Of a stretch of 64,000 nucleotides of DNA, positions 1-64,000 are shown piece by piece. This DNA comes from Streptomyces sp. NBC_01335 (lineage in GTDB: Bacteria; Actinomycetota; Actinomycetes; Streptomycetales; Streptomycetaceae). Numbering within the stretch: the first letter of the stretch is position 1; each line of letters begins with the position of its first letter. The DNA is taken from the NCBI RefSeq assembly GCF_035953295.1, contig NZ_CP108370.1:1860001-1924000 (forward strand), given 5' to 3'. Below the pieces are notes generated by a model that saw only the letters and a list, made by a program, of their open reading frames with translations, did not search any database and had not been told where the DNA came from. Position numbers and translations under genes: made by a program.

Positions 1-46
1 AGGCCCTCCGGTGCCACCGGGGTGAGCCGTACACGTGCGTCCGCCG

Positions 47-511
47 TCACGGCCGGCCTTCGTCGAAGGGGTGGAGTACGGCTGCGGCGATCTCCCGCAC
101 GCGGTCCGGGGTGATCCCCGTGCGCTGTTCGACGGCGAGGGGGTGGTCGGTGGGTTCGAGCTCGACGAAGGGGCGCTGCCCGACCGGACGGGTGTGCAGG
201 TTCGTCTTCAGGTTGAGGGGCGTCGACGAGTAGGCCAGGAGTTCCGTGGTGAGCCAGCCGAAGTACGGCTTCTCGGACTCTCGGCCCGGCGTGTCCCACA
301 GATCCGAGGCTGCGGCGAAGTTCTCACGGCTGAGCGAGACCCAGACGCCCCAGGAGAACACCTCGCCGCTGTCGATGACCGGTATCTCGATCAGTCCCCG
401 GACGAAGTAGTGCTGTGCGTGGATCACGCACTGGTCCGACGAGAGCAGGCAGTCGTCGGCGTCGGTGAAGGCCGGGTCCCACACGGCCGGCGCCTCGGCC
501 GTGTGGTTCAT
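47..511 (-). CDS. DUF2199 domain protein, 5' end uncertain
   Basis: The 154-residue reading frame from ATG at 511 resembles DUF2199 proteins, small cytoplasmic proteins of unknown function. The reading frame stays open upstream to about 590 and encodes a family-like start: a C-x2-C-G-x-H motif followed by LPM just before the ATG. That extension holds no ATG, GTG or TTG codon in frame. A GTG at 564-562, preceded by an AGGAAG ribosome site, lies one frame off. Either a one-base shift separates the zinc-finger-like N-terminus from the body, or translation starts in a non-standard way. The gene lies downstream of gltD in the same direction, behind a hairpin at 803-824. Family assignment rests on the C-terminal body and the CxxCG context; the function is unknown. 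Confidence 0.65.
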   Translation of the reverse strand: MNHTAEAPAVWDPAFTDADDCLLSSDQCVIHAQHYFVRGLIEIPVIDSGEVFSWGVWVSLSRENFAAASDLWDTPGRESEKPYFGWLTTELLAYSSTPLNLKTNLHTRPVGQRPFVELEPTDHPLAVEQRTGITPDRVREIAAAVLHPFDEGRP

Positions 512-841
512 CGGCAGCTCTGCGTGGTGCGCGCCGCAGCGCGAGCAGGTGAATCCGGGGTCACTCTTCCTGACGCGGGAGCCTACTGAACGGCGTCAAC
601 GGCCCCGCCGGGCCCCGGCCCCCACAACGGCCGCACGCCCCGGCGCGGCGGACCCCACCGCGCCGTGCCCCCTGCGCCTCCGCCGGACCGTCCCTCGTGA
701 CGCCCCCGGACGCGCCACGGCGCCCACCCAAGTCCGGTCGGGGACGAGGTAGGCGCCGCGTTCAGTTCCGTACGCCGTTGTACGGGACGTCTGCTCCGGG
801 GCCCGGCCGTGAAAGCACGGCCGGCTCCGGCGATCGGGGGG
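512..841. other. Gap between gltD and the DUF2199 gene
   Basis: This 330-base stretch holds the probable true 5' end of the DUF2199 gene (to about 590), the gltBD terminator hairpin (803-824) and a short inverted repeat (768-773 with 780-785, CCGTAC/GTACGG). I see no further gene. The open frames across it are arginine- and proline-rich shadows. Confidence 0.5.
803..824 (-). terminator. gltBD terminator hairpin
   Basis: Perfect 9-bp inverted repeat (CCGGCCGTG, loop AAAG, CACGGCCGG) 17 nt beyond the gltD stop codon. There is no U-run, as is common for Streptomyces terminators. Confidence 0.6.
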
Positions 842-2302
842 TCAGACCATCAGGGAGCGGTCCGTCGGGCGGATCGGGGCCGGCAGGGCGCTGGTCCCGG
901 TCAGGAAGCGGTCCACGCCGCGTGCCGCGGAGCGGCCCTCGGCGATGGCCCACACGATGAGCGACTGGCCGCGGCCGGCGTCACCGGCGACGTAGACGCC
1001 CTCGACGTTGGTGGCGTAGTCGGCGTCGCGGGCGATGTTGCCGCGCTCGTCGAGGCCGAGGCCGAACTGCTCGACGAGGCCGTTGGCCTGGTCGGTGCCG
1101 GTGAAGCCCATGGCGAGGGTGACGAGCTGGGCCGGGATGACGCGCTCGGTGCCGGCCTTCTGCTCCAGCTTGCCGTCCTTGAACTCCACCTCGATGAGGT
1201 GCAGGGACTGGACGTTGCCGTCCTCGTCGCCCTCGAAGTGGGTGGTCGAGACGGAGTAGAGCCGCTCGCCGCCCTCCTCGTGCGCGGAGGTGACCTTGTA
1301 GAGCATGGGGAAGGTCGGCCAGGGCTGGTTGGCGTTCCGGTCCTCGCCGGGCCGCGGCATGATCTCCAGCTGGGTGACGGAGAGCGCGCCCTGGCGGTGG
1401 GCGGTGCCCACGCAGTCGGCTCCGGTGTCGCCGCCGCCGATGACCACGACGTGCTTGCCCTCGGCGCTGATCGGGGAGACCGTCAGGTCGCCCTCCTGCA
1501 CCTTGTTGGAGAGCGGGAGGTACTCCATGGCGAAGTGGACGCCACCCAGCTCGCGGCCCGGGACGGGGAGGTCGCGGGAGACCGTGGCACCGGCCGCGAC
1601 GACGACCGCGTCGTAGCGGCGGCGGAGCGCGTCGGCCGGCATGTCGGCGCCGATCTCCACCTCGGTGCGGAACTTGGTGCCCTCCGCGCGCATCTGCTCG
1701 ATGCGGCGGTTGATGTGCGACTTCTCCATCTTGAACTCGGGGATGCCGTAGCGCAGCAGGCCGCCGATGCGGTCGGCGCGCTCGTAGACGACCACGGTGT
1801 GGCCGGCCCGGGTCAGCTGCTGGGCGGCGGCCAGTCCGGCGGGGCCGGAGCCGATGACGGCGACGGTCTTGCCGGAGAGGCGCTCGGGCGGCTGCGGGGT
1901 GACGTCGCCGCTGTCCCACGCCTTGTCGATGATGGAGACTTCGACGTTCTTGATGGTGACGGCCGGCTGGTTGATGCCGAGCACGCACGCCGACTCGCAG
2001 GGAGCCGGGCACAGCCGCCCGGTGAACTCCGGGAAGTTGTTCGTGGCGTGCAGGCGCTCGGACGCGGCGGTCCAGTCCTCGCGGTAGGCGTAGTCGTTCC
2101 ACTCGGGGATGAGGTTTCCGAGCGGACAGCCGTTGTGGCAGAACGGGATGCCGCAGTCCATGCAGCGGCCGGCCTGCTTGCTGATGATGGGGAGCAGGGA
2201 GCCCGGAACGTAGACCTCGTTCCAGTCCTTGACGCGCTCACCCACGGGGCGGGTCTGCGCGACCTCGCGCCCGGTGGTCAGGAAGCCCTTGGGGTCAGCC
2301 AT
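842..2302 (-). CDS. gltD: Glutamate synthase small subunit
   Basis: The 486-residue beta subunit of NADPH-dependent glutamate synthase passes electrons from NAD(P)H through FAD and Fe-S clusters to GltB, which makes glutamate from glutamine and 2-oxoglutarate in the cytoplasm. The N-terminus carries the cluster cysteines C47, C50, C55 and C59 followed by C98, C102 and C106. A first dinucleotide-binding motif ([14 protein letters not shown]) lies near residue 150 and a second ([13 protein letters not shown]) near residue 285. Length is normal for the family. The ATG overlaps the last 8 bases of gltB, so the two subunits are translationally coupled. Confidence 0.97.
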
Positions 2303-5300
2303 TGGTCGCCGCCTCCATCATCTTCTCGGTGGTCTCCTGCTCGGAGAGACCGGCGAGCTCAGCGGCGTCCTTGGCGGCGAGCACTGCCTTGTAGGTGGAC
2401 GGGATGATCTTGCTGAAGCGGGTCACGGCGGTGGCCCACTCGGCGAGGAGCTTCTCGGCGACGGTCGAGCCGGTCTCCTCCTGGTGGCGGCGCACGACGT
2501 CGTGCAGCCACTGGGCGTCGGCCTCGGTGAGTTCCTCGATCGCGCCGAGGTTCCCCGAGTTGACGTTGTCGCGGTCGAGGTCGATGACGTACGCGACCCC
2601 GCCGGACATGCCGGCGGCGAAGTTGCGCCCGGTCTCGCCGAGGACGACGGCGTGGCCGCCGGTCATGTACTCGCAGCCGTGGTCGCCCACGCCTTCGGAG
2701 ACGACGGTGGCACCGGAGTTGCGGACGCAGAAGCGTTCGCCGGTACGGCCCCGCAGGAACAGCTCGCCGCCGGTGGCGCCGTAGCCGATGGTGTTGCCCG
2801 CGATGGTGGAGTACTCGGCGAGGTGGTCGGCGCCGCGGTCCGGGCGGATGACGATCCGGCCGCCGGAGAGGCCCTTGCCGACGTAGTCGTTGGCGTCGCC
2901 CTCCAGGCGGAGGGTGACTCCGGCGGGGAGGAAGGCGCCGAAGGACTGGCCGGCCGAACCCGTGAAGGTGATGTCGACGGTGTTCTCGGGCAGGCCCGAA
3001 CCGCCGAACTTCTTCGTGATCTCGTGGCCGAGCATCGTACCGACGGTGCGGTTGACGTTGCGGATGGCGACCTGGGCGCGGACCGGCAGGGCGGCTTCCG
3101 CGCTGTCGGCGCCGAGCGCGTCGGCGGCGAGCTTGATCAGCTCGTTGTCGAGCGCCTTGGCGAGGCCGTGGTCCTGCTCGTGGATCCGGTGGCGGACCGC
3201 GCCCTCGGGGAGCTCGGGCACGTGGAACAGCGGCGCCAGGTCGAGGCCCTGGGCCTTCCAGTGGGTGATCGCCCGGTCGGTGTCGAGGAGTTCGGCGTGG
3301 CCGACCGCCTCTTCGATCGTGCGGAAGCCCAGCTCGGCGAGGATCTCGCGGACCTCCTCGGCGATGAACTGGAAGAAGTTCACGACGTACTCGGCCTTGC
3401 CGGAGAAGCGCTCGCGCAGCACGGGGTTCTGCGTGGCGATGCCGACCGGGCAGGTGTCGAGGTGGCAGACGCGCATCATGACGCAGCCGGAGACGACGAG
3501 CGGGGCGGTCGCGAAACCGAACTCCTCGGCGCCCAGCAGTGCGGCGATGACGACGTCGCGGCCGGTCTTGAGCTGGCCGTCGGTCTGCACGACGATGCGG
3601 TCGCGCAGGCCGTTGAGGAGCAGCGTCTGCTGGGTCTCGGCGAGGCCGAGCTCCCAGGGGCCGCCCGCGTGCTTGAGGGAGGTGAGCGGGGAGGCGCCCG
3701 TTCCGCCGTCGTGGCCGGAGATCAGGACGACGTCCGCGTGGGCCTTGGACACACCGGCCGCGACCGTGCCGACGCCGACCTCGGAGACCAGCTTCACGTG
3801 GATGCGGGCCGCCGGGTTGGCGTTCTTGAGGTCGTGGATCAGCTGAGCCAGGTCCTCGATGGAGTAGATGTCGTGGTGCGGCGGCGGCGAGATGAGGCCG
3901 ACGCCCGGGGTGGAGTGCCGGGTCTTGGCGACCCAGGGGTAGACCTTGTGGCCGGGCAGCTGGCCGCCCTCGCCGGGCTTGGCGCCCTGCGCCATCTTGA
4001 TCTGGATGTCGTCGGCGTTGACGAGGTACTCGCTGGTGACACCGAAGCGGCCGGAGGCGACCTGCTTGATGGACGAGCGGCGCGCCGGGTCGTACAGGCG
4101 GTCGGCGTCCTCGCCGCCCTCGCCGGTGTTGGACTTGGCGCCGAGCTGGTTCATCGCGATGGCGAGCGTCTCGTGCGCCTCCAGGGAGATCGAGCCGTAC
4201 GACATGGCGCCGGTGGAGAACCGCTTGACGATGTCGGCGACCGACTCGACCTCGTCGACGGAGATCGGGGCGCGGTCGGACTTGAAGCCGAACAGGCCGC
4301 GGAGCGTCATCAGCCGCTCGGACTGCTCGTTCACCCGGTCCGTGTACTTCTTGAAGATGTCGTACCGGCGGTTGCGGGTGGCGTGCTGGAGGCGGAAGAC
4401 CGTCTCCGGGTCGAACAGGTGCGGTTCGCCCTCGCGGCGCCACTGGTACTCGCCGCCGATCTCCAGCGCGCGGTGCGAGGCCGCGATGCCGGAGGCGGGG
4501 TACGCCTTGGTGTGCCGGGCGGCGACCTCCTTGGCGACGACGTCGAGGCCGGCGCCGCCGATCTTGGTGGCGGTGCCGTTGAAGTACGTCGCGACGAAGC
4601 CCTCGTCGAGGCCGACGGCCTCGAAGACCTGGGCGCCGCGGTAGGAGGCGACGGTCGAGATGCCCATCTTCGACATGACCTTGAGGACGCCCTTGCCGAG
4701 GGCGTAGATCAGGTTGCGGATGGCCTGCTCGGGCTCGATGCCCTCGATGAACGTACCGGCGCGGACGAGGTCCTCGACGGACTCCATGGCGAGGTACGGG
4801 TTGACGGCGGCGGCGCCGTAGCCGATCAGCAGGGCGACGTGGTGGACCTCGCGGACGTCACCGGCCTCGACCAGCAGGCCCACCTGGGTGCGCTGCTTGG
4901 TGCGGATGAGGTGGTGGTGGACGGCGGAGGTGAGCAGCAGCGACGGGATCGGCGCGTGCTCGGCGTCGGAGTGCCGGTCGGAGAGGACGATGAGGCGGGC
5001 GCCGTCCTCGATGGCGGTGTCGACCTCGGTGCAGATGGCCTCGATGCGGGCGGCGAGGGCGTCGCCGCCGCCGCCGACGCGGTAGAGGCCGGCCAGGGTG
5101 GCGGCCTTCATGCCCGGCATGTCGCCGTCGGCGTTGATGTGTATCAGCTTGGCGAGCTCGTCGTTGTCGATCACCGGGAAGGGCAGCGTGACGCTGCGGC
5201 ACGTCGCGGCGGTCGGCTCCAGGATGTTGCCCTGGGGGCCGAGCGAGGAGCGCAGCGAGGTGACGAGCTCCTCGCGGATGGCGTCCAGCGGCGGGTTGGT

Positions 5301-6854
5301 GACCTGGGCGAAGAGCTGGGTGAAGTAGTCGAAGAGGAGCCGGGGCCGGGCGGAGAGCGCGGCGATGGGCGAGTCGGTGCCCATGGAGCCGAGCGGTTCG
5401 CCGGCGGTGCGGGCCATCGGGGCGAGGAGGACGCGGAGCTCTTCCTCGGTGTAGCCGAAGGTCTGCTGGCGGCGGGTGACCGAGGCGTGGGTGTGCACGA
5501 TGTGCTCGCGCTCGGGGAGGTCGCCGAGTTCGATCTCGCCGGTCTCCAGCCACTCCTCGTAGGGCTGCTCGCCCGCGAGGCCGGCCTTGATCTCGTCGTC
5601 CTCGATGATGCGGTGCTCGGCGGTGTCGACGAGGAACATCTTGCCGGGCTGGAGGCGGCCCTTGCGGACGACCTTGGCGGGGTCGATGTCGAGGACGCCG
5701 ACCTCGGAGGAGAGGACGACGAGGCCCTCGTCGGTGACCCAGTAGCGGCCGGGGCGCAGACCGTTGCGGTCGAGGACCGCGCCGACCTGGGTGCCGTCGG
5801 TGAAGGTGACGCAGGCGGGTCCGTCCCAGGGCTCCATCATCGTGGAGTGGTACTGGTAGAACGCGCGGCGGGCCGGGTCCATGGAGTCGTGGTTCTCCCA
5901 CGCCTCGGGGACCATCATCAGCACCGAGTGCGGCAGCGAGCGTCCGCCGAGGTGGAGGAGCTCCAGGACCTCGTCGAAGGAGGCCGAGTCGGAGGCGTCC
6001 GGGGTGCAGACAGGGAAGATGCGGTCGAGCGCGGCCTCGCCGAAGAGTCCGGAGGCGAGCTGCGACTCGCGGGCCTTCATCCAGTTGCGGTTGCCCTTGA
6101 CCGTGTTGATCTCGCCGTTGTGGGCGACGAAGCGGTACGGGTGTGCCAGGGGCCAGCTGGGGAAGGTGTTGGTGGAGAAGCGGGAGTGGACGAGTGCGAC
6201 GGCGGTGGCGAACCGGCGGTCGGACAGGTCGGGGAAGAACGGCTCCAGCTGCCCGGTGGTGAGCATGCCCTTGTAGACGAGGGTGCGGGCGGAGAGCGAC
6301 GGGAAGTAGACACCGGCCTCCCGCTCGGCACGCTTGCGCAGGACGAAGGCCTTGCGGTCGAGGGCGATGCCGGTGCTGGTGCCGTCGGCGACGAAGATCT
6401 GGCGGAACTCGGGCATGGTGGCGCGGGCGCCGTTGCCGAGGAGGGCCGGGGCGACCGGGACCTCGCGCCAGCCGAGGACGGTGAGGCCCTCTTCGCCGGC
6501 GATCTTCTCGATCTCCGCGACGGCGTCCGTGGAGCCGTCGGCGGGGAGGAACGCGATGCCGACGGCGTACGCGCCGGCTTCCGGGAGGTCGAAGCCGGTC
6601 TCTTCGCGGAGGAAGGCGTCCGGGACCTGGAGGAGGATTCCGGCGCCGTCGCCCGAGTCGGGCTCCGAGCCGGTGGCGCCGCGGTGTTCGAGGTTGCGCA
6701 GTACGGTCAGCGCCTGCTCGACCAGCGCGTGGCTGGCCACACCGGTCAGGGTGGCGACGAACCCGACACCGCAGGCGTCGTGTTCGTTACGGGGGTCGTA
6801 CATCCCCTGCTGGGCGGGGCGACCGTCCATGGGCGACCAGGCGTGGATGCGCAT
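2295..6854 (-). CDS. gltB: Glutamate synthase large subunit
   Basis: GltB (1519 residues from ATG 6854) is the catalytic alpha subunit of GOGAT: a class II glutamine amidotransferase domain releases ammonia that is channelled to a flavin domain. I chose this start because GGGAGAG lies just upstream and because it leaves a 27-residue propeptide before the conserved catalytic cysteine (DACGVGFV, C28), which becomes N-terminal after processing. The 3Fe-4S cysteines appear as C-x5-C-x4-C ([12 protein letters not shown]) in the synthase domain. The frame stays open upstream to 7088, but that extension shows no family similarity. The gene heads the gltB-gltD operon. Two GlnR-like boxes upstream suggest nitrogen control. 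Confidence 0.97.
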
Positions 6855-6916
6855 CGGCTCTCCCGTCGTCGTCGTGGCATATGCATTGCCGAGGGACGAC
6901 GTTGGCCCTCTGCGAA

Positions 6917-6932
6917 ATTTCGTGCAGGTTAC
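6917..6932 (-). promoter_or_regulatory. Candidate GlnR box proximal to gltB
   Basis: On the minus strand the sequence reads GTAAC-CTGCAC-GAAAT, matching the Streptomyces GlnR pattern GTnAC-n6-GAAAC except for the last base. It ends 62 nt before the gltB start codon, a distance suited to promoter control. That GlnR acts here is inference. Confidence 0.45.
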
Positions 6933-7094
6933 ATGATGGGGTGCTTCTCGGTAAGCGGAAGGCCCGTTCCAACATGCGGACATTGCATCGCTGAGGATGG
7001 GGTCGCAGTCGGAGAGATCAACGCCCGGGGAGCCGCAGAGAGCAGGCGCCGTTGCCTGCGGTGTCTGAGGCTCATGCCCGGCAGCCATGCGTTC

Positions 7095-7110
7095 GAAACC
7101 AGGAAGTAAC
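7095..7110 (+). promoter_or_regulatory. Candidate GlnR half-site pair distal to gltB
   Basis: GAAAC-CAGGAA-GTAAC on the plus strand places a b-type and an a-type GlnR half-site at the correct 6-nt spacing, about 240 nt upstream of the gltB start. The flanking half-sites expected for a full four-part box are not present. Confidence 0.3.
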
Positions 7111-7384
7111 GATTACTTATGTGGAGTCGCGCATAGGCTCTCATTTTACGTTGCGTGCACCGCATCCGCCCAGGGGCGAAAACCGGGACGTACGTCACAC
7201 GTATTTCCGGCGTGTTGCGGGTTGCTTTCCGGGGCGTTGTATGGATGGGCCGTACGGGTGAGCGCTCCGTCGCGGTCCGTACCCCCGATGGGCGGCGCCC
7301 CGTCGGGGAGTCCCGGCAGCCCGGAGGGCGGCCAGCCGGAGGACAGCCACCCGGAGGACAGCCGCCGGAGGCCGACCCGCTGAA

Positions 7385-7411
7385 GGACGACCGCCCGCAG
7401 GGCGGCCGTCC
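7385..7411 (-). terminator. Terminator of the VIT-family gene
   Basis: 12-bp stem (GGACGACCGCCC / GGGCGGCCGTCC, one G-U pair) with a 3-nt loop, beginning 16 nt after the stop codon of the VIT gene. Confidence 0.55.
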
Positions 7412-7427
7412 GGGCGAACCCGTCGGG

Positions 7428-8162
7428 TCAGCCGCCGACCGCCACCCCGAAGAGCCCGCCGAGGCCGTAGGTGAGCGCGGCGGCGGCGCCGCCCAGCGCC
7501 AGCTGCCGCAGCCCGCTGAACCACCAGCTGCGCGCCGTCACCCGGGCCACCACCGCGCCGCAGCCGAAGAGGCCGAGCAGCGCGAGCAGGACGGCGGGCC
7601 AGAGCGTGGTGGCGCCGAGCAGGTACGGCAGCAGCGGCAGCAGGGCGCCGAGCGAGAAGGCCATGAACGAGGAGCCGGCGGCGAGGAGCGGCGAGGGCAG
7701 GTCGCCCGGGTCGATGCCGAGCTCCTCGCGGGCGTGTATCTCCAGGGCCTGTTCCGGGTCCTCGGAGAGCTGCCGGGCGACCTCGGCGGCCAGCTGCGGT
7801 TCGACGCCCCGGGAGATGTAGAGGTCCGCCAGCTCCCGCATCTCGTCGTACGGGTGCTTGACCAACTCGCGCCGTTCGACGTCGAGTTCGGCCTCCACCA
7901 GCTCTCGCTGCGAGGCGACCGAGGTGTACTCGCCGGCCGCCATGGAGAAGGCGCCCGCGGCGAGGCCGGCCAGCCCGGTGATGACGAGGGTGCGGTGCGA
8001 GACGTCGCCTCCCGCGACCCCGGTCATCAGCGCGAGGTTCGAGACCAGGCCGTCCATCGCGCCGAACACGGCCGGGCGCAGCCAGCCGCCGTTGACGTCC
8101 CGGTGGGTGTGGTTGTCGCGGTGCGCCTCGTGCAGTGCGGCGTCGGTCTCGATGATGGACAC
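7428..8162 (-). CDS. VIT1/CCC1 family membrane transporter
   Basis: This 244-residue integral membrane protein belongs to the VIT1/CCC1 family, whose characterised members move Fe2+ and Mn2+. The N-terminal motif NGGWLRPAVFGAMDGLVSN and the following glycine-rich first membrane helix are typical. A hydrophilic middle segment rich in Glu and His (about residues 85-150) corresponds to the cytosolic metal-binding domain, and three hydrophobic helices end the protein. I take GTG 8162 as the start because GGGGAG lies 4 bases upstream; the open frame runs on to 8288 without family similarity. It is divergent from the glycohydrolase operon. An iron-box-like sequence 128 nt upstream fits an iron-linked role. 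Confidence 0.85.
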   Translation of the reverse strand: MSIIETDAALHEAHRDNHTHRDVNGGWLRPAVFGAMDGLVSNLALMTGVAGGDVSHRTLVITGLAGLAAGAFSMAAGEYTSVASQRELVEAELDVERRELVKHPYDEMRELADLYISRGVEPQLAAEVARQLSEDPEQALEIHAREELGIDPGDLPSPLLAAGSSFMAFSLGALLPLLPYLLGATTLWPAVLLALLGLFGCGAVVARVTARSWWFSGLRQLALGGAAAALTYGLGGLFGVAVGG

Positions 8163-8592
8163 AGTGCTCCCCAATCCGCCGACGGCTCCGCAGCCCCTCC
8201 GCCGCCGCCCGACACCATCGAAAGTACGCACGAAAATCGGCGCCCGCCAGCAAGGCAGGCCGTACTTACCACCGCTCTGACCAGGCAAGACAGGTATGGC
8301 TCACCTTCCTTGGAGAGCCTTGGCGGGGCCTCGTCGGCGCCCTTTCGGGCGGGTCCGTCCCCGTTCACCCGTCCGGCTGCCCCACCGGCGGCGCCCGTCA
8401 TCCTTTCGGGTAAAGCTTTGGAAGGCGGATCCCCGCCCCTGCCTGGTTTTCCCGTTCCTCCGTCCAGCACCGCGCTTCGTTTCGTCTAGCTTCATCCGCA
8501 TGGCCCTTTTATTCCGGTTGTCAGCCTTCCCGGCCGTCGGGCGTGGCACAGATCGGACAGAGGGAAATCGTGTACGGACGAAGGGTCGACCG
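8163..8592. other. Divergent gap between the VIT gene and the glycohydrolase operon
   Basis: No gene seen. It contains the iron-box-like site at 8290-8308. Comparatively A+T-rich patches lie near 8215-8240 and 8395-8520 and probably hold the two divergent promoters, for example a TAGCTT -10-like hexamer near 8490 for the rightward operon. GAAGGG at 8580-8585 is the ribosome site of the first operon gene. Confidence 0.45.
8290..8308 (-). promoter_or_regulatory. Iron-box-like (DmdR/IdeR) site upstream of the VIT gene
   Basis: ACAGGTATGGCTCACCTTC matches 13 of 19 positions of the Streptomyces DmdR1 iron box TTAGGTTAGGCTCACCTAA, including the core AGGT..GGCTCACCT. It lies 128 nt upstream of the VIT/CCC1 start codon. 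Regulation is inferred from the match and the likely metal substrate. Confidence 0.45.
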
Positions 8593-9780
8593 ATGGAACC
8601 GATCACGGGCAAGGACCGGGCCCGGGGCGCATTGCTCGGGCTGGCCGTCGGGGACGCGCTGGGTGCCCCGGCGGAGAACCTGAGACCGTCGGAGATCCGC
8701 GCCCGGTGGGGCCGGATCGAGGGTTTCGTCAGCGAGGACCCGGCCGGCACGGACGACACCGAGTACGCGATCTTCTCCGGGCTGCTGCTGGCCCGCCATG
8801 GTTCGGCCCTCACCGTCGCCGACGTGGACCGGGCCTGGCACCACTGGATCGCCGATCTGGACGAAGGGCCCTTCCGGGGCGCCGGGTTCAGCGAGCGCGG
8901 CACGCTGGAGAACCTGCGCCGGGGGCTGGCCGCGCCGATCTCCGCGCAGCACCGGCACGCGTGGAGCGACGGGCTGGCGATGCGCGCGGCCCCGTTCGGG
9001 GTGTTCGCGGCCGGGCGGCCCGCCGAGGCGGCCCGGCTGGTGGCGATCGACGGGCAGGTCAGCCACGACGGCGAGGGGATCTACGGCGGCCAGGCGGTCG
9101 CGGCCGGGGTGGCGGCGGCGATGGTCGGTGCGGGCCCGGCCTCGGTGATCGCGGCGGCCCTGTCGGTGGTGCCGATGGACTCGTGGACCGCGCGGTCCCT
9201 GCGCCGGGCGGTGACCGCCGCCCAGCGCGGCTACCCGGACCGGCTGACGGCCGAGCGCGCGGTGCGGTCGGCGGTGGTGATCGGCGGCTACCCGTGGACG
9301 GACCTGGCGCCGGAGGCGGTGGGGCTGGCGTTCGGCGCCTTCACGGCCGCGCGGGGCGATTTCCGGGCGGCCGTGCTGATGGCGGTCAACATGGGGCGGG
9401 ACGCGGACACCACGGCGGCGGTGGCGGGCGCGCTGGCCGGGGCCTGGCAGGGGACGGCGGCGATCCCCGCGGAGTGGGCCACCGCGATCGGTCCGGTACG
9501 TGGCAGCTGTCTGCCCTCGATGCGGGGCTACCACGTGCTGGACGTGGCGGACCTGCTGACCGCGGGAGACCCCGCGGGCGCACCGGAGGAGGCCCGGCAG
9601 GCGGCCGCTCCCCCGCCCGGTCCGGACCGTGGGGCCACCGGCCCGGAGCCGGCCGGCCGGGAGCGGGCGGACCGAAAGGTGCCGGACCGGGAAGCGCCGG
9701 AGCGGGAGGCGCCCGGCCGGGAGCGGGCCGACGAGCCGGCGCCGGTCTCCCTGCTGCACGCGGAAGGGGCGCTCCGATGA
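8593..9780 (+). CDS. ADP-ribosylglycohydrolase family protein 1
   Basis: First gene of a seven-gene chain. The 395-residue protein has the ADP-ribosylglycohydrolase (ARH/DraG) fold, an all-helical binuclear Mg hydrolase that cleaves N- or O-glycosidic bonds to ribose. It shows GALLGLAVGDALG at 12-24, the first metal motif TDDTE near 52 and the second metal motif GRDADTTA near 268. All expected ligands are present, so it is probably active. After about residue 330 it ends in a low-complexity tail rich in Arg, Glu, Pro and Asp, including DREAPEREAPGRER repeats. ATG 8593 was chosen for the GAAGGG site 7 bases upstream. The stop overlaps the start of the next gene (ATGA). The physiological substrate is unknown. 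Confidence 0.85.
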   Translation: MEPITGKDRARGALLGLAVGDALGAPAENLRPSEIRARWGRIEGFVSEDPAGTDDTEYAIFSGLLLARHGSALTVADVDRAWHHWIADLDEGPFRGAGFSERGTLENLRRGLAAPISAQHRHAWSDGLAMRAAPFGVFAAGRPAEAARLVAIDGQVSHDGEGIYGGQAVAAGVAAAMVGAGPASVIAAALSVVPMDSWTARSLRRAVTAAQRGYPDRLTAERAVRSAVVIGGYPWTDLAPEAVGLAFGAFTAARGDFRAAVLMAVNMGRDADTTAAVAGALAGAWQGTAAIPAEWATAIGPVRGSCLPSMRGYHVLDVADLLTAGDPAGAPEEARQAAAPPPGPDRGATGPEPAGRERADRKVPDREAPEREAPGRERADEPAPVSLLHAEGALR

Positions 9781-11021
9781 CCGCCGCCGGCACTGAGGCC
9801 GCGCGCCCGGGGGCGGAGCACCGGGAGACGACCCGGCGGGCGCGGATCGAGGGCCTGCTGCTGGGGCTCGCCGCCGGGGACGCGGCCGGCTGGCCCGCCG
9901 CCCGGCACCGGGCGGCCCGGATGCCCGAGTGGACCCGGCGGCTCACCCGGGAGCTGGACACTTTCGCCGAGCAGAACGCGACGACCACGCTGCCGGTGCC
10001 GATCGCGCTGAACCAGCCGCCGGAGCCGTTGCGGCTCGGCCCCTCCGACGACGCCGAGTGGGCCGCGTTCGCCGCCGGTACGGTGCTCGCGGCGGCGGCC
10101 GACGAGGCGTACGGGCTCGCGCCCTCCCGCCGGGTGCGCGACGCGGTGGACCGCGCCTGGAACGCGCTGGCCGCCAAGGTCGCGGCAGCCAGCGAGCGCG
10201 CGCCGGAGGTGGAGGCGGCGGTGCTGCCGCTGCGCGCCCGGATCTCGGTGCGCGCCGGGCTCGGCAACCTCGCCGCCGGGCTGCGGCCCCCGGCCACCGG
10301 CCACGACAACCCGCACTACTTCGACGACGCCGCCTGCGTGCGGGCCGCGGTGCTCGCGGTGGTGCACCCGGGCGATCCGGCCGCCGCGGCGGCGCTCGCC
10401 GAGTTCGACGCCCGCTACACGCAGGACGGCGACGGGGTGCACGGCGCGCGGGCCATCGCCGCCGCGATCGCCGAGGCGCTCGCCGGGGCGGACGTGAGAG
10501 CGGTGGTGGACGCGGCGCTCGCGCAGCTTCCCGAGGGCACCGAGATCGCCCGCAACGCGGTGCACGCGGTGCGCCTGGCACGGGAGTTCGCGGACGAGCC
10601 CGCCGGGGCGTTCTCGCTCGTGCCGGTGCTGGAGCATCAAATCGTCGACCACGTCTACAGCTACGGGATCGCGGCCGCCGAGACGGTGCCGGTGGCGCTG
10701 GCGCTGACCACCGCGGCGCGGGGCCAGATCGCCCAGGCGGTCCCGGCCGCGGCGTGTCTCTCCCGGGTCGCGGATTCGGCGCCCGCGCTCGCCGGGGCGC
10801 TGACCGGGACGCTCGGCGGCATCCGGACCGTACCGTCCGGGTGGCGGGAGGCGTGCCGCACCCTCGCCGGATGTGCGCTGCCCCGGCTCGCGGGCATGGA
10901 TCTGATCGAACTCGCCGGGCTGCTCGCAGCCACGGAACAGGCCGCCCCGGGTGGACAATTCAGTCATGATGCACGCAGTGAGTACTCAACACCCCGTATC
11001 GGACACGCTTTCCCTCGATGA
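9777..11021 (+). CDS. ADP-ribosylglycohydrolase-like protein 2, metal site degenerate
   Basis: This 414-residue paralogue of its neighbours keeps the N-terminal GLLLGLAAGDAAG motif. The first metal motif is altered to SDDAE (residues 90-94), and the usual G-x-D-x-D-[ST] motif near the C-terminus is replaced by SRVADSAPALAG (about 328-339), which lacks two of the acidic ligands. It probably cannot bind the second Mg normally and may be a pseudoenzyme or a partner subunit. The ATG overlaps the stop of gene 1. Its 3' end overlaps the start of gene 3 by about 56 nt, an unusually long overlap for this chain, so the last about 20 residues are probably not conserved. Confidence 0.75.
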   Translation: MTAAGTEAARPGAEHRETTRRARIEGLLLGLAAGDAAGWPAARHRAARMPEWTRRLTRELDTFAEQNATTTLPVPIALNQPPEPLRLGPSDDAEWAAFAAGTVLAAAADEAYGLAPSRRVRDAVDRAWNALAAKVAAASERAPEVEAAVLPLRARISVRAGLGNLAAGLRPPATGHDNPHYFDDAACVRAAVLAVVHPGDPAAAAALAEFDARYTQDGDGVHGARAIAAAIAEALAGADVRAVVDAALAQLPEGTEIARNAVHAVRLAREFADEPAGAFSLVPVLEHQIVDHVYSYGIAAAETVPVALALTTAARGQIAQAVPAAACLSRVADSAPALAGALTGTLGGIRTVPSGWREACRTLAGCALPRLAGMDLIELAGLLAATEQAAPGGQFSHDARSEYSTPRIGHAFPR

Positions 11022-12150
11022 ACGAGTGAGCGGTGCCCTTGTCGGCGCCGCCGTCGGCGATGCCCTCGGGGGCCCGGTCGAAGGCTGGACCTCCGAGCAG
11101 ATCGCGGAGCGGCACGGCGGGCGGGTGCACGGGATCGTCGGCCCCTGGTACGGCGACGACTGGCGCACCGCCCGCCCGATCGCCCCGTACCACAAGGGTG
11201 ATGGGCACGTCACCGACGACACCTTGATGACCCACGCGCTGGTACGGGTCTACGACGCGGTCCGCGACCACCTGGACGCGTACGCGGTCGCCACGCACCT
11301 GGTCCCGGACCTGATCTCCACCCCGCGCTGGATTCCGGAGCTGGAGGCGGAGGCGCTGCCGTTGCAGCGGATCTTCCTCGCGGAGAAGTGGCTCGTGGCG
11401 CGGGTGCACTACGGGCACGTCGACCCGCGCGAGGCGGGCAGCGGAAACATCGTCAACTGCGGTGCGGCGATGTACATGGCGCCGGTCGGCCTGGTCAACG
11501 CGGCCCACCCGGCGGCGGCTTACGCGGAGGCGCTGGAGGTCGCGGCGCCGCACCAGTCCAGTTACGGCCGGGAGGCGGCCGGGGTGTTCGCGGCGGCGGT
11601 CGCCGCGGCGTGCACGCCGGGCGCCACGCCCGTCTCCGTGGTGGAGGCGTGCCTGGCGCTCGCCAAGGACGGTACCCGCGCGGCGATCGAGGCGGTGTGC
11701 GAGGAGGCGGTCCGGCACGGCGACCCCGAGTCGGCGCTGGTGCCGCTGCGGGAGGCGGTCGCCCCCTTCGACACGGTCGGCCCGGACTACCGCTCCCCTT
11801 CGCTGGGCGCCCGCCGGCCGTCCCGGCTGCACTCGATCGAGGAACTGCCCGTCGCCCTGGGCATGCTGCTGGCCGGCGGCGGCGACTACCGCCGTACGGT
11901 GCTGGGTTCGGTGAACTACGGGCGCGACTGCGATTCGATCGCCACCATGAGCGGCGCGATCGTCGGCGCGCTGTACGGGGAGGCGGCGGTGCCCGAGGAG
12001 TGGGCGAAGACGGTCGCCGAGGCGAGCCGGCTCGACCTGCACGCCCCGGCGCGGACCCTGACGGCGGTGGCGCGCGAGGTGTTCGCCGCCGACACCACCC
12101 GCCGCCGCGCCCATGAGGCGGCCTTCGCGGTACTGGCGGGTGAGCGGTGA
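10966..12150 (+). CDS. ADP-ribosylglycohydrolase family protein 3
   Basis: ARH-fold hydrolase of 394 residues. Motifs: GALVGAAVGDALGGP near the N-terminus, first metal motif VTDDT near residue 83, and second metal motif GRDCDSIA near 319, so the binuclear site looks intact. The first motif is followed by LMTHALV, as in many ARH proteins. The start could be GTG 10951, ATG 10966 or ATG 10969; none has a clear ribosome site, which fits re-initiation from gene 2. The stop overlaps the GTG of gene 4 (GTGA). The substrate is not evident from sequence. Confidence 0.85.
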   Translation: MMHAVSTQHPVSDTLSLDERVSGALVGAAVGDALGGPVEGWTSEQIAERHGGRVHGIVGPWYGDDWRTARPIAPYHKGDGHVTDDTLMTHALVRVYDAVRDHLDAYAVATHLVPDLISTPRWIPELEAEALPLQRIFLAEKWLVARVHYGHVDPREAGSGNIVNCGAAMYMAPVGLVNAAHPAAAYAEALEVAAPHQSSYGREAAGVFAAAVAAACTPGATPVSVVEACLALAKDGTRAAIEAVCEEAVRHGDPESALVPLREAVAPFDTVGPDYRSPSLGARRPSRLHSIEELPVALGMLLAGGGDYRRTVLGSVNYGRDCDSIATMSGAIVGALYGEAAVPEEWAKTVAEASRLDLHAPARTLTAVAREVFAADTTRRRAHEAAFAVLAGER

Positions 12151-13550
12151 ACGTACGGCTGACCTGGGTCCAGCCCGAGGACCTGATCGGGCACGAACTG
12201 CGCCAGGCCGAGCAGGACGGCCGCGACGCCTCGGAGATCGCGGCGCGGTGGTACGCGGCCGGGGGGCCGCCCGCACCGGAGCGGGCCGGGGCCTCCGAGC
12301 CGCCCGCACCGCCCCGGCTGCGCGCGCTCGCCGAGCGACTGCTCGACGAACTCGCCCTTTTGGAGAGCCCGTTGGCCGCCGAGGAGCCCACGGACCTGGC
12401 GGTGATCCGGGCGCTCTGCCCGCGGTGGCCCACCCCGCCGGCCGCCCGGCCCGCCCCCGACCGGGGCCGGCTGCACGCCGGGTGGCTGGGCCGGGCGGCG
12501 GGCTGCCTGCTCGGCAAGCCGGTGGAGAAGCTCCCGCTGGAGGGCATTCGCGCGCTCGCCCGCGCCACCGGCAACTGGCCGCTGTCCGACTGGTTCACCG
12601 CCCGGGGCGTACCCGCCGGGCTGCTCGCCGCGTACCCGTGGAACCGCCGCTCGGGGCCGACCTCGCTGGCGGAGAACATCGACGGGATGCCGGAGGACGA
12701 CGATCTCAACTTCCCGCTGCTGACGGTGGTGTTGCTCCGGCGGCACGGGCGCGGCTTCACCACGGAGGACCTCGCGCGGCTCTGGCTGGACGAGTTGCCG
12801 GCCGGCCGGGTGTTCACCGCCGAGCGGATCGCGTACCGCAACCTGCTGGACGGGGTGGAGCCGCCCGGGACGGCCCGGTACCGCAACCCGTTCCGGGAGT
12901 GGATCGGGGCGCAGATCCGTGCCGACGTGCACGGCTGGACCTGCCCGGGCGATCCGGGCGCGGCGGCGGAGCAGGCGCACCGCGACGCGGTCCTCACCCA
13001 CACGGCGAACGGCGTGTACGGGGCGATGTTCACGGCGGCGGCGCTGGCGGAGGCGGCCGGCGGGGCGAGCGACGTGCACGGCTGCCTGGCCGCCGGGCTG
13101 CGGGTGGTGCCGCCCGGGTCCCGGTACGCGCGTGCGGTGCGGCTCGGCATCGAGGCGGCCGGGGCGGCGAAGGCCGCGGGGGCGGCAGGGGCTGCGGGGA
13201 CGGCGGGCGGCTTCGACGCCGTCGTCGACCGGCTGCACGAGGTCTACGCCGCCACGCACCACTGGGTGCACGTGCTGCCCAACGCGGCGCTGCTGGCCGC
13301 CGCCCTCACCCACGCCGACGGCGACTTCACCCGCTCGGTCGGCAACGCCGTGATGGGCGGCTGGGACACCGACTCGAACGGGGCGACCGCCGGGTCCCTC
13401 GCCGGGCTGCTGGCGGGCGGTCCGGGCGCCCTGCCGGACCGCTGGACCGCCCCGCTGAAGAACCGGCTCGCCACCTCGGTGCCGGGATTCGACGGCATCG
13501 GCTTCGACACCCTCGCCGAACAGACCTATCAGGAGGCTCTGCGCCCATGA
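12147..13550 (+). CDS. ADP-ribosylglycohydrolase family protein 4
   Basis: This 467-residue protein has an about 110-residue N-terminal extension rich in Pro, Ala and Glu ahead of the ARH domain. The domain begins with GWLGRAAGCLLGKP, differing from the GDA.G form of the others. The first metal motif is EDDDLN (near 183) and the second GWDTDSNGATAG (near 405), both with acidic ligands in place. This belongs to a different ARH subfamily from proteins 1 and 3, so the operon encodes divergent rather than freshly duplicated hydrolases. GTG 12147 overlaps the previous stop. The kinase gene follows with an ATGA overlap. Confidence 0.85.
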   Translation: MNVRLTWVQPEDLIGHELRQAEQDGRDASEIAARWYAAGGPPAPERAGASEPPAPPRLRALAERLLDELALLESPLAAEEPTDLAVIRALCPRWPTPPAARPAPDRGRLHAGWLGRAAGCLLGKPVEKLPLEGIRALARATGNWPLSDWFTARGVPAGLLAAYPWNRRSGPTSLAENIDGMPEDDDLNFPLLTVVLLRRHGRGFTTEDLARLWLDELPAGRVFTAERIAYRNLLDGVEPPGTARYRNPFREWIGAQIRADVHGWTCPGDPGAAAEQAHRDAVLTHTANGVYGAMFTAAALAEAAGGASDVHGCLAAGLRVVPPGSRYARAVRLGIEAAGAAKAAGAAGAAGTAGGFDAVVDRLHEVYAATHHWVHVLPNAALLAAALTHADGDFTRSVGNAVMGGWDTDSNGATAGSLAGLLAGGPGALPDRWTAPLKNRLATSVPGFDGIGFDTLAEQTYQEALRP

Positions 13551-14431
13551 CCCGTATCGCGGTGCTCGGCAGCATCAACATGGATCTCGTCGCCTACGTC
13601 GCACGGGCGCCCGCACTCGGCGAGACCGTCGCCGGGAGGGAGTTCCGTACGGTACCCGGCGGCAAGGGCGCCAACCAGGCGGTCGCCGCCGCGCGGGCGG
13701 GCGGGGAGGTCGCGATGATCGGCGCGGTCGGCGCCGACGCGTACGGCTCGCAGTTGCGGGGCGGCCTGGAGAGCGCGGGGATCGACACCGCTCTCGTGCG
13801 GACGGCCGAGGGCGCGAGCGGCACGGCGCACATCGTGGTCGACGACTCCGGCGCCAACGCGATCGTGGTGGTGCCCGGCGCGAACGGCACGTTCACCGCA
13901 CTCGGCCCGGCCGAAGAGGAGGCGGCGGCCTCGGCCGATCTGCTGCTGCTCCAGCTGGAGCTGCCGCTCTCCGCCGTGACCGAGGGGGCGCGGGCCGCGC
14001 ACGCCCGGGGCGTGCGGACCATCCTCACCCCGGCCCCCGTCCAGCCGCTGCCGGACGAGCTCCTGGACCACGTCGACCTGCTGGTCCCCAACGAGCACGA
14101 GGCGGCGCAGCTCTCCGGCTACGAGGATCCGGAAGCCGCCGCGCGGGTCCTGCTCCGCAAGGTGCCGGAGGTCGTCATCACCCTCGGCTCGAAGGGCTGC
14201 CTGTACGCGGCCCGGGGCGCCGAGCCGGTGCGCTTCCCCGCCCTTCAGGTGACCACGGTCGACACGACCGGCGCGGGCGACACCTTCGTCGGGACGCTGG
14301 CCGTGGCCCTCGGTGAGGGGCGTCCGGTGGCCGAGGCGGTCGCCTGGGCGTCCTCGGCCGCCGCCCTCTGCGTCCAGAAGCCGGGCGCGTCCACCTCCAT
14401 GCCCTACCGAAGCGAGATCGATGCCTCATGA
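13547..14431 (+). CDS. Ribokinase-type PfkB sugar kinase
   Basis: 294-residue carbohydrate kinase of the PfkB/ribokinase family, expected to phosphorylate ribose or a similar pentose with ATP. The N-terminal signature GGKGANQAVAAARAGG begins at residue 38, and the C-terminal catalytic signature DTTGAGDTFVGTLA contains the base aspartate. Overlapping ATGA junctions on both sides place it inside the glycohydrolase operon, where it would act on sugar released by the hydrolases. Ribokinase itself is the best guess. Ribose specificity is not proven, and no ribose transporter genes accompany it. Confidence 0.85.
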   Translation: MTRIAVLGSINMDLVAYVARAPALGETVAGREFRTVPGGKGANQAVAAARAGGEVAMIGAVGADAYGSQLRGGLESAGIDTALVRTAEGASGTAHIVVDDSGANAIVVVPGANGTFTALGPAEEEAAASADLLLLQLELPLSAVTEGARAAHARGVRTILTPAPVQPLPDELLDHVDLLVPNEHEAAQLSGYEDPEAAARVLLRKVPEVVITLGSKGCLYAARGAEPVRFPALQVTTVDTTGAGDTFVGTLAVALGEGRPVAEAVAWASSAAALCVQKPGASTSMPYRSEIDAS

Positions 14432-15639
14432 CCGAATCCGGGACCACCCCCACGCACACTCCTCTGTCGGGCCTGCGGGTCCTGGACCTCGCCACCCTCT
14501 TCGCCGGTCCGCTCGCGGCGACCATGCTCGGTGACTTCGGCGCCGAGGTGATCAAGGTCGAGCATCCGCGCAAACCCGATCCTTCGCGCGGTCACGGCCC
14601 CGCGAAGGACGGGGTCGGCCTCTGGTGGAAGCTGCTGGGCCGCAACAAGCGCAACCTCACCCTGGACCTGTCCAGCCCCGGCGGGCGCGAGGTGCTGCTG
14701 CGGCTGGCCGCCGAGACCGATGTGATCATCGAGAACTTCCGGCCCGGGACCCTGGAGCGCTGGGGCCTCGGCTGGGAGGAGCTGGAGGCGGTCAACCCGC
14801 GGCTGGTGCTGACCCGGGTGACGGCCTTCGGGCAGTTCGGCCCGTACTCGCACCGGCCGGGGTTCGGGACGCTCGCCGAGGCGATGAGCGGTTTCGCGTC
14901 GATCACCGGTGAGCCGGAGGGGCCGCCGACGCTGCCGCCGTTCGGCCTCGCCGACTCGATCGCGGCGCTCGCCACCGCGTACGCCGTGATGGCCGCGCTC
15001 GCCGGGCGCGACCGCACCGGGCGGGGGCAGGTGGTCGACATGGCGATCATCGAGCCGATCCTGACGGTGCTGGGCCCGCAGCCGCTCTGGTTCGACCAGC
15101 TCGGCCATGTCCAGCAGCGCACCGGCAACCGCTCGCGGAACAACGCCCCGCGCAACACCTACCGCACCTCGGACGGCCAGTGGGTCGCGGTCTCCACCTC
15201 GGCGCAGTCGATCGCCGAGCGGGTGATGCGGCTGGTCGGGCGCCCCGAGCTGATCGACGAGCCGTGGTTCGCCTCGGGCGCGACCCGGGCGGAGCACGCG
15301 GACGAGCTGGACGGGGCGGTCGGGTCGTGGATCGCCCGGCACACCCGGGACGACGCGCTCGCCGAGTTCGAGAAGGCGGAGGCGGCCATCGCCCCCGTCT
15401 ACGACGTGCGGGACGTGATGGAGGACCCGCAGTACCGGGCGCTGGACAGCGTGACGGAGGTGGACGACCCGGAGCTGGGGCCGCTGCGGATGCAGAACGT
15501 CCTCTTCCGGCTCTCCGAGACTCCGGGCGGCATCCGGTGGGCGGGCCGCCCGCACGGGGCCGACACCGAGGAGATCCTCACCGAGCTCGGCCTCTCCGGC
15601 GAGCGGATCGCGGCACTCCGTTCTCAGGGGGCGCTGTGA
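14428..15639 (+). CDS. CaiB/BaiF family (class III) CoA-transferase
   Basis: 403 residues, the usual length for a class III CoA-transferase, which moves CoA between two carboxylic acids through an aspartyl intermediate. The N-terminal VLDLATLFAGPLAATMLGDF followed by GAEVIKVEHP is characteristic. GRGQVVDMAIIEP holds the predicted catalytic aspartate near residue 205. The ATG overlaps the kinase stop, and the stop overlaps the GTG of the lyase gene. Next to a CitE/HpcH-type lyase it suggests CoA activation of an organic acid followed by C-C cleavage. The acid cannot be named from sequence. Confidence 0.88.
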   Translation: MTESGTTPTHTPLSGLRVLDLATLFAGPLAATMLGDFGAEVIKVEHPRKPDPSRGHGPAKDGVGLWWKLLGRNKRNLTLDLSSPGGREVLLRLAAETDVIIENFRPGTLERWGLGWEELEAVNPRLVLTRVTAFGQFGPYSHRPGFGTLAEAMSGFASITGEPEGPPTLPPFGLADSIAALATAYAVMAALAGRDRTGRGQVVDMAIIEPILTVLGPQPLWFDQLGHVQQRTGNRSRNNAPRNTYRTSDGQWVAVSTSAQSIAERVMRLVGRPELIDEPWFASGATRAEHADELDGAVGSWIARHTRDDALAEFEKAEAAIAPVYDVRDVMEDPQYRALDSVTEVDDPELGPLRMQNVLFRLSETPGGIRWAGRPHGADTEEILTELGLSGERIAALRSQGAL

Positions 15640-16559
15640 CGGCGGCCGAGGCGCGCCCGCGCCCCACCGGGTCCGTCGCGCCCGGCGACACCTCCTCGTA
15701 CGACACGTACGACTCGACTCCCGTGCCGCTGACCTGGCTCTACGTCCCCGGGGACCGGCCGGAGGTGGTGCTCAAGGCGCTGGGCGCGGGGGCGGACGTG
15801 GTGATCGTGGACCTGGAGGACGCGGTCGCCCCGGGCCGCAAGGAGTACGCCCGGTCCGCGACCGCCGAGCTGCTCACCGATCCGGTGACCTGCGCCGAGG
15901 ACGCCGTGCCCGTCCATGTGCGGGTGCACGGGGAGGACGACGTGCGGGCGCTCGCGGGGCTGCCCGGGCTCTCCGGGATACGGCTCCCCAAGGTCACGCA
16001 CGCGGCGTCCGTGCACCATGTGGCGGCGCTCGCCCCGAGCGTTCCGCTCTATCCGCTGCTCGAATCGGCGCTCGCGATCGAGCACGCCTACTCGATCGCC
16101 TCGGCCCACCACGACGTGCGGGGCATCGCGATCGGCGAGTCGGACCTCCGCGCCGATCTGGGCGTACGGGACGACGTCGGGCTCGACTGGTCGCGCAGCC
16201 GGATCGTGGTGGCGGCGCGGGCTGCCGGGCTGGAGCCGCCGACGCAGTCGGTCTTCCCCGACGTACGCGACCTGGACGGGCTCTGGGCCTCCTGCGGACG
16301 GGGGCGGGCGCTGGGGATGCTGGGGCGGGCGGCGATCCACCCGCGCCAGCTGCCGGTGATCGAGCGGGCCTTCCGGCCGACCGACCAGGAGCTGGAGGCC
16401 GCCGAGGAGATCGTGGCGGCGGCCCGTACGGACGCGGGCGCGCTGGCGCTGCCGGACGGCCGGTTCGTGGACGCGGCGGTCGCCGCCGCCGCGCACCGCA
16501 CCCTGGCCCTCGGACGGCGGACGGCCGGGTCGGCCGGGTCGGGGGCGCCCGTCGGCTGA
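15636..16559 (+). CDS. HpcH/HpaI-CitE family C-C lyase
   Basis: This 307-residue TIM-barrel lyase resembles citrate lyase beta subunits and malyl-CoA/beta-methylmalyl-CoA lyases. After about 35 unconserved residues it shows LYVPGDRPEVVLKALG and the Mg-binding IVDLEDAV. GESDLRADLGV and GRAAIHPRQLPVIERAF near the C-terminus are typical of the CitE-like branch. Stand-alone CitE-like proteins generally act on a CoA thioester, matching the CoA-transferase just upstream. GTG 15636 overlaps the upstream stop. It is the last gene of the chain, followed by a bidirectional terminator at 16599-16630. Confidence 0.85.
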   Translation: MTAAEARPRPTGSVAPGDTSSYDTYDSTPVPLTWLYVPGDRPEVVLKALGAGADVVIVDLEDAVAPGRKEYARSATAELLTDPVTCAEDAVPVHVRVHGEDDVRALAGLPGLSGIRLPKVTHAASVHHVAALAPSVPLYPLLESALAIEHAYSIASAHHDVRGIAIGESDLRADLGVRDDVGLDWSRSRIVVAARAAGLEPPTQSVFPDVRDLDGLWASCGRGRALGMLGRAAIHPRQLPVIERAFRPTDQELEAAEEIVAAARTDAGALALPDGRFVDAAVAAAAHRTLALGRRTAGSAGSGAPVG

Positions 16560-16598
16560 CGGTCCCGCCGCCCGGATCACGGAGCCGGGACACGGGAA

Positions 16599-16630
16599 AG
16601 GCCGCCGCACCCGGTGGGGTGCGGCGGCCT
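16599..16630. terminator. Bidirectional terminator between the lyase gene and lgt
   Basis: Perfect 14-bp inverted repeat (AGGCCGCCGCACCC, 4-nt loop, GGGTGCGGCGGCCT) in the 87-bp gap between two convergent genes. Confidence 0.75.
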
Positions 16631-16646
16631 CGTGGTGTCCTGGGGC

Positions 16647-17669
16647 TCAGCTCGTACCGGCGGTACGGGCGGCGCCGTCGGTCTCCGGCTCGTCCGCCGC
16701 GTCGGTCACGACGGACTCGTCCGCCGTGTCGGTCTTCGTCGCGTCGGCCCTCACCAGATCGGCCTTCGTGCCGGTCGTGCCCTCGTCCGTCGCGTCCGGC
16801 TGCGCGTCCGCGTCGGTGGCGGTGTCCGCGTTGCCGTCGACGTCGGCGTCGCCGTCCTCCCGGGGTTCCACGATCTCCTCGCGGCCCGGACGCACCTTGG
16901 CCGAGATCACCAGGTAGGTGACGGCCAGCACGAAGACGATGATCGCGGTCCACACGTTGAGCCGCAGGCCGAGCACGTGGTGGGCCTCGTCGACCCGCAT
17001 GTACTCGATCCAGGCCCGGCCGGTGCAGTACGCGGCGACGTACAGGGCGAAGGCCCGGCCGTGCCCGAGCCGGAAGCGGCGGTCGGCCCAGATGACCAGC
17101 AGGGCGACACCGACGCACCAGAGCGACTCGTAGAGGAACGTCGGGTGGTAGATGCCGGCGACCCGGTTCGGGGCCTCGCTGATCTTCAGGCCCCACGGCA
17201 GGTCGGTCCTGCGCCCGTAGAGCTCCTGGTTGAACCAGTTGCCCCAGCGGCCGATGGCCTGGGCGAAGGCGATGCCGGGGGCGAGGGCGTCGGCCCAGGC
17301 CGGCAGCGGGATGCCCCGACGGCGGCAGCCGATCCAGGCACCGACCGCGCCGAGGGAGATGGCGCCCCAGATGCCGAGGCCGCCCTCCCACACCTTGAAG
17401 GCGTCCACCCAGTTCTGGCCGTCACCGAAGTACAGCTCGTAGTCGGTGATGACGTGGTAGAGACGGCCGCCCACGAGGCCGAAGGGCACCGCCCAGACGG
17501 CGATGTCGGCCACGGTGCCGGCTCTGCCGCCCCGGGCGATCCAGCGCTTGTTGCCGAACCAGACGGCGACGAAGACACCGATGATGATGCAGAACGCGTA
17601 GCCGCGGAGCGGGATCGGGCCGAGATCGATCACGCCGGTCGACGGGCTGGGAATGAAGGCAAGGTTCAT
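16647..17669 (-). CDS. lgt: Prolipoprotein diacylglyceryl transferase
   Basis: Lgt transfers diacylglycerol from phosphatidylglycerol to the lipobox cysteine of prolipoproteins in the cytoplasmic membrane. The 340-residue protein has the expected seven membrane helices, with GRLYHVITDYE near residue 75 and GRWGNWFNQELYGR near 145, which contain the conserved catalytic arginines and the Lgt signature. After the last helix (about residue 260) comes an about 75-residue tail dominated by Asp, Thr, Ala and Glu, not needed for the fold and variable between species. ATG 17669 starts the family-like MNLAFIPSPSTGVI. It follows the DsbA-like gene after 100 bp. Confidence 0.95.
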   Translation of the reverse strand: MNLAFIPSPSTGVIDLGPIPLRGYAFCIIIGVFVAVWFGNKRWIARGGRAGTVADIAVWAVPFGLVGGRLYHVITDYELYFGDGQNWVDAFKVWEGGLGIWGAISLGAVGAWIGCRRRGIPLPAWADALAPGIAFAQAIGRWGNWFNQELYGRRTDLPWGLKISEAPNRVAGIYHPTFLYESLWCVGVALLVIWADRRFRLGHGRAFALYVAAYCTGRAWIEYMRVDEAHHVLGLRLNVWTAIIVFVLAVTYLVISAKVRPGREEIVEPREDGDADVDGNADTATDADAQPDATDEGTTGTKADLVRADATKTDTADESVVTDAADEPETDGAARTAGTS

Positions 17670-17769
17670 GACGGAACCGACGCTACCCTGCCGGGCCGCG
17701 CGGACGGCACGTCACCCGGCAACGTCTGGGTAACAGGGGTGGAATCCACCGTCCTCCGCTCCACCGTGA

Positions 17770-18585
17770 TCAGGAGGCCGGGGGCGTCGGAGTGAGGGTG
17801 CCGGCCGGCTTGCCCTTGTTCGCCTCTTCCACCCACTTCTTGAGGTTGGCGACCGAGATCTGCTCGTCGCCCTTCTTCGGGAAGATGGACTCGCCGTTCA
17901 GCAGGGCGGTCGGGGTGCCCTGGAAACCGCCCTCGCTGAACGCGGTGTTCGACTTCGCGACCCAGGCGTTGTGCTTGCCGTCCTCCACGCAGCTGCGGAA
18001 GGTCGGGGTGTCCAGCCCGGTGACCTTCTTGGACAGGTCGATCAGGGTGCTGTCCTTGCCGAAGGCGTCGTCGGTCTCGGCGGGCTGGTTGCTGTAGAGG
18101 ACGTCGTGGTACGCCTTGAACTTGCCCGCGTCCTGGGCGCAGGCGGCGGCGTTCGCGGCGCGCACCGAGCCCGTGCCGCCCATGTTGCCGTCGATGATCG
18201 TGGCCAGGTGGTACTCCACCCGGAGCTGTCCGCTCTCCGTGAGCTCCCCGATCGTGGAGCGGAACGCGCTCTCGAACTGGGCGCAGACGGGGCAGCGGAA
18301 GTCCTCCCAGATGGTGAGCGTGGACGGGGCGTCGCTCGCTCCCACCGGGATGGCGAGGTCGTCCTTCCCGGTGGCTCCGGACGGGGCGACGACGGGGGCG
18401 GCGGTGTCGTCGTCGTCCCCGGCGTTGGCCGCGATCAGGCCGATCACGGCGGCCAGCGCCAGCACGCCGACCACCGCACCGGCGACGATCAGGGTGCGGC
18501 GGCGGCGCTCGCGCGCCTTCTCCTGCTCACGCTGCTGGACGAGCCGGTCACGCGCGGCCCTTCTTCCTTCATGGTTCTCGCTCAC
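17770..18585 (-). CDS. Membrane-anchored DsbA-like thioredoxin-fold protein
   Basis: 271 residues. A very basic N-terminus (RRAARDRLVQQREQEKARER) precedes one membrane helix (about 32-52), placing a DsbA-like domain outside the cell. The redox motif FRCPVCAQF lies near residue 97. A cis-Pro-type stretch QGTPTALLNG follows near 230. Probably forms or isomerises disulfides in exported proteins. GTG 18585 is chosen because the N-terminus matches a paralogue at 57169-57981. It lies only 15 nt after the trpA terminator hairpin and has no clear ribosome site, so the messenger may be nearly leaderless. Confidence 0.85.
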   Translation of the reverse strand: MSENHEGRRAARDRLVQQREQEKARERRRRTLIVAGAVVGVLALAAVIGLIAANAGDDDDTAAPVVAPSGATGKDDLAIPVGASDAPSTLTIWEDFRCPVCAQFESAFRSTIGELTESGQLRVEYHLATIIDGNMGGTGSVRAANAAACAQDAGKFKAYHDVLYSNQPAETDDAFGKDSTLIDLSKKVTGLDTPTFRSCVEDGKHNAWVAKSNTAFSEGGFQGTPTALLNGESIFPKKGDEQISVANLKKWVEEANKGKPAGTLTPTPPAS

Positions 18586-18600
18586 ACCCGCAGCAACGAA

Positions 18601-18628
18601 CCGGGGAGGCACTCGCGTGCCTCCCCGG
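18601..18628 (-). terminator. trpA terminator hairpin
   Basis: Perfect 12-bp inverted repeat (CCGGGGAGGCAC, loop TCGC, GTGCCTCCCCGG) 32 nt downstream of the trpA stop and immediately before the DsbA-like gene. Confidence 0.7.
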
Positions 18629-18660
18629 TCCCACTCCACCCGTACGGGTGACGTGATGCG

Positions 18661-19500
18661 TCAGCGCTTTCGAACGCCCTCGGCGAGTTCGCCCGCGAGC
18701 GCCTTCACCGCTGCCGTACCGGCGGCCGCGTCGGGGGCGTCCAGGATGGCCTTGACGAAGGCCGATCCGACGATGACGCCGTCCGCGAACCCGGCGACCT
18801 CGGCGGCCTGGGCCGCGTTGGAGACGCCGAGGCCGACGCAGACCGGGAGGGAGGTGGTGGCGCGGGTGCGGACCACCAGGTTCTGGGCCTGGTCGCCGAC
18901 GGACGCGCGGGTGCCGGTGACGCCCATGAGGGAGGCGGCGTAGACGAAGCCGGAACCGGCCGCCGTGATGGTGGCGAGGCGTTCGTCGCGGCTGCTGGGG
19001 GCGACGACGAAGACGGTCGCGAGGCCGTGCTTCTCCGCGTTCTCGCGCCACACCGCCGACTCCTGGACCGGCAGGTCGGGCAGGATGCAGCCGGCGCCGC
19101 CCGCCGCGGCCAGCTCGGCGGTGAACCGCTCGATGCCGTAGCGGTCGATGGGGTTCCAGTAGGTCATCACGAGGATCGGGGCGCCGGTCGCCTCGTACGC
19201 CTCGCGGACCGTGCGCATCACGTCGGCGATCCGCACGCCGCCGCGCAGCGCGATGTCGTCGGCGGTCTGGATGACGGGGCCGTCGAGCACCGGGTCGCTG
19301 TGCGGCAGGCCCACCTCGACGACGTCCGCACCGCCGGCGATGGCGGCCTTGACGGCCTCGATGCCACCGTCCACGGTCGGGAAGCCGGCCGGGAGGTAGG
19401 CGATGAGGGCCGCGCGGTCCTCGGCCTTCGCGGCGGCGAGGGTGGTGTTCAGCAGTTCGATGGTGCCGGTGTGGCTGGTGTGGCGGGTGTTGTCGCTCAC
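18661..19500 (-). CDS. trpA: Tryptophan synthase alpha chain
   Basis: TrpA (279 residues) splits indole-3-glycerol phosphate to indole and glyceraldehyde-3-phosphate and passes indole to TrpB. The catalytic glutamate lies in [12 protein letters not shown] near residue 59 and the catalytic aspartate in [10 protein letters not shown] near 130. The phosphate-binding [13 protein letters not shown] is also present. GTG 19500 overlaps the trpB stop (GTGA), coupling the two subunits. Confidence 0.96.
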
Positions 19501-20783
19501 TTGACGTCCCCCTCGATCTCCGCGCCGGTGCCGGCCGCGTCCGCCTCGACGGCCGCGTCGGTGTCGTACAGCCCGAAGTAGCGGGCCGCCGTGTCCATGT
19601 CCTTGTCGCCGCGCCCGGAGAGGTTGATGACGATCAGCCCCTCCTCGCCCAGCTGCTTGCCGATCTCCAGGGCACCGGCGAGCGCGTGGGCGCTCTCGAT
19701 GGCCGGGATGATGCCCTCGGTGCGCGAGAGCAGCCGCAGGGCCGACATCGCGGCGGCGTCGGTCACCGCGATGTACTCGCCGCGGCCGACGTCCTTGAGG
19801 TACGAGTGCTCCGGGCCGATGCCCGGGTAGTCCAGGCCGGCCGAGATGGAGTACGGCTCGGTGATCTGGCCCTCGTCGTCCTGGAGGACGTAGCTGCGCG
19901 AGCCGTGCAGGATGCCGGGTTCGCCCGCGGTGAGGGTCGCCGCGTGCTCGCCGGTCTCGACGCCGTGTCCGGCGGGCTCGCAGCCGATGAGGCGGACGGA
20001 GGTGTCCTGGAGGAAGGCGTGGAAGAGGCCGATGGCGTTGGAGCCGCCGCCGACGCAGGCGATGGCGGCGTCCGGCAGCCGGCCGGCGCGTTCCAGGATC
20101 TGGCGGCGGGCCTCCACCCCGATGACCCGGTGGAAGTCGCGGACCATGGCCGGGAAGGGGTGCGGACCGGCGACCGTGCCGAAGAGGTAGTGGGTGTGGT
20201 CCACGTTGGCGACCCAGTCGCGGAACGCCTCGTTGATGGCGTCCTTGAGGGTGCGGGAGCCGGACTTCACGGCGACGACCTCGGCACCGAGCATCCGCAT
20301 GCGGGCGACGTTGAGCGCCTGGCGCTCGGTGTCGATCTCACCCATGTAGATGGTGCACTCCAGGCCGAACAGCGCGCAGGCGGTCGCGGTGGCGACGCCG
20401 TGCTGGCCGGCTCCGGTCTCGGCGATGACCCGGGTCTTGCCCATGCGCTTGGTGAGGAGCGCCTGCCCCAGCACGTTGTTGATCTTGTGCGAGCCGGTGT
20501 GGTTGAGGTCCTCGCGCTTGAGGAAGACGCGGGCGCCGCCCGCGTGCTCGGCGAAGCGGGAGACCTCGGTCAGGGCGCTGGGGCGGCCGGTGTAGTTGAC
20601 CATGAGCTCGTTGAGCTCGGCGGCGAAGGCCGGGTCGGCCTTGGCCTTGTCGTACTCGACGGCGACCTCGTCCACGGCGGCGACGAGCGCCTCCGGGATG
20701 AACTTGCCGCCGTAGGCGCCGAAATAGCCTTCGGCGCTGGGGATCAGACCCTCGGGGTCCGGAACGAAGAAGTCAGAGGACAT
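19497..20783 (-). CDS. trpB: Tryptophan synthase beta chain
   Basis: TrpB (428 residues) is the PLP enzyme joining indole and serine to tryptophan. [15 protein letters not shown] contains the PLP lysine; GGGSNAIG binds the cofactor phosphate; and [10 protein letters not shown] closes the active site. I take ATG 20783, with AGGAG 8 bases upstream, rather than the longer frame from 20807. It follows trpM after 171 bp, longer than the other junctions here, so an internal promoter is possible. Confidence 0.96.
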
Positions 20784-20954
20784 CCGACATGCTCCTGGAG
20801 ATGGCAACGGGTGGGTTCACCGGATGCGCCGGGGCGGAGCGGAGGGCCGCCGCGACCGGGGTCGGTCGGGGCGGGTACGGCGCGGCACGTCGACGCGGCA
20901 CGGACCCTTACGGGTGGGTGCGCGGGACGCGGACGGCCGGGCTCGCTGCGGCGC

Positions 20955-21146
20955 TCAGCCGGTGCGCCATCGCATGCCGTTGACCTGTCCCGGCTCGTCG
21001 CCGATGACGTAGCGGACCCGGCGGCCGTGCACCCGGCGGGCGGGCGCGCGGCAGCCCCGGTGCCAGAACGGCGGGGCGCAGCGTCGGGGCTGCGGGTGGT
21101 CGAGCGGGAGGAGCGGGGGCCGGCCGCCGCCGTGCGCCGGGGGCAC
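20955..21146 (-). CDS. trpM: TrpM-like small protein of the trp cluster
   Basis: A 63-codon frame from GTG 21146 (alternative GTG 21161) lies between trpC and trpB, where Streptomyces carries trpM (63 residues in S. coelicolor), a small protein reported to modulate tryptophan synthesis and differentiation. The C-terminus contains HRGCRAPARRVHGRRVRY and VIGDEPGQVNGMRWRTG; the N-terminus is rich in Pro and Gly. The 63-residue length, position and conserved-looking C-terminus support the call. No catalytic motif is visible. Confidence 0.7.
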   Translation of the reverse strand: MPPAHGGGRPPLLPLDHPQPRRCAPPFWHRGCRAPARRVHGRRVRYVIGDEPGQVNGMRWRTG

Positions 21147-21247
21147 GCGCGGCTCACGCACCGGCGCCCCGGCGGGGCGGGTGCCCTGCGGGGACGGCGG
21201 TGCGGAGCGCGGAGGCCCCGGCGGTACGGAGGCGGTCACGGCCGGGG

Positions 21248-22057
21248 TCAGCCCCGTCCGTGCCGGAGCGCGGGGTGGGTGCCGGCGGCGACCAGGTCGG
21301 CGACGGCGGCGCGCGGGTCGCGGCCGGTGACGAGCGACTCGCCGACGAGCACGGCGTCCGCGCCCGCGTTGGCGTACGCGATCAGGTCGTGCGGGCCCCG
21401 GACGCCGGATTCGGCGATCTTGACGATGTGGTCGGGGATCTCGGGGGCGACCCGCTCGAAGGTGGAGCGGTCGACCTTGAGGTCCTTGAGGTTGCGGGCG
21501 TTGACGCCGATGACGCGGGCGCCGGCGGCGACCGCGCGCTCGGCCTCCTCCTCGTCGTGGGCCTCGACGAGCGGGGTGAGGCCGATGGACTCGGCACGCT
21601 CGATCAGGGAGACGAGGGCCTCCTGGTCGAGGGCGGCGACGATCAGCAGGGCGAGGTCGGCGCCGTAGGCGCGGGCCTCCCACAGCTGGTAGGAGGTGAC
21701 GATGAAGTCCTTGCGCAGGACGGGGATGTCGACCTTGGCGCGGACGGCCTCCAGGTCCGCGAGCGAGCCGCCGAAGCGGCGCTGCTCGGTGAGGACCGAG
21801 ATGACGGACGCGCCGCCGGCCTCGTAGTCCGCGGCGAGCGCGGCCGGGTCGGCGATGGCTGCCAGGGCTCCCTTGGAGGGGCTGGAGCGCTTGACCTCGC
21901 AGATGACGTTGACGCCCTCGCCGCGCAGTGCGGCGACTCCGTCCTTGGCCCGGGGGGCGCGCGCCGCGCGGTCCTTGAGCTCGTCGAGGCTGACGCGCGC
22001 CTGCCGCTCCGCAAGGTCCGCACGGACGCCGTCAATGATCTCGTCGAGCACACTCAC
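21248..22057 (-). CDS. trpC: Indole-3-glycerol phosphate synthase
   Basis: TrpC (269 residues) closes the indole ring, converting carboxyphenylaminodeoxyribulose phosphate to indole-3-glycerol phosphate. [10 protein letters not shown] carries the catalytic lysine near residue 60, followed by VLRKDFIV and [11 protein letters not shown], all canonical. GTG 22057 gives the normal family length and follows a GAAGGGGG ribosome site. It is first in trpC-trpM-trpB-trpA. The 118 bp upstream show no leader peptide with clustered Trp codons. Confidence 0.95.
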
Positions 22058-22175
22058 GCGAGCGGCCCCCTTCCGGAAACGAACGAATGGTGGAGCAGGA
22101 TCAACCCTCTCGATGGTATCCGCAGGAGGGCGGCGGGCTCGCATCCGGCCGGTCGGCGTCCCAGCAGGTGGTCGT

Positions 22176-22757
22176 TCAGGGTGCCAGCGCGGTGCCGAAC
22201 GGGAGGTTCCGTACGACGCTGAAGACCAGCGCCACCGCGCCGATCCCCCACCACCAGCGGGGCGGGACGCTCATCCGCAGGGGCTGTCCCCGGGCGGTGC
22301 GCACGAGCCAGAGCGTCCAGAAGGCGGCGAAGAGGACGTACCCGGTGACGGCGAGGGCGTTGTCACCGAGCGCGGTCGCGAAGTCGCCGGTGGCGAAGGC
22401 GTGGGCGCTGCGCAGTCCGCCGCAGCCGGGGCAGAGCAGGCCGGTCAGCCGGAAGAGCGGGCAGACCGGGTAGTGGCCGGGTTCGTTGGGGTCGACGGTG
22501 GCGACGTACCCGAAGGCCCCGGCGACGGCGGCCAGGGTGGCGGCCGGCGCCACGAACCGCCGCAGGCCGTGCGCCGGGCGGCGCGGGGCGTGCGGGGGCG
22601 CGTACGGGGGTGTGTGCGGGTGGGCGTGCGCGTACGGGGGTGTGCGCGGGCCCGGCCCGGCCGGGGCGGGCCCGGCGGGGCTCCCGCTGCCCGGGGACGG
22701 GGGCGGGTCCGGGGGCGACGGGGTCGCGGCGGGGAGGGGCGAGGCGTCCACCCGCAC
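22176..22757 (-). CDS. DUF2752 membrane protein
   Basis: 193-residue DUF2752 protein. The first about 65 residues are Pro/His/Ala-rich low complexity (repeating PPYA..H). Then follow a membrane helix, the family motif [19 protein letters not shown] with three cysteines, and two further helices. DUF2752 has no established biochemical function. The gene sits between trpE and trpC and is one of three membrane genes there. A hairpin 24 nt upstream (22781-22807) separates it from the preceding gene. Start GTG 22757 or 22751. Confidence 0.8.
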
Positions 22758-22780
22758 GATTGTGCCCCCCGTACGCGCGA

Positions 22781-22807
22781 AGGCGCAGCCCGGGATGGGC
22801 TGCGCCT
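22781..22807 (-). terminator. Hairpin between HGxxPAAW gene and DUF2752 gene
   Basis: Perfect 11-bp inverted repeat (AGGCGCAGCCC / GGGCTGCGCCT, 5-nt loop). It could end transcripts from the upstream gene or attenuate read-through. Confidence 0.5.
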
Positions 22808-22880
22808 CTCGTGTCGCGTGGTCGCACCTGCGGGGCGGGGCGCCGCCCCGTACGGGCGGGGCCCCTGCTCCGGGGGCGTG

Positions 22881-23132
22881 TCAGTGGCTGAGCTGGGCCT
22901 CGCCGGCGCGGGCGCGGGCGGCGGCGTACTCCGGGGACTCCTTCGGCATGCCGAGTCCGGCCATCTTCATCGCCAGGCCCACGACGGCGCCCACGAGGGT
23001 CACGCCGATGCCGACCCAGAAGCCGGCCGGGTTGGCCGCGACCATGAAGACGCCTGCGACGCAGAAGCCGATGAACGAGATGATGACACCGGTCCAGGCG
23101 GCCGGGGTGTGTCCGTGGCTGCTGCCCGCCAT
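22881..23132 (-). CDS. HGxxPAAW motif membrane protein
   Basis: Small 83-residue protein starting MAGSSHGHTPAAW, which contains the defining HGxxPAAW motif of this actinobacterial family. Two membrane helices follow (about residues 14-34 and 40-58) and a charged C-terminal tail. A strong GAGGAG ribosome site lies 6 bases before the ATG. Known only as a family that accompanies trp genes; no function is established. Lies between the TIGR02234-type gene and the DUF2752 gene. Confidence 0.85.
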   Translation of the reverse strand: MAGSSHGHTPAAWTGVIISFIGFCVAGVFMVAANPAGFWVGIGVTLVGAVVGLAMKMAGLGMPKESPEYAAARARAGEAQLSH

Positions 23133-23287
23133 GAGTTGCTCCTCGTTGGTGTTGCGCGGTGTGTACCGGGGCTTGCGGTGGTGAGGCCCGCCCCCATTGT
23201 CCCGTACGCGGCGGCGGGACGTGAGCTGGGGGTGCCGGTGTTCCCCGTCGTGTCCGGGGCTTCCGGGCGGCGGCCCGGTCCGGGGCG

Positions 23288-23938
23288 CTAGCCGGTCGGG
23301 TCCTCGCCCCGGTCCAGGGCCTTCCACAGCTCCTCGGGCCGGTCGGGGTCCCGGGGGGTCGCGGGGGTCTTGCGGGGGCGGGGGGTCCCGTCGCGCTCGT
23401 ACCGGCCGGACATGGTGGGCCAGCGGCTCCCGAAGCGCAGCGCGAGCACCCCGGCGACCAGGATGAACAGGCCGCCCAGGGCGGTGACGAAGGGCCACGC
23501 GGTGTGGCTGAGGGCGTCGATGGTGGAGGCGGCGTCGCCGGTGGTCGCGGCGGCCTTCTCGTCGAGGGCGGCGCTGTCCGAGGCGCCGATCCAGGCGCTG
23601 AGGCCGGCGCCGAGGCCGCTGACGGCCAGCAGCCCGGCGACGACGTAGCGCCCGGTGCCCCGGACGGCGAAGACCGCGACGAGCGCGGCGAGGCCGACGA
23701 TCGCCAGCGCGGCGGGGGCACCGGTGACGTCCTGGCCGTCGGCGGTCAGCGGGAGGCTGCCGCCGGCGATGGGGGCCTCGCCGCGGGCCCAGGTCTGCCC
23801 GGAGGCGAGCAGGACGACGGCGGACCCGACGGCGCCGAGGAGCAGCCCGAGGGCCAGGCTCCGGCGGCTGGCGGGGGCGTCGGACGCGGTGGTACGGGCA
23901 CGGGGCTGGGGTACGGGGACGGCGCTCACGCCCTCCAC
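23288..23938 (-). CDS. Trp biosynthesis-associated membrane protein (TIGR02234-like)
   Basis: 216 residues with four predicted membrane helices (about 28-48, 75-93, 98-118, 146-166). An extracytoplasmic loop between helices 1 and 2 contains GQTWARG. The C-terminal tail is hydrophilic, Pro/Arg-rich. It corresponds to the actinobacterial membrane family found next to trpE/trpC. Start GTG 23938 or 23929. It is 65 nt downstream of trpE, in the same direction. The role in tryptophan synthesis is a family-level association only. Confidence 0.8.
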   Translation of the reverse strand: MEGVSAVPVPQPRARTTASDAPASRRSLALGLLLGAVGSAVVLLASGQTWARGEAPIAGGSLPLTADGQDVTGAPAALAIVGLAALVAVFAVRGTGRYVVAGLLAVSGLGAGLSAWIGASDSAALDEKAAATTGDAASTIDALSHTAWPFVTALGGLFILVAGVLALRFGSRWPTMSGRYERDGTPRPRKTPATPRDPDRPEELWKALDRGEDPTG

Positions 23939-24003
23939 TATCCCCTACCGCCCCGGAGCCCCTCGGGTGCCCCCTGATCGGGCCGCCTCCGATCCGCCGG
24001 GGG

Positions 24004-25527
24004 TCACCCGAGGGGCGCTCCGTGGTCGCGGAGCCGGTTGGCCGTGTGGACGGCGCGGAGCACGGCGGCCGCCTTGTTGCGGCACTCGTTGTCCTCGGCC
24101 ACCGGGTCGGAGTCGGCGACCACACCGGCTCCGGCCTGGACGTAGGCGGTCCCGTCGCGGAGCAGCGCGGTGCGGATGGCGATGGCGGTGTCGGAGTCGC
24201 CGGCGAAGTCGAGGTACCCGACGCAGCCTCCGTACAGCCCCCTGCGGTTGGGTTCGAGCTCCTCGATGATCTGCATGGCGCGCGGCTTGGGCGCCCCGGA
24301 GAGGGTGCCGGCGGGGAAGCAGGCGGTGAGGACGTCGAAGGCGGTGCGGTCCTCGGCGACGCGGCCGGTGACGGTCGAGACGATGTGCATCACGTGGGAG
24401 TACTTCTCGACGGACATGAAGTCGACCACCTCCACGCTGCCGGGTTCGCAGACGCGTCCGAGGTCGTTGCGGCCGAGGTCGACGAGCATGAGGTGCTCGG
24501 CGCGCTCCTTGGGGTCGGCGAGGAGTTCCTCGGCGAGGGCCTGGTCCTCCTGCGGGGTGGCGCCCCGGTGCCGGGTGCCGGCGATGGGGTGGACCATGGC
24601 GCGGCCGTCCTCGACCTTGACGAGGGCCTCGGGGCTGGAGCCGACGACGTCGAAGCCGTCGAACCGGAAGAGGTACATGTACGGAGACGGGTTGGTGGCC
24701 CGCAGCACCCGGTAGACGTCGAGCGCGCTCGCGGTGCACGGCGTCTCGAAGCGCTGGGAGGGCACGACCTGGAAGGCCTCGCCGGCCCGGATGCGCTCCT
24801 TGATGTCCTCGACGGCCCTCTGGTAGGCCGGGCCGCCCCAGAGGGCGGTGTACGGCGGCAGCTCGGAGGGGGGCAGCACGGCGGGGGCGTTCTCGACGGG
24901 GCGGCGCAGGTCGCGTTCCATGGCGTCGAGCCGGGCGACGGCGTCCTCGTACGCCTCCTCGACGCCGCTCTCCAGGTCGTTGTGGTTGATCGCGTTGGCG
25001 ATCAGGAGGACGGTGCCGTCCCAGTGGTCGAGGACGGCGAGGTCGGAGGTGAGCATCATGGTGAGCTCGGGGAGGCCGAGGTCGTCGCCGCCGTGGTCGC
25101 CGATGCGTTCCAGGCGGCGCACGATGTCGTAGCCGAGGTAGCCGACCATGCCGCCGGTGAAGGGCGGCAGGCCCTCGGCGCCCGCGAGGTCGCGGGGGGT
25201 GTGCAGCGCCTCGGTGGTGGCGCGGAGCGCCTGGAGCGGGTCGCCGTCCCGGGGGACGCCGACGGGCGGGGTGCCGATCCAGTGGGCCTGGCCGTCGCGG
25301 GAGGTGAGGGTGGCGTGGCTGCGGACGCCGATGAAGGAGTACCGCGACCAGGTGCGGCCGTTCTCCGCGGATTCCAGCAGGAAGGTGCCGGGGCGCTCGG
25401 CGGCGAGTTTCCGGTAGAGGCCGACCGGGGTGTCGCCGTCCGCGAGGAGCCGCCGCACGACGGGGATGACGCGGCGGTCCACGGCCAGCTTGCGGAAGGT
25501 GTCGAGATCCATGTCGGCCGGCCTCAC
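24004..25527 (-). CDS. trpE: Anthranilate synthase component I
   Basis: TrpE (507 residues) makes anthranilate from chorismate with ammonia from a glutamine amidotransferase subunit not encoded in this window. The N-terminal LLES element ([19 protein letters not shown]) is the tryptophan feedback site. The chorismate-binding half contains [15 protein letters not shown] and [13 protein letters not shown] 25527 overlaps the hisI stop (GTGA); ATG 25512 is an alternative. Because it overlaps hisI there is no room for a trp leader, so control is likely by feedback or by the hisI promoter. Confidence 0.95.
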
Positions 25528-25919
25528 GGGGTGTCGGAGTCGAGCAGGACGTCACGGTCGAAGCAGGTGCGCGCGCCGGTGTGGCAGGCGGCGCCCGTCT
25601 GGTCGACCTTGACGAGGACGGTGTCGGCGTCGCAGTCCAGGGCGACGGAGACGACGCGCTGGGTGTGGCCGGAGGTGTCCCCCTTGACCCAGTACTCCTG
25701 GCGGCTGCGGGACCAGTAGGTGCAGCGGCCGGTGGTCAGCGTGCGGTGCAGGGCCTCGTCGTCCATCCAGCCGAGCATGAGCACCTCACCGGTGTCGTAC
25801 TGCTGGGCGATGGCGGGGACGAGTCCGTCCGCGCCGCGCTTGAGGCGCGCGGCCACGGCGGGATCGAGGTTTCCTGCGGGCGGGGTACCGGGCGTACCGG
25901 ACGGGGGCGTGCTGCTCAT
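25524..25919 (-). CDS. hisI: Phosphoribosyl-AMP cyclohydrolase
   Basis: HisI (131 residues) opens the adenine ring of phosphoribosyl-AMP in histidine synthesis. [30 protein letters not shown], the Mg-binding DCDADTVLV and the zinc ligands in GAACHTG...TCF are all present. It is the single-domain form without the HisE pyrophosphohydrolase. The 5' 25 residues are Pro/Gly-rich and variable. It is separated from the main his cluster and overlaps trpE, tying the two pathways in one transcript. Confidence 0.95.
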
Positions 25920-26004
25920 GCGCCCCATTGTGCCGCGCGCTCCGGTGCCGGACGGCGCCCGGTCCACTGGGCGGACCGTGTGCCGCGGTCGTAGGCTGGC
26001 TGGC

Positions 26005-26637
26005 ATGTCGACCCATGCGAAGCGTGAACGTCTCCTGCTCGCCGACCTGTTGGAGGCGGCCGGCCCCGGGGCACCGACCCTGTGCGAGGGCTGGCTGACC
26101 CGGGACCTGGCCGCGCACGTGGTGGTGCGCGAGCGCCGGGCGGACGCGGCGGCCGGCATCGTGGTGGGGCCGTTGAAGGGCCGGATGGAGCGGGTGCGGC
26201 AGGAGTACGCGGAGAAGCCGTACGAGGAGCTGATCCAGCTCATCCGCACGGGTCCGCCGCGCTTCTCCCCGTTCGGCCTGAAGCAGGTGGACGAGGCGGC
26301 CAACACCGTGGAGTTCTACGTGCACGCCGAGGACGTCCGCCGGGCGCAGCCCGACTGGTCGCGGCGGGAGCTGGACCCGGTCTTCGCGGACGTGCTGTGG
26401 GCGCGGATGGAGCGGACCGCCCGGATGCTGGGGCACCGGTCCCCGGTGGGGCTGGTGCTGCGCCGCCCGGACGGGCGTACGGCGGTGGCGCGGAAGGGCA
26501 CCCCGGTGGTGACCGTGACCGGGGAGCCGGGCGAGCTGCTGCTCTTCGCGTTCGGGCGGCAGTCGGCGACGACGGTGGGCCTGGAGGGCGAGGAGGAGGC
26601 GGTGGAGCGGCTCCAGCTGTCGCAGCTCGGGATGTGA
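26005..26637 (+). CDS. TIGR03085-type metal-binding protein (DinB/maleylpyruvate isomerase-like)
   Basis: 210 residues. The N-terminal helical region ([32 protein letters not shown]) resembles the mycothiol-dependent maleylpyruvate isomerase/DinB-like fold, with histidines able to hold a divalent metal (AHVVVRE near 36 and [10 protein letters not shown] near 105). I recognise it as the TIGR03085 family; function is unknown. ATG 26005 begins right after a TAGGCT -10-like sequence (25992-25997), so it may be leaderless. It is divergent from hisI and convergent with the symporter gene. Confidence 0.75.
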
Positions 26638-26663
26638 GCTCCGGCCCCGCGCTCGCCCGGAGC
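26638..26663. terminator. Bidirectional terminator
   Basis: 7-bp inverted repeat (GCTCCGG / CCGGAGC) with a 12-nt loop, filling most of the 35-bp gap between convergent genes. Confidence 0.45.
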
Positions 26664-26672
26664 CGGTGACCG

Positions 26673-28316
26673 TCAGGCCCGGGGCGCGTCGTGGAGGGGC
26701 GGTGCGCCGGCCGCGTGCCGGCGGGGTCCGGTGGTGGCGTCCCGGCGGCCGTTCTCGCGGGTGCGGCCGTTCTCGCGGGTGCGGGCGGGGCGGCGGGAGC
26801 CGAGGCGGGCGAGCAGGAAGCCGGCCGGGATGGTGACGAGCCCCGGGGTCTGCAGCGGGAACCAGTGGAAGTCGCGGTCCGGGAAGAGCGCGATCGGGGT
26901 GCCGGAGACCGCCGGTGAGAACGCCATCAGCAGCACGATCAGCGGCAGGGTCCCGTAGACGGTCCAGCGCACCCCGCGTGCGGTGAAGCCGGGCCGGAAG
27001 AGGGCGTTCAGCAGGACCGGCGGCAGCACGGACGCGGCGGCCGCGAAGGAGAGCGAGAGCAGCACCTGCGGGTTGCGCTCGTGGGTGTACGCGGAGACGA
27101 GGACGGCGAGCGCGCCGATCGCCACGACGGCCCAGCGGGCCCTGCGGATCTCCCGGGCGGACGCCCGGCCCTCCCCGTGGGCGCCCGCGTGCGCGGCGAA
27201 GTCCCGGGCGACACTGGAGGCGGCGGCGAGGGTGATGCCGGCCACCGCGGCGAGGGTGGTCGCGAAGGCGGCGCAGGCGACGAGGGCGAACAGCAGGCTC
27301 TGGCGGGGCCCGGCCGCGCCGGGGTCGAGCGCGCCGGTCACCATCAGCAGGGCGGTGTTGCCGCCCGGGTCCCCGGCGCGCAGCGTGTCCGCGCCGAGCA
27401 GGGCCGAGGCGCCGAGTCCCACGACGACGATCCCGGCGCAGAGCACAGCGACCGGGGCGACGGCCCAGACCCGTACCCGGCGGGCGGTGCGCGCGTCGCG
27501 CAGCGGGTGCAGCCGCATCGTGAGGTGCGGCATGCAGGCGGCCCCCAGGAGCAGGGTGATCTGGAACCCGATCAGGTCCAGCGCCCCGGTGCCGGTGCGG
27601 CCGAACTGGGCTCCGGGCGCGGCGTAGTGGGAGCCGGCGCCGCTGCCTTCGCGGGCGGCGTCGAAGAGCGCGGAGGGGGACCAGCCGTACCGGGCGAGGA
27701 CGAGTCCGGCGAGGAGCGTGACGGCGGCCACCACCACGCCGACCTTGAGGATCTGGACGTATCCGGTGCCGCGCATCCCGCCGAAGGCGGAGTAACCGAC
27801 CATCAGGGCCCCGCTGGCGACGGTGCATCCGGTCACCGCGCCTTCGGGGAGTCCGAACATGGCCGCCATCACCTTGCCCGCGGTGGTGAGTTGCACGAGC
27901 AGGAGCGGGGCGAGCACGGCCAGGGCGGCGATGCCCAGCGCCCTGCGGACCGACGGGTCCCCCAGCCGCTTCGCGAGGAAGTCGCCGAGGGTGAACACCC
28001 CTGCGGCGCGCAGCCGTTCGGAGAGTACGCGCAGGACGAGCACCAGTGAGGCGACGGTCGCCAGCGCGAAGGTCATCCCGTCGAACCCGGCGAGCGCCAC
28101 GGAGCCGGTGGTGGAGAGCAGGGTGGCGGCGGAGATGTAGTCCCCGGCGACGGCGAGCCCCCCGCCGACGGGCCCGAGCGCGGCGCCGCCCCCGGCGTAG
28201 AAGTGTTCCGGGTCGTCCTGGTCGGCGGCGGCGAGGCCGCAGAGCAGCAGGGAGAGCGCGACGAACCCGAGGAAGATCACCACTGCGAGGGAACGCGCGT
28301 CGGCAAAGGAGGACAT
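26673..28316 (-). CDS. Sodium:solute symporter (cation/acetate symporter-like)
   Basis: 547-residue transporter of the SSS family with about 13 hydrophobic helices. AVAGDYISAATLLSTTGSVAL near residue 55 is the region around the sodium site and resembles ActP-type cation/acetate symporters, so a short monocarboxylate is the likely substrate. The C-terminal 40 residues are Arg-rich and include repeated RTRENGR units. I start at ATG 28316, where the family similarity begins. The small DUF485 gene that often precedes actP is absent. The PucR-type regulator upstream in the same direction may control it. Confidence 0.85.
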   Translation of the reverse strand: MSSFADARSLAVVIFLGFVALSLLLCGLAAADQDDPEHFYAGGGAALGPVGGGLAVAGDYISAATLLSTTGSVALAGFDGMTFALATVASLVLVLRVLSERLRAAGVFTLGDFLAKRLGDPSVRRALGIAALAVLAPLLLVQLTTAGKVMAAMFGLPEGAVTGCTVASGALMVGYSAFGGMRGTGYVQILKVGVVVAAVTLLAGLVLARYGWSPSALFDAAREGSGAGSHYAAPGAQFGRTGTGALDLIGFQITLLLGAACMPHLTMRLHPLRDARTARRVRVWAVAPVAVLCAGIVVVGLGASALLGADTLRAGDPGGNTALLMVTGALDPGAAGPRQSLLFALVACAAFATTLAAVAGITLAAASSVARDFAAHAGAHGEGRASAREIRRARWAVVAIGALAVLVSAYTHERNPQVLLSLSFAAAASVLPPVLLNALFRPGFTARGVRWTVYGTLPLIVLLMAFSPAVSGTPIALFPDRDFHWFPLQTPGLVTIPAGFLLARLGSRRPARTRENGRTRENGRRDATTGPRRHAAGAPPLHDAPRA

Positions 28317-28425
28317 GGGCGGTACGCCACCAGAGCGCCCGGACTCCGTACAGGACACGGGCGTTCGGGGATGCTCCGGTACAGGGGGCGGGCCCGCACC
28401 TTGTGCGCGGTCACATCCGCCCGGC

Positions 28426-28531
28426 CCCGTGACCAGTGCCCCACCGGCCGCGGTGTCAGCCGGTGGGCAGCCGCCCGGCCCGTGACCAGTGCCGCGACCG
28501 GCCGCGGTGTCAGCCGGCGAGCAGCCGCCGG
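28426..28531. repeat. About 53-bp imperfect tandem duplication at the 3' end of the PucR gene
   Basis: The segment starting CCCGTGACCAGTGCC occurs at 28426 and again at 28479. Both copies continue into ACCGGCCGCGGTGTCAGCC and diverge by a few substitutions and one indel. The second copy contains the stop codon of the PucR-type gene (28510-28512), so the downstream copy looks like a remnant of that coding end. Confidence 0.7.
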
Positions 28532-29856
28532 GCCGCGAGCGCCAGGCAGACTTCCACAGCGTCCGCCGGGCGGGTCAGGCAGCGCCCGGAGAGCTGCTCG
28601 AACCGTCGCAGCCGGTTCAGCACGGTGTTGCGGTGGCAGTAGAGCCGCGCCGCGGCGCGCTGGGCCGAGCCGTCGGTTTCGAGCCAGGCGGTGAGGGTCT
28701 CGATGAGGACGTCCCGGTCGGCGGGGTCGATTCCGTCGAGGGGGCCGAGCACCCGGTCGGCGAGCGCGGTCCCGAGCGCGGGCGAGGAGACGACCAGCGC
28801 GGTGGGCAGGTGCTCGTCGAGCAGGACGAGCCCGCCGGAGGCGGGGCAGGCCCGCAGGGCCGTCTCGGCGAGCCGGCGGGCCTCGCCGAGCGCGGCGAGC
28901 CCCTCGACCGCGGAGCTGACCCCGACGCCCGTACCGGGCGGAACGGCCGTCTCCGCCGCCAGGCGTGCCAGCGCGTCCTGCGTACCGGATCCGGCGCTCC
29001 CCTCCGGCGCCTCTCCCGTACCGGATCCGGTGGCGCCTCCGTTCGGCCCGGACGTGGAGTCCAGTGCCACGACGGCCAGTTCGGCGTCGGGGCCGGTGTG
29101 CCAGAGCGCCACGGCCCCGTCCGGGAGGACCACCGGCGGGGAGGTCGCGGCGTGCGGGGCGCGGTGGGCCGTGCGTACGGCGAGGACCGCGTACCGGCCG
29201 TCCTGGGGCAGCCCGAGCATGGCCGCGGCGTCGGGCAGGTCGGCGATGCGGGCGGTGCCGTCCAGCAGTGCGGCGGTCATGAGCCGCTGCCGGTTCTCCC
29301 GCCGCCAGTCGATGCGCCGCTCCGCCTGCCGGTAGGCCTCGGTGAGGACGCCGCAGTGTTCGTCGACGAAGTTCCACACGTCGGCGGCGACATGGACGAG
29401 GAGGCGGACGTCCTCGGGGTCGCGGCGGGCCGTCTCGTCCACGAGGCCCTGCCACACCATCGCGCCGCCGAGGCGGAACGCGTGCAGGACGGCGTCGAGC
29501 GGTACGCCCTGCTCGGCCCTGATCTCGCCGATCCAGCGGGTGGTGCGGTGGGCGGCCTCGCGGAACTCGCGGGGCTGGATCAGCGAGCCGACGTTGTGGC
29601 GCAGCGAGTGGTGGACCTCCTGCCAGATGTCGGCGCGCGAGGACTCGATCGCCGTACGGTAGCCGGGCTCCTGCTCGTACAACGCCTCGACCAGCCGTTC
29701 CGTCAGCTCGGGCAGCTCTTCGAGGAGCACCCGGGCGGAGCGGTGCAGCACTTCGACCGATTCCCGGTCGGCGAGGGAGCGGAAGCGCTTGGGCAGCGGC
29801 GCCACGGGGGGCGTCGTGTGCAGCGCCCTGATCCGAGGACGTACGACCTGTGGCAT
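28510..29856 (-). CDS. PucR/CdaR-type transcriptional regulator
   Basis: 448 residues. The C-terminal about 60 residues form the PucR helix-turn-helix (WLETDGSAQRAAARLYCHRNTVLNRLRRFEQLSG). A GGDEF-like central domain precedes it, and the N-terminal half is helical (RSARVLLEELPELTERLVEALYEQ). Such regulators usually respond to a small metabolite. ATG 29856 has GGAGG 5 bases upstream. It lies upstream of the symporter gene, a plausible target. The downstream 53-bp duplication involves its stop codon. Confidence 0.85.
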   Translation of the reverse strand: MPQVVRPRIRALHTTPPVAPLPKRFRSLADRESVEVLHRSARVLLEELPELTERLVEALYEQEPGYRTAIESSRADIWQEVHHSLRHNVGSLIQPREFREAAHRTTRWIGEIRAEQGVPLDAVLHAFRLGGAMVWQGLVDETARRDPEDVRLLVHVAADVWNFVDEHCGVLTEAYRQAERRIDWRRENRQRLMTAALLDGTARIADLPDAAAMLGLPQDGRYAVLAVRTAHRAPHAATSPPVVLPDGAVALWHTGPDAELAVVALDSTSGPNGGATGSGTGEAPEGSAGSGTQDALARLAAETAVPPGTGVGVSSAVEGLAALGEARRLAETALRACPASGGLVLLDEHLPTALVVSSPALGTALADRVLGPLDGIDPADRDVLIETLTAWLETDGSAQRAAARLYCHRNTVLNRLRRFEQLSGRCLTRPADAVEVCLALAARRLLAG

Positions 29857-29958
29857 GGGGGCCTCCACCGGGAATCGGGCCCGGGGGCGCCGGGCCGGGC
29901 GCCCGGCCCGGCAGGGGCGCGAGCGCAACCGAACGATCCTGACGCCCGCAGAATGGCA

Positions 29959-29974
29959 TACCGGCCAGTCGGTA
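29959..29974. promoter_or_regulatory. Operator-like near-palindrome upstream of the PucR gene
   Basis: TACCGGCCAGTCGGTA (arms TACCG/CGGTA) lies about 100 nt upstream of the PucR start, in the 241-bp gap after the LuxR gene. Form and size fit a dimeric regulator site; the regulator is unknown. Confidence 0.3.
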
Positions 29975-30097
29975 CCTAGGGGTGTGCGTGGTTCTTATCA
30001 TCACGGTCCGGCAACCTGCCGGACACATTCGGCCACGGGAGGAACGGGCTGGGTGGTGTCCGGCCATGATCAGCGACACACCGCCCGACCCGTGCGC

Positions 30098-32869
30098 CTA
30101 ACCCCCCATCACCCGGGCCAGTTCGATGCGGGAGCGGACGCCCAGGGCGGCGAAGATGTTGCGCAGATGGTGGTCGACCGTGCGCGGGCTGACCGAGAGC
30201 CGCCGGGCGATCTCCCGGTTGGTGGCCCCCTCCGCGACGCAGCGGGCGACGCGCTGCTGCTGGGGGGTGAGCGCGTCCACCGGGCCGGTGTCGGCGGCCG
30301 GGGCGTCCACCGCCTCGCCGGCGGCGCGCAGTTCGCCGGTGGCCCGGTCCACCCAGGCGCGGGCGGAGCAGCGTTCGAAGCCGACGAGCGCGTCGCGCAG
30401 CGGGCCGCGCGCCTCGCGGGTGCGGCGCCGCCTGCGGAGCCACTGGCCGTACAGGAGTTGGGTGCGGGCGCGCTCGAAGTCGCCGCCGGCCCGGTCGTGA
30501 TGGGCGAGCGCCTCGGCATACCGCGCCTCGGCCTCGTCGGCGGGAGCCAGCAGCGCGCGGCAGCGGGCGAGTTGGGCGAGGGCGTGCGGATCGACGGTCC
30601 GGCCGGTCCAGATGGCGAACTCACGCACCGCGTCGGCGAGTTCGTCCGCCCACTCGGTGCCGCGGCCGGCCAGTACGGCGGCCTCGACGTAGCACGGCAG
30701 GGCGAGCATCCGGATGCCGAAGTGGCCGTGGCGAGGCCCGGGACGCACCAGCGGGGCGAGCCGGGCGGCCGCCTCGCCGGTACGGCCGGCCGCCAGGTCG
30801 GCGCGGGCGACCGCCCAGGTGGCGAGGGTGGCGGCCTGGGCGAGTCCGTGCGGTCCGGCCCCGGCCAGCGCGGTGTCCGCGTGGGCCGCGCAGGCTTCGG
30901 CGGGCCCCTCGACCGACGCGGTGAGCGCGAGCACCGCGTGCAGGTGGGTGGTGGCGTTGGACTGCCCGGTGCGGCGGGCCGCGTGCAGGCCCTCCAGCGC
31001 GTGCGCCCGCGCCCTGGCGTGCCGGCCGGCCCGGAGTTCGGCGTAGGCGAGCTGTTCGAGGGCGTGCGCGAGGAGGACCTCGGGGCCCTTGCTCCGTACG
31101 GCGGCCAGCGCGCGGGCCCCGGCCCGGCAGGCGCTCTCCGCCTCACCGACGACCAGCGCGCAGGCGCCCGCCCGGAGCAGCGCCTGGGGTTCCTCGTCGG
31201 CCTCGGCGGCGCGCAGGCACTGGGCCAGCAGCTCGTGGCCCTCGGTCATCCGTCCCGCGAACACCGCCCGTACGCCTGCGAGATAGGGCGCGACGGCCGG
31301 GTCGTGCGGGCGGTCGGGGACCCGGTTCAGGGCGTCGAGGTAGGCGATGGCGTCGCCGCTCGCCCAGGCGGCCTCGGCGGCGGCCAGCAGGGCGGCGAGG
31401 GCGCGCGCCGGGTCGTGGGTCGCGAGGCCGGCCGCGGCGGCGAGCAGCGCCTCGCGGGCGTCGGTGGCCGGGCCGTCGCTCAGGGCGAGCATCCCGTACG
31501 TGTAGGGCGCGGGCCCGCTCGCCGGCAGGTGCCGGGGCCCGCCGCCGGGGTCCTGGGCGACCCGGGCGAGGAGGGCGCGGGCGCGGCCGCTGTCCCCGGC
31601 GAGGCGGGCGTGTTCGGCGGCCTCGGCGAACCGGTGGGCGCGGTGTGCCTCGTCCGTGGAGAGCAGGGCGGCGCGGGTGAGGGCGGCCGCGCGTTCGGCG
31701 TGCGGCCGGGGCGCGGTGGCCGCGCGTTCCAGCGCGCTCGCGAGGACGGCGTCCGGTGCCGGGGCCGCGCAGGCGCGCTGCACCAGGGAGGGCAGCGGGT
31801 GCGCGGAGACCTGCCCGAGGAGCGCGGCGAGGAGTTCGTGGGCGGCCCGCCGGTGGGCCGGCGGGGCGTGCCGCAGCACCGCGCGGCCCAGCAGGGGGTG
31901 GCTGAAGTGGACGCGGCTGCCGGTGCGTTCGAGGACGCCGGGGATGCCGCCGGGCCCGAAGAGCGCGCGGTCGAGCAGGGCGGTGCCGAGCCCGGCCCCC
32001 TTGCCGGCCCGCAGCAGGAGTCCGGCGTCCGCCCCGGTGCCCTCCGGCTCGTGTTCCTGGGCGGCGGCGGCCAGCAGCAGGAGCGTCCGGGTCTGGGCCG
32101 GGAGCCCGTCGAGCTGGGCGGCGTGGGCGTCGAGCACGCTTTCGCCGCCGGGCAGCGGAAAGGGCAGCACCGTGCGGCCGGCCAGCTGGTCCGCGGTGAG
32201 GTGTCCGACGAGCCCGGCGAGCAGCCGCGGGTTGCCCGCCGCCTCCCGCAGCAGCTCGCCGCGGACCACCGGGTCGATGTCGGGCGTCTGGCCGGTGAAC
32301 CGCTCCAGCAGGCAGGCCGCCGCCTCGTCGTCGAGCGGGCCGAGGCGCAGCGCGGGCAGTCCGGCGAAGCTGGTCTCGTCGGCCGAGGCGATCAGCACGG
32401 CGGCCCGGCCGCCCGCCCCGAGCCGGCGGGCCGCGAAGCCGAGGGCCTCCCGGGACCGGGGGTCCCAGGCGTGCGCGTCGTCCACGCAGACCAGCACCGG
32501 CCGCTCCGCCCCGATTTCCCGCAGCAGGGCGAGCAGCGCGTCGGGGGTGATGCCGGAGCGCAGCACCCGCTCGGGCGGTACGGAGAGCGGGCCGGGGGCC
32601 GAGCAGAGCAGGGCGTGCAGCCCGCTGTGCGGGAGGCGGCGCTCGGCGGGGACGGCCGTCACCCGCAGCACGGGCCCGCGGCTGCGGGTGCGGTGCGCCT
32701 CGGCCGCCGCGTCCAGCAGGGCGCTGCGGCCGAGGCCGGGCGGCGCGGTCACCACGAGCGCGCCGCCGTCGCCCTGCGCGAGACGGCCCACGAGGGTTTC
32801 CACGATGGCGAGTTCACCGCTGCGGCCGTACAGCCGGAGCGGACTGTGCACGGTCGTCGAGTGAGTCAC
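30098..32869 (-). CDS. LAL-type LuxR family regulator
   Basis: A 923-residue large ATP-binding LuxR regulator: N-terminal AAA/STAND NTPase, long Ala/Leu-rich helical-repeat middle, and a LuxR DNA-binding domain at the very end (LTPQQQRVARCVAEGATNRE, then IARRLSVSPRTVDHHLRNI). A Walker B-like VLVCVDDAHAWD lies near residue 125. The Walker A region reads APPGLGRSA (42-50): the lysine is replaced by arginine and the first glycine by alanine, so nucleotide binding may be altered. GTG 32869 is the likely start. The regulon is unknown. Confidence 0.9.
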   Translation of the reverse strand: MTHSTTVHSPLRLYGRSGELAIVETLVGRLAQGDGGALVVTAPPGLGRSALLDAAAEAHRTRSRGPVLRVTAVPAERRLPHSGLHALLCSAPGPLSVPPERVLRSGITPDALLALLREIGAERPVLVCVDDAHAWDPRSREALGFAARRLGAGGRAAVLIASADETSFAGLPALRLGPLDDEAAACLLERFTGQTPDIDPVVRGELLREAAGNPRLLAGLVGHLTADQLAGRTVLPFPLPGGESVLDAHAAQLDGLPAQTRTLLLLAAAAQEHEPEGTGADAGLLLRAGKGAGLGTALLDRALFGPGGIPGVLERTGSRVHFSHPLLGRAVLRHAPPAHRRAAHELLAALLGQVSAHPLPSLVQRACAAPAPDAVLASALERAATAPRPHAERAAALTRAALLSTDEAHRAHRFAEAAEHARLAGDSGRARALLARVAQDPGGGPRHLPASGPAPYTYGMLALSDGPATDAREALLAAAAGLATHDPARALAALLAAAEAAWASGDAIAYLDALNRVPDRPHDPAVAPYLAGVRAVFAGRMTEGHELLAQCLRAAEADEEPQALLRAGACALVVGEAESACRAGARALAAVRSKGPEVLLAHALEQLAYAELRAGRHARARAHALEGLHAARRTGQSNATTHLHAVLALTASVEGPAEACAAHADTALAGAGPHGLAQAATLATWAVARADLAAGRTGEAAARLAPLVRPGPRHGHFGIRMLALPCYVEAAVLAGRGTEWADELADAVREFAIWTGRTVDPHALAQLARCRALLAPADEAEARYAEALAHHDRAGGDFERARTQLLYGQWLRRRRRTREARGPLRDALVGFERCSARAWVDRATGELRAAGEAVDAPAADTGPVDALTPQQQRVARCVAEGATNREIARRLSVSPRTVDHHLRNIFAALGVRSRIELARVMGG

Positions 32870-33029
32870 ACCGGCACGTTACTTCCGCGTAAACAGGGCC
32901 GGAAGACGCGCGTCCGCTCCTTCCTCCCGAACGGCCGGGTGCGGTGCGCCGTCCCAGGAGAAAGGCCGCCCGGTTGTGCGCGCGCACACCTTCCGGTGCG
33001 CCTGCCGGCCGCCGACGTACTTTCGTGCC

Positions 33030-33827
33030 ATGACGACCCCCCTGGACTCCGGACACCCCACCGAATTCGGCACCGAGGACGGACTGACCCTGCGGTACTG
33101 GTCCTGGTCCCGCGACCCCGACCCGGCCCTGCCCCCCGTGGTGCTGCTGCACGGGTTCGCCGCGCACGCCCGGCTGAACTGGGAGGGCCCCGGGGTGGTG
33201 GAGGCCCTTCTCGCTGCCCGCCGCCGAGTGTTCGCCCTGGACGCCCGGGGCCACGGCACCTCCGACCGGCCGCACGACGAGACCTTCTACGGCGAGGAGT
33301 TGATGGCGGCCGACGTCCGGCGCCTGGCCGACCGGCTGTCCGTGGACGCGTACCACCTCGCCGGGTACTCCATGGGCGCGGTCGTCGCGCTGCTGACGGC
33401 GGCGGCCGACCCCCGGGTCACCAGGCTGGTGGCCGGAGGCGTCGGCGCGGGCGTGGTGGAGGTCGGCGGCCTGGACACCCGGGCGATGCCGCCCGAGCTG
33501 GTGTCGGCCGCGCTGATCGCCGACGACCTGACGACCGTCCCCGAACAGGCGCGCGGCTTCCGCGCGCTGGCCGACGCCGGCGGCTCCGACCGGTACGCGC
33601 TGGCCGCCCAGATACGCGCGGCGTTCCGGGGGCCGGTGCCGCTGGACCGGATCGCGGTGCCCACGCTCGTACTCGCCGGGGACGCCGACCCGCTGGCCGT
33701 ACGCCCCGAGGTGCTGGCGGGCGCGATCCGGGGCGCCCGGGTCACGGTGCTCCCGGGCGACCATCTCTCGGTGGTGCGCGAGCCCGGATTCGCCGCCGCG
33801 ATCACGGAGTTCCTGGCGGCGGGGTGA
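33030..33827 (+). CDS. Alpha/beta hydrolase
   Basis: 265-residue alpha/beta-hydrolase fold enzyme. VVLLHGFAAH carries the oxyanion loop, YSMGA (AGYSMGAVVAL) the nucleophile serine near residue 116, AGDADPLAVRPE the acid, and GDHLSVVREP the histidine. No signal peptide. Substrate not predictable. ATG 33030 has no ribosome site but follows TACTTT (33019-33024), a -10-like sequence, so a leaderless transcript is possible. Divergent from the LuxR-type gene. Confidence 0.8.
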   Translation: MTTPLDSGHPTEFGTEDGLTLRYWSWSRDPDPALPPVVLLHGFAAHARLNWEGPGVVEALLAARRRVFALDARGHGTSDRPHDETFYGEELMAADVRRLADRLSVDAYHLAGYSMGAVVALLTAAADPRVTRLVAGGVGAGVVEVGGLDTRAMPPELVSAALIADDLTTVPEQARGFRALADAGGSDRYALAAQIRAAFRGPVPLDRIAVPTLVLAGDADPLAVRPEVLAGAIRGARVTVLPGDHLSVVREPGFAAAITEFLAAG

Positions 33828-34017
33828 GGGGACGGGGTGAGGGGGCGGGGCTCCCCGGCGAAGGCCCACGAGCGCGTGTGGCAGAGTAGCCCGGCTACCG
33901 CAGGGGAGATCCACGCCCGCGCCTGCCCGAACGGGGCGGGGCGGAACGGAGGACGACCGGCGACGCACCGGCCGCCCTCTGCCCCGCCTTCCGCACCGCC
34001 CTTTCCAGGAGTACGTC

Positions 34018-34452
34018 ATGAACGCCAAGCGCCACCGCCTGCTGCTCGCCGCCGTCACCCCCATGCTCGCCCCCGGGGAGCAGGTCGAGGCGGCGTCCAT
34101 CGTGAACCTGAGAACCGTCTCCGTACGCAGAACGGCCGCCTTCGCCGTCGCCTCGGCGGTCCTCAGCGCGGGCGCGATGAGCGTGATCCCCGTGCCGGTG
34201 CCGATGTACCTGGTCATGACCGACCGCCACTTCTTCGTCTTCCGGGCCAACCCGAACATCGCCCGGACCGGGGAGCACCTGATGACGTTCGCGCGGGCGG
34301 GCCTGGTCCGCACCGAGATCAAGGAGCGCCTGCTCAACTCGTCCTTCGTCGTCTCCTCGCCCGAGGACGTACAGGGGCTGCGGATCGTCTTCCCGCTCGT
34401 CGGCCGCAAGGACCGCAACGCGATAGCCGCCGCCCTCCCGGTGGCGGGCTGA
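34018..34452 (+). CDS. Small membrane-associated protein of unknown function
   Basis: 144 residues, not recognised. A hydrophobic stretch (about 40-66, AAFAVASAVLSAGAMSVIPV) is followed by PMYLVMTDRHFFVFRANPN, a pattern seen in bacterial PH-like domains that begins with a strand reporting lipid contact, and a region rich in beta-strand residues. The clear ribosome site is AGGAG 6 bases before the ATG. A 13-nt palindrome GTAGCCCGGCTAC (33886-33898) lies 120 nt upstream and could be a regulatory site. Convergent with the cutinase-like gene. Confidence 0.6.
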   Translation: MNAKRHRLLLAAVTPMLAPGEQVEAASIVNLRTVSVRRTAAFAVASAVLSAGAMSVIPVPVPMYLVMTDRHFFVFRANPNIARTGEHLMTFARAGLVRTEIKERLLNSSFVVSSPEDVQGLRIVFPLVGRKDRNAIAAALPVAG

Positions 34453-34479
34453 GCCACGGGGCCGGGGCCGCGCACGAGA

Positions 34480-34509
34480 AGCCGGACCGCCGTGTCGGGC
34501 GGTCCGGCT
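34480..34509. terminator. Bidirectional terminator
   Basis: Perfect 12-bp inverted repeat (AGCCGGACCGCC / GGCGGTCCGGCT, loop GTGTCG) between convergent genes. Confidence 0.7.
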
Positions 34510-34526
34510 CCGGTTCGTACGACGGG

Positions 34527-35462
34527 TTACGAGGTGTGCGGGCAGGTGCCCCGGTACTCGGCGATGGTCAGGCTAGCCGAGGGGAGCGGGCAGAGGAACT
34601 GCTCGTAGCGGGTGTCGTTGTCGATGAAGCGCTTGAGCCACGAGACGCTGTACTTCGCGATCGTCGTGTTCGAGGTGTTCGGGGTGAAGTGGGTGGCTCC
34701 CCGCAGCTCCAGGTACGCCTTGTCCAGCGTGCTGGGCAGAGAGTTGTAGAAGGGCTCGGAGTGGGTGAGCACCGGGGCGACGGTGTCGCCGTCCGCGCCG
34801 ATCACCAGGGTGGGCGTGCGCACCTCGGGCCAGGTGGTGTCGAGGTTCCAGCCGGTGAGCGGGATCGCCGCCTTGAGCGAGGTACGGCTCTTCGCCGCCT
34901 CCAGGGTGCCCCCGCCGCCCATGGAGTGGCCCATCACGCCGAGGCGTGAGGAGTCGATCCGGGTGCGGACCGAGCTGCTCTGCGTGAGGTAGTCCAGCGC
35001 GGCGAGGAGCTGGCGGCCCCGGCTGTCGGGCTGGTCGAGCGTGGTGTTGGTGTCGATGGTGAAGACCACGAAACCCTGGGAGGCGAGGCGCGGGCCGAGC
35101 CAGGCGATGCTCGACTGGTAGGCGGTGAACCCTGGCGCGATGACCACCGCGCCGAAGGTGCCGTCCGCCGTGGACGTCGGGTAGTAGATCGTGCCGCCGC
35201 CGAAGCCGGTGACGCCGAGGGAAGAGACCGAGGTCTGCGAGGTGGCGTAGGAGCCACGCAGCGCCTCGATGCTCGCGGTGGTCGGGGCGGGACCGCGCTC
35301 GTAGGGGTTGGTGGCGGCCTGCGCGCCGGCGGGGCTGAACGCGGTGAGCAGGCCGGCGGTGACCGCCGCGGCGGCGAACAGGCCCTTGACGGCCCGGAGT
35401 CGGCCCGTGCGCGTCCGGTGGTGCGGAGCGGTGTCGGCGGAGGTGCGGAGGTGCTGCTGCAC
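34527..35462 (-). CDS. Secreted cutinase/PET-hydrolase-like polyesterase
   Basis: 311 residues with a signal peptide (basic N-terminus, hydrophobic core about 27-45, cleavage likely after AQA at 49). The mature protein starts [10 protein letters not shown], as in actinobacterial cutinases such as LCC and TfCut2. Catalytic Ser180 is in GHSMGGGG, Asp226 in GADGDTVAP and His258 in GATHFTPN. Oxyanion-side F112 replaces the usual tyrosine, while the clamp tryptophan W205 (PLTGWN) is present. A C-terminal disulfide is likely between C291 and C307. The predicted role is hydrolysis of polyester such as cutin; activity on PET is possible but unproven. Confidence 0.88.
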
Positions 35463-35671
35463 GTGCGGGTCCTCTCGGTGGGGGGCGTACCCTGCCGGAG
35501 ACGTCCCGGGGGCCCCGTGTCCGAGGCTCTCGGTCGCACCGCGTGGTACCGCCGCGTCGTTCGCTGGCGTTGGCCACTCTGGAGGTGCTCCCCGGCGTCA
35601 CGCATCGGCTATATCGCCGGTCTCCGCGCACGCCGCCCCACCGGAACGGGTCCGCTTCCGCACACACGCGA

Positions 35672-35707
35672 GGGGCGGGCGGGGAACGGCTGTTCCCCGC
35701 CCGCCCC
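35672..35707 (-). terminator. his cluster terminator
   Basis: Perfect 16-bp inverted repeat (GGGGCGGGCGGGGAAC, loop GGCT, GTTCCCCGCCCGCCCC) starting 11 nt after the hisF stop. Confidence 0.75.
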
Positions 35708-35718
35708 CTGGCGGTGTC

Positions 35719-36474
35719 TCAGCGGACCGGGTGTCCGGCCTCCCGCAGGGCGCCCTTGACCTCGGAGATCCGCAGGTCGCCGAAGTGGAAGACGGACGCG
35801 GCGAGGACCGCGTCGGCGCCGGCCCCGACGGCGGGGGCGAAGTCGGCGAGCCGGCCCGCGCCGCCGGAGGCGATGACGGGGACGGAGACGTGGGCGCGTA
35901 CCGCCCTGATCATCTCGGTGTCGTAGCCGTCCTTGGTGCCGTCGGCGTCCATCGAGTTGAGCAGGATCTCGCCCGCGCCCAGTTCGGCGGCCCGGTGCGC
36001 CCACTCGACGGCGTCGATGCCGGTGCCCCGGCGGCCGCCGTGCGTGGTGACCTCGAAGGTGCCCTCGGGGGTGCGGCGGGCGTCGACGGAGAGCACGAGG
36101 ACCTGGCTGCCGAAGCGTTCGGCGATCTCGCGGATCAGCTCCGGGCGGGCGATGGCGGCGGTGTTGACGCCGACCTTGTCCGCACCGGCCCGCAGCAGCT
36201 TGTCGACGTCCTCGGGGGCGCGGACGCCGCCGCCGACGGTGAGCGGGATGAAGACCTGCTCGGCGGTGCGGCGGACCACGTCGTAGGTGGTCTCGCGGTC
36301 ACCGCTGGAGGCGGTGATGTCGAGGAAGGTCAGCTCGTCGGCGCCCTCGGCGTCGTACAGCTTGGCCATCTCGACCGGGTCGCCCGCGTCGCGCAGGTTC
36401 TGGAAGTTGACGCCCTTGACGACCCGGCCCTTGTCGACGTCCAGGCAGGGGATCACGCGTACGGCGAGGCTCAT
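35719..36474 (-). CDS. hisF: Imidazole glycerol phosphate synthase cyclase subunit
   Basis: HisF (251 residues) uses ammonia from HisH to close the imidazole ring, giving IGP and AICAR. The TIM barrel shows [16 protein letters not shown] with catalytic Asp11 and [13 protein letters not shown] with catalytic Asp near 130. Phosphate-binding [11 protein letters not shown] and ASGGAGRL are also in place. The ATG overlaps the ridA stop. Last gene of the his cluster. Confidence 0.97.
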
Positions 36475-36899
36475 CGGTCGCCTCCGCGGAAGGCCTCGAC
36501 CTCGACCTCGACGACGAGGCTGGGATCGACGAAACCGGAGACGATGACCATCGTGGCGACCGGCCGCACGTCGTCGAAGAGCTCCTTGTGGGCGCGGCCC
36601 ACGTCGTCGACGTCCCGGGCGTGCGTGAGGTACATGCGGGTGCGTACGACGTCCTCGCGGCCGAGCCCGGCCTTCTCCAGGGCCGCGAAGGCGACCTCGA
36701 AGGAGGCGACGGCCTGCTCGTAGGGGGAGCCGGCCGAGATCTCGCCGTTGACGACGGAGGTGCAGCCGGCCACCAGGACGAGGCCGCCGGGGAGTTCGAC
36801 GGCGCGGGCGTAGCCGAACTTCTCCTCCCAGGGGGCCCCGGACTGGATCCGGCGCACGCCGGGGGCCGCCCCGGAAGCCGTGGGTGCGGAGTCCGTCAT
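36471..36899 (-). CDS. RidA family protein
   Basis: 142 residues of the RidA/YjgF fold, which hydrolyses reactive enamine/imine intermediates released by PLP enzymes. [20 protein letters not shown] contains the conserved arginine near residue 90 that binds the carboxylate, and [21 protein letters not shown] is the typical C-terminal strand. It lies between priA and hisF, joined by ATGA overlaps on both sides. Its place in the his cluster suggests protection of histidine enzymes, though the family acts broadly. Confidence 0.85.
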
Positions 36900-37621
36900 G
36901 CGGCGACCGCCTTGAGCGCCTCTTCCAGGGTGAACGCCTTGGCGTAGAGCGCCTTGCCGACGATCGCGCCCTCGACGCCTTCCGGCACCAGCAGCGAGAT
37001 CGCGCGCAGGTCGTCCAGCGAGGAGACGCCGCCGGAGGCGACGACCGGGCGGTCGGTGGCGGCGCAGACGTCGCGCAGCAGGCCGAGGTTGGGGCCCTGG
37101 AGGGTGCCGTCCTTGGCGATGTCGGTGACGACGTAGCGGGCGCAGCCCTCGGAGTCGAGGCGGGCGAGCGTCTCGTAGAGGTCGCCGCCGTCGCGGGTCC
37201 AGCCGCGGCCGCGCAGGGTGGTGCCGCGGACGTCGAGGCCGACGGCGATCTTGTCGCCGTACTGGGCGATGACCTTGGCGACCCACTCGGGGGTCTCCAG
37301 GGCGGCGGTGCCGAGGTTGACGCGGCGGCAGCCGGTGGCGAGGGCGGCCTCCAGCGAGGCGTCGTCGCGGATGCCGCCGGAGAGCTCGACCTTGATGTCC
37401 ATGGCGCCGGCGACCTCGGCGATCAGCGCGCGGTTGTCGCCGGTGCCGAAGGCGGCGTCGAGGTCGACGAGGTGGAGCCACTCGGCGCCGGCGGCCTGCC
37501 AGGCGAGGGCCGCCTCCAGCGGGGAGCCGTAGGAGGTCTCGGAACCGGACTCGCCGTGCACGAGGCGGACGGCCTGTCCGTCGCGGACGTCGACGGCGGG
37601 AAGGAGTTCAAGCTTCGGCAT
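36896..37621 (-). CDS. priA: Bifunctional HisA/TrpF isomerase PriA
   Basis: 241 residues with HisA sequence: [18 protein letters not shown] with catalytic Asp11 near the N-terminus, [15 protein letters not shown] mid-protein, and [14 protein letters not shown] with the second catalytic Asp near 171. In actinomycetes this enzyme (PriA) isomerises both ProFAR (histidine) and PRA (tryptophan), replacing TrpF. No trpF is present among the trp genes of this window, consistent with that. The start overlaps the hisH stop by one base. Confidence 0.93.
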
Positions 37622-38262
37622 TACAGCGTCTCGATCCAGTTGGTCAGCAGCTCGGCACCGGCGTCGCCGGACTTCTCGGGGTGGAACTGGGTGGCCCACA
37701 GCGCGCCGTTCTCCACGGCCGCCACGAACCGCTCTCCGTGCGTGGCCCAGGTGACGCGGGGGGCCCGGATCTTGGCGTTGGTGACTTCGAGGCTCCAGTC
37801 GTGCGCCGCGTAGGAGTGCACGAAGTAGTACCGGGCCTCGGGGTCGAGTCCGGCGAAGAGCCTGCTGTCCTCGGGTGCTTCGACGGTGTTCCAGCCCATG
37901 TGCGGGACGACGTCCGCCTTGAGCGGGCCGACGGTGCCGGGCCACTCGTCCAGGCCCTCGGTCTCCACGCCGTGCTCGATGCCCCGCTCGAAGAGGACCT
38001 GCATCCCGACGCAGATGCCCATCACCGGGCGGCCGCCGGAGAGCCGGCGGCCGATGATCCAGTCGCCGCGGGCGGCCCTGAGCCCGCCCATGCAGGCGGA
38101 GAAGGCGCCGACGCCGGGGACGAGGAGTCCCTCGGCGTTCATCGCCTTGTCGTAGTCACGCGTTATCTCGACGTCCGCGCCGACCCGGGCGAGCGCCCGC
38201 TCGGCGGAGCGGACGTTGCCGAAGCCGTAGTCGAAGACGACGACCTTCTTCTTGTCGCTCAT
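37621..38262 (-). CDS. hisH: Imidazole glycerol phosphate synthase amidotransferase subunit
   Basis: HisH (213 residues) is the glutaminase that feeds ammonia to His[12 protein letters not shown] holds the nucleophile cysteine near residue 83, and [16 protein letters not shown] holds the His and Glu of the triad. I start at ATG 38262 ([17 protein letters not shown]); the longer frame from 38289 is not supported. The stop overlaps the priA start. The preceding 55-codon membrane gene ends 17 nt before. Confidence 0.96.
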
Positions 38263-38279
38263 CGTGTGTCCCCGGCCCC

Positions 38280-38447
38280 TCAGTCCCACAGTCCCTGGAT
38301 CCGCAGCACGCCCGCCACCAGGCAGAGCGCGGATGCGATGCAGAGCAGCACGATGACGCCCTTGGGCATGCCCTGCTTGGCGAAGGAGTAGACGCCGCCG
38401 GCCAGGAAGAGGCCGACGACGATCAGGATGGTGTTGAGGCCGGTCAC
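38280..38447 (-). CDS. 55-residue membrane protein in the his cluster
   Basis: GTG 38447 opens a 55-codon frame that overlaps the hisB stop (GTGA). The product has two hydrophobic helices ([17 protein letters not shown] and [19 protein letters not shown]) joined by a short KQGMPK loop, with almost no other content. Position between hisB and hisH and the overlap indicate expression with the his genes. I do not know a function. It is similar in architecture to other unannotated two-TM actinobacterial proteins. Confidence 0.7.
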
Positions 38448-39064
38448 AGGGCGCCCTTCGTGGAAGGCAGGATTCCGGCCGCGCGCGGGTCGCGCTCGCT
38501 GGCGTAGCGCAGGGCCCGGGCGAGGGCCTTGAACTGGCACTCCACGATGTGGTGGGCGTTGCGGCCGTACGGGACGTGGACGTGCAGGGCGATCTGGGCC
38601 TGCGCGACGAAGGACTCCAGGATGTGCCGGGTCATCGTGGTGTCGTACTCGCCGATCATCGGCGCCATCTTCTCCGGCTCGGTGTGCACCAGGTACGGGC
38701 GGCCGGAGAGGTCGACGGTGACCTGGGCGAGCGACTCGTCCAGCGGGACGGTGCAGTTGCCGAAGCGGTAGATGCCGACCTTGTCGCCGAGCGCCTGCTT
38801 GAAGGCGGCGCCGAGCGCGAGGGCGGTGTCCTCGATGGTGTGGTGGGAGTCGATGTGCAGGTCGCCCTCGGTCTTGACCGTGAGGTCGAAGAGGCCGTGG
38901 CGGCCGAGCTGGTCGAGCATGTGGTCGTAGAAGCCGACGCCGGTTGCGACGTCGACCTTCCCGCTGCCGTCGAGGTTGATCTCGACGAGTACGGAGGTTT
39001 CCTTGGTGGTGCGCTCCACGCGGCCCACGCGGCTCTCGCCCGTCATGCGGCTCTCGCCCGTCAT
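38444..39064 (-). CDS. hisB: Imidazoleglycerol-phosphate dehydratase
   Basis: HisB (206 residues from ATG 39064, 200 from ATG 39046) dehydrates IGP in a Mn-dependent reaction. [16 protein letters not shown] and [14 protein letters not shown] are the metal-binding repeats. It is the stand-alone dehydratase without the phosphatase domain. The N-terminus begins [12 protein letters not shown] because of an exact 18-bp tandem repeat, so two start codons are possible; the first overlaps the hisC stop (ATGA). Confidence 0.96.
39029..39064 (-). repeat. 18-bp exact tandem repeat duplicating the hisB start
   Basis: Two identical 18-bp units, each beginning ATGACGGGCGAGAGCCGC on the minus strand, at 39064-39047 and 39046-39029. 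They duplicate the start codon and five following codons. Confidence 0.9.
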
Positions 39065-40200
39065 GCGTCGTGCTCCTTCTTGATTTCGCGAACCGCATCG
39101 AGGAACGCGTCGTTCTCTGCCGGGGTCCCCGCGGTGACCCGCAGCCATCCCGGTACGCCGTTGTCCCGGACCAGGACGCCCCGGTCGAGGATCGCCCGCC
39201 ACACGGCACGGCTGTCCTCGAAGCGGCCGAACTGGACGAAGTTGGCGTCCGATTCGGTGACCTCGTAGCCCAGGGCCCGGAGTTCGGCGACGATCCGGTC
39301 CCGCTCGCTCTTGAGCCGCTCGACGTACCCGAGGAGCGTATCGGTGTGCTCCAGGGCGGCCAGCGCGGTGGCCTGGGTGACGGAGGACAGGTGGTACGGC
39401 AGGCGTACCAGCTGGACGGCGTCGACCACGGCGGCGTCGGCGGCGAGGTAGCCGAGGCGCAGTCCGGCGGCGCCGAACGCCTTCGACATGGTGCGGGAGA
39501 GCACCATGTGCGGCCGGCCCCCGATCAGCGGGAGCAGCGAGGGGCGGTGGCTGAACTCGCCGTACGCCTCGTCGACGACGACGAGGGACGGCCGGGCCGC
39601 CTGCGCCGCGTCGTACAGCGCGAGGACGGTGTCGGCGTCGACGGCGGTGCCGGTGGGGTTGTTCGGGGAGGTGATGAAGACGACGTTCGGGCGGTGTTCG
39701 GCGATGGCCTTCTTCGCCGCCTCCACGTCGATGGTGAAGTCCTCGTTGCGCGGGCCGGAGATCCAGCCGGTGCCGGTGCCGCGCGCGATGAGGGCGTGCA
39801 TCGAGTACGAGGGTTCGAAGCCGATGGCGGTGCGGCCGGGGCCACCGAACGCCTGCATCAGCTGCTGGATGACCTCGTTGGAGCCGTTGGCCGCCCAGAC
39901 CTGGGCGGTGGTGACCTCGTGGCCGGCGGTGCGGCTGAGGTAGCCGGCGAGTCCGGTACGGAGCTCGACGGCGTCCCGGTCCGGGTAGCGGTTGAGCTCG
40001 CGGGCGGCCTCGCGGACGCGCTCGGCGATCCGGTCGACGAGGGCGTCGGGCAGCGGGTAGGGGTTCTCGTTGGTGTTCAGCCGGACGGGTACGTCGAGCT
40101 GGGGGGCACCGTACGGGGACTGGCCGCGCAGCTCCTCCCGGATCGGGAGGTCGTCGATGCGGACGGGGCCGGTGGTGTCGGTGGTGCTGTCGTTCGTCAC
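39061..40200 (-). CDS. hisC: Histidinol-phosphate aminotransferase
   Basis: HisC (379 residues) is a fold-type I PLP aminotransferase converting imidazole acetol phosphate and glutamate to histidinol phosphate. [10 protein letters not shown] opens the domain; [10 protein letters not shown] and VVDEAYGEF bind [20 protein letters not shown] contains the Schiff-base lysine near 240. GTG 40200 overlaps the hisD stop (GTGA), and the stop overlaps the first hisB ATG. Confidence 0.96.
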
Positions 40201-41528
40201 GCCTGCGGAACCTTCCAGCCGAACCGTGCCTTGAGTGCCGCGCCGTGGGCGGGGAGGTCCTCCGCCTCGGCGAGGGTCACCACGTGGTGGGTGACCTCGG
40301 CCAGTGCGTCGCGGGTGTAGTCGACGATGTGGATGCCGCGCAGGAAGGACTGCACGGAGAGACCCGAGGAGTGGCAGGCGCAACCACCGGTGGGCAGTAC
40401 GTGGTTGGACCCGGCGCAGTAGTCGCCGAGGGAGACCGGCGACCAGGGGCCGACGAAGACCGCGCCGGCGTTGCGGACGCGGTCGGCGACGGCGGCGGCG
40501 TCGGCGGTCTGGATCTCCAGGTGCTCGGCGCCGTACGCGTCGACCACCTTCAGCCCGTCCGCGAGGTCGCGGACGAGGACGATCGCGGACTGCCGGCCGG
40601 CGAGCGCGGGTGCGATGCGGTCGGTGACGTGCTTGGAGGCGGCGACCTGGGGCGCGAGTTCGGCCTCGGTGGCGGCGGCGAGTTCCTCGGAGTCGGTGAC
40701 GAGGACGGCGGCGGCCATCGGGTCGTGCTCGGCCTGGCTGATCAGGTCGGCCGCGATGTGCACCGGGTCGGCGGTCGAGTCGGCGAGGATCGCGATCTCG
40801 GTGGGTCCGGCCTCGGCGTCGATGCCGATGCGGCCCTTGAGGAGGCGCTTGGCGGCGGCGACGTAGATGTTGCCGGGGCCCGTGACGAGGTTCACGGGGC
40901 GGCAGCCGTCCTCGCCCTCGGTGCCGTAGGCGAAGAGGGCGATGGCCTGGGCGCCGCCGGCGGCGTACACCTCGTCCACGCCGAGCAGGGCGCAGGCGGC
41001 CAGGATGGTGGGGTGCGGCAGGCCGCCGAACTCCTTCTGCGGCGGGGAGGACACGGCGATGCCCTCGACGCCGGCCTCCTGGGCCGGGACGACGTTCATG
41101 ACGACGGAGGACGGGTAGACCGAGCGCCCGCCGGGGACGTAGAGCCCGACGCGCTCGACGGGCACCCACTTCTCGGTGACCGTGCCGCCGGGCACGACCT
41201 GGGTGGTGTGGGTGGTGCGGCGCTGCTCGCGGTGGACGAGGCGGGCGCGGCGGATCGACTCCTCCAGGGCGGCGCGGACGGCGGGGTCGAGCTCCGCCAG
41301 CGCGTCGGCGAGGGCGGCGACCGGCACCCGGAGCGATTCCGGCCGGACGCCGTCGAATTTCTCCCCCCATTCGATCACCGCTGCCGCGCCACGATGGCGT
41401 ACGTCCTCGCAGATGGGCCGCACCGTCTCCAGGGCGGCTTCCACGTCGAACTCGGCACGGGGCAGCAGGTCGCGCAAGGGGGCGCCCTCGGGGAGGACGT
41501 CGCCGCGCAGATCGATTCGAGAGATCAC
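40197..41528 (-). CDS. hisD: Histidinol dehydrogenase
   Basis: HisD (443 residues) is the zinc enzyme oxidising histidinol to histidine with two NAD+. The segments [18 protein letters not shown] and [16 protein letters not shown], and the zinc/active-site segment [15 protein letters not shown] near residue 380, are canonical. I take GTG 41528 ([11 protein letters not shown]), immediately after TTGGGG, rather than the ATG at 41588, which lies inside the promoter region. First gene of the his cluster. Confidence 0.96.
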
Positions 41529-41569
41529 ACCCCCAATTCTCTCAGACCGCCCGAGCCGTCCGGTCGGCC

Positions 41570-41586
41570 GTATCAGTGGCTGATAC
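41570..41586. promoter_or_regulatory. Palindrome upstream of hisD
   Basis: GTATCAG-TGG-CTGATAC, a perfect 7-bp inverted repeat, lies 42-58 nt upstream of the hisD GTG in the 214-bp gap shared with the divergent gene at 41743. The position suits an operator for the his cluster. The binding protein is unknown. Confidence 0.45.
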
Positions 41587-41742
41587 ATATCTCCGTCACC
41601 CTGTGTGCCGTTTTCCGTTCATACGGTCACACAGGGGGAAGAACGGGTCTAGGGTCTTCCGTTCGGATCAGGCCGGACCAGGGAGCGGGGTCCTGCCTGA
41701 TCCGAACGGAACCCCCCGGGCGTGTGCACAGGGAGGTCGGGA

Positions 41743-43356
41743 GTGACGGAGCCGCACGAGAACGACATCCCGGAAGGACTCAGCGCCGCGGAGCTGGGCA
41801 TGTGGCAGTCCTTCCGGAACGGGAGCACCTTCGATCTGCGCACCCACGACCCCGAACGCGACGATCCGTTCGGCCCGCACATGTGGGGTCCGGGACGGAG
41901 CGTCGGCGCCCGGGTCGTGGCGCGGCTGCTGCTGAGCGGTCCACCGGCCCGGCCGGGGCGGGTGGCGGCGCTGAAGCTCAGGGGCGTACGGATCACCGGC
42001 AAGCTCGATCTGGCCGGCGGCCGGGTCTCGCCGTACGTCGAGCTGACGGGCTGCCGGTTCGAGCAGGAGGTGATGTTCCCCGAGTGCCACTTCACGACGC
42101 TGCGGATGGTGGGCTGCGCGATGCCCCGGCTGGAGGCGGCCAGGCTGCGCACCGAGGGCGACCTCCATCTGCCGCGCTGCCGGGTCGACCGGGGCGTGCG
42201 GCTGACGGACGCCCAGATCGGCACGGACCTGCTGATCAACCAGATCAGCGTGGGCTGCGACCGGCGGGGCCGGGCGATCGCCGCGGACGGGCTGACCGTG
42301 GCGCAGGACCTCCAGGCGGAGATGATCGAGACGTACGGCGAAGTCAGCCTGCGCGGGGCGACGGTGGGCGGCTCGCTGAACCTGCGCGGCAGCCGGCTGC
42401 GCGCGGCGGAGGGGCGCAAGGCCCTGAACGCCCCGCAGTTGAGGGTGGAGCGGACGCTCTACCTGACCGAGGCGTGGGTGAGCACCGAGACGGGGAACCA
42501 GGGCACCACTCCGCCGTACGGCATCGTGCACGGGCCGACGTCGGACCTGACGCCCGCCCGGGGTTCGCGCGCGCAGATCTTCGAGTGCCGGGGCGGGGTC
42601 CGCCTCGACGACGGGCGGTTCGGGGACGTGCTCGACCTGCACCTGGCGCGGTTCGTGCTGGAGCCGCAGGAGGAGCTGTCGATGCGCCGGATCGTCGTGC
42701 CCGAGCTGCGGTTCAGCCTGGAGCGCCCCGAGGAGGGCCGGGTCGTGCTGAACGGCGCCCGGGTGGTCACCCTCATCGACCTGTCGACCAGCTGGCCGGG
42801 TCCCGGCGGGCTGGCGATGGGCGGCTTCGTCTACGAGAACCTCGTCCCGTACGGCCACTTCCCGCTCTCCCGGCGGCTGGAGTGGGTCCTCGCCGCCACC
42901 CCGGAGTACGTCCCCGAGCCGTACGAGCGGCTGGCGACCGTGCTCCGCAACTGCGGCGAGGACGCGGACGCCCGGGAGGTGCTGCTCGCCAAGCAGCGCC
43001 GCCGCCGGGAGACGCTGCCGCTCGCCGGGAAGCTGTGGGGGTTCCTCCAGGACTGGACGGTGGCGTACGGCTACCGGCCGGGCCGGGCGGCGGTGTGGAT
43101 GGCGGTGCTCTGGGCGGCGAGCACCCTGGTCTTCTCCCGGCACGAGCCGGCGGCGATCAAGCGGGACGAGCACCCGGAGTGGAATCCGGCGCTGTACGCG
43201 CTCGATCTGCTGATCCCGGTGATCGGTCTCGGCCAGGACGGCTACTGGCGGATGACGGGCGGCTGGCAGTGGGTGTCCGCCGGGCTGGTGCTGGTGGGGT
43301 GGGTTCTGGCCACCACGGTGGCCGCCGGGGCCTCCCGGCTGCTGACCCGGGGGTGA
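41743..43356 (+). CDS. Beta-helix-like protein with C-terminal two-TM domain, unknown function
   Basis: 537 residues. From about 50 to 360 the sequence repeats a roughly 20-residue pattern of alternating small and hydrophobic residues (LRGVRITGKLDLAGGRV, LTGCRFEQEVMF, LRTEGDLHLPRCRV), suggesting a right-handed beta-helix like pentapeptide-repeat proteins. A basic segment (KQRRRRETLP) near 420 is followed by a first membrane helix and WNPALYALDLLIPVIGLGQ, which resembles pore-region sequence, then a final helix. It might be annotated as an oxidoreductase elsewhere, but I see no cofactor motif. GTG 41743 has GGGAGG 7 bases upstream. Divergent from hisD. Confidence 0.7.
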   Translation: MTEPHENDIPEGLSAAELGMWQSFRNGSTFDLRTHDPERDDPFGPHMWGPGRSVGARVVARLLLSGPPARPGRVAALKLRGVRITGKLDLAGGRVSPYVELTGCRFEQEVMFPECHFTTLRMVGCAMPRLEAARLRTEGDLHLPRCRVDRGVRLTDAQIGTDLLINQISVGCDRRGRAIAADGLTVAQDLQAEMIETYGEVSLRGATVGGSLNLRGSRLRAAEGRKALNAPQLRVERTLYLTEAWVSTETGNQGTTPPYGIVHGPTSDLTPARGSRAQIFECRGGVRLDDGRFGDVLDLHLARFVLEPQEELSMRRIVVPELRFSLERPEEGRVVLNGARVVTLIDLSTSWPGPGGLAMGGFVYENLVPYGHFPLSRRLEWVLAATPEYVPEPYERLATVLRNCGEDADAREVLLAKQRRRRETLPLAGKLWGFLQDWTVAYGYRPGRAAVWMAVLWAASTLVFSRHEPAAIKRDEHPEWNPALYALDLLIPVIGLGQDGYWRMTGGWQWVSAGLVLVGWVLATTVAAGASRLLTRG

Positions 43357-43644
43357 GGGCACGGCGGGCCCCTCCCCGGCGCGGTCGCACCTCGGGGTGG
43401 GGTCCCGCCCCGGTGCGGGCCTGCCTCCGGCGCCGGGAGCCGGGGGCGGGAGTGAGGGGCGGGGCGGCTGGGCCGGGACGGTCGAGTTCGAACAGATCCC
43501 GCACGGGCGGTCGAATTTCAGCCATTCAGGTTCACCTCCTTTGCCCACTCTTGGCCTTTCCGGGGGCAACCCCTACGGATCCACCCGACTCGGCACCAAA
43601 GCTTCACAGCAGACCCCTGGCGCCGCCCCCACCAGCGCTTTTCA

Positions 43645-44739
43645 ATGGTCCGCACCATGCCCTCGCTTCGCGCTCTGCTCCGTACCGCGCGCAGGGTCCG
43701 GCACAGCTCCCGGCTGTCGGCCGGACTCCCTCCGGCCGACGCGGTCATGCTCGACGCCCCCGACAGTCGCCTCTCCCCCGCGCTGGTGGCCGCCGCCGAA
43801 GGCGCGTACGGGCCTGCCGCGAAGCTCCTCGCCACCACCCGCGACACCGCCGAGTGGGAGCTGCGCGACCGCTACCTCGGCCGGCTGGTCGCCTTCGCCC
43901 GCAGCCGGGACGGCTGGCTGGACGACTGGCTGGACGCCGCCCCCGGCGACCCCGACGCGCTGCTCGTCCGCGCCGGGCTCGCCGTGCGCCGGGCGTGGGA
44001 GTCGCCCGCGGCGGCGGAGCGGCTGGGCGAGGTCGCCCCACTGATCACCGCGGCGGCCGAGGCCGACCCCCGCGACCCGGTCCCCTGGCACCTCGCGCTG
44101 GACCACGCGCGGGGCACCCGGGCCACGCACACCGCGTTCGAGTCGGTGTGGACGGAGGCCGTCCGCCGCTCCCCGCACCACTACGGCTGCCACCTGGCCG
44201 CACTGCGCTACCTCTCCGCCGCCCGGCACGGGTCGCACCGCGCGTGTTTCGACTTCGCGGAGCGGGCCGCCGAGGACGCCGCCCCGACCTCCCTGGTGCA
44301 GGGGCTGCCGGTGCGCGCCGCAGCCTCCCTGCTGCTCGACCCGGACACCGCCGGGCGGACCGCCCCGGTGCCGGAGCGCCGGATCGACGCCGCCGCCGAC
44401 CTGGCGATCGGCCTCTCCGCCGCGTACGCCCCCGGGGACCCGTGGCCCGCCGAGATCCGCAACCTCCTGGCGTACGTCCTGGTGGCGCGGGGCCGCTGGC
44501 GCGAGGCGCTGGAGCAGTTCCGGCTGATCGGGCCGTACGCCCACTCGTTCCCCTGGTCCCAGCCGCTCCCGTGGTGCCCGTCGTCGCACCGGTCCCAGTC
44601 CCTCCCATGGTCGTCGGTGGCCGAGGACGCGCTGGCCCGCTTCCTGGAAGCCAGGGACGCGGCGCGGCTCCAGGTGGCCTCGGCGACCCCGCTGTGGAGC
44701 CGGGCCGCCCACGGCAGGGCGCACGGCCATTACGCTTGA
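43645..44739 (+). CDS. Helical-repeat (TPR-like) protein of unknown function
   Basis: 364 residues, almost entirely Ala/Leu/Arg-rich helices; paired helices such as WLDAAPGDPDALLVRAGLAV and AAAEADPRDPVPWHLALDHA look like TPR or HAT repeats. A Trp/Pro/Ser-rich insert near 320-343 repeats SQ-x-LPW. No catalytic motif or signal peptide. Start ATG 43645 or ATG 43657. The next gene starts 5 nt after the stop, so the two are probably cotranscribed. Confidence 0.65.
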   Translation: MVRTMPSLRALLRTARRVRHSSRLSAGLPPADAVMLDAPDSRLSPALVAAAEGAYGPAAKLLATTRDTAEWELRDRYLGRLVAFARSRDGWLDDWLDAAPGDPDALLVRAGLAVRRAWESPAAAERLGEVAPLITAAAEADPRDPVPWHLALDHARGTRATHTAFESVWTEAVRRSPHHYGCHLAALRYLSAARHGSHRACFDFAERAAEDAAPTSLVQGLPVRAAASLLLDPDTAGRTAPVPERRIDAAADLAIGLSAAYAPGDPWPAEIRNLLAYVLVARGRWREALEQFRLIGPYAHSFPWSQPLPWCPSSHRSQSLPWSSVAEDALARFLEARDAARLQVASATPLWSRAAHGRAHGHYA

Positions 44740-44744
44740 GCGTT

Positions 44745-45491
44745 GTGACCACAGCGCACCTGCCCCTCTTCCCGCTCAACGCGGTTCTGTTCCCCGGCCT
44801 CGTGCTGCCGTTGAACGTCTTCGAGGAGCGATATCGCGCCATCATGCGCGAGCTGCTGAAGACCGACGACGACGAACCCCGCCGCTTCGTGGTGGTGGCG
44901 GTACGGGACGGCCGGGAGACCGCCGTGACCGGCACCGGAATGCCGGAGGGCACGACGGTCCAGACCGAGCGCGCCCCGGCCGACGGCTTCGGCGCCGACC
45001 CGGTCCAGTCCTTCCACCGCGTCGGCTGCGTGGCCGACGCCGCCAAGATCCGCGAGCGCGCCGACGGCAGCTTCGAGGTGCTGGCCACCGGCACCACCCG
45101 GGTCCGGCTGCTCTCGGTGGACGCGAGCGGCCCGTATCTGACGGCCGAGGTGGAGTTCCTCGCCGAGGACGAGGAGGCCGGTGAGGCCCGGACCCTCGCC
45201 GAGGGCGTGATGCGCGCCTTCCGCACGTACCAGAAGCGGCTGGCCGGAGCGAACGAGCGGTCGCTGACCACCGGCGGCGACCTGCCGGACGAACCGTCCG
45301 TCGTCTCCTACCTGGTGGCCGCCGCCACCGTGCTGGACGTGGCCACGAAGCAGCGGCTGCTCCAGGCCCCGGACACCGCGACCCGGCTGCGCGAGGAACT
45401 CACCCTGCTCCGCAAGGAGACGGCGGTCCTCCGCCATCTGCCGTCGCTCCCGGCCGTGGACCTCACCCGCGCCCCCACGCACCTGAACTGA
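44745..45491 (+). CDS. LON peptidase substrate-binding domain protein
   Basis: 248 residues consisting of the Lon N-terminal (substrate-binding) domain alone, without the AAA or peptidase parts. LPLFPLNAVLFPGLVLPLNV followed by FEERYRAIMRELL is the hallmark start, and the C-terminal half is helical (TRLREELTLLRKETAVL). Function of stand-alone domains of this kind is not established. GTG 44745 follows the upstream stop by 5 nt. Confidence 0.88.
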   Translation: MTTAHLPLFPLNAVLFPGLVLPLNVFEERYRAIMRELLKTDDDEPRRFVVVAVRDGRETAVTGTGMPEGTTVQTERAPADGFGADPVQSFHRVGCVADAAKIRERADGSFEVLATGTTRVRLLSVDASGPYLTAEVEFLAEDEEAGEARTLAEGVMRAFRTYQKRLAGANERSLTTGGDLPDEPSVVSYLVAAATVLDVATKQRLLQAPDTATRLREELTLLRKETAVLRHLPSLPAVDLTRAPTHLN

Positions 45492-45518
45492 CCCGATACC
45501 CCGAAGGACCTCGCGCCC

Positions 45519-46016
45519 GTGGCGAAGAAGACGAAGAAGCAGCAGGGCGGTACCCCGGCCACGGTCGCGCTGACCGCGGCCGGGGCCGACTTCACGGTCC
45601 ACGCCTACGAGCACGACCCGGGGGCGCCCAGTTACGGCGAGGAGGCGGCCGAGGCCCTCGGCGTCTCCCCCGAACGGGTGTTCAAGACCCTGGTCGCCGA
45701 CGTGGACGGCGAGCTGACGGTGGCGGTGGTCCCGGTCGCGGGCTCGCTCGACCTGAAGGCGCTCGCCTCGGCGGTCGGCGGCAAGCGGGCCGCCATGGCC
45801 GATCCGGCGGCGGCCGAACGCACCACGGGGTACGTGCGCGGCGGCATCTCGCCGCTGGGCCAGCGCAAGCGGCTGCGTACGGTCGTCGACGCCTCGGCCG
45901 GTTCGCACCCGACCATCTGCGTCTCGGCAGGGCGCCGGGGCCTGGAGGTCGAACTGGCGGCGGCGGACCTGGCGCGGCTCACCGGCGCGGTGTTCGCGCC
46001 GATCGGGCGCGCGTAA
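45519..46016 (+). CDS. ybaK: Cys-tRNA(Pro) deacylase
   Basis: 165-residue YbaK/EbsC protein, which hydrolyses Cys-tRNA(Pro) made by mischarging prolyl-tRNA synthetase. VFKTLVADVDGELTVAVVPV contains the conserved lysine near residue 52, and GYVRGGISPLGQRKRL is the YbaK signature near 110. The N-terminus is Lys/Gln-rich. GTG 45519 has GAAGGA 10 bases upstream; the gene follows the LON-domain gene after 27 nt, probably in one transcript. Confidence 0.93.
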   Translation: MAKKTKKQQGGTPATVALTAAGADFTVHAYEHDPGAPSYGEEAAEALGVSPERVFKTLVADVDGELTVAVVPVAGSLDLKALASAVGGKRAAMADPAAAERTTGYVRGGISPLGQRKRLRTVVDASAGSHPTICVSAGRRGLEVELAAADLARLTGAVFAPIGRA

Positions 46017-46019
46017 CGG

Positions 46020-46043
46020 CCGGTCGGGCGCGCGCACGACCGG
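46020..46043. terminator. Hairpin after ybaK
   Basis: 7-bp inverted repeat (CCGGTCG / CGACCGG, 10-nt loop) 3 nt after the ybaK stop, in the convergent gap with the DUF2567 gene. Confidence 0.45.
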
Positions 46044-46133
46044 AGCCCGGCGCGCGTGACGGGGCGCCGGGCGCCTGGAGGCCGACAGCCCGGAGCCCTG
46101 CCCGCCACCGCGCCGCCACCTCGCGGCGGAGCC

Positions 46134-46985
46134 TCAGGCCGGCGGCTGCGGTCCGGCGGGGCCCTTCGTGTCGCTCTGCGCCCGTGCCCGCGTACCGGCG
46201 TCCGGGCCCGCCCCGTCCGGCGCCGGGCCGTCGGGCGTGCCGGGTGCGGCCGCCGTGCCCGGTGCGCCGGGCACACCCTCCACCGGCTGGCCCTCCACCG
46301 GCTGACCCTGGACCGGCTGGCCGGCCGGGCCGTACGCCCACTCGGCGCCGTTCGTCGCCCACCCGGGGTGCTGCCACTGCGTGTCGGGGTCGGGGTCCCG
46401 GGGCGTGAAGGCCGCCGTGAGGATCAGGTGCACGACCATCGCGGCCACCGGCCAGGCGAGCAGCGCGCCCTTCGCGTTCAGTTCCAGCGGCGCGTCGAAG
46501 GTCACCCCCTTCCCGGCTTCCTTGGCGTGGGCGACCACGTCCGAGGTCGGGCCGAGGGAGGTACCCAGCCACCAGGCGAGCAGCGCTCCGAGCAGGCCGC
46601 CGAGCGCCAGGCCGACCACCGTCGGGATGCCGCCGGTACGCCGGAGCAGGTAGACCACGGCGGCCGAGACGACGCCGAATCCGGCGGCGAGCAGGGCGAA
46701 CGTGCCGTCCGCTCCGACGGCCTCCTCGCCCTCGCTGTCCTTGAGGTAGACGGCGGTGTCGTCCGAGATCAGCGGGATGCGCGGGGAGAGCCAGAGCCAG
46801 AGCAGACCGAGCGCGACGCCGGCGACGGCCACCAGCACGGTGACGAGCGCGGCCCGGCCGATCGCGGCCCGCGCCCGGGCGCGGTCGGGCGGCGACTGAC
46901 CGGGGGCGAGGTGCGAACCCGCCGGAGGAGACGGCCAGGGATCGTAGGGCGTCGGCGGGTCGGGCGGCGTCAAGGGTGCGGTCAC
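46134..46985 (-). CDS. DUF2567 membrane protein
   Basis: 283 residues: a Pro-rich N-terminus, four membrane helices (about 48-68, 100-120, 128-150, 182-202) and a C-terminal Pro/Gly/Ala/Asp-rich tail with GQPVEGQPVEGVP repeats. It matches the DUF2567 membrane family of actinobacteria, with an extracytoplasmic loop (PLISDDTAVYLKDSEGEEA) between the first two helices. No function is known. Start GTG 46985, without a clear ribosome site. Confidence 0.72.
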   Translation of the reverse strand: MTAPLTPPDPPTPYDPWPSPPAGSHLAPGQSPPDRARARAAIGRAALVTVLVAVAGVALGLLWLWLSPRIPLISDDTAVYLKDSEGEEAVGADGTFALLAAGFGVVSAAVVYLLRRTGGIPTVVGLALGGLLGALLAWWLGTSLGPTSDVVAHAKEAGKGVTFDAPLELNAKGALLAWPVAAMVVHLILTAAFTPRDPDPDTQWQHPGWATNGAEWAYGPAGQPVQGQPVEGQPVEGVPGAPGTAAAPGTPDGPAPDGAGPDAGTRARAQSDTKGPAGPQPPA

Positions 46986-47133
46986 CGTGCCATCGTGCCA
47001 GGCGGCCCCGGGCAGCGCCGCACCGGACCTGATCACCGGGCAGCGCCCGCACCACCACCGGGCCCCCTCACGGAGAACGCCCGGCCCTCAGTGCCCGGCC
47101 TCCCCGGCCCTCGCCCCACGGCCTCCCCGGCGC

Positions 47134-48045
47134 TCAGCGCACGGCCGCCCGGCGGTACGCCCAGGTCGCCACGGCCAGCGAGAGCACTCCCACCGCCGCG
47201 CAGACCCCGAGGTCCAGCGCGACGACGGCCCAGTCCGGGTCGGCGTCGAAGGAACGGGCCAGCGCCTCCACCCCGTACGTGGACGGCAGCAGGTCGCGCG
47301 CCCAGCGCACCACCTCCGGCAGCCGCTCGGCGGGCAGCACGCCCAGCAGCAGCGCGGCGGACATGCCGAGCTGCCCCAGCAGGGTGGCCAGCTCCTGGCG
47401 CGGGGCCAGGAGCCCGAGCGCGGCGCCCAGCCCGGACAGCGCGGCCCCGGCCAGCGGGACCACGGCGACCAGCACCCACAGGTGCGCCATCGGGAGCTGG
47501 AAGAGCGCGCTCCCCGCGACCGCGGTGAAGACGGCGCCCGGCACGGTGAAGGAGGCGTACGCGCCCGCCGCGCCCAGCACCACGGCCGCGGGCGGCACCG
47601 GCAGGGTGGCGTAGTGGTCGAGGCCGCCGTTGGCCCTCAGCTGGCCGAAGTACTGGGCGAGCAGGTTCAGCGCGACGAAGGCGACCACCAGCACGCTGGA
47701 GCCCGCGACCACGGCCCGCGCCTCGGTGCCGCCGTCCACGACCCCGCGCATCATGATCATGATGCCGACGGACTGGAAGGTCGCCACGAAGAGCAGCGGG
47801 ATACGGGCCACCCGGGCCCGCGAGAGCTGGGCCCGGTACACGGCGGCCAGCGCGGGCAGCAGCCGGGCGCGCGGCGCCAGCGGGGCCGGTTCCCCGGCCC
47901 AGGAGCCGCCGACCGCCCCGGTGGACGCCTTGGTCCCGGCGGACCCCTTGGACCCGGTGGGCGCGGTGGACCCCGTGGACGCGGCCGGGCCGCCGGCCGG
48001 CCGGCCGAGCGGGGACACCGCCTCGGCGGGAACGATGCTCGTCAC
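47134..48045 (-). CDS. ABC-2 type transporter permease
   Basis: 303-residue membrane subunit of an ABC-2 exporter with six predicted helices after a low-complexity Ser/Thr/Gly/Lys-rich cytoplasmic N-terminus (about residues 20-50). The last third (RDLLPSTYGVEALAR) has the ABC-2 signature. GTG 48045 has GGGAG 9 bases upstream; GTG 48084 is an alternative. The ATP-binding gene lies 91 bp upstream and forms its partner. Substrate unknown. Confidence 0.85.
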   Translation of the reverse strand: MTSIVPAEAVSPLGRPAGGPAASTGSTAPTGSKGSAGTKASTGAVGGSWAGEPAPLAPRARLLPALAAVYRAQLSRARVARIPLLFVATFQSVGIMIMMRGVVDGGTEARAVVAGSSVLVVAFVALNLLAQYFGQLRANGGLDHYATLPVPPAAVVLGAAGAYASFTVPGAVFTAVAGSALFQLPMAHLWVLVAVVPLAGAALSGLGAALGLLAPRQELATLLGQLGMSAALLLGVLPAERLPEVVRWARDLLPSTYGVEALARSFDADPDWAVVALDLGVCAAVGVLSLAVATWAYRRAAVR

Positions 48046-48136
48046 CTGGCGCTGCTCCCGTTCACTGCCGCTGTTCTTCCGCACACGTCCCGTCCGTCCC
48101 CAGGGCCCCGGCCGGCCGGAGCCGTCGCCGTCGGCC

Positions 48137-49162
48137 TCATCCCTTCACCAGTCCCCTGCGCGCGTCCGCCGCGTCCCCGCCGAGGGCGAGGTAGACGTCC
48201 TCCAGGCTGGGGGTCGCCAGGGTGAAGTCGTCCAGGGCCGCGAAGGCCGCCCCACCGGTCACCGCGGCGACGGCGGCCCGCGCCTCGTCGGGCTTCAGGC
48301 GCAGCACCCAGCGGCGCCCGGACTCCTGGGCCGAGGCGCGCAGCGCGGCGACCTCGGGGACGTCCAGCGGGGCGCGCTCGCGCCACATCAGCTCGACCCT
48401 GACCTCGCCGGCCACCTGCTCCTTGAGGCCCTGCGGGGTGTCGCAGGCGATGACCTTGCCGCGTTCGACGACGGCGACCCGGTCGAGGACCGTCTCGGCC
48501 TCGATGACGTTGTGGGTGACCAGCAGCACGGTCGCGCCGTGCTCGGCCCGGCGCCGGTCGACGGCGGCCCAGACGGAGCGGCGGGCGACGGGGTCCATGC
48601 CGGTGGTCGGCTCGTCCAGGATCAGCACCGGGCGCTGTCCGACGAGGGCGGCGGCGAAGCAGGCGAGCCTGCGCTGACCGCCGGAGAGCTTCTTCAGGGG
48701 CCGCCCGGCCAGCTCGGTGAGGCCGAGCTCCTCCAGTACGGCGTCGCGCTCGGCGCGGGCCTCGCGGACCGGGAGGCCGCGCAGCCGCCCGGTGGTCTCG
48801 GCGGCGAGGGAGACGGTCAGCTCGTCGAGGGCGGTGGACTCCTGGCCGAGGTAGCCGATGAGCCGGGAGGCGCGTTCGGGATGGCGCACGAGGTCGTGGC
48901 CGAGCACCTCGACGCTGCCGGAGTCGGGGCGCATCAGGCCGGTGAGCTGGCGCACCAGGGTGGACTTGCCGGCACCGTTGGGGCCGAGCAGCCCGAAGAT
49001 CTCGCCGCCGCGCACCTCCAGGGTGATGCCGTCGGTGGCCCGTACCTCGGGCGCGGCGGGCGTGCCGCGGCGGCCCCGGACGGCCGGGTAGGTCTTCACC
49101 AGATCACGCACCGCGCACACGGTCCCGGTGGCCCTCTGCGCCTGTGCTGTGCCCGTACTCAC
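48137..49162 (-). CDS. ABC transporter ATP-binding protein (ABC-2 exporter)
   Basis: 341 residues. GLLGPNGAGKST (Walker A), LKKLSGGQRRLA (signature), VLILDEPTTGMDPVARR (Walker B) and LLVTHNVIEAE (H-loop) are complete. The C-terminal 90 residues form the regulatory domain seen in drug/antibiotic exporter ATPases. GTG 49162 lies inside an inverted repeat (49152-49180), which may be an operator. Cytoplasmic partner of the permease downstream. Confidence 0.93.
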   Translation of the reverse strand: MSTGTAQAQRATGTVCAVRDLVKTYPAVRGRRGTPAAPEVRATDGITLEVRGGEIFGLLGPNGAGKSTLVRQLTGLMRPDSGSVEVLGHDLVRHPERASRLIGYLGQESTALDELTVSLAAETTGRLRGLPVREARAERDAVLEELGLTELAGRPLKKLSGGQRRLACFAAALVGQRPVLILDEPTTGMDPVARRSVWAAVDRRRAEHGATVLLVTHNVIEAETVLDRVAVVERGKVIACDTPQGLKEQVAGEVRVELMWRERAPLDVPEVAALRASAQESGRRWVLRLKPDEARAAVAAVTGGAAFAALDDFTLATPSLEDVYLALGGDAADARRGLVKG

Positions 49163-49180
49163 GAGGTACGAGAGTACGGG
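49152..49180. promoter_or_regulatory. Inverted repeat over the ABC ATPase start codon
   Basis: CCCGTACTC ... GAGTACGGG, perfect 9-bp arms 11 nt apart, overlaps the GTG start (49162-49160). Either an operator or a hairpin hiding the start of a short-leader mRNA. Confidence 0.45.
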
Positions 49181-49231
49181 GTCGGATGGTCCGGATTGCG
49201 CCGGGGGCCCGGTCCCGGTCGACGCGCGGAG

Positions 49232-49271
49232 CCCGGCGGGCACCCGAGGACGCCTACGGGCGCCCGCCGGG
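49232..49271 (-). terminator. Terminator of the NYN gene
   Basis: 10-bp inverted repeat (CCCGGCGGGC / GCCCGCCGGG, 20-nt loop) directly adjoining the stop codon of the NYN gene. Confidence 0.45.
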
Positions 49272-50540
49272 TCATTCCGGGGCGGGGACGTGGTCCGCGG
49301 CGGCCGTGATGTCGATCTCGCGCCAGAATCCGGCCCGGATGGCGTAGCGGTCGTGCTCGTCGATCTGGTCGTCCTTGTGCGCGAGGAGTCCGAAGCGCGC
49401 CGCGTACCGCAGGAGCTCCCCGTCGATCCGGTGCGGGATGCGCGGGTACATGGTGGAGAGCTTCTGGAGGTGGACGGTCTCCGGGAGCCGCTCCATCCAA
49501 CGGCGGGCGAAGACCTGGCCGACCTCGAAGGGGTCGCCGCCCACGGTGGTGATGTCCTCCTCGCGGTCGGCCCAGCGCTGTTCGGCGGTGGTGACCTGGG
49601 CGAGGGTGGGCAGCGAGGCGGTCTCCGGGGGTTCGCCGAGGGAGCCCCGGTCCGCCCACCCCCGGTCCGAGGACCAGCGCAGCGTGGCGCTCGGCGCCGG
49701 GGCGGGCTGCGCCTGTACCGGGGCGGCGGGGCCGCCCGCGGACGCGCGGAGGGCGGCCAGGTCCTTCGGCGTGGGGACGCCCTTGTGGTTGTGAGCGGGC
49801 GCGGGCTCGGGCGTGCCGCCGCTCTCCGGGCGGGGCGCCGGCGGGGCACCGGCGCGGGCCGCCGCCTGGGCCTCGGAGGCGCGCTCGGCGGAGGCCGCGA
49901 GGGCCGCTTCGGGCAGGGGCGCGGAGAGGATCGCGGCGATCTCGGGGCGCGGGGCGGACTGCGGGGCGCAGATCCCGCCGGTCTCCTTGGCGCGGACGGC
50001 CTTGGTGATCCAGGCGCGGTCGAGCACGCGGCGTTCGTCGGCCTCGGCCACCAGGTCCTCGGACTGGTTGTAGTCGCCGTCCGCGGCCTGGACGGCCCAG
50101 AGGTGGACGGCGACGCCGTGTTCCTTGGCGGACATCAGACCGGGCAGCAGGTCGCCGTCGCCGGTCACCAGGACCACGTCGGAACAGGCGCGGTTGCGGG
50201 CCAGTTCGGTCAGTTCGGCGTGCATGGCCGCGTCGACGCCCTTCTGCGCCCATCGTCCGTCGCTCCGGGTGAGCGCGCCGAGCCGGACGGTGACTCTCGG
50301 CATGACCCGCAGCCTGCGGTGTTCGGGCTGCGGTACGCGGTCGGGGGCGCCGTCGAACCAGTAGATGCGCAGCAGGGGTTGCTCGGTGTCGGCCTCGGCG
50401 CGTTCGCGCAGGCCCTGGATCAGGGCGGCGTGGTCGACGGTGATGCGCGAACGGGCTGGTTCGCCCGCCAGCAGACTCGCGGCTGCGCCCAGCAGGTAGC
50501 CGGCGTCCACCAGGACGACGCAACGGTCCACGCGTTCCAC
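49272..50540 (-). CDS. NYN domain protein
   Basis: 422 residues. The N-terminal 190 residues form a NYN/PIN-like nuclease domain: RCVVLVDAGYLLGAA, KGVDAAMHAELTELA and VVLVTGDGDLLPGL carry the three aspartates expected to hold a metal ion, so RNA cleavage is plausible. A Pro/Ala-rich linker (about 215-300) joins a C-terminal domain of alpha-beta character (VHLQKLSTMYPRIPHRID). Start GTG 50540 or 50531 after GGAAGAGG. No known partner in the window. Confidence 0.85.
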   Translation of the reverse strand: MERVDRCVVLVDAGYLLGAAASLLAGEPARSRITVDHAALIQGLRERAEADTEQPLLRIYWFDGAPDRVPQPEHRRLRVMPRVTVRLGALTRSDGRWAQKGVDAAMHAELTELARNRACSDVVLVTGDGDLLPGLMSAKEHGVAVHLWAVQAADGDYNQSEDLVAEADERRVLDRAWITKAVRAKETGGICAPQSAPRPEIAAILSAPLPEAALAASAERASEAQAAARAGAPPAPRPESGGTPEPAPAHNHKGVPTPKDLAALRASAGGPAAPVQAQPAPAPSATLRWSSDRGWADRGSLGEPPETASLPTLAQVTTAEQRWADREEDITTVGGDPFEVGQVFARRWMERLPETVHLQKLSTMYPRIPHRIDGELLRYAARFGLLAHKDDQIDEHDRYAIRAGFWREIDITAAADHVPAPE

Positions 50541-50797
50541 CCTCTTCCGGAATTCGGCGAACGGCCGTTCAGGGTTTCCGTCGAGTCTGCCCGACCGCGC
50601 GGAAGTAGACGGCCGGAACTCGATCTTCGGCGTGGCGGATGCGGTGGGAGTTGCCCACAGGGGGCCTGCGGGGGTCGGCAGGGGGCCCACAGCGATGTCC
50701 ACTACGGAAGGTAATGATCCAACATGCGTGCTTTGTGGGGCTATGTGAGTCTGACATCGGTCCTGGCAACCAGGATTCCCCACAGGAGGCAATCACC

Positions 50798-50977
50798 ATG
50801 GCCAAGAACAAGAACCGTAAGCAGGGCAGCCCCCAGGACCGCGCGTCCGCGGCGGAGCGCGGCGCCGAGCAGGCGAAGTCGACGTCCTTTGAGGACCGGA
50901 GCACGTCGCAGTCGCAGGCCCAGGGCAGCCCCTCGGACGTGGCCCGCAAGCACCAGCGGCGTTTCGGCCACAACTGA
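50798..50977 (+). CDS. Small hydrophilic basic protein
   Basis: 59 residues rich in Lys, Arg, Gln and Ser, starting MAKNKNRKQGSPQD and ending VARKHQRRFGHN, without hydrophobic core or cysteine. A strong AGGAGG ribosome site lies 8 bases before the ATG, and a strong terminator follows, so it is a genuine independent gene. Function unknown; intrinsic disorder is likely. Confidence 0.8.
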   Translation: MAKNKNRKQGSPQDRASAAERGAEQAKSTSFEDRSTSQSQAQGSPSDVARKHQRRFGHN

Positions 50978-50995
50978 CGGCCGTGACACCGCAGT

Positions 50996-51033
50996 AAGGG
51001 GCGCCCCCGCCGTCGTCGGCGGGGGCGCCCCTT
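50996..51033. terminator. Strong terminator
   Basis: Perfect 17-bp inverted repeat (AAGGGGCGCCCCCGCCG, loop TCGT, then its complement) after the small basic protein gene, pointing toward the convergent dnaE. Confidence 0.8.
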
Positions 51034-51042
51034 CGCTTGTCG

Positions 51043-51175
51043 TACGGGCGTACCGGCCGGGTGCCGTACGCGCGCGGACCTGGTGCCGTACGCGCACCCG
51101 ACCCGGGCGCCGCTCGCGCGCATCGGCCCGGATGCCGTACGCGACCGCCCTGTTACGCCCCGTACGCGGCCGCGG
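51043..51175. repeat. Cluster of CGTACG-containing repeats
   Basis: Five copies of CGTACG, four of them within CCGTACGCG, lie in about 130 bp downstream of dnaE. They are spaced irregularly. No gene. Confidence 0.55.
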
Positions 51176-51184
51176 CCGGTCCCG

Positions 51185-54100
51185 TCAGCCCGCCAGGCAG
51201 GACGGGCCGAGCAGCACCTTGAGGTCGCCGAAGAGCGCCGGGTCGGGCTTCACCCGGTGCCGGTCGAGCCGCAGGACGGTGGTCTTGCGCGGGCCCTGGA
51301 GCTTGATGCGGACCTCGGTGTCGCCCCGGTGGCTGGAAAGCACTTCACCGAGGCGGCTGACCATCGGGGGCGTGATCTTCACGGTGGGGATGGTGAGGAC
51401 GACCGGTGCGTTGGTGCCCGCGTTGGAGATGTCGGGGACCTGCATCTCCATGGCGACGAGCCGCGGCACGTCCTCGCGCTTGTCGAGCCGTCCCTTGACG
51501 AAGACGACGGTGTCCTCCACCAGCTGGGTGGAGACCAGTTGGTAGGTGGCCGGGAAGAACATGCACTCGATGGCGCCCGCGAGGTCCTCGACGGTGGCGA
51601 TGGCCCAGGCGTTGCCCTGCTTGGTCATCTTCCGCTGGAGGCCGGAGATGATGCCGCCGACGGTGACGACGGCACCGTCGCTGTGCTCCCCGCCGGTCAG
51701 TTGGGAGATCGCGGCGTCCGCCTTGTCGGAGAGCACGTGCTCAAGACCGAAGAGCGGGTGGTCGGAGACGTACAGGCCGAGCATCTCGCGTTCCTGGGCG
51801 AGCAGGTAGGACTTCTCCCACTCGATGTCGGAGAACTCGACGTCCAGCCCGAAGCCGGGCTCGTCGCTCTCCTCCTCGCCCATGCCGCCGAAGAGGTCGA
51901 ACTGCCCCTCGGCCTCCTTGCGCTTGACCTGGACCACGTTGTCGATCATCGGTTCGTGGTGGGCGACGAGTCCCTTGCGGGTGTGGCCCATCTCGTCGAA
52001 GGCGCCGGCCTTGATGAGCGATTCAACGGTGCGCTTGTTGCAGACGACCGCTTCGACCTTGTCGAGGAAGTCGGGGAAGGTGCTGTACTTCCCCTTCGCC
52101 TTGCGGCACCGGATGATCGAGTCCACGACGTTCGTGCCGACGTTGCGCACGGCGGTGAGGCCGAAGAGGATCACGTCGTCACCCTGGGCGGCGAAGTTGG
52201 CCTCGGACTCGTTGACGTTCGGCGGGAGCACCTTGATGCCCATGCGCCGGCACTCGTTGAGGTAGATCGCCGACTTGTCCTTGTCGTCCTTGACCGAGGT
52301 CAGCAGGGCGGCCATGTACTCGGCGGGGTAGTTCGCCTTGAGGTAGGCGGTCCAGTAGGTGACGAGACCGTACGCGGAGGAGTGCGCCTTGTTGAACGCG
52401 TAGCCGGCGAACGGCACCAGGACGTCCCAGAGCGCCTTGATCGCGGCGTCGGAGAAGCCGTTCTTCTTGGCGCCGGCCTCGAAGAGGACGAAGTTCTTCG
52501 CCAGCTCGTCGGCCTTCTTCTTGCCCATCACGCGGCGCAGGATGTCGGCCTCGCCGAGGGAGTAACCGGCGACGATCTGGGCCGCCTTCTGCACCTGCTC
52601 CTGGTAGACGATCAGGCCGTAGGTGAGGCCGAGGACCTCCTTGAGGGGCTCCTCCAGCTCCGGGTGGATCGGGGTGATCTCCTGGCGGGCGTTCTTGCGC
52701 TCGGCGTAGTTCGTGTGCGAGTTCATGCCCATCGGGCCCGGCCGGTAGAGGGCCGAGACGGCGGAGATGTCCTCGAAGTTGTCGGGCTGCATCTGGCGCA
52801 GCAGCGAACGCATCGGCCCGCCGTCGAACTGGAACACGCCGAGCGTGTCGCCCCGGCAGAGGAGTTCGTACGTCTTGGGGTCGTTCAGGGGCAGGGAGAG
52901 CATCTCCAGCTCGATGCCCTTGTTCGCCTTCACCATCTTGACGGCGTCGTCCATGATGGTGAGGTTGCGCAGGCCGAGGAAGTCCATCTTGAGCAGGCCC
53001 AGCGACTCGCACTGGGGGTAGTCCCACTGGGTGATGGTGACGCCGTCGGTGTGCCGGACCCAGACCGGGGCGTGGTCCACGATCGGTTCGCTGGACATGA
53101 TCACGCCGGCGGCGTGCACGCCCATCTGCCGGACCAGTCCTTCGACGCCCTTGGCGGTGTCGATGACCTTCTTGACGTCCGGCTCGTTCTCGTACATCCC
53201 CCGGATCTCGCCGGCCTCGCTGTAGCGCGGGTGCTTGGGGTCGGTGATGCCGTTGAGGTCGATGCCCTTGCCGAGGACGTCGGCGGGCATGGCCTTGGTG
53301 AGGCGGTCGCCCATGGCGTACGGGTAGCCGAGGACGCGGGCGGAGTCCTTGATGGCGTTCTTCGCCTTGATCTTGCCGTACGTGCCGATCATGGCGACCT
53401 TGTCGGCGCCGTACTTCTCGGTGACGTACCGGATCACCTCGACGCGCCGGCGTTCGTCGAAGTCGATGTCGACGTCGGGCATGGAGACGCGCTCGGGGTT
53501 GAGGAACCGCTCGAAGATCAGTCCGTGCTCGATCGGGTCGAGGTCGGTGATGCCCATGGCGTACGAGACGATCGAGCCGGCCGCGGAGCCTCGGCCGGGG
53601 CCGACCGCGATGCCGTTGTTCTTGGCCCACATGATGAAGTCGGCGACGACGAGGAAGTACCCCGGGAACCCCATCTGGATGATGATGTCCATCTCGTACT
53701 CGACCTGCTTCTGCCGGTCGTCGGGGACGCCGTTCGGGAAGCGGCGGTCCATGCCGACCCGGACCTCCTCCCGGAACCAGGTGACCTCCGTGTAGCCGTC
53801 CGGGATGTCGAACTTCGGCATGAGGTTCTTCGCCTCGAACATGCCGGAGGTGTCGATCTGCTGCGCGACCAGCAGGGTGTTGGCGCACCCCTGCTGCCAG
53901 GCGTCGGAGGAGTCGACGGCGTACATCTCGTCGGTGGTCTTGAGGTAGTAGCCGGTGCCGTCGAAGCGGAAGCGGTCGGGGTCGGAGAGGTTCTTGCCGG
54001 TCTGGATGCAGAGCAGGGCGTCGTGGGCGGTCGCCTCGTGCGCGTAGGTGTAGTGCGAGTCGTTGGTGACCAGCGGCGGGATGTTCAGCTTCTTGCCGAT

Positions 54101-54724
54101 TTCGAGGAGCCCGTCGCGGACCCGGCGCTCGATCTCGATGCCGTGGTCCATCAGCTCCAGGAAGTACTTGCCCTCGCCGAAGATGTCCTTGTAGTCGGAG
54201 GCGGCCTGGACGGCCTCGTCGAACTGGCCGAGCCGCAGCCGGGTCTGCACCTCGCCGGAGGGGCACCCGGTGGAGGCGATCAGGCCCTCCGACCACTGGG
54301 CGATGGTCTCCTTGTCCATGCGGGGCCACTTCTGCAGCCAGCCCTCGGCGTACGCGTCCGAGGAGAGCTTGAAGAGGTTGTGCAGCCCGGTGCTGTTCGC
54401 CGCCCAGATCGTCTTGTGGGTGTAACCACCGGAACCGGAGACGTCGTCCCGCTTCTGGTGCGGCTGCCCCCACTGGATCTTCCGCTTGTGCTTGCGCGAC
54501 TCCGGGGCGACGTACGCCTCGATGCCGATGATCGGCGTCACGCCGGCCTTCTTCGCCGTGTGGAAGAAGTCGTACGCCCCGTGGAGGTTGCCGTGGTCCG
54601 TCATGGCGACGTGCGACATCCCCATGGTGTTGGCCGCCTCGAACATGTCCTTGAGCCGCGCGGCACCGTCGAGCAGGGAGTACTGGGTGTGGACGTGCAG
54701 GTGCGTGAAGGGCGGCTTGGTCAC
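51185..54724 (-). CDS. dnaE: DNA polymerase III alpha subunit
   Basis: DnaE (1179 residues) is the replicative polymerase. The PHP domain begins HLHVHTQYSLLDG at residue 8. GRGSAAGS near 380 and PDVDIDFDERRR near 412 belong to the palm, where the aspartates bind metal. The C-terminus holds the OB-fold/tau-binding regions. GTG 54724 gives the family-like N-terminus; the frame continues upstream to 54913 without similarity. Divergent from the DUF2252 gene over a 258-bp gap. Confidence 0.97.
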   Translation of the reverse strand: MTKPPFTHLHVHTQYSLLDGAARLKDMFEAANTMGMSHVAMTDHGNLHGAYDFFHTAKKAGVTPIIGIEAYVAPESRKHKRKIQWGQPHQKRDDVSGSGGYTHKTIWAANSTGLHNLFKLSSDAYAEGWLQKWPRMDKETIAQWSEGLIASTGCPSGEVQTRLRLGQFDEAVQAASDYKDIFGEGKYFLELMDHGIEIERRVRDGLLEIGKKLNIPPLVTNDSHYTYAHEATAHDALLCIQTGKNLSDPDRFRFDGTGYYLKTTDEMYAVDSSDAWQQGCANTLLVAQQIDTSGMFEAKNLMPKFDIPDGYTEVTWFREEVRVGMDRRFPNGVPDDRQKQVEYEMDIIIQMGFPGYFLVVADFIMWAKNNGIAVGPGRGSAAGSIVSYAMGITDLDPIEHGLIFERFLNPERVSMPDVDIDFDERRRVEVIRYVTEKYGADKVAMIGTYGKIKAKNAIKDSARVLGYPYAMGDRLTKAMPADVLGKGIDLNGITDPKHPRYSEAGEIRGMYENEPDVKKVIDTAKGVEGLVRQMGVHAAGVIMSSEPIVDHAPVWVRHTDGVTITQWDYPQCESLGLLKMDFLGLRNLTIMDDAVKMVKANKGIELEMLSLPLNDPKTYELLCRGDTLGVFQFDGGPMRSLLRQMQPDNFEDISAVSALYRPGPMGMNSHTNYAERKNARQEITPIHPELEEPLKEVLGLTYGLIVYQEQVQKAAQIVAGYSLGEADILRRVMGKKKADELAKNFVLFEAGAKKNGFSDAAIKALWDVLVPFAGYAFNKAHSSAYGLVTYWTAYLKANYPAEYMAALLTSVKDDKDKSAIYLNECRRMGIKVLPPNVNESEANFAAQGDDVILFGLTAVRNVGTNVVDSIIRCRKAKGKYSTFPDFLDKVEAVVCNKRTVESLIKAGAFDEMGHTRKGLVAHHEPMIDNVVQVKRKEAEGQFDLFGGMGEEESDEPGFGLDVEFSDIEWEKSYLLAQEREMLGLYVSDHPLFGLEHVLSDKADAAISQLTGGEHSDGAVVTVGGIISGLQRKMTKQGNAWAIATVEDLAGAIECMFFPATYQLVSTQLVEDTVVFVKGRLDKREDVPRLVAMEMQVPDISNAGTNAPVVLTIPTVKITPPMVSRLGEVLSSHRGDTEVRIKLQGPRKTTVLRLDRHRVKPDPALFGDLKVLLGPSCLAG

Positions 54725-54982
54725 GGCGCTGTGCCTCCGGGGGATGACAGATGTGGCACGCCGCACTCGGCCCGGGATGACGGGCGGGCGGCGGACAACC
54801 GACGGCTGGGGGGTGTCGAGGGGACAGCGTGGAAGTCTACGTCTCCGCGCTGACGAACGTCGGGCACTTGGGAGTACGGTCGCGCGTTGGAGGGGCGGAG
54901 ACGCCCATCCCATTTGTCATGAACGCCATGTTCGACGGTGATCGAAGCAGATTCGGCACCCTGCACCAGGAGGCACCCAGCG

Positions 54983-56308
54983 ATGTCGGAACAGCTGAGC
55001 GGCGCGGAAGACCGCGGGGAGCGCATTCTCGCCGTCTTCGAGACGGCCTTCGGTGAGCTGCTGGCGGCCGACCCGGCCGCCTTCCAGGTCAAGTTCCGGA
55101 AGATGGCGGGCTCGGCCTTCGCCTTCTACCGGGGCACCGCCTGCCTGTTCTACGACGACCTGGCCCGGGAGCGCCACGGCGGTCCGTTCCTGGACGAGCG
55201 CACCGGCCGCGTCTGGATCCACGGGGACCTCCACGCGGAGAACTTCGGCACCTACATGGACGCCAACGGCCGCCTGGTCTTCAACGTCAACGACTTCGAC
55301 GAGGCGTACGTCGGCCCGTTCACCTGGGACCTCAAGCGCTTCGCCGCCTCCGTCGCCCTGATCGGGTACGCCAAGGCGCTCAGCGACGACCAGATCACCG
55401 AGCTGGTCCGGGTCTACGCCGCCGCGTACCGCGAGCGCGTCCACGCGCTCGCGACCGGCGCGAAGAACGACGAGGTGCCGCCCTTCACCCTGGACACCGC
55501 CGACGGCCCGCTGCTCGGCGCGCTCCGCACGGCCCGGTCGCTCACCCGCTTCTCGCTGCTGGACTCGATGACGGAGATCCGCGACTTCGAGCGGCGGTTC
55601 GCCGCGGGCGGTGGCGCCATCGACCTGGACGCGGCGACCCGGTACAAGGTCCTCGCGGCGTTCGACGGCTATCTGGAGACCCTGCCCGAGTCGAGCCTGA
55701 CCCGCCCGGACTCGTACCGGGTGAAGGACGTGGTGGGCCGCCGGGGCATCGGCATCGGCTCGGCCGGGCTGCCCTCGTACAACATCCTGCTGGAGGGGAA
55801 CAGCGACGCCCTGGAGAACGACGTCGTGATCTACCTCAAGCAGGCGCAGACCCCGGCCGTCTCCCGGCACATCACGGACTCCTCGGTGCGCGACTACTTC
55901 CAGCACGAGGGCCACCGCACGGTGATCTCGCAGCGGGCGCTCCAGGCCCACGCCGACCCGTGGCTGGGCTGGACCGAGCTGGACGGCGCCGGACAGCTGG
56001 TCGCCGAGGTCTCGCCGTACGCCGTGGACCTGGACTGGTCCGACATCGACGAGCCCGACGAGATCGCGGCGGTCGTCGCCGACCTCGGCCGGGCGACGGC
56101 CACCATGCACGCGGCGGCCGACGACGAGAGCGGCCACTCGCTGGTGCCGTTCTCCACCGAGCGGGCCATCGACGCCGCCATCGCGGCCGACGAGGACGGC
56201 TTCGGCGACCTGCTCGTCGACTTCGCCCACAGTTACGGCGCACGGGCCCGCCGGGACCACCGGATCTTCGTGGACCTCTTCCGCAACGGCCGCATTCCGG
56301 GCCTCTGA
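54983..56308 (+). CDS. DUF2252 domain protein
   Basis: 441 residues of the DUF2252 family, related to the protein-kinase-like/aminoglycoside phosphotransferase fold. IHGDLHAENFGTY near residue 80 resembles the catalytic loop, and VNDFDEAYVGPFTWDLKR the metal-binding segment. The segment near 270 (GIGSAGLPSYNILLEG) is conserved in the family. Substrate unknown. AGGAGG lies 9 bases before the ATG. A hairpin at 56347-56375 follows. Confidence 0.85.
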   Translation: MSEQLSGAEDRGERILAVFETAFGELLAADPAAFQVKFRKMAGSAFAFYRGTACLFYDDLARERHGGPFLDERTGRVWIHGDLHAENFGTYMDANGRLVFNVNDFDEAYVGPFTWDLKRFAASVALIGYAKALSDDQITELVRVYAAAYRERVHALATGAKNDEVPPFTLDTADGPLLGALRTARSLTRFSLLDSMTEIRDFERRFAAGGGAIDLDAATRYKVLAAFDGYLETLPESSLTRPDSYRVKDVVGRRGIGIGSAGLPSYNILLEGNSDALENDVVIYLKQAQTPAVSRHITDSSVRDYFQHEGHRTVISQRALQAHADPWLGWTELDGAGQLVAEVSPYAVDLDWSDIDEPDEIAAVVADLGRATATMHAAADDESGHSLVPFSTERAIDAAIAADEDGFGDLLVDFAHSYGARARRDHRIFVDLFRNGRIPGL

Positions 56309-56346
56309 CCGAACCTCCGGCCGAACCTCCGGCCGAGCCCGTGACC

Positions 56347-56375
56347 GGGCCCGTGAGAGCCGTTCTCCCGGGCCC
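56347..56375 (+). terminator. Hairpin after the DUF2252 gene
   Basis: 11-bp stem (GGGCCCGTGAG / CTCCCGGGCCC, one mismatch, 7-nt loop) 38 nt beyond the stop. Confidence 0.45.
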
Positions 56376-56416
56376 TTAGGGTTCGCTTACAGGGGCGCGT
56401 GCGAGACTCTCCGGCG

Positions 56417-57106
56417 ATGGACATATCGAGGACGCACCTTCGGACCGCGCGCGCGGCGCTCTTCACCGCGCTCGTCGTCACGCTGTCCTCCGCGTCCCAC
56501 GTCCTCCTCTCCCGGGAAGCCCTGCCGGTGGCCGCGCTGGCGCTGGTGGCGGGCCTGGTGTTCGCCGCCGCCTACGCGCTGGCGGGGCGGGAGCGCGGCT
56601 TCGGGGCGATAGCGGGGCTGCTGGTCCCGCTGGAGCTCGCCGCCGACACCGTCTTCACCACCGGGCAGCAGCTCTGCTACGGCGCGGCGGGCGGCCCGGT
56701 GGCCGGTCCGCTGCGCTCCCTCGGGTTCGACGTGCTCTGCGGCGGCCACGGGGTGGGCGCGCCGCTGGCGCGGGTGGCCGGAGTCGGCCGTCCCGCCGCC
56801 GCGTCCGTCCTGGAGCTGCCGCTGTCCCCGGGGCCGACGGTCCCCTGGTTGCTGCTCGCCGCGCACGTGACGGTCGGGCTACTCGCCGCCGCCTGGCTGC
56901 GCCGCGGCGAGTCCGCGCTCGCCGCCCTGCTGCGGGCGGCGGCCGCTTTCGCGTTCCGCCCGCTGCTGGTCGCGGCGGCGGTGGCCGGCGCCTCCCGGCG
57001 GCCGGCGCGCGAGGCGGTGCGACCGGTCGGCCGGCGCCCGCCGGTCGCCGCCCGCCCGCTCTTCACGCACTCCGTGGGCCGGAGGGGACCGCCGCTGCCG
57101 GTTTGA
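56417..57106 (+). CDS. Membrane protein of unknown function
   Basis: 229 residues with at least four hydrophobic helices and a basic C-terminal tail (RPVGRRPPVAARPL). Two cysteines (QQLCYGAAGG, DVLCGGHGVG) lie in the loop between helices 3 and 4. Not recognised. The DsbA-like gene starts 62 nt downstream in the same direction, so these cysteines could be its targets; this is a guess. GTG 56399 is an alternative start. Confidence 0.65.
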   Translation: MDISRTHLRTARAALFTALVVTLSSASHVLLSREALPVAALALVAGLVFAAAYALAGRERGFGAIAGLLVPLELAADTVFTTGQQLCYGAAGGPVAGPLRSLGFDVLCGGHGVGAPLARVAGVGRPAAASVLELPLSPGPTVPWLLLAAHVTVGLLAAAWLRRGESALAALLRAAAAFAFRPLLVAAAVAGASRRPAREAVRPVGRRPPVAARPLFTHSVGRRGPPLPV

Positions 57107-57168
57107 TCCCGGTACGGCATCCCTCCCCCTTCCTCACGTCTCGTACGTAGATTCCACGGAGAACGATC

Positions 57169-57981
57169 ATGAGCAACCGCAACAACCAGGCGAACAAGGC
57201 AGCGGCCCGCGAGCGGCTGCGCGCGGAGCGCGAGCGCCAGGCGAAGAAGGACAAGGCCCGCAAGCAGATCATCGTCGGCGTCTCGATCGTCGCGGTGCTG
57301 GCGATAGCCGGCGGTGTCGCCTACGGCGTCAACGAGCTGAACAAGCCGGACGCCTGGGAGGCGGCGGGCGACGCGAAGGTGACCGCCCCGAAGAACACCA
57401 CCGGCACCAACGGCACGACCGTCGTGATCGGTGAGTCCTCCGCGAAGAAGACGCTGGAGATGTACGAGGACTCCCGCTGCCCGATCTGCGCCCAGTTCGA
57501 GCAGACCGTCGGCTCGACGGTCACCAAGGACGTCGCGGACGGCAAGTACAAGATCAAGTACGTCGGTGCCACCTTCATCGACAACAGCGACAACGGCGAG
57601 GGCTCCAAGAACGCCCTCAGCGCCCTGGGCGCGGCCCTCAACGTCAGCCCCGAGGCGTTCCTCCAGTACAAGACGGCGCTGTACTCGGCGAAGTACCACC
57701 CCGACGAGACCGAGGACAAGTTCGCCAAGGACAGCTACCTCATCGAGGTCGCGGACTCGGTGGACGCGCTCAAGGGCAACAAGGCGTTCCAGAAGGACGT
57801 CAACGACGGCACCTACGACGCCTGGGCCGTGAAGATGTCCAAGACCTTCGACTCCAGCGGGGTCACCGGCACGCCGACCCTGAAGATGGACGGCAAGAAC
57901 GTGACCGCCGCGGGCAGCGACAGCGCGCCCATGACGGTCGCCGACTACACCACGGCGATCGACGCGGCGCTCAAGGGCTGA
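57169..57981 (+). CDS. Membrane-anchored DsbA-like protein, second copy
   Basis: 270 residues with the same design as the protein at 17770-18585: a Lys/Arg/Glu-rich N-terminus (ARERLRAERERQAKKDKARK), one membrane helix (about 36-55) and an exported DsbA-like domain with SRCPICAQFEQ (C104 and C107). Family-typical TGTPTLKMDGKN appears near 230. Likely disulfide exchange in exported proteins. The two copies differ too much to be a recent duplicate. GGAGAA precedes the ATG. Confidence 0.87.
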   Translation: MSNRNNQANKAAARERLRAERERQAKKDKARKQIIVGVSIVAVLAIAGGVAYGVNELNKPDAWEAAGDAKVTAPKNTTGTNGTTVVIGESSAKKTLEMYEDSRCPICAQFEQTVGSTVTKDVADGKYKIKYVGATFIDNSDNGEGSKNALSALGAALNVSPEAFLQYKTALYSAKYHPDETEDKFAKDSYLIEVADSVDALKGNKAFQKDVNDGTYDAWAVKMSKTFDSSGVTGTPTLKMDGKNVTAAGSDSAPMTVADYTTAIDAALKG

Positions 57982-58364
57982 CGCACCGGGTGCTCCCGGG
58001 CGGGGGCGGGCGGACACGGCCGGTGTCCGTCCGCCCCCGCCCGGTGTCCGTCCGCCCCCGCCCGGTGTCCGCCGGCCCCTGAGCCGTGCCCGGGCGGATT
58101 CCGGCCACGGCCGGCGCGGCGGTCATGTGTCCCGGAGGTCACGGCCGGGGCGCCCCTTTGCGGACACACCGCCCGCGGCGTCGACGGCCGGGTTACGGAT
58201 TCGCTTCGGGGGCGTACGCGGGAAAGGCCCCGCCCGCCCGGGAAACCCACCCGTCCCACGGTGAACAGGCCGGAAGAACACTCCCCCAGGCATGACATGC
58301 ACACGTAATCTCCCGGCGGAGCGGGTGGGGAAATCCCCCGCCCGCACGTCCTCGAGGAGTCCCC
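57982..58364. other. Gap with terminator and GC-rich tandem repeat
   Basis: No gene in these 383 bases. A 21-bp unit, CCGGTGTCCGTCCGCCCCCG plus C, occurs at 58020 and 58041 and partially at 58062. Its first copy forms the right arm of the terminator at 58000-58040. The 3' half holds the promoter and GAGGAG ribosome site of the metalloprotease gene. Confidence 0.5.
58000..58040 (+). terminator. Terminator of the second DsbA-like gene
   Basis: 18-bp stem with one G-U pair and a 5-nt loop (58018-58022), 19 nt after the stop. The right arm is part of a tandem repeat. Confidence 0.65.
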
Positions 58365-59342
58365 GTGCGCGCTCTCTTCCCGACCTCCCCCCACGTGCGT
58401 CGCCGCCTGCTCGCCACCGCCGCCCTGGCCGGAACCCTGGCCCTGACCCCGGTGTCCGCCTCCCCGGTCAACGCCTCCGCCGCTCCGGCGGCCACCGCCT
58501 GCGCCGACGACACGACGTCCGCCCTCGCACGCCAGGCCCGCCCCGGGGCGGGCGCCACGGCGCACGAGCCCAACGCCGTCAGCACCGCCGCGGCACAGAC
58601 GATGGACGCGGACCTGCGCACCAGACTCGCCGAACGCCGCTCGGCCGGGGTCAGCGCGCTGGCGGCCGGCGCCTCGATACCGGTGTACTTCCACGTCATC
58701 CACTCGGGCACCACCGGAAAACTGTCGGCGAGCGCCATCAGCTCCCAGATGAGCGTGCTCAACAGCGCGTACTCCGGAGCCGGTACGGGCAACACCGCCA
58801 CCGGCTTCAGCTTCACCCTGGCGGGCACGGACTACACCGACAACGCCACCTGGTACAACGTGGGCTCCGGTTCCAGCGCCGAGAAGGCGATGAAGAGCGC
58901 CCTGCGCAAGGGCGGGGCCAACGCCCTCAACATCTACACCGCCAACCTCGGCGGCGGCCTGCTCGGCTGGGCGACCTTCCCGAGCTCCTACACGTCCAGC
59001 CCGAGCATGGACGGCGTGGTGATCCTCGACACCTCGCTGCCGGGCGGCGCCGCCACCCACTACGACGAGGGCGACACCGCCACCCACGAGGTCGGCCACT
59101 GGATGGGGCTCTACCACACCTTCCAGGGCGGCTGTAACGGAAACGGGGACTACGTCGCCGACACCCCGGCCGAGAAGACCGAGGCGTACGAGTGCCCGAC
59201 CGGGCGGGACACCTGCACCAACAAGACCGGGGTCGACCCGATCCACAACTTCATGGACTACACGTACGACTCCTGCATGTACCAGTTCACCCCCGGCCAG
59301 GTGCAGCGCATGAGCGACAGCTGGACCGCCTACCGCGGCTGA
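58365..59342 (+). CDS. Secreted zinc metalloprotease (M43 pappalysin-like)
   Basis: 325 residues with a twin-basic N-terminus and hydrophobic core ([18 protein letters not shown]), so it is exported. A pro-region (about 40-105) precedes the catalytic domain. [11 protein letters not shown] (zinc ligands at 241, 245 and 251) gives the metzincin H-x3-H-x5-H, and [11 protein letters not shown] near 295 is the Met-turn. Cysteines in GGCNGNG, YECPTG and DTCTNK probably form disulfides. An extracellular protease; substrate unknown. Confidence 0.9.
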
Positions 59343-59357
59343 GCCACCCGTCCGTCC

Positions 59358-59394
59358 GCCCCCGGGCCCCGGGCCATGTCCGCGGCCCGGGGGC
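59358..59394. terminator. Bidirectional terminator
   Basis: Perfect 11-bp inverted repeat (GCCCCCGGGCC / GGCCCGGGGGC, 15-nt loop) in the 60-bp convergent gap. Confidence 0.6.
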
Positions 59395-59402
59395 ACGGCA
59401 CC

Positions 59403-59972
59403 TCAGAGGGTCGCCAGGAAGCCCAGCGCGACCTTCCACGCCAGCTCGGCCGCCTTCTCGTCGTAGTCGGGCAGCCCGTCGTCGGTGAAGAGGTGTCCGG
59501 CGCCGGGGTAGCGGTAGATCTCCACGTCCGCCCCGGCCCGCCGCATCTCCAGGTACCAGCTGTTCAGCCAGTCGGGCGTCTCCGAGGCGTCCGGGTCGGC
59601 GACGTGCAGCTGGACCGGGAGCTCGTCCGTGCTCGCGTTCTCCGCGAGGTCCGAGGTGCCGTGGAAGAGGAGCAGCCCGCGCGCCTTCTCGTCGCCGAGG
59701 GCGAGGGTCTGCGCGACGGCCGCGCCCAGCGAGAAGCCCGCGTAGACGAGGCCCTGCTCCGAGTAGGGCGCGGCGGCCAGGACCGCCCGCTTGAGCAGCT
59801 CGTCCTTGCCCAGCTCCTCCCGGTACGCCTGCGCCTCCGCCTGCGTTTCAAAGGTGTGCCCCTCGAACAGATCGGGCACGCGCACCTCATGGCCGGCTGC
59901 TCGGAGCCGGTCGGCAGCGGCGTGCACCGCGGGCCGGAGCCCGTAGGTCGAGTGGAAAAGCATGATGTTCAT
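59403..59972 (-). CDS. Dienelactone hydrolase family protein
   Basis: 189-residue alpha/beta hydrolase of the dienelactone-hydrolase type. MLFHSTYGLRPAVHAAADRL opens the fold; YAGFSLGAAVAQ near 95 supplies the nucleophile, a serine instead of the cysteine of classic dienelactone hydrolases; PGAGHLFTDDGLPDYDE gives the histidine and acid region. Substrate unknown. ATG 59972 (or 59981) lies 46 nt from the divergent MscS gene. Confidence 0.8.
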   Translation of the reverse strand: MNIMLFHSTYGLRPAVHAAADRLRAAGHEVRVPDLFEGHTFETQAEAQAYREELGKDELLKRAVLAAAPYSEQGLVYAGFSLGAAVAQTLALGDEKARGLLLFHGTSDLAENASTDELPVQLHVADPDASETPDWLNSWYLEMRRAGADVEIYRYPGAGHLFTDDGLPDYDEKAAELAWKVALGFLATL

Positions 59973-60018
59973 GCCGCCCATGGTGCCAGCTGCCACCCGG
60001 ACCCCGGAGGACACGAGG

Positions 60019-61161
60019 ATGGAGAACGTGCTGCGCCCGCTGCTGATCGTCGGTGGTTCGGTGGTGGTCACGCTGCTGGTCGGCTGGCTGGTGGACTTCG
60101 CTCTGCGGCGGGCCGACGTCCGGCACCCGGACACGCCGCTGTGGGGGCTGCTGCGCCGCTGCCGGCCACCCCTCCAGGTGGTGATCTGCGCGGCCCTGCT
60201 GCGCGGCACCTTCGCCCATCTGCGGCTGGAGCTGGTGCGCGACCACCGGGAGGCGATCGGCCAGGTGCTGAGCCTGGTCCTGATCGGCGCCTCGGCCTGG
60301 CTGGTGGTCCGGGTGGCGGCGACCGTCGTGGAATCCAGTTATGCCCGGTACGCCACCTCCACCCGCGATCCCGCCCGGGTCCGCCGCGTGCGCACCCAGG
60401 TGACGCTGATCCAGCGGGTGGTCATCGCCGTGGTGACCACGGTCGCGGTCGCCGCGATGCTGCTCACCTTCCCGGCGATGCAGACCGTCGGCACCTCGAT
60501 GCTGGCCTCGGCCGGTGTGCTCGGCATCGTCGCCGGTGTCGCCGCCCAGTCGACCCTCGGCAACGTCTTCGCCGGGTTCCAGATCGCCTTCGGCGACATG
60601 GTGCGCCTCGGCGACACCGTGGTGGTGGACGGCGAGTGGGGCACCGTGGAGGAGATCACCCTGACCTTCCTCGCCGTACGCACCTGGGACGAGCGCCGGA
60701 TCACCATGCCGGTGTCGTACTTCACCAGCCGCCCGTTCGAGAACTGGTCGCGCGGCGGGGTCCAGATGACCGGCACCGTCTACTTCCACCTGGACCACGC
60801 GGCGCCGATGGCCGCGATGCGGGACAAGATGCGCGACATCCTCGGCGAGTGCGGGGCCTGGGACGGCCGGACCTGGTCGCTCGCGGTGACGGACACCACC
60901 CCGACCACGATCCAGGTGCGCGCGGTGGTCACGGCGAAGGACGCCGACGACATCTGGACGGTCCGGTGCGCGGTGCGCGAGCAGCTGATCGCCTGGCTCC
61001 GGGACCACCATCCGTACGCCCTGCCCCGCGTCGCCACGGCCCCCGCCACGCTCGTGGCGGCCGACCAGTGGCCGGAGCTGACCTCCCGTACGGCCGCGTC
61101 CGTCCGCCGCAACGGCAAGGAGCCGGCCCCGCACCCGGCCCCGCACACCGGCCGCGGCTGA
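60019..61161 (+). CDS. MscS family mechanosensitive channel
   Basis: 380 residues. Helices near 5-23, 50-70 and 85-105 precede the pore helix ASAGVLGIVAGVAAQSTLGN, with the beta domain GDMVRLGDTVVVDGEWGTVE immediately after; this arrangement is typical of MscS. It opens under membrane tension to release solutes. GGAGG is 11 bases before the ATG. The C-terminal 45 residues are Pro/Ala-rich. Convergent with the antiporter gene. Confidence 0.9.
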   Translation: MENVLRPLLIVGGSVVVTLLVGWLVDFALRRADVRHPDTPLWGLLRRCRPPLQVVICAALLRGTFAHLRLELVRDHREAIGQVLSLVLIGASAWLVVRVAATVVESSYARYATSTRDPARVRRVRTQVTLIQRVVIAVVTTVAVAAMLLTFPAMQTVGTSMLASAGVLGIVAGVAAQSTLGNVFAGFQIAFGDMVRLGDTVVVDGEWGTVEEITLTFLAVRTWDERRITMPVSYFTSRPFENWSRGGVQMTGTVYFHLDHAAPMAAMRDKMRDILGECGAWDGRTWSLAVTDTTPTTIQVRAVVTAKDADDIWTVRCAVREQLIAWLRDHHPYALPRVATAPATLVAADQWPELTSRTAASVRRNGKEPAPHPAPHTGRG

Positions 61162-61172
61162 CCGGCCGCGGC
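61151..61172. terminator. Hairpin at the MscS stop
   Basis: 8-bp inverted repeat (GCCGCGGC twice) with the TGA stop inside the 6-nt loop, in a convergent gap. Confidence 0.35.
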
Positions 61173-61236
61173 CGACCGCAGCCTCGCCCCGCCCACCCGC
61201 GCCGCCCGTCCGCGCCCGGATCACCCGTGGACGCGC

Positions 61237-62823
61237 TCAGCGCAGGCTGCGCACGTCCAGGAAGCGCAGCACCCGGTCGACCACCTCCGGGTTGGAACCG
61301 GCCTCGCTGCGGGCCGAGAGGACCTCGTGGCGGGCGGCGGACAGCAGTTCCCGCTGGATGCGGGTGACCTCCTTGAACCGCTTCGCCCGCTGGGCGTACG
61401 CGTCGCGCCGCTCGTCGTCCACCATGTCGGGGCTGATGCGCGCACCGATGTCGTAGGCGGCGCGCTGGAGCCGCTCCAGCACGTCCTCGGGGAACTCCTC
61501 CACCTGCTGGATCTCCTTCAGCCGCGCCTTGGCCGCCTTCGCGGCACGGATGGCGAGTCGCCTCTCCAGCTCCCGTTCGGCGTCGGTGTCGGCCCGGACG
61601 CCGAGCCGGCGCACCAGCCAGGGCAGCGTGAGCCCCTGGAAGACGAGGGTCGCCATGATGACCGCGAAGGCGATGAAGACGATCTCGTCGCGGCCCGGGA
61701 ACGGCTCGCCGTCGTCGGTCTTCAGCGGGACGGCGAGGGCCAGCGCCACGGAGGCCACCCCGCGCATCCCCGCCCACCACATGACGACCGTCTCCCGCCA
61801 GCTGGTCGGGATCTCCTCGCTGACGTCGCGCAGGGTGTGCAGCTTCTTGGCGAGCCAGGTCGCGGGCAGCAGCCAGAGCAGGCGTACGCCGATGACCACG
61901 GCGACGATCGTGAGCCCCCAGCCCGCCATCCGCCATTGCCGCCCGTCGGCGGTGCCGAAGACGCTGCTGAGTTCCAGCCCGATGAGCCCGAAGGCGATCC
62001 CGGTGACCAGGGTGTCGACGATGTTCCAGAAGGTCCGCCCGGTGAGCCGGCCCAGCACGTCGTCGGCGTCCGCGGTGTGCTCGGCGAGGAAGAGCGCGAC
62101 GGTGAGCACCGCGAGGACGCCGGAGCCCATCAGCTCCTCGGACAGGACGTAGGCGATGAACGGTACGAGCAGGGTGAGGCCGACCTGGAGCGTGGCGTCT
62201 CCGAGGAGCCCCATCAGCTTGAGGGTGAGCCAGCCGAGCGCGAGTCCGACCGCCACCGCGACCACGGCCGACAGGACCAGCAGCCCGAAGGCCTCCGGCA
62301 GCGAGAAGGTGCCGGACACCGCCGCCGCGATGGCCACGTGGTAGAGCACGATCGCGGTCACGTCGTTGAAGAGGCCCTCGCCCTCCAGGATGGAGATCAG
62401 CCGCCGGGGCAGCCCGAGCGAGCCGGCGACGGCCGTGGCGGCCACCGGGTCGGGCGGCGCGACGAGCGCGCCGAGCGCCACGGCGGCGGCGAGGGGAAGT
62501 CCGGGCACGACGGCGTCGGCGACGGCCGCGACCGCCGCCGTCGTCACGAAGACCAGGGCGACCGCGAGCAGGAAGATCGGCCGTTTGTTGGCCGCGAACT
62601 GCCGCCAGGAGGTGCGCTGCACGGAGGCGTAGAGCAGCGGCGGCAGCAGCGCGGGGAGGATGATCTCCGGCGGGATGTCGACGTTGGGCACGAAGGGCAG
62701 GAAGGCCATCCCCACCCCGATGAGCGTCATCAGCACCGGGGCCGGCAGCCCCAGCCGCTCTCCCACCGGCACCGTGATCACGGCTCCCAGCAGGAGCAGC
62801 AGGAGCAGTGCCATCTGGTCCAC
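61237..62823 (-). CDS. Na+/H+ antiporter (CPA1 type)
   Basis: 528 residues with about 12 membrane helices and a 130-residue cytoplasmic helical tail (KAAKARLKEIQQVEEFPEDV). ALVAPPDPVAATAVAGSLG and LEGEGLFNDVTAIVLYHVA carry the conserved acidic residues of cation:proton antiport. It exchanges Na+ or K+ for H+. GTG 62823 with GGAAGG 9 bases upstream. Behind a strong terminator of the gene group upstream. Confidence 0.9.
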   Translation of the reverse strand: MDQMALLLLLLLGAVITVPVGERLGLPAPVLMTLIGVGMAFLPFVPNVDIPPEIILPALLPPLLYASVQRTSWRQFAANKRPIFLLAVALVFVTTAAVAAVADAVVPGLPLAAAVALGALVAPPDPVAATAVAGSLGLPRRLISILEGEGLFNDVTAIVLYHVAIAAAVSGTFSLPEAFGLLVLSAVVAVAVGLALGWLTLKLMGLLGDATLQVGLTLLVPFIAYVLSEELMGSGVLAVLTVALFLAEHTADADDVLGRLTGRTFWNIVDTLVTGIAFGLIGLELSSVFGTADGRQWRMAGWGLTIVAVVIGVRLLWLLPATWLAKKLHTLRDVSEEIPTSWRETVVMWWAGMRGVASVALALAVPLKTDDGEPFPGRDEIVFIAFAVIMATLVFQGLTLPWLVRRLGVRADTDAERELERRLAIRAAKAAKARLKEIQQVEEFPEDVLERLQRAAYDIGARISPDMVDDERRDAYAQRAKRFKEVTRIQRELLSAARHEVLSARSEAGSNPEVVDRVLRFLDVRSLR

Positions 62824-62848
62824 GTGGAGCGCCTTCCGCAGGATGCAG

Positions 62849-62881
62849 AGCTCCCGCCCGGCGCGCGGCCGGGCGGGAGCT
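62849..62881 (-). terminator. Terminator after the GNAT gene
   Basis: Perfect 13-bp inverted repeat (AGCTCCCGCCCGG / CCGGGCGGGAGCT, 7-nt loop), 65 nt after the GNAT stop. Confidence 0.7.
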
Positions 62882-62946
62882 CCACCCTGTCACGCCGGGT
62901 CGGCGAGGTGCGGTGACACCCCCTGCCGGGACGGCGGGACGCCGTC

Positions 62947-63441
62947 CTACTGCTCCGCGAGGGTGCGGCGCATGGCGCGGTGCGCTATCCCCGCGTCCAG
63001 GAACTCGGGGCCGTACACCTGGTAGCCGAGGCGCTCGTAGAAGCCGAGGGCGTGGGTCTGGGCGTGCAGGTCGACCGCGGCCAGACCGAGCAGCCGTGCC
63101 TCGTCCTCGACGGCGCGGACCAGCGCGGCGCCCACGCCGAGGCCGCGGGCCGACTCGGCCACGGCGAGCCGGCCCAGCGAGCCGACGGTGAGGTCGCCGC
63201 CGGTCTTCCCGGCCGCCGCCTCGCCGTGCAGCAGCCGGCCGGTGCCGAGCGCCGTGCCGTCCTCGGTGACCGCTATGACGTGCACCGTGGTGGCCTCGGG
63301 CCGGTCGTACGCGTCGTACTCCAGGTCCTCGGGCACCCCCTGCTCACCGACGAAGACGTCCTTGCGGACCTGGAAGCAGGCCGCGCGGTCGATCTCGTCG
63401 CGTGTCCGCCGGGCGGTGTACGGGGTGGTGCCGGTGGTCAT
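62947..63441 (-). CDS. GNAT family N-acetyltransferase
   Basis: 164 residues with GNAT fold. [20 protein letters not shown] is the acetyl-CoA-binding loop (R-x2-G-x-G), and [11 protein letters not shown] the C-terminal motif. [20 protein letters not shown] near the start resembles the ElaA-type branch. Acceptor unknown. The ATG overlaps the stop of the pseudouridine synthase gene, so the two are coupled. Confidence 0.88.
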
Positions 63442-64000
63442 TCGCTCTCCGCGGCGATCGTGTCGAGGGCCTTCTGCAGGTCGGCCGGGTAGGAGCTGGC
63501 GAACTCGACCCAGCTGCCGTCCGAGGGGTGTTCGAAGCCGAGCCGGACGGCGTGCAGCCACTGCCGGGTCAGGCCGAGGCGCTTGGCCATGGTGGGGTCC
63601 GCACCGTAGGTGAGGTCGCCGACGCAGGGGTGGCGGTGGGCGGACATGTGCACGCGGATCTGGTGCGTACGGCCCGTCTCCAGCTTGATGTCGAGCAGGC
63701 TCGCGGCACGGTACGCCTCGATGAGGTCGTAGTGCGTCACGGAGGGCTTGCCCTCCTGGACCACGGCCCACTTGTAGTCGTGGTTCGGGTGACGGCCGAT
63801 GGGGGCGTCGATGGTGCCGCTCATCGGGTCCGGGTGGCCCTGCACCAGCGCGTGGTACTTCTTCTCCACGACGCGGTCGCGGAACTGCGCCTTCAGCAGG
63901 GTGTACGCGCGCTCCGACTTGGCCACGACCATCAGCCCCGAGGTGCCCACGTCGAGCCGGTGCACGATGCCCTGGCGCTCGGCGGCCCCCGAGGTGGAGA
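63438..64000 (-). CDS. RluA-family 23S rRNA pseudouridine synthase, C-terminal part
   Basis: Partial: the 5' end is beyond the window. The visible about 187 residues include [19 protein letters not shown] with the catalytic aspartate of the HRLD motif, [13 protein letters not shown], and [19 protein letters not shown]. This is the RluC/RluD type, and in Streptomyces rluD follows lspA. It converts uridine in rRNA to pseudouridine. Symbol not assigned because the N-terminus is missing. Confidence 0.92.

Follow-up and report, generated by a model that had tools for sequence, protein, structure and literature searches.

Seven genes encoding four ARH-fold proteins, a sugar kinase, a CoA-transferase and a lyase

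The locus lies within a 64,000-nt stretch of DNA (hereafter the window) and carries seven consecutive genes encoding four ADP-ribosylglycohydrolase (ARH)-fold proteins, a sugar kinase, a CoA-transferase and a CitE-like lyase, flanked by a divergent and a convergent gene (Table 1). Pfam agrees with this gene content, which the preliminary description had read from the letters, for all seven genes (PF03747 four times, PF00294, PF02515 and PF03328). The description also had all seven genes joined by start/stop overlaps; this holds for five of the six junctions, which are 4-nt ATGA or GTGA overlaps, while the ARH2/ARH3 junction is start-dependent. Because ARH3 has two candidate GTG starts, the claim hinges on one codon: the genes overlap by 71 nt from GTG 10951 or are separated by a 4-nt gap from GTG 11026. 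Searches revealed no sigma-70-like promoter match in the region upstream of ARH1 and no Rfam match at positions 7000-17800, and a terminator scan requiring a T-rich tail called no site at the inverted repeat downstream of the lyase gene.

Table 1. The seven genes and their flanks, in window coordinates
Feature	Position	Strand	Description	Domain score and junction
ARH1	8593-9780	+	395 aa; ADP-ribosylglycohydrolase-fold protein	PF03747 199.9 bits
ARH2	9777-11021	+	414 aa; degenerate ARH-fold paralogue of ARH1	PF03747 111 bits; ATGA overlap with ARH1
ARH3	10951-12150 (or GTG 11026 start)	+	399 aa, or 374 aa from GTG 11026	PF03747 176.8 bits
ARH4	12147-13550	+	467 aa; about 105 extra N-terminal residues	PF03747 163.9 bits, residues 112-425; GTGA overlap with ARH3
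RbsK, ribokinase	13547-14431	+	294 aa	PF00294; TIGR02152; ATGA overlap with ARH4
CaiB/BaiF class III CoA-transferase	14428-15639	+	403 aa	PF02515 419.6 bits; ATGA overlap with RbsK
CitE/RipC-like acyl-CoA C-C lyase	15636-16559	+	307 aa	PF03328 98.7 bits; GTGA overlap with CaiB
Intergenic region 5' of ARH1, presumed promoter region	8163-8592		between ARH1 and divergent gene	
Divergent upstream gene	7428-8162	-		
Convergent downstream gene	16647-17669	-		
Perfect 14-bp inverted repeat, possible bidirectional terminator	16599-16630		between CitE-like gene and convergent gene	

All four ARH proteins exceed the PF03747 gathering score of 26.2. Examination of their homologues revealed that ARH1 carries TDD in 88 of 89 sequences (SDD in the remaining one) and DxDT in 89/89, ARH3 carries TDD and GRDxDS in 101/101, and ARH4 carries DDD and GxDTDS in 105/105, so that both Asp pairs of the metal site (DD and DxD) are present in every homologue of these three proteins. 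The PDB entries matched include mutants, e.g. ARH3 D77A and D314A. ARH2 differs: DD is found in 84 of 85 homologues, and the second site, mostly xxADSAP at the position of GRDADTT in ARH1, holds a single Asp in 84/85 and a gap in the 85th. This count used a 150-bit filter under which the ARH2 copies of two loci scored (L039, without DD, and L046, with DD and TDSLP). Judged by this motif, ARH2 probably lacks hydrolase activity. The preliminary description had called all four proteins hydrolases; unlike ARH1, ARH3 and ARH4, ARH2 is short of a metal-ligand Asp. A tree built from 12 chosen loci groups each of the four ARH subfamilies into one clade spanning families, with the ARH2 clade sister to ARH1 (support 93/89).

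In fold and in the DD and DxD(T/S) motifs, ARH1, ARH3 and ARH4 resemble DraG/ARH3 (PF03747), and a structure comparison with the fold model of ARH4 (pLDDT 80.6) retrieved ARH3/DraG structures (E 4.7e-6 to 5e-4). Unlike DraG, however, the ARHs lie far under the DraG equivalog cut-off (TIGR02662, 337.05), ARH1 scoring 72.8 and ARH3 51.6; these two are also far under the Tri1 equivalog cut-off, and ARH2 and ARH4 match neither model.

RbsK passes the ribokinase equivalog TIGR02152 (318.4 bits vs a cut-off of 299.65) and lies under the NF008353 cut-off (269.4 vs 341). No second ribokinase was found in the source genome at E <= 1e-30, and the next best protein by score is 34% identical. The ribokinase gene, part of the route suggested earlier, is not obligatory, being missing in 30 of 79 Streptomyces loci. 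A stand-alone ribokinase occurs in 25 of 28 genomes without the operon RbsK and in 25 of 43 that have the operon copy (Fisher p 0.007, kinship ignored). Both this distribution and the passing equivalog score favour ribose as the sugar.

The assignment of CaiB to class III (CaiB/BaiF) is based on its PF02515 score and on a GxGQxxD segment with its Asp, presumably the catalytic residue; GRGQVVDMA of CaiB aligns to GKGQHIDMA of 4ed9. Among named CaiB activities (succinate-glutarate, formyl, mesaconate, oxalate, carnitine) none reaches its NCBIfam cut-off, the best score being 241.5 vs 750. The PDB sequences nearest to the lyase are acyl-CoA lyase/citrate lyase beta chains, and it scores 110.3 against the citE equivalog (cut-off 443.4). 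Itaconate degradation uses a CoA-transferase, a hydratase and the RipC/Ccl citramalyl-CoA lyase. Likewise, the CaiB-type transferase adjoins a RipC-like lyase here; unlike in that pathway, a hydratase is absent among the seven genes, and the score of the lyase against RipC, its best NCBIfam match, is 137.9 vs a cut-off of 375.

Conservation of the block and its regulator, operator and importer in relatives

The preliminary description had named lack of co-occurrence as grounds against a common role for these genes; across genomes we find them as one conserved unit. Clusters of these genes are also present in other Streptomyces and in further families, with gene order largely preserved, indicating that the block is not due to chance; among the further families L039 is reordered and some loci have an intervening gene. 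In all 79 Streptomyces loci whose contig extends far enough, CaiB and CitE come after ARH4, with or without RbsK between them. Of 33 genomes with a strong ARH4, 32 have it no more than 10 kb from the lyase gene, the two being on different contigs in the 33rd. At the thresholds used, 71 Streptomyces genomes comprised 51 with ARH4 and CaiB, one with CaiB only, 19 with neither and none with ARH4 lacking CaiB. In the CaiB-only genome (G585) an ARH4 fragment adjoins CaiB at a contig end, raising joint occurrence to 52/71. Part of this shared occurrence within one genus reflects inheritance of the adjacent ARH4 and CaiB as a block. One genome, G566, has ARH4 and CaiB 4.8 Mb apart. This does not represent a functionally maintained split pair: what is left on the ARH side is a broken remnant, a partial ARH4 with RbsK and no ARH1-3 found within the 19.9 kb read, and therefore lends no support to a functional ARH4-CaiB link. 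The gene set is old.

In three other families (Jiangella-like and two more) the ARH genes are preceded by genes for a LacI regulator, two permeases and a solute-binding protein (SBP_bac_1), and L101, L130 and L184-L187, six Streptomyces loci that were read, also have LacI and a sugar ABC importer upstream. An exact operator, GNAAACGTTTNC, stands upstream of LacI in 14/14 loci with enough sequence. This linkage went unremarked in the preliminary description. Among Streptomyces it is rare: 66 of 68 loci reaching the upstream flank are without a recognised LacI or linked importer, and of 80 loci only L101 and L130 carry exact GNAAACGTTTNC. The operator is absent at 0 or 1 mismatch throughout the window and has no exact match in the source genome, where no LacI orthologue was found either (best match 35-40%). 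The three marks of a LacI/CUT1 sugar operon, namely a linked LacI, ABC importer and operator, are thus missing from the window and present in the six Streptomyces loci and three families above. A comparison of the palindromes 5' of perm1 and ARH1 gave no convincing common one. The earlier suggestion of a plausible complete route finds no support in the source genome, where no importer or regulator is linked.

The source genome does contain an unlinked related importer (L155; G000:C1:6602.8-6605.8 kb), whose perm1 is 65% to the Jiangella-like perm1. We examined whether this is the cluster's own importer, relocated, and the profile test gave no support: L155-type importers occur in 36 of 51 ARH4 genomes vs 9 of 20 others (p 0.058; Streptomyces, G585 counted as ARH4-less). 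As G611 in addition carries both importer types, L155 is treated as a paralogue. At the threshold used, 11 of the 51 ARH4 genomes are without a close importer. The permease query has 58 matches in the source genome alone. Jiangella-like clusters carry an extra 638-aa protein with an FGE-sulfatase-like C-terminus; it was set aside as a clue to the substrate, its model being poor (pLDDT 62) and resembling alpha-amylase-type barrels and FGE folds weakly, at low TM scores.

The relatives' loci resemble LacI/CUT1 sugar operons of Actinomycetota in having LacI, two permeases, SBP_bac_1, hydrolases, a sugar kinase and a conserved operator before LacI. They differ in their hydrolases, which are ARH-fold, and in carrying in addition a gene pair for acid activation and C-C cleavage. 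E. coli yegTUV, encoding a nucleoside-type MFS transporter, the ARH-fold YegU and the PfkB-type YegV, with the GntR-type YegW/GgaR, likewise puts an importer and a sugar kinase together with an ARH-fold gene under the control of a single repressor; the functions of these genes are described as unknown too (PMC10819704). yegTUV, however, has one ARH and no CoA-transferase or lyase, a GntR rather than a LacI regulator, and an MFS rather than an ABC importer.

A proposed catabolic route and its alternatives

Given the linkage of LacI and a sugar ABC importer in relatives, it is likely that the genes serve the catabolism of a sugar compound, as proposed earlier. More specifically, and with close to even confidence, we propose a catabolic operon of the LacI/ABC type. 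Its substrate would be a furanoside, most likely of ribose, with a small hydroxy acid as its non-sugar part or as a product of that part; the acid would be activated with CoA and then cleaved. In genomes that retain the full cluster, LacI, acting as a repressor on GNAAACGTTTNC, would control the sugar-type ABC importer of the compound. ARH1, ARH3 and ARH4 would hydrolyse its glycosidic bonds, with ARH2, the degenerate sister of ARH1, as a non-catalytic structural partner. RbsK or a stand-alone ribokinase would phosphorylate the ribose, CaiB would move CoA onto the acid, and the CitE/RipC-like lyase would cut the hydroxyacyl-CoA, the probable products being acetyl-CoA and a keto acid.

The ARH genes have presumed counterparts in S. 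coelicolor, where SCO2028-2031, which appear to be that organism's version of the block, are four adjacent genes among eight uncharacterised DraG/ARH homologues in PMC9411070, SCO2028-2030 being among the seven listed in PMC5087735. These listings, together with the fold and metal motifs, favour the view that the four ARHs are DraG/ARH3-like enzymes that erase ADP-ribosylation from proteins, nucleic acids or small molecules, with kinase, CoA-transferase and lyase as unrelated passengers. We nevertheless hold this to be improbable: the relatives' neighbours are sugar-catabolic (LacI and sugar ABC importer), ARH4 and CaiB are shared or jointly missing in the Streptomyces genomes as counted above, equivalog scores are low or absent, and SCO2028 and SCO2030 were reported inactive on U-alpha-ADPr (uracil-linked ADP-ribose), one ADP-ribosyl linkage, in PMC13036486. 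The molecules derived from ADP-ribose that the preliminary description offered as substrates also fit poorly, because a ribokinase implies free ribose, no Nudix hydrolase is among the seven genes and these two presumed counterparts were reported inactive on U-alpha-ADPr.

A different division, with ARH1-4 (and RbsK) acting on a glycoside and CaiB-CitE on an unrelated acid as two modules on one transcript, is unlikely but carries some weight. CaiB-CitE is found beside a DctM-type permease in three genomes (G121, G131 and G037), which fits the expectation for a free acid and so also agrees with the main reading, and beside IclR, PrpD and cyclase genes; G121 has its ARH cluster on one contig and CaiB-CitE on another, each with other neighbours. 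Trees of CaiB and CitE showed no private clade of ARH-linked copies, which are not set apart from those beside TRAP-type or PrpD genes. Against two modules stand the lack, at the thresholds used, of any ARH4 genome without CaiB among the 71 Streptomyces, although the two, as neighbours, are not independent, and the persistence of the linkage across several families despite intervening or reordered genes. Somewhat less probable is that in Streptomyces the genes serve intracellular salvage or clean-up of an endogenous ribosylated or furanosyl metabolite instead of an imported nutrient. The rarity of LacI, linked permease and exact operator among Streptomyces loci and the 11 ARH4 genomes without a close importer are consistent with this, but importer and LacI are kept in the three other families and six Streptomyces loci, and other uptake systems, such as those among the 58 permease matches, could serve.

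Implications for bacterial ADP-ribosylglycohydrolases

A literature search, whose reach excluded bioRxiv preprints and most subscription papers, found no paper on the ARH/kinase/CaiB/CitE combination. The furanoside reading, taken at its widest, would mean an undescribed pathway for ribosylated or furanosylated hydroxy acids, built on ARH-fold glycosidases (three catalytic, one a dead heteromer partner), and would imply that a large fraction of the "ADP-ribosylglycohydrolases" in bacteria digest nutrients as furanosidases instead of erasing ADP-ribosylation; in this breadth we consider it somewhat unlikely. With the operator and importer conserved in the relatives as a starting point, ordinary genetics and metabolomics should suffice to find the substrate. 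S. coelicolor is a study organism for bacterial ADP-ribosylation, and if SCO2028-2031 are catabolic, its ADP-ribosylation inventory shrinks and the excess of hydrolases, called surprising in PMC5087735, would be partly explained.

The seven-gene block and its conservation

The block consists of seven plus-strand genes lying between two minus-strand genes, the convergent one presumably lgt. Five junctions are 4-nt ATGA/GTGA overlaps; ARH2 and ARH3 either overlap by 71 nt or lie 4 nt apart, depending on which start is used. A Streptomyces protein is 96% identical to ARH4. Only RbsK exceeded an NCBIfam equivalog cut-off (ribokinase TIGR02152; 318.4, cut-off 299.65); matches of the seven genes to the DraG, Tri1, RipC, citE and named CaiB models were all well under theirs.

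Features of the block and its flanks (coordinates along the window)
Feature	Coordinates	Strand	Pfam
Divergent flanking gene, 5' side	7428-8162	-	
Genes 1-4, ARH1-ARH4		+	PF03747
Gene 5, RbsK		+	PfkB
Gene 6, CaiB		+	CoA_transf_3
Gene 7, CitE-like		+	HpcH_HpaI
Convergent flanking gene, 3' side	16647-17669	-	

A search of 197 genomes of the class with ARH4 gave matches in 40, seven of which held distant or fragmentary relatives only and were excluded from the linkage count. Among the 33 genomes with a strong match (E at most 2.2e-131), 32 carried a CitE-like gene within 10 kb of ARH4; in the remaining one, G121, the two genes are on separate contigs. A phylum-wide search of 396 genomes with ARH3 found strong matches (>600 bits) in 10, all belonging to the same genus; the best score elsewhere was 94 bits. 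From these searches, the gene set looks like a feature of the class rather than of the whole phylum.

Among the named Streptomyces loci (best 80 of at least 562), CaiB and CitE lie downstream of ARH4 in all 79 that continue beyond it, the 80th (L100) stopping at a contig edge, and RbsK is found between ARH4 and CaiB in 49 of them and is absent from 30. When 71 Streptomyces genomes were scored for the two genes, with E cut-offs of 1e-100 for ARH4 and 1e-130 for CaiB, 51 had both, one had CaiB only, 19 had neither and none had ARH4 only (Fisher p 2e-16, ignoring relatedness and the neighbour status of the two genes). In the CaiB-only exception, G585, an ARH4 fragment adjoins CaiB at a contig end. 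The two genes are within 5 kb in 50 of the 51 genomes having both and 4.8 Mb apart in G566, where part of ARH4 with RbsK sits at 8.88 Mb and CaiB-CitE at 4.05 Mb, adjoining lgt (L178, L179). Given that ARH4 is partial there and that ARH1-3 were not found in either stretch (19.9 kb read on the ARH side), the ARH side is, judging from gene content, a broken remnant. In the G564 locus (L181), ARH1, ARH3 and CaiB are present, ARH4 is split in two, CitE is matched in part and a search for ARH2 gave no match; this cluster looks eroded, through either decay or sequencing errors.

Predicted activities of the encoded enzymes

A tree of 50 proteins, from 12 chosen loci plus the six other ARHs of the window's genome, placed ARH1, ARH2, ARH3 and ARH4 in one clade each across families (support 99/93, 99/97, 100/100 and 100/100), with ARH1 and ARH2 as sister clades (93/89), which suggests that the four are ancient paralogues passed on together. 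The metal-site Asp residues are invariant in ARH1 (89/89 copies), ARH3 (101/101) and ARH4 (105/105), and the predicted structure of ARH4 (pLDDT 80.6) matches ARH3 and DraG structures. ARH2 kept DD in 84 of 85 copies, a count that excludes those of L039, itself without DD, and L046. Since xxADSAP mostly replaces GRDxDT, ARH2 is probably catalytically dead or altered.

Two papers list SCO2028-2031 among uncharacterised DraG/ARH homologues (PMC9411070) and SCO2028-2030 among DraG/ARH homologues (PMC5087735); according to a third, purified SCO2028 and SCO2030 had no activity on U-alpha-ADPr (PMC13036486). Loci of S. tendae and S. ardesiacus carry a six-gene version of the operon without RbsK. From this layout and the four adjacent gene numbers, rather than from sequence comparison, we infer that SCO2028 and SCO2030 are the counterparts of ARH1 and ARH3.

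Operon-type RbsK occurs in 43 of the 71 Streptomyces, all with ARH4. Seven of the eight ARH4 genomes devoid of it carry a stand-alone ribokinase (46-51% identical), while G564, with a partial ARH4 match only, had no ribokinase at E at most 1e-30. Stand-alone ribokinases were detected in 25 of 28 genomes without the operon type versus 25 of 43 with it, and in the window's genome the operon RbsK is the only ribokinase match at E at most 1e-30. RbsK is thus optional in the operon but probably a genuine ribokinase. In G014 (L040:2648-5638) a ribokinase is fused, as a 996-aa protein, to a 638-aa protein type that has an FGE-sulfatase-like C-terminus and comes after RbsK in Jiangella-like clusters.

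CaiB carries the motif GRGQVVDMA, and alignments of the CitE-like lyase contain RPE, DLEDAV, ESA, SDL and IHPRQ, which we take to be its functional motifs; by motif, both enzymes look competent. ARH-linked CaiB and CitE formed no clade separate from copies next to DctM permeases (L043, L046, L048) or to genes for IclR, PrpD and a cyclase (L047, L049/L167, L053), and because the trees do not set them apart we read the pair as a module that can be reused. Where DctM permeases are neighbours, the acid may be a small one of the di- or tricarboxylate type. The homologues found with IclR belong to a different cluster (L047, L049/L167, L053, L050), which also has a PF04199 cyclase and MmgE/PrpD genes and, in L050, allantoinase-like and flavocytochrome-c-like genes.

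Linked importer and regulator in relatives

The preliminary description overlooked a LacI regulator and a sugar ABC importer that adjoin the ARH genes in relatives. LacI, two BPD_transp_1 permeases and SBP_bac_1 precede the ARH genes in three other families (f17, the Jiangella-like f19, f36) and lie directly upstream of ARH1 in six Streptomyces loci read (L101, L130, L184-L187). Most cluster LacI genes are mutually about 53-67% identical, that of L039 45%. An exact copy of the putative LacI operator GNAAACGTTTNC precedes the cluster LacI in all 14 loci for which roughly 100 bp or more of sequence before that gene is available (L039, L042, L045, L101, L130, L156, L159, L161, L162, L164, L184-L187), several of them closely related and hence not 14 independent cases; six loci with <50 bp upstream were left out (L044, L055, L056, L058, L163, L166). 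Shuffled L039 gave a mean of 0 matches, and the more distant LacI genes of L046 and L168-L170 had no such site. The window's 8.36 Mb genome has 0 matches to GNAAACGTTTNC and no LacI orthologue (best match 35-40%), so operator and regulator are missing together.

At the operon's chromosomal place in G576, two permeases and a binding protein alone are left (L180:7460-10700), with no ARH, CaiB or CitE match, by its gene content a reverse remnant in which the importer was kept. The Jiangella-like G134 (L168-L170) has additional genes resembling ARH1, ARH2 and ARH4, interspersed with LacI, RbsK-like and sugar ABC genes, which again ties the ARH fold to sugar uptake.

A probable catabolic unit

Three observations weigh against the core idea of the preliminary description. 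Of the 80 named Streptomyces loci (the best of at least 562), 68 reach the upstream flanking gene; two of these carry LacI and permease genes and in the other 66 no linked importer and regulator was found. The window's genome has an unlinked paralogous sugar ABC importer (L155:7862-10838; G000:C1:6602.8-6605.8 kb), whose permeases are 65% and 61% and binding protein 49% identical to those of the Jiangella-like cluster; its permease is present at >=80% identity in 45 of the 71 Streptomyces, with or without ARH4, and does not clearly track ARH4 (36/51 ARH4 genomes versus 9/20 others). The CaiB-CitE pair, moreover, is not exclusive to ARH clusters.

Our literature search found no paper on the present ARH/RbsK/CaiB/CitE combination; E. 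coli yegTUV, as described in PMC10819704, is a smaller unit of ARH, kinase and importer. The preliminary description had proposed a plausibly complete catabolic route for a ribosylated or otherwise glycosylated organic acid, or for ADP-ribose-derived molecules. Its core idea of a catabolic unit stands once it is amended to include the importer and regulator, a kinase that is optional and an ARH2 that is degenerate, and since ribokinase uses free ribose, a plain riboside would be favoured over ADP-ribose. Together, the data indicate that the seven-gene block is a real, old and coherent unit, and its role is likely catabolic.
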